64,000 nucleotides of DNA from Paramacrobiotus metropolitanus (taxonomy: Eukaryota; Tardigrada; Eutardigrada; Parachela; Macrobiotidae). Below the pieces are notes generated by a model, which had not been told where the DNA came from, did no database searches, and saw only the letters and a program-made list of their open reading frames with translations. Shown here in pieces: positions 1 to 64,000 of the stretch. How positions within the stretch are numbered: position 1 is the stretch's first letter; every line of letters starts with the position of its first letter. Where the stretch lies: positions 434,001 to 498,000 of the forward strand of contig NW_026570236.1 in assembly GCF_019649055.1 (NCBI RefSeq). Direction: 5' to 3'. The position numbers and the translations under genes were made by a program.

Positions 1-530
1 TCATTAAGAATGAAAGTTACTGTTACTACTATGTAATTTAGCAAGTTGTGACAGTAAGTAATTACTAATTAGCATCCGTACTACACACTAACATTTATAA
101 TTATGGAGAAAAATTTTATTACTGTACATAAAGTAAAAAATTGCAAAACTTTTATACAGTGCAGTTTAAAGCATGACACGTCAGTTCACTGAACCATCAT
201 ATTGGAACCGGTTTGGTTAGCTTTTGTTTCTCTGCATTTCGAAATTCTTCTCCGAAGTTTCTCCTGTCTGCTTGCAGTTCATCTTGATACTGTTTCTGGT
301 TATCTGACAGCTCCACAAGCGGTTTCTTCGTTCTTTATTGGCTTTTCAGCAGCTAGCAACTTGGCAGTGCATTTTTGGGAACGATTGTTCATTTGTCTAA
401 ACTCATAGCCTCCGAGGAAATTGTTTGCTCGTTTAATCGGTGTTGAACAGGCATTTAGTCATCGACTTCCTGTGTGTAACGCTGCAGTTTTGGAGTGTTT
501 AGTGTCCAGTTCTGTACCGCTAATTAAACC
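1..530. other. Upstream intergenic region of the reductase gene
   Basis: AT-rich sequence with no convincing coding exon. The only open frames are short and lack splice signals or protein-like composition. The last roughly 100 bases are the presumed promoter and 5' untranslated region of the reductase gene; I see no clear TATA box. Confidence 0.4.
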
Positions 531-1898
531 ATGTCTTCCGAAAAGCTGAACCTGGTTGTCTTCCTGGGAAGTGTTCGCCAAGGACGCCTGGCGGACCGTG
601 TGGGGAAATTTATTCGCAAGCAGCTGGAAAGTCGCGGCCATCGTGTGACCATTCTCGGTAAATGACGCGGTCGTGGCCGTAGGTTTTACGGAGTTTGCAG
701 AGGTTGCGCCAGGTTAAATGTGATACATTTACAATTGCTGTTAAACCAAGAATTATTTTGGAAGCAATCATCGTAATTATCATGGTTCATGGTTCCTGAT
801 TTCTTTGATAAATTTATTGATTAATTTTAAAATAACATTGTGTAGATCCTTTGGAACTGAAGCTGGGGGAAGTGCACCAGCCTCTGCATTTTTATCGCAA
901 TCCGGCCGAAGCCCCGGAGATTTTACGTACGGTGAATAAAACGATTCAGGATGCTGATGCCTTCGTTGCCGTGGCGGCGGAGTACAATTCGGCCATTTCG
1001 CCGTCGTTGTGCTCTATTATGGATCATTTTCCACCGGCATCCTATTCTTGGCGCCCGAGTTGCATTGTCACGTATTCAATGGGTGAGCAGAAGCGTTCGT
1101 ACAGTTTTTAAATCGCGATCCATAAGTCATAACGTTAGGACGATGACGCAGCAAAATTGGAATTAGCACTGCTGTTTGTGCATTAAAAATTGTGATCGGG
1201 TTTTTTTGTCGTTGATAATTTTTTTGAATTTATCAGACGGTTGATTTCACCGATGATAACTGAATTAACGAACGTTTAGGTAATTACGGAGGTATTCGTG
1301 CGGCCATGCAGTTGCGGGAATTTCTTTCGGAATTGACAACTGTTCATATGCCCAGTATGGTTGGTAAGTTCGCGACTGCTGAATCAGTTTTACGGATCCG
1401 GTATCGGCCTCATTTTTCACTCGTTGGTCATTTGCATAACATGTTGCTCGAAAATTTACGCAGATTTCAGCCGAAATGTAATTGTCCTTAATCTGCAGCG
1501 TTTTAGCAAAACATGTGTATGATCACTTTGGCAAACCAGTCCAAAAATTGCTTTGTATTTATTTTGCTGCACATGCCAGTTTTCATCGAATTATGGAGGA
1601 TGAATACTGATTCTGAAAGATGGCATCAGTAAATTAGGCTTCGTGTGCTTGCATTAATTTTGAGATACTATATTTAAAGGATAATTATACCCGTAATTTA
1701 TAAAATGAAAGTGAAATGGCTTGTTGTATTGAATTTTGTGTCTTTTTATCAGTGATTTCGAAGGCTCATGAGCGCCTGACGGATGATGGAGAACCAACGG
1801 GTGAAGGCGTGCAGCTTCTGCCCAAAGCAGCAGCGGATATGATTAATCAGCTGGAGTGGTACGCTGCGGCACTCAAGAATCATCGCGCGGTAGGTTGA
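531..1898 (+). CDS. NADPH-dependent FMN reductase / quinone reductase (flavodoxin-like fold)
   Basis: Four exons: 531-657, 846-1082, 1280-1363 and 1753-1898, all with GT-AG introns and consistent phase, giving about 197 residues, the usual size of the small FMN-reductase family (yeast Lot6, bacterial ChrR/SsuE relatives). These cytosolic flavoproteins bind FMN and use NAD(P)H to reduce quinones, flavins or metals. Near the N-terminus is a hydrophobic strand followed by GSVRQGR (residues about 12-18), the phosphate-binding loop of this fold. EYNSAISPSLCSIMDHF at about residues 91-107 corresponds to the family's E-Y-N-x-x-x-P-x-x-L-K-N-x-x-D motif. YSMGNYGG at the second splice junction matches the second FMN-contacting loop. 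The start has a good context (aaaccATG). It lies upstream of three ABCC transporters on the same strand but about 1.45 kb away, so independent transcription is expected. The substrate cannot be read from sequence. Confidence 0.88.
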
Positions 1899-3348
1899 TT
1901 GAAAAATGATTTAATACTGGAACTTGCTCGTGCTCGAAGAGGAGTTGACCCAGACTGGTTTAATTTGTAAGCTCTCCAGCTTACTTACTTTCAAAAAGTT
2001 TTTAGAATGCGTGTGGATTTTCTTGGATTTGGTGTCACGTTCTTGTGGAATTGTTTGTGTGATTAATTAATGCAGTTCTTTAATTCCACCTTACAACCGG
2101 TGTGAGAATTTCAGCCCGAAATTTTTTAAGGCTTTTTTAAATAGTTTACACCCGTATCAATCTGTTTTCTTTAGTTCACATTTTTTTTCGGAGGTAGCTG
2201 TAGCAGCGTTTCTGTATGTACATACGTTTTTCCTTCTGGAAAGTTCTAACTCTTGCTTGTTTTCCTGGAGTTTGCTATTTTAATTTTGTTTTCAGATATG
2301 ATTTGGTGGGTACATAGTCACTTTAGCTAAACAAACAGAGATACGGAACTGTATAGTTTGTTTTGAAGCTAACGAGCGGCATTGAATGTTATGTAGAGTG
2401 GATGTCCGAAGATCGAACCATTCCGATAAAGAGGTCTTCCGATGAGAGTTCGCTCTGATTCAATTTGGTAGCTTATTTATGAATGTTGCTTGAACTTGCT
2501 TCTATGTACGGTTTCGCTTCCGGTGATGGAATTTTAGTAACAAATTTTTTATAGCCATGACAGTATGCGCTTGCTGGGGTGATGATTTAGATTGCTTTAT
2601 TAAATTAATATATATTACAATAAATAAGTTGTTGTTGGAGCTAATATAATATGTTGGTGCTTGCTGGGTTAAGGTGTGTTTGACAAAGTCTGATTTCCCG
2701 GTTCTTCCGCGGTTTTTTTAGCCAATGACAAGTTGTGCTGACCGCAAATAAATATAGCGAAAGTATTTGTGATTCGTACCGTAACTCGCACTATTTTGTC
2801 ACTAGATGCAATAAATCGCACTGATTGACAAATTCAATGTGAAAAATATGGAAAATTTACAGATTTTCAGTAGATATTAGTAAATGTTCGTTTTTCGTTT
2901 TGGTTCTGACTACGCACATTGTTATACAGGATTGCCGGTGGGAAAGAATAATTTAATCATATATGCAAAATTACAACACATGCAGTAAAATTTCAACGAG
3001 AATAGCATTTGTTTTCTCGTTGTTAGGATAGTACCTTCTTACACAATTTCTCGGAGTTTCTTAATTTTGCTAATTTATTGCTGGTCCGCTGTCTGGAAAT
3101 TAAGAAAACGTAAGAACTTTTGAATTCTGTAAGAAACGAATATCAGGAAACACAACCGTCGCGAAATCGTTGCGTTATTCATTTTCAAAACACTAATGCT
3201 GCAAATAGAAGTACTGACAGTGTAATTCACGCTTACGACACTCAGGATCGATATGATCTTGGGTTTTCTTGGCTGTTAATTATTACTCTGTTAAAGTGTG
3301 TTTTTTCGTTTTTTGTCAACGCACAGTGGATTTTCCTGCCAACAAGCC
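1899..3348. other. Intergenic region between the reductase and the first ABCC gene
   Basis: About 1.45 kb of AT-rich DNA. It must hold the 3' end of the reductase transcript and the promoter of the first transporter, but I recognise no gene, RNA gene or mobile element. The frame open through 3120-3368 is low-complexity and overlaps the real first ABCC exon in another frame. Confidence 0.4.
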
Positions 3349-12480
<9,132 letters not shown>

Positions 12481-14103
12481 AAATCGAGCTAAACCAGCAT
12501 ACTGACAGGTTACACATCTATCTGACAACTGTATTTTACCGGACGCCAAAAACACGAAAAGTAGAAGAATTATATTGACAGCATGACAATCTTGGATGCA
12601 GCGTATCACTGCAAGATAATCAATGTGATATATTCTTTTTACATTTTGCGAATTATGCATCTGTTAAGTTTTTTGTGAAGTTTTCTTTTTAAATCATCGA
12701 AGTAAAACTATTTATTGCATGCAAAATTGAGTACGTTAGCGTTTGAACGCTTTGAACGTACGAATGCGCTCACATTCCATTAAATTATATCGGCTACAGT
12801 TCACTCAGAATGTGATGCTGCTTGTGTAGCCGCTGCAGTGACGTCACAGCGGAATACAAAAGTGTAATTGTAACATGCCGGCCACTACCTTCGATATTTT
12901 CTTTTCCTCCTGTTTTTAATCCACCGCCATCATCAAAATTCATGCGGTATACGACTTCCTTTATTTTTCTTTGCTCTACATATTTTTGCTACATATTTGC
13001 ACGAAAGATTTCGGGTATATCCGAGATTGCAAAATGTGCTCGCAGCTTACAGCGATCTAGAAAGTTGATGCCAATAATTATTTTAGCAGTGCAAAAAGCA
13101 AAATTTGGCCACAGAATAACTTTTCTGTGTGCAAATAAACTACTGCACTGTACAAGTTTTGAGTTTTGCATCAGTATATCTATCGTGCATATACCGTTAG
13201 ATAATATATGGGTCACGACTAACCACGACATAGGTTTTTAAATTTTCGACGGATCGTCTGAATCCTCCAGTCACAAATTACCTAGTTTAAGCGAGACACC
13301 ATAATTTATGCTTTCTGCAGTCGTAACACCGTGAGTTTCACCATTTACAAACAGTTCCTTATCGAAACTTTTATGAGAAATAAGCGGTTCTGACGGAAAT
13401 TAAGCAGTACTCGATTGTGACGCTAAACTTAAAACAAAATCCCATCTGCGGTAATTGACCGGTAAACACGGTAATCGTGGTCCGCGTGAAGAACGTAGCG
13501 TCGGGAAAGGTTGTCTACCGCCGAGTGAATGGTAGTGCCACAAGGTATTACACCGAATGCACGGTTCTTCGCGAAATACAGAAGGTTCCGAACCGAGTAA
13601 AACGTTGTCAAGGGCCGTTGTATGCATATGCAGATACATGCCGGATTTGAAAACAAGGGGCAGTTTTCTCGATATCAAAGAGGACCTTTCGCTGCGATTT
13701 TCGCTTTTCCACAACATTACGAACCTAACCGCAAAATATTTGTAGATTAACTGATTAAGCGATCCAGGCATCGAACAGGTTTAGTAGTGTCCGGACGCGC
13801 TAATTGATTGTCTGGCAGGTGACGAAACGCTGCTGGCAGTTTTACAATTTTACAACTGGTCCAAATCGAAATAGGGCGGTCAGAAGCCGGATATCGGCGT
13901 ATGCCAACGATAAAATTCGGGATGCTAGCCAGTTTGGATTATAATATTTCGATATGGTCAAGCGGAGTGTTGTTCGTTGGTGCATCTTGCCACTAATGAA
14001 CAAGCCGAAGTCATAATTTTGTTATGGAATGATGCTGCCGATCATGATTTGCAAGTCCGTTTAAACTAATCGTTCCCTGTGAATTAGCAAATTCCCTTAG
14101 AAA
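12481..14103. other. Intergenic region between ABCC copies 1 and 2
   Basis: About 1.6 kb. Most is AT-rich and featureless. A richer block at 13400-13771 is open on both strands (minus strand 123 codons; plus strand 13459-13650 without ATG) but resembles nothing I know. The final 280 bases include a block conserved upstream of ABCC copy 3, listed separately. Confidence 0.4.
13829..13925 (+). promoter_or_regulatory. Conserved upstream block of ABCC copy 2
   Basis: The block reads GCTGCTGG-AGTTT, then CCAAA-GAAATAGGGCG (13861-13877), then a TATGCCA-CG motif and GGGAT. The same words in the same order and similar spacing occur at 25779-25861 ahead of copy 3. It ends about 180 bases before the copy 2 start codon (about 130 for copy 3). 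It may be a shared promoter or simply undiverged duplicated sequence. Confidence 0.35.
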
Positions 14104-24689
<10,586 letters not shown>

Positions 24690-24691
24690 TC

Positions 24692-25037
24692 GACACACAT
24701 GATATTACTTCTCATTTTTTTTACTTCTTTCATAAATTACAGTATGAATGCCTCTGATAATGGCGAGTGATTCGGCATTTGGTGAAGTATTAGAACGAAA
24801 AGAAAACATTTAAACGAATACTGTACATTTAAAAATCGATGTATCATGTCAGGACCAATTCTGGACACACATGATATTACTTCTCATTTTTTTTACTTCT
24901 TTCATAAATTACAGTATGAATGCCTCTGATAATGGCGAGTGATTCGGCATTTGGTGAAGTATTAGAACGAAAAGAAAACATTTAAACGAATACTGTACAT
25001 TTAAAAATCGATGTATCATGTCAGGACCAATTCTGGA
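24692..25037. repeat. Perfect 172-base tandem duplication in the ABCC copy 2 3' region
   Basis: Unit 1 is 24692-24863 and unit 2 is 24864-25035, with two further matching bases. I compared them by eye and found no difference, including an eight-T run. It begins three bases after the stop codon, so it lies in the 3' untranslated region or just past it. Either a very recent duplication or an assembly stutter. Confidence 0.9.
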
Positions 25038-25778
25038 AGCTAGAAGTTTGCTCAATATGCGATCGACCACAAGATTGTGCGGAATCACATCTGTCATTAA
25101 TTATGATGAGCAAAATGTGAACAAAAGAAACGTTAAAACCCAAATTTCTGGCGTAGCATTAAGGACTGCTCAGTTCACTTTATCTCTGACATGTTGTGGA
25201 ATATAAATTCTGCCATACATAATTTCGGTATTTTAAATGATTAGAAAATTTATCTGTACTTTTTGCAACAAAGTCAGCCTAAAGAATTTTGTTTTACGGT
25301 TTTAAATTTTTTATGTGAAGTTCTTGAAATTTCATGGTGTACAATTGTGTGCTGGCTTTCGCATACTTTTTCAGTGAATTTTATACCGTCTTCTTGTTGT
25401 AAACACCACAATACCCTTCACCCGAAGAATGCATCTAACGTTAGTCATGTCGCCGCTGGGTGTCACGTCGCGGCAAAAGTGGATCTTTTTTGAACAATAA
25501 GAGCAGGAAAATTTTTTTACAATCTTACAACAATAAGCCAACCGCTTGCTACAAGGCATAATTCCGCACAAATGTTGCTACCCATTGCAGATATTGTATG
25601 CTACAGTACAGCCACAATCACACTAAAATTTTTAGTTGCAATTTTTGCAGTGCGAAAGTTGCTGCTGGCTACATTAGATGTTTAGCCTTTAGCCAATAGC
25701 GCGTACAAGACTGCGATCGAGACATCGGAAGACTATACTGAGTTTAAGCATGGATGGCGATCTAACTGGTGTATGTGG

Positions 25779-25861
25779 GCTGCTGGAAGTTTACCACACA
25801 CCAAAATGAAATAGGGCGCACGAAGAGACAAATGGACACCGGTATATGCCAGCGCCGGGAT
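25779..25861 (+). promoter_or_regulatory. Conserved upstream block of ABCC copy 3
   Basis: Partner of the block at 13829-13925. Shared words are GCTGCTGG-AGTTT, CCAAA-TGAAATAGGGCG (25801-25818), TATGCCAGCG and GGGAT. It ends about 130 bases before the start codon at 25989. No match was found ahead of copy 1. Confidence 0.35.
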
Positions 25862-25988
25862 ATCGTCCCTTTCTGGTTTTGATATTCCTGATCAGAAAGT
25901 GCTTGTTTTGGCGGTTTGATTTATGGCGGGAACGACAATCATATTAACAGTAAACTGCATATATCCGTAATTGGAGAACTGTGCAAAA

Positions 25989-35138
<9,150 letters not shown>

Positions 35139-35920
35139 TTTATTTTTCGCATTGTGAATTGTTGGTTTTGTTGGGTTTGTTCTGATTCGTGATTAAATAT
35201 TTCGCTGCTAGCTGCGCCTGATGATAAATATGGTACCGGCATTTAGCAAAGTATTAAATTCGTTACAAAGGTCAAACTGAACACCATTCCCGTTTGAAAT
35301 GTACACATTATCTATGTTTTTTGTTTATGAGGCTAAGTAGTAGACACAATTTGGCATACTAAAGGTCATAAGAGGAGAAGTAACTGGTAAGCTTGTCACC
35401 CAATAAATAAGCAGCACATAGGTTTCACGAAAAATTATGACTATCGAGATCCTTGTGTCTTACGCTGGACGGAAAAGATATTATAGTGCTACAATCTGCT
35501 GCGTTATTATACTACTGTAAAAATACAATGTACTTTACTACAGTATTTTAAAATGCTGCGCAGTTTGCCAGATAGTACGTTGTCGTATATCTGTAATATG
35601 CTCAGGCGAAATCTATTAGCAGGTATTCACAACTCACTTAGATTTTGTGATCAAGATCATTTTACGCTGTGCACTTTTGCGTTTTGCTCTGTCATCCGAG
35701 TCTCAAGCTGCAAGCGTTTACGCTACCTACCGACAGCAATTAGTATTTGCGTATTACATATAAGCGAGTCGTTTAAATTGCGCATTACCGCTTTGTGGAT
35801 GCAGTTATTTGAACATGTCCTGATGCCAATAAGAAACCTATCAGAACACCAACATTCTTTAGCAGTCTGATATTATTGTCATTTAATTGGACGGCATTGG
35901 CCTTCTCCTGATTGCTTACC
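35139..35920. other. Intergenic region between ABCC copy 3 and the sulfotransferase-like gene
   Basis: About 780 bases. A possible polyadenylation signal AATAAA lies near 35403. The frame at 35553-35870 has no splice context and no recognisable composition; I see no gene here. Confidence 0.4.
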
Positions 35921-37876
35921 ATGCACAAGGCCCAGTATGATCTTGCTGCGGAACGGTTCGATTTGGAAAAATAATCAAAGAGTTCGTGCAAGCCAACGAA
36001 GTGCACCAGAAGACGTTTGTCGGACAACCTGGATTTCTGTAAATAAGAGAATTCGTTTACCCTGTGTTTGAACATTGCAATAGAAACGGTGAATAACAGT
36101 TATCACGTTAGCAGAACCAAATGGTATGGAACAAACGTGGTATACCCGATGTCGCTCGCCCTGCCGGATTTCCCAACATTCCAGGCACAGGAAGGCGATA
36201 CCGTGATCTGTGGCGTCGCTAAATCAGGTAAATATATTGCTACTTCTCTATTTATTTTTATTTAATAAGCTTATTACTTTGTATACAGTAATTATGAAAG
36301 CGTTAAACATAATCTTTAATAAATTTACCAAATTAATCATCGGTTTCAGTTATTCCGCACAGCCTTATACATAAGATAATAAGCCTTACGGTACATGACT
36401 ACATGCTATATTAAAATGTATTATCAGAATATTATTTAGAGCTATGTTGAGTCACAGCCTGCCCTACGATACATATAACTGATTGCACAGATGTAAGTTA
36501 TGTATTTGATTATTCTCTTGTGAGTTTGGTTAGCCAACTTAATGCACTGAAGATCCAACAGGTGCATCGCGAGTCTGTGCCAACGTTGGAAGTATATTAC
36601 ACGCTGAAGATCCGCAGTGGTTGTATCAAGCACCGGATTTACAGCAAAAGATACCCTGGCTGGATTTCTGCACGGCCGTTAACAAAGAGGGACCGCGCGG
36701 CCTGGAGCAAGTCAATACAATGACGGGACCGCGAGCGTATTGGACGCGAGTCAGTTATGAAGGCCTGCCGCCAACCTGTCGCACCAAAGCTAAAGTAAGA
36801 ATTATGTTATTTAAATTTATGAAAATTTCCTCGTATCTGTATAATCAAAATATTGACATTCGCCAAATTATACTGATGAAGCGGTTTTACGCGGAATAAG
36901 CAACTTAATTAAGCAAGTTATTAAGTATAGAAAGATACTGTATGAAGATAATCGGTGGTGGTGTTTTAGATAGTTTACCACCTCAGACATCCCAAAGATA
37001 CCGTGGTGACACTGTATCATCACTACAAAGCCAGAGAAAAGTTCACACGATTCGCCGGTACCGTGAGTGACCTTGTCGAAGCATTGGTGACCGATGAAAT
37101 AACTTCCGGACCCTGGTTCACGCACATGCTGTCTTACTGGAGAAATCGTGACAACAACATGTTAATGGTTTCCTTTGAGGATTTCTCCCAGGTAGAGTAC
37201 AACCACTAGTACTTGCTTCGGAGCGGAACAAATATAATTATAATTTATATGTGATTCGCTTGTTGTTGCAATCTGATACACAAACCGCTGACTGCCTTTT
37301 ATTTCATTTTACCTTATTAAGTATAAATTGCGATCGAGGTTTGCAAAAACAGTGGTATAGACGTTATTTTATTAGGAAAAAATGAGCATAAGATTTTTAC
37401 GGAACTTTTCAAATGGAACAGTACGTTGTCACTGCAGGACACAACCGGTTCCATACGAAAACTGGCCCAGTTCCTGCAATTGCATCTGACGGACAGTCAG
37501 GTGGAACGCATCGCTTTTGACTGCCATTTCGATCAGATGCGGAAAAATGAACACTGTAATCACTGCAAAAACGCGGCAGCGGGAGAGATTAAGATTTTCA
37601 ACAATGTTCTTCCGATTATGCGATCCGGTAAGTTCGATACATACATACAGAGTACGTAATTTACGAGTATATATATATTTATATATATGCAAAATGATAT
37701 GTCCAGCAACTACATTTTGTTTATTGTTTCAGGAAAAGTGGGTGGGTGGCGAGAACATCTTAGTCAAGAAGACAACCAAAAAGATAAATCAGTGGATGTT
37801 ACGAAATTTAGAGAATCCAGAATTAGCCGAACTGGCCAAAGCGTTTCCGGCAACATTCGCCGTGGACGAATGTTAA
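35921..37876 (+). CDS. Cytosolic sulfotransferase-like protein, catalytic residues altered
   Basis: Six exons: 35921-36038, 36100-36227, 36562-36794, 36970-37191, 37438-37627 and 37733-37876. SULT enzymes move sulfate from PAPS to small alcohols, phenols or amines in the cytosol. Seen: GDTVICGVAKSG (PAPS 5'-phosphate loop, but followed by GAS rather than TTW), IVYHLRHPKDTVVTLYHHYK (3'-phosphate site), SGPWFTHMLSYW, MLMVSFEDF, and GKVGGW (family RKGxxGDW). In the stretch aligning with PRLLKTHLP of human SULT1A1, this protein has PRAYWTRVS, so the catalytic His appears to be Arg. Two single-letter runs break frame: five As at 35967-35971 (six expected) and five As at 37778-37782 (four expected). 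With both corrected, all six exons join in phase, from MHKAQYDLAAERFDLEK to a typical C-terminus (INQWMLRNLENPELAEL). It is either an expressed divergent or inactive relative, or an early pseudogene. Confidence 0.75.
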
Positions 37877-38367
37877 AGCCAGCGACGACCCATTTCTTTA
37901 CCGCTTTTGTAATAATTTGTAAAGCTCGAAAAGTGAATAACATTAAATTTGCAGTTAAAACTTGCTGTTCGATACAGCGAACTGCTCATGTAGCCAGCAT
38001 TTTGTGGTTTTCCAAAATTACCAATTGCAAACGAAAATCGGATTTTTCCTCGAGGGATAAGATGATTAATCGTTTGATGGTGTTCATGACCTTCATCTGA
38101 CAAAACTCACGTGAAGCGCATGAGCTCACGTGACAACTTTTCCACAGCTGTGCTTCAACAAAAAATACGCAACAAAACCGGAAAATCCTGAAACAACACA
38201 GCCAAAAAATATGAACAAATTTACTAATTAATACTATTCCAATCTCGCAAGGAATCATACTAAGAGTGCGTTTAAAAAATCTGAATCATTTGAAGTAGTA
38301 TGCATCAAGGCAGGCATATCGTTAATGCCGAATAAAAGTATGGTAAAAATCTACGGTAAGAGTGCGT
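37877..38367. other. Convergent intergenic region
   Basis: About 490 bases between the 3' ends of the sulfotransferase-like gene (+) and the ankyrin gene (-). A 17-base word TAAGAGTGCGTTTAAAA occurs at 38261-38277 and again at 38357-38373, the second overlapping the ankyrin stop codon. No gene seen. Confidence 0.4.
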
Positions 38368-41300
38368 TTAAAACACCACGTGCGCCAACGTATCAAATGC
38401 CTTTTCACACTGCAGTTCGGCTTGCATCACACTGGGCAGCTGTCGCTCGACTTCCTCGCCACTCAACCGCTTCCACCGCAGCAGATCATTCACCCTTCCC
38501 ATACACAGGTTCTTCAGGGAGAGGAAAATCGCGGGAAAGGGCTGCGCATGCCACGGCATCCGGATAAACGAGTAGAACTGCCGCATCACCGGCATCCACT
38601 TGTAACTGGCTCCGGTGGAGCGCACCAGGACCTCAATCAGATGGGTGGTCCGCATGGCATCCCGCAGATAGGCGTCTTTAGGCGGAACCCCCGCCTGGGC
38701 GTGCAGGTACGTGTAGGGATCGACATAGCGAATCCGGCTGGGATCCTCCAGATCCAACGGCAGCCGATCTCCCAGGAGGTAAGCTAAGGAGGCCAGTGTC
38801 AGATAGGAGCGCGAGGCAGCCAGGGAGATGAGGATATCCTGCTTGGGATACGGTGCACCCAGGCTGATGGCCAGCTGGATGAGGGGGACGCATTCCGTGA
38901 AGACCTGGTCGAAGGTGGGAGAGTACCGCATCGGTTCGGTGGCGGGGCCTTGTCGCAGCCATTTATGCTCGCAGGAGCCGAGCAACCTGTGTGAGAAAAC
39001 AAGTAAGCAGCGCAAACGAAAATCACCACCATATCGAATAAATACGGATGCAACTAGCGAAAACGTTATCATTAGATACGATGTAAATGCAGCCCAATGA
39101 CACTGATTTACAGAGCAACCGTCTGATTTTTCAAATTAATAATTAACTAGTCCTTTTTTTATTTCAGTCAGCGATTTTCACTCCCTTGTCAGCATTTCAG
39201 GAAACCTAACTGATGTAATAAATTTACACTATTTTTTTAGCGGCAGATATTCAAAGAGCAATTTTCGAAGCCAGTCAAGATAAGTGTTTTGTAAATGTTT
39301 AAGCCAGTAATTGTGTAGTTAAATGTGCCAGCCCGTCCAGAAATAAGAACAACAGTATTAAGCGGGAAAAATCAAACAGGACGGGTTTCACCCAAACGAA
39401 ATGCGACAGTTGCACCACCTGGCAACCGACCAGTTGAGTTAGAGGTACTTTGAGTATGGCCATTGCACTACGAAAATATGTAATAACTCTGTAACTCTAC
39501 CCATTCTACCTGTTTCACGTAAACTTCTGCTCGTATTTCTGGATGGGCTTGCAATGCACTTAGCATATCAAGAAAGCAGCTACAAAACTTAACCCACAAC
39601 GCACGTCGGAAGGCTGTACGACAGGGGCGTCCGCAGCTGCACTAGCAAACCCGGTGTCCGCTCCACGAGCAGCTTAAGCATCTGGCAGAAGTGCATGGTC
39701 TCCTTCAGGTCCACGATGGAAATCACATCCGGCTGCGTAATCCCGTGGATGGCCTCCACCTGGACGTCCACCCGCGTCCCGGCATCCAGCAGCAACGTGG
39801 CCATGGCGGTGTAGGCCATCTCCTCGCCGTCCCGCAGCAGCCAATAGGCGCGCAGTGCCGTCGACAGGGGATAGACAATGTGCGTGACATCGTGGAAGGG
39901 CAGTCCGTCCACGTAGCTGCGGCGATTGGGGTCGGCGTGGTGCTTTTGCAGGAGGTAACGGACGAAATCAACGTTCTTGGCCACCACTGCGTCGTGGAGG
40001 GGCGTAACGCGTTCGAATCCATTGATTACCATGTAGTCATTGACCGACACCTGAAATTAACGAAAAGAATGGTTACGGCTAGATCTCTCGACCAACACTT
40101 GTGGAAATATCGATGCGCACAAACAACCGATCCTCACAATGCTCACAAAAAATTAAAACTGTCTGAATTGAGATATAAGCAGTTTGAGCAGTTCAAAGCT
40201 GAGACACAACACATATTTTGCACATTCACCTTAACCATAAGGTGATACTTGAAACTTAGAACAATAAGGAAAACAGAAAAACAATCGGCTAACTAATCCA
40301 TCTCGAATACAGTGAAAAGCGGTTACTGTTAAAAACGAACTAGTTTTTGTTTAACAAGTCCGCTCAAAATTCTGATAAGACGGTGTTTACTGTCAAGGGA
40401 AGCCGGTCAGCCCGGAACGGTTAATATTATTTTAAAGGCACAAAATCATACTGAATGAACATTTGCCCTCTGTGAGCCAATCTACGGGTAAAAAAGTTAT
40501 GCCAAAATTAAGTCGCGTGTTCAAGAAAAGAACATATAAGTCAGATGTACGCCAACTACTCGGACAAAACCAGAAAGTTTCAACTGAATTGTTAAAAATC
40601 GCAAATTACACCTAGAGATTACGATGGCAAATATCCGTATTAAATTTTTACTGTTGCATATTACTTGAAGAATGTTCTCGAAATTTACTGCACTTTCCGA
40701 TTGTCTTACCTTCCCGCTGGCCAAAAGCAAATCCACCAAGAAATAATCCCTCGGGAGCGGTCCAGTCGGTCGCCGTCTGATAATACGGGCAAAAACATAA
40801 CAACAGTGCAATTTACTCCATTTCTCTACCACAGTGGGATCCAGTTTCGCTTCCGCCATATCGTACTCAATCCCTTCACTGAATCCCATAACCATGTCAT
40901 GATCCTGCACGCACTGCACGAAGTCATTCCCTTCCAAGTTGCTTGTCAACAGCGCCTAGAAAATTCCAACCGAACAGTTCGCACTGCAGTCACAACGCCA
41001 AAATCAGAGAGAAAGGTGAAGAAATCAATATTTCATCAAACACCTGTTTACAGGCTCATTTTGCAATCATGCAGAAGACTTTCCAGGTAATCGTTATTAG
41101 CGCGTGCATAACCACAGTCAACAAGATTTAAATATTTTCAGCCACAGGCAAAAAAATTGTAGCAAAGCAATATCGCCCACGATTCAATCAATTCACTTGA
41201 CCTAAACCTTAAACTTAAACTAGATTCTAACGGTTTTAGACCGTTTTGGAAATGACTCGAAACGAAATCGAATAAAAACGAGATTTCAAATTAGAACAAA

Positions 41301-42288
41301 ATTGAAAATGTGTTTTTGATATATATTTTGTAAACAACGAAAACAATCCAAATATTAATACATACTAATACATAATTACTATATCGTTATTTTCATTAGT
41401 TTTTCATTGCAAATATTTTGATCAATCTTCACTTAGTCTGACCAATTTCTCCACCTAAAATCACTTGGATAATATTCAAAATAATTAAAAAAATTAAATT
41501 TTTGTTTCACATCGTTTTTAATCCTCGAAGTCCAGTATGATTTAGAAACCATTTAATCCGAAGCTTGAAACGTTTGAAATCGTGGTTTCAAGAACCAAGA
41601 TAAACAACAAAAACGAAATAATACATTTTTCTGGGAATATTTTTTTAAATTTTAATTCGTCCGTATAAGTCCTCACAATATTTCATTTATGTATTCAGCA
41701 TGACTATCACAAAATAAAAAAATTCTAAAATGTGATTTATATAAGAATCATTTGAGAACTGACTTCGTCCATGGAACTCCGCACCGGTCGCTCGCACAGC
41801 GCAATAACATGACTGAAGACTTCAATTAAATTCCCATCCAGGCGATCGAAGGCCAGCCGTGTGGGTCGCCTGACGTTGGGATCCGAGCCGACCAATGTAT
41901 CCGGCGAGGCGCCCATCTTCAGCAAATACGCCACCAAACTCATATTCCGCGCCAGGATGGCCAGCGACAGCGGCGTCTCCATCCCATCCCCGAAGGGCAG
42001 TCGCAGCTGGTCGTTGATGGAGATGGCGTCCGTCGTGAGCAGGCAGTGCAGGACGCACAAATCAGGCATGGGCTCGTGCACACACGACTCCGTATACATG
42101 GAGCAGAACCACAGAATCAGATTGTGCAGCTGCTCGCGGGGCATATCCAGCAGGACGGTGGGGTCGTGTTTGATCTGCAGGAAGCGCAGATGCTGCTCCT
42201 GCTCGAAGAGGGAATGCGAGCGATCACGCGGACGATGCACAACGGGAACGATCTCGGGGATGGCATCGTGCAGTGCGTCGGGATCCAT
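38368..42288 (-). CDS. Ankyrin-repeat protein with probable C-terminal SOCS box (ASB-like)
   Basis: Proposed exons, in transcript order: 42288-41764, 40955-40710, 40050-39605 and 38986-38368; phases agree and give about 611 residues. Exon 1 has an ankyrin-like unit (METPLSLAILARNMSLVAYLLKMGASPD, here split as METPLSLAILA / VAYLLKMGASPD). Exon 3 has another (VTPLHDAVVAKNVDFVRYLL, then DPN). The last about 50 residues read SLKNLCMGRVNDLL, then VERQLPSVMQAEL, which fits the SOCS-box pattern L-x-x-L-C followed by a basic/hydrophobic helix and L-P. Ankyrin-SOCS proteins recruit substrates to Elongin B/C-Cullin-5 ubiquitin ligases; that role is inferred from family. Joining exon 1 to exon 2 depends on a GTCAGT donor at 41763 that cuts short an otherwise open frame (to 41737), and the exon 3 donor (GTGCGT) was chosen for phase. 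Introns are unusually long (about 620-810 bases). Exon 1 could instead be a separate small gene. Confidence 0.62.
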
Positions 42289-43635
42289 TACGCAGTGTTT
42301 TGCTGTGCGCAGAAACTAAACGATGGGTTGGGGAGGTTTACGGTTTTACCATAAATATTTTGTGACTAAAGTTCTCCATGCGCATAACTTAACTCAGAAC
42401 TTCGATTAACGCACATTTGGAAAAGAAGCTACACAAATAACAAAGACCAAAGTAACACATTCCATTTGTATTTACATCTTTGGACTTTTTGTCTGGAGTT
42501 TTTGACTTCGGTGTTTAGCTCTTGGCCTGTGACTGTCGCAAGAAAAATCCATGACGTCGAGAGTAGACACGGCACGGCCGCCCAGTGAGCGGAAGAATAC
42601 GAAGCCCGCCATCGCCTCGTTGTTTTGCATCGTACCGGTCCTACCGGAAGTGCTTAAAATGCGTGTCCTCACGCGTGTCACGGTTGACGGTATCACCGTG
42701 ACAGCGACGACTTCCAGTATATCTTGTGCCGTGGCCCGTGTGGCATTGCACAGTAAGAAATAACCATATTTCTGTTACTATTATCATATCGTACCTATTC
42801 GACTTGACTATGCCTATTATCATGTAGCATGGGTAATTATCAAAAACAAATGAAGATACTGGAAAATATTTCAGAGTTCCGGCGACCGACACTGAAACGT
42901 TTTGTGCGAAAACAACTTCAAAACTTACCATCGGCATCAGTGCACAAAACTCACCGATCCATTCAATAAAAATTAATGATAGACAATGACTATCGGTTAC
43001 AATGCACAACTTATTTGTAACGGACAAGCTCGATAGTCGATACTTTATGGGCCGATCGATCGGTCGATCTAAAACTGCTGTAGATTTCGTGTTTAGACTA
43101 AAAGGTTCATTAATGGCCTGCATTCTAACACTTGTCATAATTTTGATTTTCGAAAACAAGTTACCACTCATTGGGTACGCCGTACGCGTACGATCAACAT
43201 ATACTTAATCTAACCAACGCACATGCACTACGTACCAATATGTAGCTATAATGTAGGTACTGTACAGATATGCATTCAGTATGCGGGTAACTCATAATAT
43301 TATTTAGCACTGTCTATATCTTGCAATGCTATTAAAAATCATTTAAATTTTGGCGGAAACAAACAGATACATGTATGATATGGAATTACTATAACGAGCA
43401 CAGGCAATTAAGTAAATGCACACCATTTCAAAGTCGCCGCGAATAATAGTAATTATTACATTTTTCAGAAACAATGGAGATAACTGACATGTGCAGATTC
43501 TGTAGAAGCGGGTGTAATAACGATTTCAAAGATCATCAGTTTATACAAGCACAAAAAACAACCGTATCATTCATCTGATCATCAAGACTCCACTGAGCAG
43601 TCGTAGTTTTGCTCTATTGGTATCCGTTTTCAGGC
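42289..43635. other. Intergenic region with an unresolved exon-like block
   Basis: A GC-richer block at 42472-42763 is open on both strands. On plus, 42551-42752 starts with ATG and ends at a strong donor (GTAAGA). On minus, a frame ending at 42472 reads like a basic C-terminal tail. I cannot choose between them, and neither matches a family I know. The rest is AT-rich with nothing recognised. Confidence 0.3.
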
Positions 43636-44338
43636 TTAAGCATCCATGGTGACATCACAATATCCGGAGAAACCAGGCACTGCCGGGCACTGACCAGATG
43701 GGACGCAGACGGGGGCACGGGCGCGCTGTCGAACGGTTTCCTCAACGTGGCGGAGAGCGAGATTGGCGATTCCTTTGCAGTCACTGGCTTGGTTGCACGC
43801 CTACATTAAATCACAGCGTTCTGACGCTGTGGCATCACGGTTATGCAATGTGACCTTAGAGACATACCCAAACTTGAGCCTGTTCCGCACCGAAATCCAT
43901 TAAGCAGTGGCAGCGAGCACCTGAGCAAGCCTAAAAAAATGACTAACTAATGAAGTAACAAGTTAACAACTGATGCGAAAACGGCGCATATGGATTACAC
44001 TCGTATAACTTACCAAACCGGGATCGTCGCACATGTTTGTGGACTGGCATGCATCGCCTTTATCCGCCGCTAAAAAAAGAAACAAATTTTTGAGAGATGA
44101 GAACGTTAACATTTGCATACAAAACGTCTGACAATGCTATTGACAAGTCTGACAATGCTACGCTTGTCTGACAAGCGTAGCATTGTCAGACAAGCGTAGC
44201 ATTGTATGACAATGCTACGCTTGTCATACAAAACAGTTGAATATCTTAAAATTATTAATTATGTTACATTAAGCAGATTAGTTAATTACCCTTGACGGCC
44301 ACTACGGCAACGAAAGCCAGAATCAATACGCAGCGCAT
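43636..44338 (-). CDS. Secreted ten-cysteine peptide, EB-module-like
   Basis: Four short exons, in transcript order: 44338-44290 (49 bases), 44069-44014 (56), 43930-43868 (63) and 43800-43636 (165); all introns GT-AG and phases fit, giving 110 residues. Exon 1 encodes a signal peptide (MRCVLILAFVAVVAV). The mature part has ten cysteines spaced C5C6C4C1C13C5C23C5C9C (numbers are residues between). GDACQSTNMC-x6-C-x4-CHC resembles the EB module of nematode and arthropod secreted or surface proteins, and a second, looser half follows. Expected destination is the extracellular space with four or five disulfides. Function unknown: cuticle, innate defence or signalling are all possible. It sits between the ankyrin gene and the sulfatase cluster. 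Intron 1 holds an inverted-repeat cluster. The fully consistent splicing of such small exons plus the signal peptide is the evidence that it is real. Confidence 0.78.
44116..44234. repeat. Nested inverted repeats in intron 1 of the secreted-peptide gene
   Basis: Arms 44147-44168 and 44170-44191 are exact reverse complements (22 bases, one-base spacer). Then 44189-44205 and 44209-44225 form a second exact 17-base pair with a three-base spacer. The core word is ACAATGCTACGCTTGTC, present in alternating orientation, and a partial copy occurs at 44130-44138. The whole is bracketed by a direct repeat CATACAAAAC (44116-44125 and 44225-44234). Confidence 0.9.
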
Positions 44339-46078
44339 GATCACAGTTGTTTAGGCTGGCCGTAATACAAAAAATCCACCCCACGTTCTAGCAAACCGGT
44401 TGAAATAAGACTAAACTGTGCAACTGATTGACCAAGCACAGATATACTGAAATATCCAAGTAGAAACGACTGGCTTTTGCTAACGGAAATATGTCTGTTT
44501 GCCTACAAGTGAAAGGGAAACATTTAATGAGATAGAAAGTGGTGGAAAAAACGCTAAGATAACTCCAGGCTGTCATGATGACACAATTCTATATCTCTGA
44601 CCCGAACAAGCTACCGATTGCCGGCTCTTTATGAAATCAAAGTCAAGAGACGCCGGTTCAACCTCGTTTTCGCTTTCGAATCTGCTAGTGGATCACGGCT
44701 AATATCATGCAAACGGCATGTATGCCGGGCAGTGGCAATTAATATTAACAATACTTCTTCGATCTGGCCGTTGGGCGTGTACAGTAATTAGATTCGACGG
44801 ATTATGGTCATTTATTTCTGACTATTTTCAATACATATTTAGTTAACATTTCATGAAGTTTTGTGCATATGGGAAACGGCAGCAATACCAAAAAGCTAAA
44901 ATATACCAGTCCTCAAATGCGCGGAAGGAAATGTAATTCAATAGCCAAATGTAGGCAGCACTAAAATCTCGAAATTTTAATGCACTCTTGTTCTCCAAAT
45001 ATTTAATTCTTCAAAAATGTTCTTAAAAACAGCTTCGATCAGTTTGCAGTTGATTAAAAAGTTGCAACACCACCCAATAAATTTTATCATCTATTTGTTA
45101 AACAGTGGGCAGTGGGCGCAAACTGAGGTCAACGAATACTAAAAGCAAGTAAGTATATCTATAGTTCCCTGCGTGCTGGTATGGTTTTTTATTACTTCTG
45201 AATTGTAATTGTAGACGTTTTGTGGTAAAATTAAAAGTTGTATGCGGTTTGCTTAATTCATTGATTACATCGAGAATTTTTGCCGACGGGTACGCACCCA
45301 GGTTTTGACAGTTCTGATCGCTGGGTGTCGTTCGTTTTAAACTTCATGATAATATGTCACAAAGAAAACGAATGGCTTGACTTGGGCCAAGATATTCATT
45401 AAAATATGATACTTAGGTATTATGAATAGGAAATCACAAGGACGAGGGTTATTCAATTTAAACATCGCACGATCGCACGTTCAAACGATAAACCAATGGG
45501 AGTAAATTATACCTGATTTCTAATTAACCTTTTTATGAAATCTTGAACTACTTTCAATCATTACGCATGAACTATCGACAGTACTCGGTATATGCTATAA
45601 CCACTGCAGAACTTTTTAACTACCTCATTATTTAAGAATAATAATTAATTAATAACTTAATGCCTGCACGAAACACGGTGAAATATAAAAAGGTCATTTT
45701 AAAAAATGCCAAAGTATTATGGATACAAGGCTAAATAAGCATTTTATTCAACAGGATTTGGCGCTGTGTGGCGTTAACGAACTTGATAAAATTTCACAAT
45801 ACGTAGCCATCCAACCGCAAATTTATTAACCTTGTGTATTTAATTACGCACATGTGCGAATTAACCATTCAGAGATTACATGTTTGGCGCGGCCATATCG
45901 AATGCATGCAAGTGAGTGCATATTAATGCGAATACACCCAATAACCTACAAAAATTCAATTGCAAAGAATTGTAATACATGTTATGGTTATGTCACAATG
46001 GCCTATTATGGCCCGCCTTCCGTAGCCGACTACCACACTGATCGACATATTATTGTACCGTGCAAATTAACAAGACCT
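44339..46078. other. Intergenic region between divergent genes
   Basis: About 1.7 kb of AT-rich DNA separating the start of the minus-strand secreted peptide from the promoter of sulfatase A. No exon, RNA gene or repeat recognised. Confidence 0.4.
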
Positions 46079-46144
46079 ACGATCTGACTGGCGGCAACAA
46101 GGTCTTGATTACAAGCATTCGGATACTTTCATTTTCTTATATAG
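46079..46144 (+). promoter_or_regulatory. Shared sulfatase promoter element and TATA box, gene A
   Basis: ACGATCTGACTGGCGGCA at 46079-46096 matches the elements ahead of sulfatases B and C. A TATATAG box follows at 46138-46144, and the start codon is at 46225, leaving room for a 5' leader of about 50 bases. Confidence 0.6.
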
Positions 46145-46224
46145 AAGGTATCATTCTGTCAAATCGGAGTTAGTTGCTTTCGGTTTCTTCTGCAGCTGTT
46201 GGTAACAAAGCCGCAACTGTAACC

Positions 46225-48852
46225 ATGGCGGCCATTTTCTTATTAACTTTATTGGCGTTTGGCGCCCACGCACGAGTATTTCCTAGCATGAATGAATTCC
46301 AGTTCCGTGCCGGCGAAATGAGCAACCGACAGGCACCGGCCCCACCCGCTACGGGACCGGGCAGTGACCAGGCCTTCGCCATGACGGAAGCGCCCGTTGG
46401 TTCGCCCATCGTCCGTGGTGGCACCACCACGCCCTCATCCAACGACGCCGTGGTGACAACGGTCGCCAGCCGAACACCCTGCTCATCCGGTTCCGGCAAG
46501 ACCTGCAACCCCAAAGGTGGACCCGGTCTCAGCAAACAGCCAAACATTGTTTTCTTCATTGCTGACGATTTGGTATACAGTTTTAATGATGTCAACAATT
46601 TTGGGATACCTTTCATCCAGTGGTATATCATTGGTTTAGGGTCATGCCGATCTCAGTTACACGGAAGGTAACCTCCAGACCCCGACACCCAACATCGATA
46701 AACTGGCTTGGGATGGTATTATCCTCCATCGTCACTATTCCAACCCGATCTGCACGCCCACACGCTCTGCTCTGATGACCGGCAAATACACTTTCCGCAT
46801 TGGTATGCAGACGGCCGCCATCAGTGACGGTGAACCATGGGGTGTGCCTCTTCAGTTCAAGTTCCTGCCACAGTACATGAAGGATCTCGGATACGATACC
46901 TATGCTACCGGAAAGGTCGGTTTAGTCAACTAAGACTACTCAATACTATAAAACCGATTTGATCCATTTGGCATTTGGATAATCAATTTTCGTTGCGTTA
47001 CAGTGGCATCTTGGACAGTACAACCGTGCCTCTCTGCCATGTAAGCACATGCAGTTTGTTTTTTTAAGGGTTCCCGCAAAGGTCTAATTATTCATAGCAG
47101 TTAGACAATGCGAACAAAAATAGTGTAAACATATGTACGAGTATGTTGGTTTCCGTCGTTTACCGGCAATTCTATTTTATGGTGATTCCCTTCTGAGTAG
47201 CCTTCACCTGTACAGCGCTCATTGACTAACTAAACGTTTTTACAGCTAGCCGTGGATTTGACCAGTCTGTCATGTTGATGGCTGGAGATGGCAACTGGTT
47301 TAACTACACCACCGGATGGGTAAAAAAACGTTTTAATTTCAATCAGCTAAGTGCGCAAAAGTTCACACGTGTTTTATTTAGATTACACCATACCCCATGG
47401 CTGGCAGAATGATCCGCGAGAACGGCAAGATTCTGTTCGCCAACATTACCAACAACAACTACTTCCCCGAGCTGTGTACCACCTATGCCGAGAAGTGGAT
47501 TCGCAACCACAACCCCAACAACCCCTTCCTGTTGTACTTCGCTAGCACTGTGCCGCACACTGCCTTCGAAGACTACGGAGCCGTTATGCACACCATGCCT
47601 CAGTACCAACTCCGCCCACCGGTCTTCTCCTTCACCGACAAATACCCATCGCGCAAGAAGTGCATTGGTAAGTTCCGGTATCTTTGTATTTGTCGGCAGT
47701 TGAAATATCGGTGACCTTGTGTTTCTCTCCAAACAGCGACAGCAATTTAAAAGCCGTGTAAGCATGATTTAAGTTATACATTTTTTTGCAGCCACCATCC
47801 AAGCGCTGGATGAGCAGTTCAAGCGTGTCACCGACGCTCTGACCTACAAGGGCATCATCAACAACACCATCATCATCTTCTTCGCCGACAACGGCGCTCC
47901 AATTCCGTCGTCCTACCAGTTCGTCCACGGCAGCAACCACGGCAGCAACTGGCCGCTGCGTCAAGGCAAGGGTGTCATGTTCGAGGGCGGAGTCCGCACC
48001 AACAGCTTCATCTGGTCGCCGCTTCTGCCCAAACGTGGACGCATCACCAACCAGCTGTTCCACGTCAGCGACTGGCTGCCCACCGTCTACGAAGCTGCTG
48101 GCGGAGATGTCAACCAACTGGGTGACAAGCCGGGTGACCTTAGCGGCATGAGCCAGTGGAAGTCGTTGTACAGTAAGCCGTCTTTTGAACTAATGGTATT
48201 AACGTGAGATACATTTAAAGCGACTTTTTTTGTAGATGGTTTGAACTACGGACCTCGAACTGAATTAGTTAACAACATCGATACAATCAATCCTCAGTAC
48301 GCTATGATCTACCAGGATACTTATGGTGGTTTGTACAAGATCATCGGCGGAAACATTTTCGACAACTCTTTCTTGGGATGGTAAGTAATTTAGTCTGTCG
48401 CAATTCAATCCTAATCTGCTTAAGTACAATTATTTCAATCCTAATCTGCTTGGGTACAATTATAATCGATTTTATCCAGGTACCGCACGCCCGATACCTC
48501 GGACTCTAACCCACAAACCGTCTGGACGCCGGCTGCCACAGAATGCAACTTCCCGGCTGGTGTGGAAGTTAGCAAATGCGTTCCCCATCTGTCTCCGTGC
48601 CTCTTCGATTTGGTTAACGACCCTTGTGAACTGAACAATATTGCGGCCAGCTACCCATCTATGCTGCAGCTGCTTAGGGACAAAATTACCGCGTACAACG
48701 CCACTGGTATTCCCTCCGAAATTAAACCATTCGACCCGGCTGCCGATCCCGGCAAATGGGGAGGTTTCTGGGTGCCATGGAAGGATCCCGTGGAAGTTGT
48801 TGACAACCCACCGCTGACCTTTATGCCATTCAACCCGTCCAGCTCGTATTAA
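46225..48852 (+). CDS. Secreted arylsulfatase (ARSB/I/J type), copy A
   Basis: Eight exons: 46225-46572, 46640-46915, 47004-47040, 47246-47319, 47382-47667, 47792-48172, 48236-48380 and 48480-48852; 639 residues, all in phase. Signal peptide MAAIFLLTLLAFGAHA, then a short Pro/Ala linker and a conserved extension (GPGSDQAF, VRGGTTTPSSNDAVVTT, TPCSSGSGKTC) before the sulfatase fold starts at PNIVFFIADDL. Catalytic features of the family are present: metal-binding D114-D115, CTPTR at 154-158 (Cys to be converted to formylglycine), GKWHLG, TVPHTAFEDY, IIFFADNG and RQGKGVMFEGGVR with the conserved Lys. Sulfatases of this type remove sulfate esters from glycosaminoglycans or small molecules; the substrate is unknown. 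The short exon coding WHLGQYNRASLP is only 37 bases. Upstream are a TATA box and an element shared with B and C. A is nearly identical to B in two stretches, suggesting gene conversion. Confidence 0.92.
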
Positions 48853-51727
48853 GAGCTCACTATTTTGGTGGAGTATTTGTATGGATGTTTTTTCTACGCA
48901 CTTCGTTGTTCAGTTACATTGACACAGTATGTTGTAAATTTTATTTTGCGGACTGATACATAGTTGTATGATATTTTGGACAATGCATTTTCATGCTGGT
49001 TTTACCCAAAGTGGCCCAACAACTATGAGAATGTTTTTGAGAATATCAATTTGGCCAAAGGTTTTGTGATAAAAAGCTCTGAAGTTGTTTCTAATTTTCA
49101 TGGTTAACGAAAACTTTATGTACGAAATTCAAGAATTACCGGAATACCAAAATTGATGCGAAGATTGCATTTACAAATCTTTAATTTAAACAAATTTTAT
49201 TAAAATTTGTGCTACGGAAGTCGCTAACTGTACACGTATATTGGTAGCTCGTAAAAGCTTTGCTTCAAACCCCTATAATCTGCGCATACGGAAAATGAAA
49301 TAAGTACTATGCGAACAGCATCATGGTTTCATAAAAATATCAGCTGTGAACGTCTTAGTTTTGATGGTGAACACTGATACTGGCTTTTGTTCTAAATTAC
49401 CGGAAATTATTGATCCAACGGCTCTGTTAATTAATTGCAATAGTTTCTTAACCCAGAATACTGGATGTATATACTCGTATATATATACTGTATACCGGAC
49501 ATTTGCTTCGCAAAATGTTTTAACCTAATTTTTTATAGATGAAGTGCAGACTTCGAAAAACCCCAAAGGCACATCCATGATCCAACACCATTCTTAATTT
49601 CTGTATACGAATAAATCATAGAATTATTCTGGTGCTATGGTACTGGCAGTTCGACCAATGGAAACAACCAGTAAAAGTTTAGTGACTCTATAATTATATT
49701 GTAGCTTTGGTCCTGATGGTGAAAAAAATGCGCACGATACAGTAGGGAGGAACTGCATACTACCTGGCGATATAGAAGATGAATGCTCTGTCCCGGTCTG
49801 TATCTGCAGTACCGTATTACGTTTTGACTGTTGCAAATACAAACTGGCCATAAACTTGTGAACAAAAAAATCGAAATTTTAGGCACACTTACTTTACGTG
49901 TTTTCAAATTGCCTTTGTTCTACGAATTGCTGTGCTAAACATATTTGTTCATAATCTCAACTAAATTTAAAAAAGGCTTTTACTAGTACAACGGTACAAC
50001 CTCACTTCAGAGTATTACAAATACAGTATGTAGTTCGCGTAAACTGACCTTGTAGCCAATGGCTAAGCACCCCTCTCAACGATGCCGTTGCGTACTTACG
50101 GAGACCATTACCGGCAGCAAAACTTGAACACGAGCATACCAGTCTGTTCTACAAAGAAGTGATCCATATGGATACATGAATTACGAAGAAGAAGTCACGA
50201 GAATCCAGATTGTAAAGTATCGGAAAGTCCAAAAGGTGCCGGTGCTGCTGTTGCGCAAACAAGGACAGTCGTCTATATGCATTTAATGATTCAGCGCTGC
50301 TAAAGAAACCTCGATTCCTGTTGTACGCAACTCCTATGTTAAGGAAAACGTTGTGACCAAACAGAAAGATAAGATGATTCTTAAGTGTCAACAATTAGTT
50401 TCGGTAATTGGCTCTCTTGTTCATGTTGTGGCTTGTGGGAACTGAATGGGAAAAGAGCCGAAAGCGTACTGATGACCACTCCGTCCACAACCTTTCACTA
50501 TTTTTCACTCCGTACGTGCACTACCTCAACCACTCAATCACTCGGTACGTTGCATTTTCGTTGTTTGCTTTTAACCTTCTCCTTGGTTCTCCACGTCGCT
50601 TTCCAACTTCTTTTCAGAAAAGTTTGCAGTAGATTTCCACACTATACCGATATTTTGCAATGCAAGAAATTTTTGCGAATTATCCTTGTGCGCTCGCCCA
50701 TTCCTGGGTTTTATGTTCAGATAGAAGTACAGAGTACTTCTATCTCTGTACTAATCGCGGAGAAAATATAGCTGCTTTTTACATAGCTCGTGTAACCACA
50801 GTACTACCTGAAAGTAGGTGCATTTTACAAAACATTCACAGGATTGAAACGAACGCGCAGCGGAAACCAAATGATAAATTAAATTAACCCGGTTTTACTG
50901 CAGCCAATAAAAGTCGTTTTCGTATACAGAGTAGAAGCTAAGGTAGCAGCGGCAAAGGTTTTAATCGGAAGGAAAGGTGGTAGTGCACCGAGTAAAAGGT
51001 AGAAAAAGATTCAATATTGTGAATGGATTGGTCACCATTCGAATTTGCAGCCTGTTTCACAGGAAACGTATTAAATAAAACCCACAATACGCCGAGTAGT
51101 GCTTACAAATACCGGTAACTGTAAGCGGAAAATAACAAAGGTCGATAATACTGATTTTTTTTACCGAGTATAGCAGTCTCTTCGATCTGTGCAGTAGCTT
51201 CAAATTATACAACAAATTGATAACGAAAATAATAGTACCATTTTGTAACGTCTGAGCTTTTGATTTTCCCAGACTTCCTTATTGGCCGTGATCACACCTG
51301 GGATGTAGGAAAATACCGGCATGTTACCACAGGCTGATGATTGGTAACTAATCATCTTCTTTCTTGGACATCGGACAAAAAATTTTACACAAATTACCTG
51401 TGATCGAAGCGACCGCTATGCACTATGCACTTAGTTGCATAGTGCTTAATTACGATCGAACTAGACTACCCTAGTAAACAAAACCACGCTGCAACGGGAA
51501 AAGTCGCGCTGAAGTTAACATACTGTGCAGCTTAATTAATTAGACCAATGAAAACACTCATTGTGCGATTTGAGACATTCTTACCATAATCTAGCTGCTG
51601 TGGTCATAGAGTTTTGTGCTGGACTGCTACAGGTATCGCGTACGTTGTCCGGCAAAACGCATCAGCCTATCTGTTTCGCGATCGCTTTTGTATTTTGTTA
51701 CACTAGATATCAGTTGTAAGAAGGCCC
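48853..51727. other. Intergenic region between sulfatases A and B
   Basis: About 2.9 kb, AT-rich. Contains a perfect 12-base inverted repeat (50719-50730 with 50734-50745) and another near 51420-51445 around GCACTATGCA. A 34-codon open stretch from about 50176 looks weakly protein-like but is unsupported. No gene recognised. Confidence 0.4.
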
Positions 51728-51779
51728 ACGATCCAACTGGCGGCAAAATATACCGATTGTGCAATGACCCCGTATAAAA
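51728..51779 (+). promoter_or_regulatory. Shared sulfatase promoter element and TATA box, gene B
   Basis: ACGATCCAACTGGCGGCA at 51728-51745 differs from the A and C elements at two central bases. TATAAAA follows at 51773-51779; the start codon is at 51896. Confidence 0.58.
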
Positions 51780-51895
51780 TAATGATAAAACATACATTAG
51801 CTTTGTCGCGTAGTTGTTAGACATTCACAACGTCTGCCTTCCTGTCATATTCCCTCAGCTTGGTGTCTCCGCAGTTAGCGGAAATTACCAAGAAA

Positions 51896-54800
51896 ATGGC
51901 CTTTACGTATTACTTATGTATTGCCCTTATGATAATATCTGCCGAAGCTGGACTATTACGGCCTGCCATTCTTCGGCAAAAGGCACTTAAAACTGCCATT
52001 GATAATGCCAAAATACATGCTAAACAGGCAGCGGTAGGAACGACAAGTTCATACTATTCTATGGGTCCATCGATGGCCACGCCGGCACCGACCGCCGGGC
52101 CCACTATGGGACCAACTATGGGACCTTCGATGGGACCTACGATGGGACCCACAATGGGCACCACCTACGCACCCACCACAAAGGGGCCAACCATGGGGCC
52201 AACTATGGGACCAACTATGGGACCAACAATGGGCCCAACTATGGGACCGACAATGGGTACCACTTACGCACCAACTATGGCGCCAACAACAAAACCCACT
52301 GCACCAGCAGCAACCACTTATGCTTCACCTGGAATGCCTCCTGCTACACCCCCGGGAACACCGCCGGCAACGCCTCCAGGAACACCTCCAGCAACTCCTC
52401 CTGGGACTCCACCGGCAACTCCACCTGGCACACCGCCCGCAACGCCTCCAGGAACACCGCCAGCAACTCCGCCTGGCACTCCACCAGCAACTCCTCCCGG
52501 TACACCACCAGCAACCCCACCCGGTACGCCTCCGGCTAGCGGACCTGGAAGTGATCAGGCGTTTACCATGACCGAAGCGCCCGTTGGCTCACCACCTGTG
52601 CGCGGCGGTACCACCACACCGTCCTCCAACGATGCCGTGGTCACTACTATCGCAAGTCGAACGCCGTGTTCTTCCGGTTCCGGCAAGACCTGCAACCCCA
52701 AAGGTGGACCTGGTCTCAATAAGCAGCCAAACATTGTCTTCTTTATTGCCGACGATTTGGTAGGCAGTCAGTCTTGTAATCTTGCGAGATACGTCACAGT
52801 GTGTTTTTGTAATTTGTCTTAACCTTAACAGGGTCATGCCGATCTCAGTTACACGGAAGGTAACCTGCAGACCCCGACACCCAATATTGACAAGCTGGCC
52901 TGGGATGGTATTATCCTCCACCGTCACTATTCCAACCCGATCTGCACACCCACGCGCTCTGCTCTGATGACCGGCAAATACACTTTCCGCATTGGTATGC
53001 AGACGGCCGCCATTAGTGACGGTGAACCGTGGGGTGTGCCTCTTCAGTTCAAGTTCCTGCCTCAGTACCTGAAGGATCTCGGATACGATACCTATGCTAC
53101 TGGAAAGGTCAGTACCTGTTATTGTTTGGTTGTTCTTCGATCAGATACCCACAACCACTACAGAGTACATATCTTCAACATTCCTCTTGCAGTGGCATCT
53201 TGGTCAATACAACCGTGCGTCGTTACCATGTAAGTAACTACGTAGTTCGATTCTTTACTTACTGTTACCAGCACTCGGTACAGCCAGCCTGGCCCTAAAT
53301 GATACTTGGTTAATCCTAATTCCAGAATTGATGACCCTAGGGTGTACGGTATTTCAAAATCCTGCAACAGGGTTTGCTTTCACCTCGGACGCTAATAATT
53401 AGGGTGTCTACACCTTTCCCAAAAAACTAACTTAAATTTTTTTTGTCCTTGAAATTTTGCAGAGTAATTAAGAGGATTTTTTTTCTAAAATCGTCTAAAA
53501 ATTCTTGTATATTTGGATTTACGAATATGGATTTGGATTTGGATTTGCGGTTCACCATCAGAGAAAAACTAAAATCCGCATAGCATTGATAGTCGACTGT
53601 GTGTCGCGATCGTACTACACAGTAGGCTCACCTTGCAGCGTAATCTTTTCCATATAAAAGAAAAACTTGAAATTTGTTTAGAAACCTTTTATTATTGGTG
53701 GGCGGGTTGATGCCGGTTTTTGCGAAAGCAGAATGTGTCATTCTTAATTACAGCTCTTCTGGGCGAACTTATCGCTGAACGTTCGGCAGAAGCAACGGTC
53801 AAAACCAAGCTCAGATTTGTAGGTTACCGAACTAAACGATTGAAGCCCTCAATTGTTCTCGTAGTAAGAAGGCGAAAATGATGGACTGATTTTCAACAGA
53901 ACGCGAAAACACAACTAACTGTAAATGTCAGCAACAATGAATCATAATCTAGTAAACTTTTAATGATGGCTAATTGCAACACTTTATTTACAGCGAGCCG
54001 CGGGTTTGATCAGTCCGTCATGTTGATGGCAGGAGATGGCAACTGGTTCAACTATACCACTGGCTGGGTACGCACTCTGGTTCAAAAATTCATAAAATTA
54101 ATATTTCGGTCTAAAAATTTAGTATTAGATAGTAATACCATGCAGTATTATCATAAACCGTACACTGAATTGTAGAATTAAGATACTTACATGTACGATA
54201 TAACCGGCAAGATGTACGTTCGCATCAGAAAAGCATTTTTTCTACATCCCTTATTTGCGTACAATTATCGCTTTGCAACAGATTACGCCGTATCCCATGG
54301 CTGGCAGAATGATCCGTGAAAACGGCAAGATTCTGTTCGCCAACATTACCAACAACAACTATTTCCCCGAGTTGATGACGACCTATGCCGAGAAGTGGAT
54401 TCGCAACCACAACCCCAACAACCCTTCCTGCTGTACTTCGCCAGCACTGTGCCGCACACTGCATTCGAAGATTTCGGCGCCGTCATGCACACAATGCCTC
54501 AGTACCAGCTTCGACCACCGGTCTTCGCCTTCACCGACAAGTATCCATCGCGCAAGAAGTGCATGGGTAAGTCATGGCACTTCTTCTAGTTTTATGATTG
54601 TATCGGGGGCAATTTGTAAATATTATTTCTTTGCTAGAGATGTTTTATTTTTGGAAATAACTTTTTCAAGACGCAATCGCTCACCGGAAAATTTCTTTTT
54701 TAGCCACTATTCAGACACTGGATGAGCAATTCAAGCGTGTCACCGACGCTTTGACCTACAAGGGCATCATCAACAACACCATCATCATCTTCTTCGCCGA

Positions 54801-55753
54801 CAACGGCGCTCCAATTCCGTCGTCCTACCAGTTCGTCCACGGCAGCAACCACGGCAGCAACTGGCCGCTGCGTCAAGGCAAGGGTGTCATGTTCGAGGGC
54901 GGAGTCCGCACCAACAGCTTCATCTGGTCGCCGCTTCTGCCCAAACGTGGACGCATCACCAACCAGCTGTTCCACGTCAGCGACTGGCTGCCCACCGTCT
55001 ACGAAGCTGCTGGCGGAGATGTCAACCAACTGGGTGACAAGCCGGGTGACCTTAGCGGCATGAGCCAGTGGAAGTCGTTGTACAGTAAGCCGTCTTTTAC
55101 AATAATACTGTGAAAACTTACGATATGTTGCATTAAGATGGACTTCTTCGTAGATGGTTTGAACTACGGACCTCGTATGGAACTGGTTAACAACATCGAC
55201 ACTATTAATCCTCAATATGCCATGATCTACCAGGACAGCTATGGTGGAATCTACAAGATTATCGGTGGCAACATTTTCGACAATTCTTTCCTTGGATGGT
55301 AAAGATGGCAATGCAAACGAAGAAACGTTTTCGTACGTATTTCTTGTTGTCGACGTATTATTCATGGAATTTCATTGCAGGTATCGCACACCAGACACTT
55401 CGGACGCAAACCCGCAGACAGTATGGACACCAGCAGCTACTGACTGCAACTTCCCGCCGGGCGTTGAAGTTAGCAAATGCGTGCCGCATCTGTCGCCATG
55501 CCTGTTCGATTTGGTTAACGACCCATGCGAACTGAACAACATCGCTGCGACCTACCCAACAATGTTGCAGTTGCTGCGAGACAAAATTACCGCGTACAAC
55601 GCCACTGGTATTCCCTCCGAAATCAAACCATTCGACCCGGCTGCCGATCCCGGCAAATGGGGAGGTTTCTGGGTGCCATGGAAGGATCCCGTGGAAGTTG
55701 TTGACAACCCACCGCTGACCTTTATGCCATTCAACCCGTCCAGCTCGTACTAA
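51896..55753 (+). CDS. Secreted arylsulfatase (ARSB/I/J type) with mucin-like repeat linker, copy B
   Basis: Eight exons: 51896-52759, 52832-53107, 53193-53229, 53994-54067, 54282-54566, 54704-55084, 55154-55298 and 55381-55753; about 811 residues if one base is restored. Signal peptide MAFTYYLCIALMIISAEA, then an amphipathic segment (EAGLLR..., shared with C), about ten GPTM/GPSM units, eight exact TPPGTPPA-type units (24 bases each, codons varied), the conserved Cys-containing extension, and the sulfatase domain (D286-D287, CTPTR at 326, GKWHLG, FFADNG, QGKGVMFEGGVR). The repeats should be heavily O-glycosylated, extending the enzyme from a matrix or surface. Exon 5 is 285 bases where A and C have 286: a run of three Cs at 54422-54424 stands against four in A, breaking the frame after HNPNNP. 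Everything downstream remains conserved, so this is a consensus error or a very young mutation. Confidence 0.88.
52104..52533 (+). repeat. Coding minisatellites in sulfatase B linker
   Basis: Two adjacent coding repeat arrays: 12-base units encoding GPTM or GPSM (about 52100-52265, interrupted by GTTYAPTTK-like spacers), then eight 24-base units encoding PPATPPGT (about 52338-52529). Third codon positions vary among units while the residues do not, which points to selection on the protein. Confidence 0.88.
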
Positions 55754-58700
55754 GAAGTTCTTGTAAATAAGTATTGTTAGCTCTTGATGAGTTGACACAG
55801 CGCTCTTTTTCGGCGCAGGCACATTTCAAATAAGATTTTTGGAGACTACGTTCAATCGTATCGGTAACTGTTATTTACTTGGATTGTTTGTAAAATTGGT
55901 AAATAGGGGAACTGAATAATCCAAAACACCCATGATGAGCAAAAGGTTCAAGAAGCAAATACGACGAAATACGACGAGTATTTTCACGACAAACGGTCAC
56001 TTCCACTATACATTTGGAACAACCGGTCACTGGTCCCCATGTGGCTTGCTACATAGTTAATTTCTAATCCTAGTTGAAATAACGCTTGCAATGCAAGTCA
56101 GATTTGAATGCACATCAAAACCTATTTTCCGGCCATACCCTTGTGCGCAGCCAAACGAGAGAGCGAAAATAGGGGACAACAAATGGGAATGACCGATTGT
56201 TAGTAATGAACAGGCAAAGCGACTGGGTGTTAAGAAAAACCAAAGTAGAGCTTCTCAGCCATTAAAATTTTTACTCGATTCGGGAACATCAGCACAAGCA
56301 CGACCACTTTCGTTATCGCCCACTCCCAAGCGCTTTCTGTATCGTTTTATGACATTGTGCCTACATCAGTACTGTAAAATATTATCAGTACTTTTCTACA
56401 TAAGCGAAAAAACAGTTGGTGCCCGCGACATTCGGTGGTGGAGTTATGGAAGAAATAAGATTCCAAAATGTTTAAACGAAAAAGTACACCAAAGGTGCCA
56501 TAATAAACTTCTTTCTGAAAAATGCAAAGAAGTAGAAAGATCGTTTTAATCCGTTTTTCTTAAGTTAACCAACGAATTTAGATTTTAAATTTCATTTTAA
56601 AATTTGAAAATAGTTCCAGTATTTCGAATGAAAACGACCTTGATATTTATGTGGTTTTTTTTTCAGCAAAATGAAAGATCGGTCTATGTTGCAAGACTTT
56701 TGGCACGCTCGTTTGGGTTAAAAGTTTTTGGAGTCTTATTTTATCCATAACATCCCAAGAGAGTACGTGTTGCGCGCATTTGACGGTTTTCTCGCCAATG
56801 GAAACAAATTTTTTAGTTATATCATGAATTGATGAGAGTACGCAAAAGCGAAAGTACTCGTGCATGTGCTGATTTACACAAATGGACCGTGTCATTTCCC
56901 TTAACGACAGTCTGCGATATGGACCAGGGTCGGCTGGCTACCTGGCTCGCGCAAATGGAATCCAGAGGCATGTGACACAAAAACGACACACGTTTGGACT
57001 GCTAACGACTGCCTTTGAACAAGAGAACTGTGTCCGGCGTGAGACGTGAACTGCGCCGACACTGATGCCCGGTCTACTCTGGATCAGAGCAGCGAAGGAG
57101 CCGGAGCGACGTCGACCAGGCCGAAGCTGATAACGTCATGAATTAGAACTCCCTTGATCATATCGGGACTACACGAGTTGATCCCTGTCGGATTCCAGAC
57201 ATTCGGAAGTTCAGCCAAGACGCCCATTGAAGAGATAGGAAAAATGGTTTTCCTATAATCCGGCGAGATTCGTAACCATGCGCTTTTGAGTCAGAAGATC
57301 GTTATTCATTTTTAACAATTCAGCGAAGTAACACTGCTTTTGTCAACGATAGTGTCAAAAATGTGGTAAACACTCGAGCACAGAATTAAATTTTGATAAT
57401 GTTATTGCGCTCATGTTGCACTTTTCTTACTCGACCCTGAAACTAAAAGGGTAGTAATTCAGTACTTGCTCTAAATATTTATGGTTGTTTTTGTTAGTAG
57501 CTAGTGGCTGTGGTGTCTTTTGCAACAACCGAGGGGTGACATGATATGTATTGTACAATACTGATGGTGAGGCCTGCTGTAAACTTTAAACGATACACGG
57601 GACAAGCGGTCACAGGCACTTGGACTGCGAGTTCTAAGCAGTAAAAAGATGTCGCATGACGTTGGTTAAGTACTGTCATTTACCTGCTCAATATAGTGCG
57701 ATCCACATAGTACTGGTGACCTTTGCACAGAACGTTGTCTAATCAAAAAAATGTATGAAGAACTGATGCTCAGCGGAAGTGCGATTCCAAAAAAGAATAG
57801 TGTTCGACATCAGCAAACCCTGTAGATGGGACCGCAGCTTCAACTGGAACATGCAGTTAGTGATCACACATAAAATACATACCTGTCCTCTATGCATATT
57901 TCGGTGGATCACTACTGAAGTCCGGAGGGCAGATATTATACGCGTACGGTATACTTATTCATCCTTGCGCAGCACCACCACCATGTGGACGCAAATGTTC
58001 AAACGAAAACGATTTTCTGCCAACATCCGTGAAAGCTTTCGACTAACTTGTAAGGTTGTATTGATCAACGGTCAGCACGAGCATAACACGCGAGCGCCTA
58101 CAACACCGAAGCAGCCGGCAGTCAGTAATAAAAGACCACGGTCAACGAAATACAGAGTAGTGTATTATACAGTAATCACTTGTCGATATTCACCGAACTC
58201 ATAGCACCATGACACTGCAACAATCTGATGTAATGTTGATTGTTGTGGGAAATTGCTAATTGGTGTAAACGTTTGCAACATATCATAAACTCTGTCCAAG
58301 CACATGAAAATTCCATTGGTGCGTGTGCTACACCAACGAATGGGCGAGGTTATGTAACAACGGTTTCATATGTCGAACTATTGCACTGTAATTCGATGTG
58401 CGTAGAAATGTTCGCGCCAATTAAAGGGTTAATTAGGTGTCATTACATGGACAGTCTGGCTGTCTGTCCATCACCCACTAAAAGAGCGCTTTACACGTTC
58501 GTAACAATATGCAAATTCGTATCCGTGTCTGGATTTGCGGGATCAGACTTGAGCACATTTTCCCCATAGCATCACATGGCCCCGTGCAACCCGGACGTAA
58601 CATAAATATGCTGGTCAGATGTGCAAATTTTTGCATTTTTTTAAAATTTAAGAGAAGAACAATTCAATTACAGAGAGCACAGCCATACTTTGCAATTGCT

Positions 58701-58851
58701 TTAATCGGTTCGTTGTTTCAAAAACGGTGCCAGCAAAGTAATTAATAAGTAATTAAGCATTAAGGATTCATTAATCAGATGCAGACAGGAAATTCATTTG
58801 CAAATTAAGGTAATCCAGTTATAACTCACTGAATGGTCTTTAGGAAGGTAC
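55754..58851. other. Intergenic region between sulfatases B and C
   Basis: About 3.1 kb. The left half holds a possible eroded LTR-retroelement piece (listed separately). The right half is AT-rich with several short open frames that look random, including a 75-codon basic frame from 57981 with a fair start context but no supporting splice or family evidence. Confidence 0.4.
56198..57300 (+). mobile_element. Possible remnant of an LTR retroelement
   Basis: A stretch of about 214 bases starting TGTTAG and ending AACA (56198-56411) is followed two bases later by TGGTGCCCGCGACATTC, which resembles a tRNA primer-binding site. Downstream sequence to about 57300 is compositionally different from the flanks but has no intact gene. 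It is clearly broken; no second LTR was found. Superfamily not assigned; it looks old. Confidence 0.25.
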
Positions 58852-58927
58852 ACGATCTGACTGGCGGCAGACCGAGCGAACGACTCAAAGCACTACGAAC
58901 ACAGCAAGTTAAGAAAACAATATAAAG
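58852..58927 (+). promoter_or_regulatory. Shared sulfatase promoter element and TATA box, gene C
   Basis: ACGATCTGACTGGCGGCA at 58852-58869 is identical over 18 bases to the element of gene A. TATAAAG follows at 58921-58927; the start codon is at 59029. Confidence 0.6.
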
Positions 58928-59028
58928 TTGGTGATTTGGCAGATTTCTGGCACCAAACATGCGGTGGCATTGATCACTGCTGCCACATGTGTTTGTTCGC
59001 TTCACGCCGAATATATCAAATTATCAAG

Positions 59029-61709
59029 ATGTTGTTTACCACTTATCTGCCTGTTGCTCTGGTGGTCGTATGTGCCGAAGCTGGTCTTCTCCGTTCCCGA
59101 CAAATTCAACTGCAAAATGCTCTTCAAGCGGCTAAGCTGCAGGCAAAGCAGTCCATGGGTAGCGGTACTACGCCATACAATTCCATGGCGCCCTCAGCTA
59201 CTCCAGGATCCGTGACCTCGGTGCGACAATAAGAGCTAATAACGACTGCTTTCTATCACGTATTCACCAAATTCTAGGACTGCATGTGTGCTGCATTTAG
59301 GGTTCAAATGTGCCGTCATCGTCGGTGCCGGTGCCGGCAACAGTAACGGCTGCCCCTTCAGTTCCAACACCACCAGCGGGACCAGACATTGTGTCTTCTA
59401 CAAGTGGTCCAGCCACACTGGGGACACTTCCAGCCAGCGGACCAGACAGTGAACAAGCTTTCACCATGACAGAGGCACCAGCTGGTCGGCCAGCTGGAAC
59501 TGTTGTGGGCGGCACCACAACGCCGGCATCCAACGACGCGATCGTGACAACGGTAGCTAACCGACCGGCCTGCTCCGGCGGCTCCGGAAAGACATGTAAT
59601 ATCAAGGGTGGACCCGGACTCAGTCGACAACCGAACATCGTCTTTTTCTTGGCGGACGATCTAGTACGCGATCGTCAGGAATAGACCAAAACGGAATTTA
59701 CAGGCGATTTGTGATTTAGGGTCATGCTGATCTCAGCTACGCCTCGGGTAACCTGCAGACTCCCACTCCGAATATCGACAAACTGGCTTGGGACGGCATC
59801 GCCTTTTCTCGCCACTATTGCAATCCAATCTGCACACCCACGCGATCTGCTCTGATGACCGGAAAATACACATTCCGCATTGGTATGCAAACGGCCGCCA
59901 TCAGCGACGGCGAACCATGGGGTGTTCCGGTTGAATTTAAGATGTTCCCGCAGTATATGAAAGATCTTGGATACGATACTTGGGGTGTTGGAAAGGTAGG
60001 TTGTGGATCCGTTATGTTGTGGCGGAGTTCAATTCCGTAACTTTTGGGTCTTTTAGTGGCATCTTGGACAATCTGTTCGCGCTTTCTTTCCATGTATGTA
60101 CAAGAAAACATAAGAAAAACCTTATGATATAAAAGCAATGGTTCAAGCGGAATATTGACCTTTGGACTGCTGTTCTATTCTGCAGCAAGCCGGGGCTTTG
60201 ACCAAACGTATATGTTGATGTCCGGGGATGGTAACTGGTTCAATTACACAACAGGATGGGTAGGAAAACTAACCGCCGAAAAGTATAACCACAAGCCCAT
60301 CGTTACCTATAATTTTATTCTCTAGATCACACCTTTTCCAGTGGCAGGGAAAATGCTTCGAGAAAACGGAAAAATTGTCTTTGCAAACGTCACGAACAAC
60401 GCGTTCTTACCAGAACTGTTCACAAATCATGCCGAGAAATGGATACGAAATGCCAATCCGAATAATCCATTCTTCTTGTACTTCGCGACGACGGTGCCCC
60501 ATACAGCGTTCGAAGACTACGGTGCCGTTATCCATACAATGCCACAGTACCAACTCCGTCCATCAGCTATCTCTTTCACGGACAAATATCCAAGCCGCAA
60601 GAAATACTTGGGTAATTAATTACTTCCACGCTCAACCATACTGCTGCTAAAATGTTATTATCTAAGAACTGTATAATCGTAGCCAATATCCAGTTACTGG
60701 ACGAGCAATTCAAGCGAATCACCGACGCACTGACGTACAAAAGCCTCATCAACAATACCATCATTGTGTTCTTTGCCGACAACGGGGCTCCTATTCCACC
60801 CTCCTATCAGTTTGTACACGGTAGCAATCACGGAAGCAACTGGCCGTTACGACAAGGCAAGGGCGTCATGTTTGAGGGCGGTGTTCGCACTAACGGTTTC
60901 ATTTGGTCGCCTCTTCTGCCTAAGCGTGGGCGCATAACCAGCCAGTTGTTCCACGTCACGGATTGGTTGCCGACAATGTACGAAGCCGCCGGTGGAGATG
61001 TTAACCAACTGGGCGACAAACCGGGTGACCTTAGTGGCATTAGCCAATGGAACTCTCTCTACAGTAAGCTTCAAATTATTCAATCAAGAGAATGACACCT
61101 TACAAAATAATATTACAGACGGGCTGAATTATGGTCCTCGCACAGAACTGGTGAATAATATTGATGGTACAAATAACCAGTACGCGATGATCTATCAGGA
61201 CACGTATGGTGGTTTGTACAAGCTCATCGGCGGAGAAATATTCGACAATAGTTTCCTGGGATGGTTAGGCAACGCTTGACTGCGCCATATTTTATATGAA
61301 ACTTTTAAAGAACTGCAACTGTTTAAAATCTAGGTACCGTACACCGGGTACCTCCGACAACGATCCGCAGACCGTCTGGACACCGTTAGCCGTTGACTGC
61401 GTTTTTCCACCGGGTGTGGAGGTCAGCAAATGCGCACCACATTTGAGTGACTGTTTATTTGACCTGGTCAACGATCCTTGCGAGCTGAATAACATCGCTG
61501 CGTCTTACCCTTCTATGCTTAAGACGCTGAAGGACAAGATTGCCGTGTATAACACAACGTTTTTCCCATCAAGAAAAGTTTCTTACGATCCGGCTTCCGA
61601 TCCGGGTAAATACTGGGACGGCATCTGGGTGCCCTGGAAAGATCCTGTGGAAGTTATCGATAACCCACCTCTTACCTTTTTACCTTTTAACCCCTCCAGT
61701 TCGTACTAG
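59029..61709 (+). CDS. Secreted arylsulfatase (ARSB/I/J type), copy C
   Basis: Nine exons: 59029-59220, 59301-59663, 59720-59995, 60057-60093, 60186-60259, 60326-60611, 60683-61063, 61119-61263 and 61334-61709; 709 residues with no break. The N-terminus has an extra intron compared with A and B. Signal peptide MLFTTYLPVALVVVCAEA, an EAGLLR segment with a Gln/Ala-rich amphipathic stretch as in B, a non-repetitive Ser/Thr/Pro/Val linker, the conserved extension (GPDSEQAFTMTEAP, CSGGSGKTC) and the sulfatase domain: D183-D184, CTPTR at 223, GKWHLG, TVPHTAFEDYG, FFADNGAP, RQGKGVMFEGGVR. Two donors are weak (GTGCGA after exon 1, GTTAGG after exon 8), but phase supports both. It is the most diverged of the three extended sulfatases and shows no conversion tract with A or B. 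A strong polyadenylation signal (AATAAAATAAA) lies at about 61779. Confidence 0.91.
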
Positions 61710-61777
61710 GTCAAATGCTTTTGTAGCGTTTGTACATAATTCTTGTTTATTATCACAGTTTGTACATAGTAGAAATC

Positions 61778-61789
61778 AATAAAATAAAC
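61778..61789 (+). terminator. Polyadenylation signal of sulfatase C
   Basis: Overlapping AATAAA hexamers about 70 bases after the stop codon of sulfatase C. This is the clearest polyadenylation signal in the window. Confidence 0.6.
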
Positions 61790-63075
61790 ATGGTGATGGA
61801 GATGAGAGAAAATGAAATAAATACTCGTATCTTTCTTATATTGTCTTTGTACACATCCGGAACATTAAAGGCAAAACGAACCGAGAGAACTAAGTACCGC
61901 GCAAATTTCACTACGAGTACCACTGTACCAGCATGCACTAATGCTATGAACTGGCCCTGTGCAGATTTTCCGCGCATTAAGCACGAACGAACGAACAGAT
62001 TTCGAACGGAAATGTGCTGATGTCATCCGTAACTGCAGCTGCAGATTTTTTAATTCGCAAAACTTGCGACAAAAACCGCCAAGATGTTATATTTCATACA
62101 CATGGACATGGGCTTGCTGAACAAACTACTCTTCAGAAAGAGCACTCACGCGAGTCCAGCACTTGCGAAAGGCGGAAATAAACCGGCCAAATTTCCCTTT
62201 CTGACAAACAGAGTTTAGTGGAAGAATTATTTGGTATCGAATGGTTTAAAGTAACCCACCATTCTGCCATATTGGACGTGGTGCTCTAGGCCTCTGTTAG
62301 GGCGTTCAGGGATTTTCGGCGCTTATTAATCCCATCCAGTGAATTTTAACCCTTTCTATTGCTTCTGATGGCACTAGTAGGGCTTCCTTTACTTTATGGG
62401 TTTTACATTTCCCCCATTTTTTACCGTTGCCCTTATTCAGTGGGATGCCAGCCAGCACTTACTGGTTAGCACTACCTTACGCCATACGCGGCACTGACTT
62501 GTGAGATAAGGAGTTTAGCTATAGAGAAGTCTTGGCCAAACAAAACTGTGTGTAATACGTTTTGGCTGGGTATTTGCTGTTTACGAGTGAATATTTTGTT
62601 TACGAGTGAATATTTTGCTTATATATTTACATATTTGGAAACGCTATGATCCAGCCGCTAATCAGAAGATACCATAGAATGTGAGCGGATAACGAACCGG
62701 TAATCTACGTACTACGCTTACTCAATGACTAAACTACCTATATACAGATACATAGTAACCAACCAGAAGAAGCAGCAGTGCTCAATCGTACGGTACGTCT
62801 ATAGCATGCAAGTTACAATGCACTTACTAAACGCTCAGAATTTCCGATATCTGATAAGTGCTTTAGGTTAACACACTCAGATGCAAATACAAGATTAAAT
62901 AAAAGATGCATTCCAGACCAAAACACTGAAAGTGGTCGAATACCCGCAATGTGCATTTTGCACGGTTCCCGAATATAACGCGTTGTTAAGTTTTGACGGC
63001 AGTTTTAACGGTTGATATTAGAGAAGAGAAAAAGCTTAAGTAAGCTTTAAAAATAGGATGCGATAAAAATTTGAC
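61790..63075. other. Intergenic region between sulfatases C and D
   Basis: About 1.3 kb. The segment 62160-62510 differs from its flanks in base composition and looks like the end of some dispersed repeat, but I cannot assign it. A 19-base unit (TTTACGAGTGAATATTTTG) is present twice in tandem near 62580-62618. No match to the A/B/C promoter element was found here. Confidence 0.35.
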
Positions 63076-64000
63076 ATGGCTGATAAGAGAAGTTTGTTAA
63101 TTTTCTGCATCATATGGATTTGCGGCTCACACTGTAAACAGCGAAATAAATCCCAGAAACCAAACGTAATTTTAATTGTGGCGGATGATCTGGTCAGTTT
63201 GAATTTCAATGCGAATCTGCACAGACCGAATAACTTAATTTGCGCCAGACCCCAACCATTGCATAAACCTGTTTCAGGGGTGGAACGATGTTAGTTTTCA
63301 TGGATCTGCTCAAATTCCAACGCCAAACATTGACCGGCTTGCGAAAGAAGGAATTATTTTGAACAATTACTATGTTAACCCCATTTGTACACCATCACGA
63401 GGTGCTTTGCTAACAGGAAAGTATCCGATCCATACTGGTAAGATTCGGAAACCGACAGCTTTGTGGCAAGTATGTACAACTATTGCATTGTCAATAATGC
63501 TGTTCTAGGCTTGCAGCAGGATGTTATTTACGGTGTCGAACCATGGGGACTGGGCTTAGAAGAGAAGCTGCTTCCTCAGTTCCTGCGCCATATGGGCTAC
63601 AAAACACACGCTATTGGAAAGGTATACGTAACTGGAATATAGATGTTATGGAAATTATGCATTCCGCAAGGAGTTTACGATGTAACTGAAAAGCGCAGAA
63701 GTGAGTCCTCATGCGTGTTTACTGCTGCACCGTAGTATGAAGCTTTGAGGATGGCGAACATCAAAAACAAAACGCCCTGGTGATGAGTGACAATGCCGAA
63801 GTCTTATTAGACTTGAGAATTGTTCAGTAAATTAGTATTAAAGATCGCTATTTGTTGAAAATGGACGAGGTGGCGAATATCATCCATTGTTTGCTCCACA
63901 CCTTTACACGTTTCGCCTTTTTTAAACAGTCAGAGCTTCTTGTATGATTACGGTATTGTAGGTCGCTGACTGCAGTGCCATTTGACCTTTTGATTTTTAG
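63076..64000 (+). CDS. Arylsulfatase (ARSB/I/J type), gene D, partial (3' end outside window)
   Basis: Visible exons: 63076-63192, 63278-63437 and 63509-63621, in phase. The window ends at TTTTTAG, exactly where the acceptor before the WHLG exon is expected, so the gene continues to the right. About 130 residues are visible: a hydrophobic signal peptide ([20 protein letters not shown]), a very short spacer, then [12 protein letters not shown] with metal ligands D37-D38, GWNDVSFHG, and [14 protein letters not shown] with the formylglycine Cys at 76. It lacks the long extension of A-C, has the commoner CTPSR form of the motif, and lacks the shared promoter element. Its early intron positions (after ADDL and after the GK before WHLG) match A-C, plus one extra intron after the CTPSR region. 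Confidence 0.87.

Follow-up and report, generated by a model that had tools for sequence, protein, structure and literature searches.

Organization of the sulfatase cluster

The window analysed in this study is the 64,000-nucleotide stretch C16:434001-498000 of the 169,799,020-base, 533-contig genome of Paramacrobiotus metropolitanus, and the genome-wide scans covered the whole genome. A passage in PMC11191345 indicates that Paramacrobiotus sp. TYO was later treated as P. metropolitanus. Three spliced sulfatase genes, A (46225-48852), B (51896-55753), and C (59029-61709), lie in tandem on the forward strand of the window, and a fourth sulfatase on the same strand occupies 63076-64000 and continues past the window. 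Gene A was modelled with eight exons encoding 639 aa. Its exons match PF00884, with two exon pieces scoring 50.6 and 51.1 bits (Pfam cut-off 25 bits), and its best PDB match is N-acetylgalactosamine-4-sulfatase (1fsu_A, E 2.2e-67, residues 103-616 of A). B and C were assigned to the PF00884 sulfatases because they are identical in part to A. A genome search gave exon 2 protein identities to A of 99% for B and 86% for C, and the next-closest genomic sulfatases reached 81, 79, 74, 71, and 68% over 57-58 residues. The model of C has nine exons and translates without a stop, and its start appeared by eye to be homologous to that of B. The fourth gene, whose piece at 63239-63508 scored 45.6 bits against PF00884 (Pfam cut-off 25), is more distant from A, B, and C. 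None of the papers searched pairs "Paramacrobiotus" with "sulfatase".

The active-site stretch C-T-P-T-R of the animal arylsulfatase B family (PF00884, PDB 1fsu) is also present in the genes downstream of the element described below. Unlike that family, A, B, and C have N-terminal extensions before the enzyme domain, Pro/Thr-rich in B and C, and among the other sulfatases the five nearest showed no such extension in exon 1. The extension of B is a Pro/Thr/Met-rich repeat region in exon 1 (52065-52550), where runs of a 12-base repeat, with GPTM and TPPGTPPA-like units, stand between the signal peptide and the enzyme domain; the extensions of A and C differ from it and are shorter. At 285 bases as assembled, exon 5 of B (54282-54566) is one base short of the 286 found in its A and C counterparts, and the reading frame breaks when the exons are joined. 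This break is either real or an assembly error. A section of PMC8277472 describes the published assembly of the organism as built from nanopore reads and polished with short reads, so the paralogues, being near-identical, may have been misassembled at this point. Elsewhere in the window, at 44147-44231, we observed a 19-base repeat array of alternately inverted, GTCTGACAATGCTACGCTTGTC-like units.

An 18-base element upstream of A, B, and C

An earlier note on this DNA had reported two exact copies of ACGATCTGACTGGCGGCA, at 46079 and 58852, and a third copy differing at two bases, at 51728; our window scan bore this out. The element occupies 46079-46096 upstream of A, 51728-51745 upstream of B, and 58852-58869 upstream of C. 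These three, all on the forward strand, were the only matches in the window at up to three mismatches; 100 dinucleotide shuffles of the window gave a mean of 0.04 matches, and none contained three. In the 700-bp stretches upstream of A and C the longest common word was 18 bases, compared with a maximum of 15, reached once, in 2000 dinucleotide shuffles. The longest words common to B and its neighbors were 11 bases with A and 10 with C, lengths often reached by shuffles and not exceptional alone. The B copy counts because it occupies the equivalent place and matches there, in register, at 16 of 18 bases.

Each element was also said to be followed by a TATA box, and this proved correct. TATAWA begins at +59, +45, and +69 from the first base of the element in A (TATATA, 46138-46143), B (TATAAA, 51773-51778), and C (TATAAA, 58921-58926), all on the forward strand. 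From the last base of the element to the ATG (46225, 51896, and 59029) there are 129, 151, and 160 bases, respectively. In all three genes the element lay on the same strand and at an equivalent place before a TATA box, compared with a TATAWA background of 2.7% of starts in the window (47/1722) to 3.6% in 14 other loci (357/9988), both strands. We also compared 10-base words common to the three upstream stretches at up to one mismatch and found 14 such positions in A (mean 1.45 and maximum 7 in 20 shuffles); three of these belong to the element, and the rest are AT-rich and scattered at unequal places.

The sequence flanking the element had been described as not alike. This description held for the 3' side, where the 12 bases next to the element showed 8/36 pairwise agreements (p 0.75), but not for the 12 bases on the 5' side (46067-46078 in A, 51716-51727 in B, and 58840-58851 in C, forward strand), where ungapped alignment gave 22/36 agreements (A-B 8/12, A-C 6/12, B-C 8/12). 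The fraction of random triplets matching this agreement was 0.0002 for the 12-base length, which was picked after looking at the data, and 0.0035, 0.0012, and 0.016 for lengths of 9, 15, and 30. Since the likeness runs about 12 bases further upstream, the block is nearer 30 bp and consists of TTARSAAGRYMY then ACGATCYRACTGGCGGCA. A, B, and C all fit the pattern TTARSAAGRYMYACGATCYRACTGGCGGCA, and the unchanged halves of the block are ACGATC and ACTGGCGGCA.

Divergence of the sequence around the block

The view of the earlier note that the element is not simply undiverged duplication was confirmed: A and C agreed at 119/279 four-fold degenerate sites, and most introns were unalignable. Agreement between A and B was 199/282, a value raised by two tracts that appear to be of gene-conversion type. 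In exon 6 (47792-48172 in A, 54704-55084 in B) about 340 bases are identical and four-fold sites agree at 57/59, and the 3' ends of exon 8 (48480-48852 and 55381-55753) are near-identical. Seven or more of 100 shuffles equalled the observed likeness in 20 of 21 intron comparisons; only A-B intron 6, beside the exon 6 tract, stood out.

The upstream 700 bases beat all 200 shuffles in each pair, narrowly for A-B (35 vs 32) and B-C (33 vs 32), and the 3' flanks of A and C beat 200/200 shuffles by a similarly narrow score of 31 vs 30. It is not unusual for such flanks to share an isolated short match: an AT-rich 18-mer matches at 17/18 positions between the 3' flanks of A and C (49291, 61808), and a 17-mer is common to 51196 and 61067. 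These matches are two-copy, AT-rich, and at places that are not equivalent, and the element is unlike them in being G+C-rich and present in three genes at equivalent places. Its 18/18 identity between A and C exceeds the conservation of its neutral surroundings, as judged from the four-fold sites and introns.

Search of the genome and of other sulfatases

Exact copies of the 18-mer were found in the genome only at A and C. At up to three mismatches there were 124 places, compared with 62 for a reversed control pattern, and the excess consisted partly of repeats, namely eight matches in the C16:788-793k satellite, the copies of one variant, a C11/C55/C165 repeat, and three C4 copies. The C11, C55, and C165 near-matches have a common repeat context. 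The satellite (L022, C16:786000-795900) is built of ~147-bp units in two inverted arms and carries near-matches to the 18-mer.

We examined 69 of the 121 non-trio places among the matches listed, 60 with three mismatches and 9 with two, counting C4 once; two further C4 copies, the eight C16:788-793k satellite matches, several ACGATCCGAGTAGCGGCA variant copies, and others were not counted. The class of TATA-linked sites that the earlier note had suggested scanning for did not emerge, as TATAWA stood at +40..+75 in 2 of the 69 places and the background predicts 1.9 to 2.5. A third place (L100) has TATAWA at +39, one base short of this range. Judged by the refuting outcome that the earlier note had set, the matches beyond the trio are scattered with no tie to TATA boxes. 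All 11 places beyond the trio with up to two mismatches were inspected. The C22 place lies inside an open frame, and the C44 and C112 places (C18-type) have TATAWA at +141 and +72. At C4:3170189, 3178363, and 3186520 a near-identical segment occurs three times at ~8.2-kb steps, each with a two-mismatch copy of the element and none with TATAWA within 250 bases; these copies are one recent tandem segment repeated, and their flanks are identical. The frames downstream of them look adenylate-kinase-like by eye.

An extended pattern, which included part of the 5' extension, occurred at 16 genome places compared with 12 for its control, and it was found without mismatch only in A, B, and C. Outside the trio it had one place with two mismatches and twelve with three, and none of these 13 places, all inspected and six of them already among the 69 above, had TATAWA at +40..+75. 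A combined pattern of a 10-mer core plus TATAWA gave 6 places versus 2 in the control. This pattern missed C because its gap is longer, and the four places other than A and B have 6 or 7 mismatches to the 18-mer, two being copies of one repeat. At E <= 0.001 the promoter stretches of A, B, and C each matched only themselves in the genome. These results do not support a genome-wide regulon, since the TATA link occurs at the background rate among the 69 places examined and the extended pattern at 16 vs 12 places. The data establish the sequence, strand, and position of the block in A, B, and C, its preservation amid saturated surroundings, and its restriction to this trio.

We then considered the other sulfatases. 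The reported absence of the element from the fourth sulfatase was verified, its best match to the 30-mer having 13 mismatches. Within 1500 bases upstream of this gene and the five nearest sulfatases, with start codons chosen by hand from open frames, the best 30-mer matches had 10 to 13 mismatches, as did random window stretches (n=29). Among more distant sulfatases (~1.5 kb around the matched exon), the best match to the 18-mer had four mismatches and lay past the exon (L046). Two other sulfatases (L056 and L057, on C49 and C71) have a common 16-base word, AAATGCTGTTTTTACC, at -208 and -193 from the chosen starts, and this word may possibly be a second paralogue footprint.

Interpretation of the block

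We consider it probable that the block is a proximal promoter site of ancestral origin, retained under purifying selection by all three tandem copies and likely bound by a factor. A ~30-bp site would have been inherited from the promoter of an ancestral extended sulfatase, purifying selection would keep it in the three tandem copies as the surrounding DNA turns over, and a sequence-specific transcription factor would most likely bind it ~45-70 bases ahead of the TATA box. The best reading is a regulatory site serving the three genes, as the block has persisted amid diverged introns, silent sites, and most of the flanking sequence. The proposal of a binding site co-regulating A, B, and C was supported in part, as a preserved regulatory site, and the scan suggested in the earlier note revealed no genome-wide class of such sites among the places examined. 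Selection on a cis-regulatory site appears well supported within this one genome and co-regulation of A, B, and C is plausible, and from the sequence we infer protein binding, activation, and joint expression of the three genes. Counting against this reading, only three copies support it, all from a single gene family in a single genome.

That all three genes carry the element is sufficiently explained by common descent of their promoters from one ancestor. In one alternative, the block is a functionless remnant of the duplications that stayed unmutated by chance; in its favor, the genes are tandem paralogues whose common promoter descent is certain enough, and B carries two changes. Retention of 18/18 bases by drift would nevertheless have a probability of ~2e-7 per site set (0.427^18, from the A-C value of 119/279), and the introns and right flanks retain no likeness, so we regard a remnant as improbable. 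Recent gene conversion, which would have copied the element between promoters, draws support from the A-B tracts in exon 6 and at the 3' end of exon 8. The identical pair, however, is A and C, which lack such a tract in the exons compared: 40-bp windows of A-C exons 2 and 6 agree at 26-38/40, and identical runs in exons 2, 4, 6, and 7 reach at most 18 bases. A tract of 18 bases would also be unusually short for conversion, and this origin seems more improbable than a remnant.

We rate lower again the idea that three promoters by chance contain a genome-wide regulatory motif or part of a dispersed repeat. It finds support in the doubled number of matches at up to three mismatches, in the 6 vs 2 places of the 10-mer core plus TATAWA, and in the near-matches held by the C11/C55/C165 family and the C16:788-793k satellite. 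It is largely refuted already by the visible repeat copies among the extra matches, the exact copies at A and C only, the 2/69 places with a TATA box in position, and the extended pattern matching perfectly only in the trio; moreover, the flanks of the repeat families are by eye unlike those of the trio, whose promoters have no other genomic match. Least likely of all is that the element works not as promoter DNA but at the RNA level, within a 5' untranslated region or a small RNA. The start sites are as yet predicted, which leaves room for this explanation, but the TATA box lies 3' of the element in all three genes, so the element should lie outside the transcript, and no Rfam family matched in 44000-64000.

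For the preferred reading of a preserved promoter site, the lack of a wider site set points either to a long, demanding factor site used here alone or to a composite of two adjacent sites; in the composite, the parts ACGATC and ACTGGCGGCA would be common elsewhere and their pairing would not. As candidate resemblances we considered G+C cores that we take to be YY1-like or Mad/Smad-like. Like RNA polymerase II TATA-box core promoters, each of the three promoters has a TATAWA, here downstream of the element. Core-promoter elements keep fixed spacing, whereas the distance from element to TATA box varies here by 24 bases, which favors an activator site over a fixed-spacing core element. The arrangement resembles promoter footprints of tandem paralogues, in which a short block likewise lies upstream of the TATA box amid diverged surroundings in one gene family. 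It differs from them in that the block was matched to no named factor site, in a taxon whose promoters appear to be little studied. The case is a modest example of promoter evolution and not a new system.

If real, the site would offer a compact handle on tardigrade gene regulation, comprising a predicted factor site, three natural promoters with different sequence beyond the block, and near relatives that lack it. It would also show that paralogue comparison can single out a regulatory site when no closely related genome is available. A further possibility, speculative and rather doubtful, is that the block is a dedicated ~30-bp module whose factor serves only this secreted, extended sulfatase cluster in Paramacrobiotus. 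If such a private switch were true, the tardigrade lineage would have evolved its own control for one enzyme battery.
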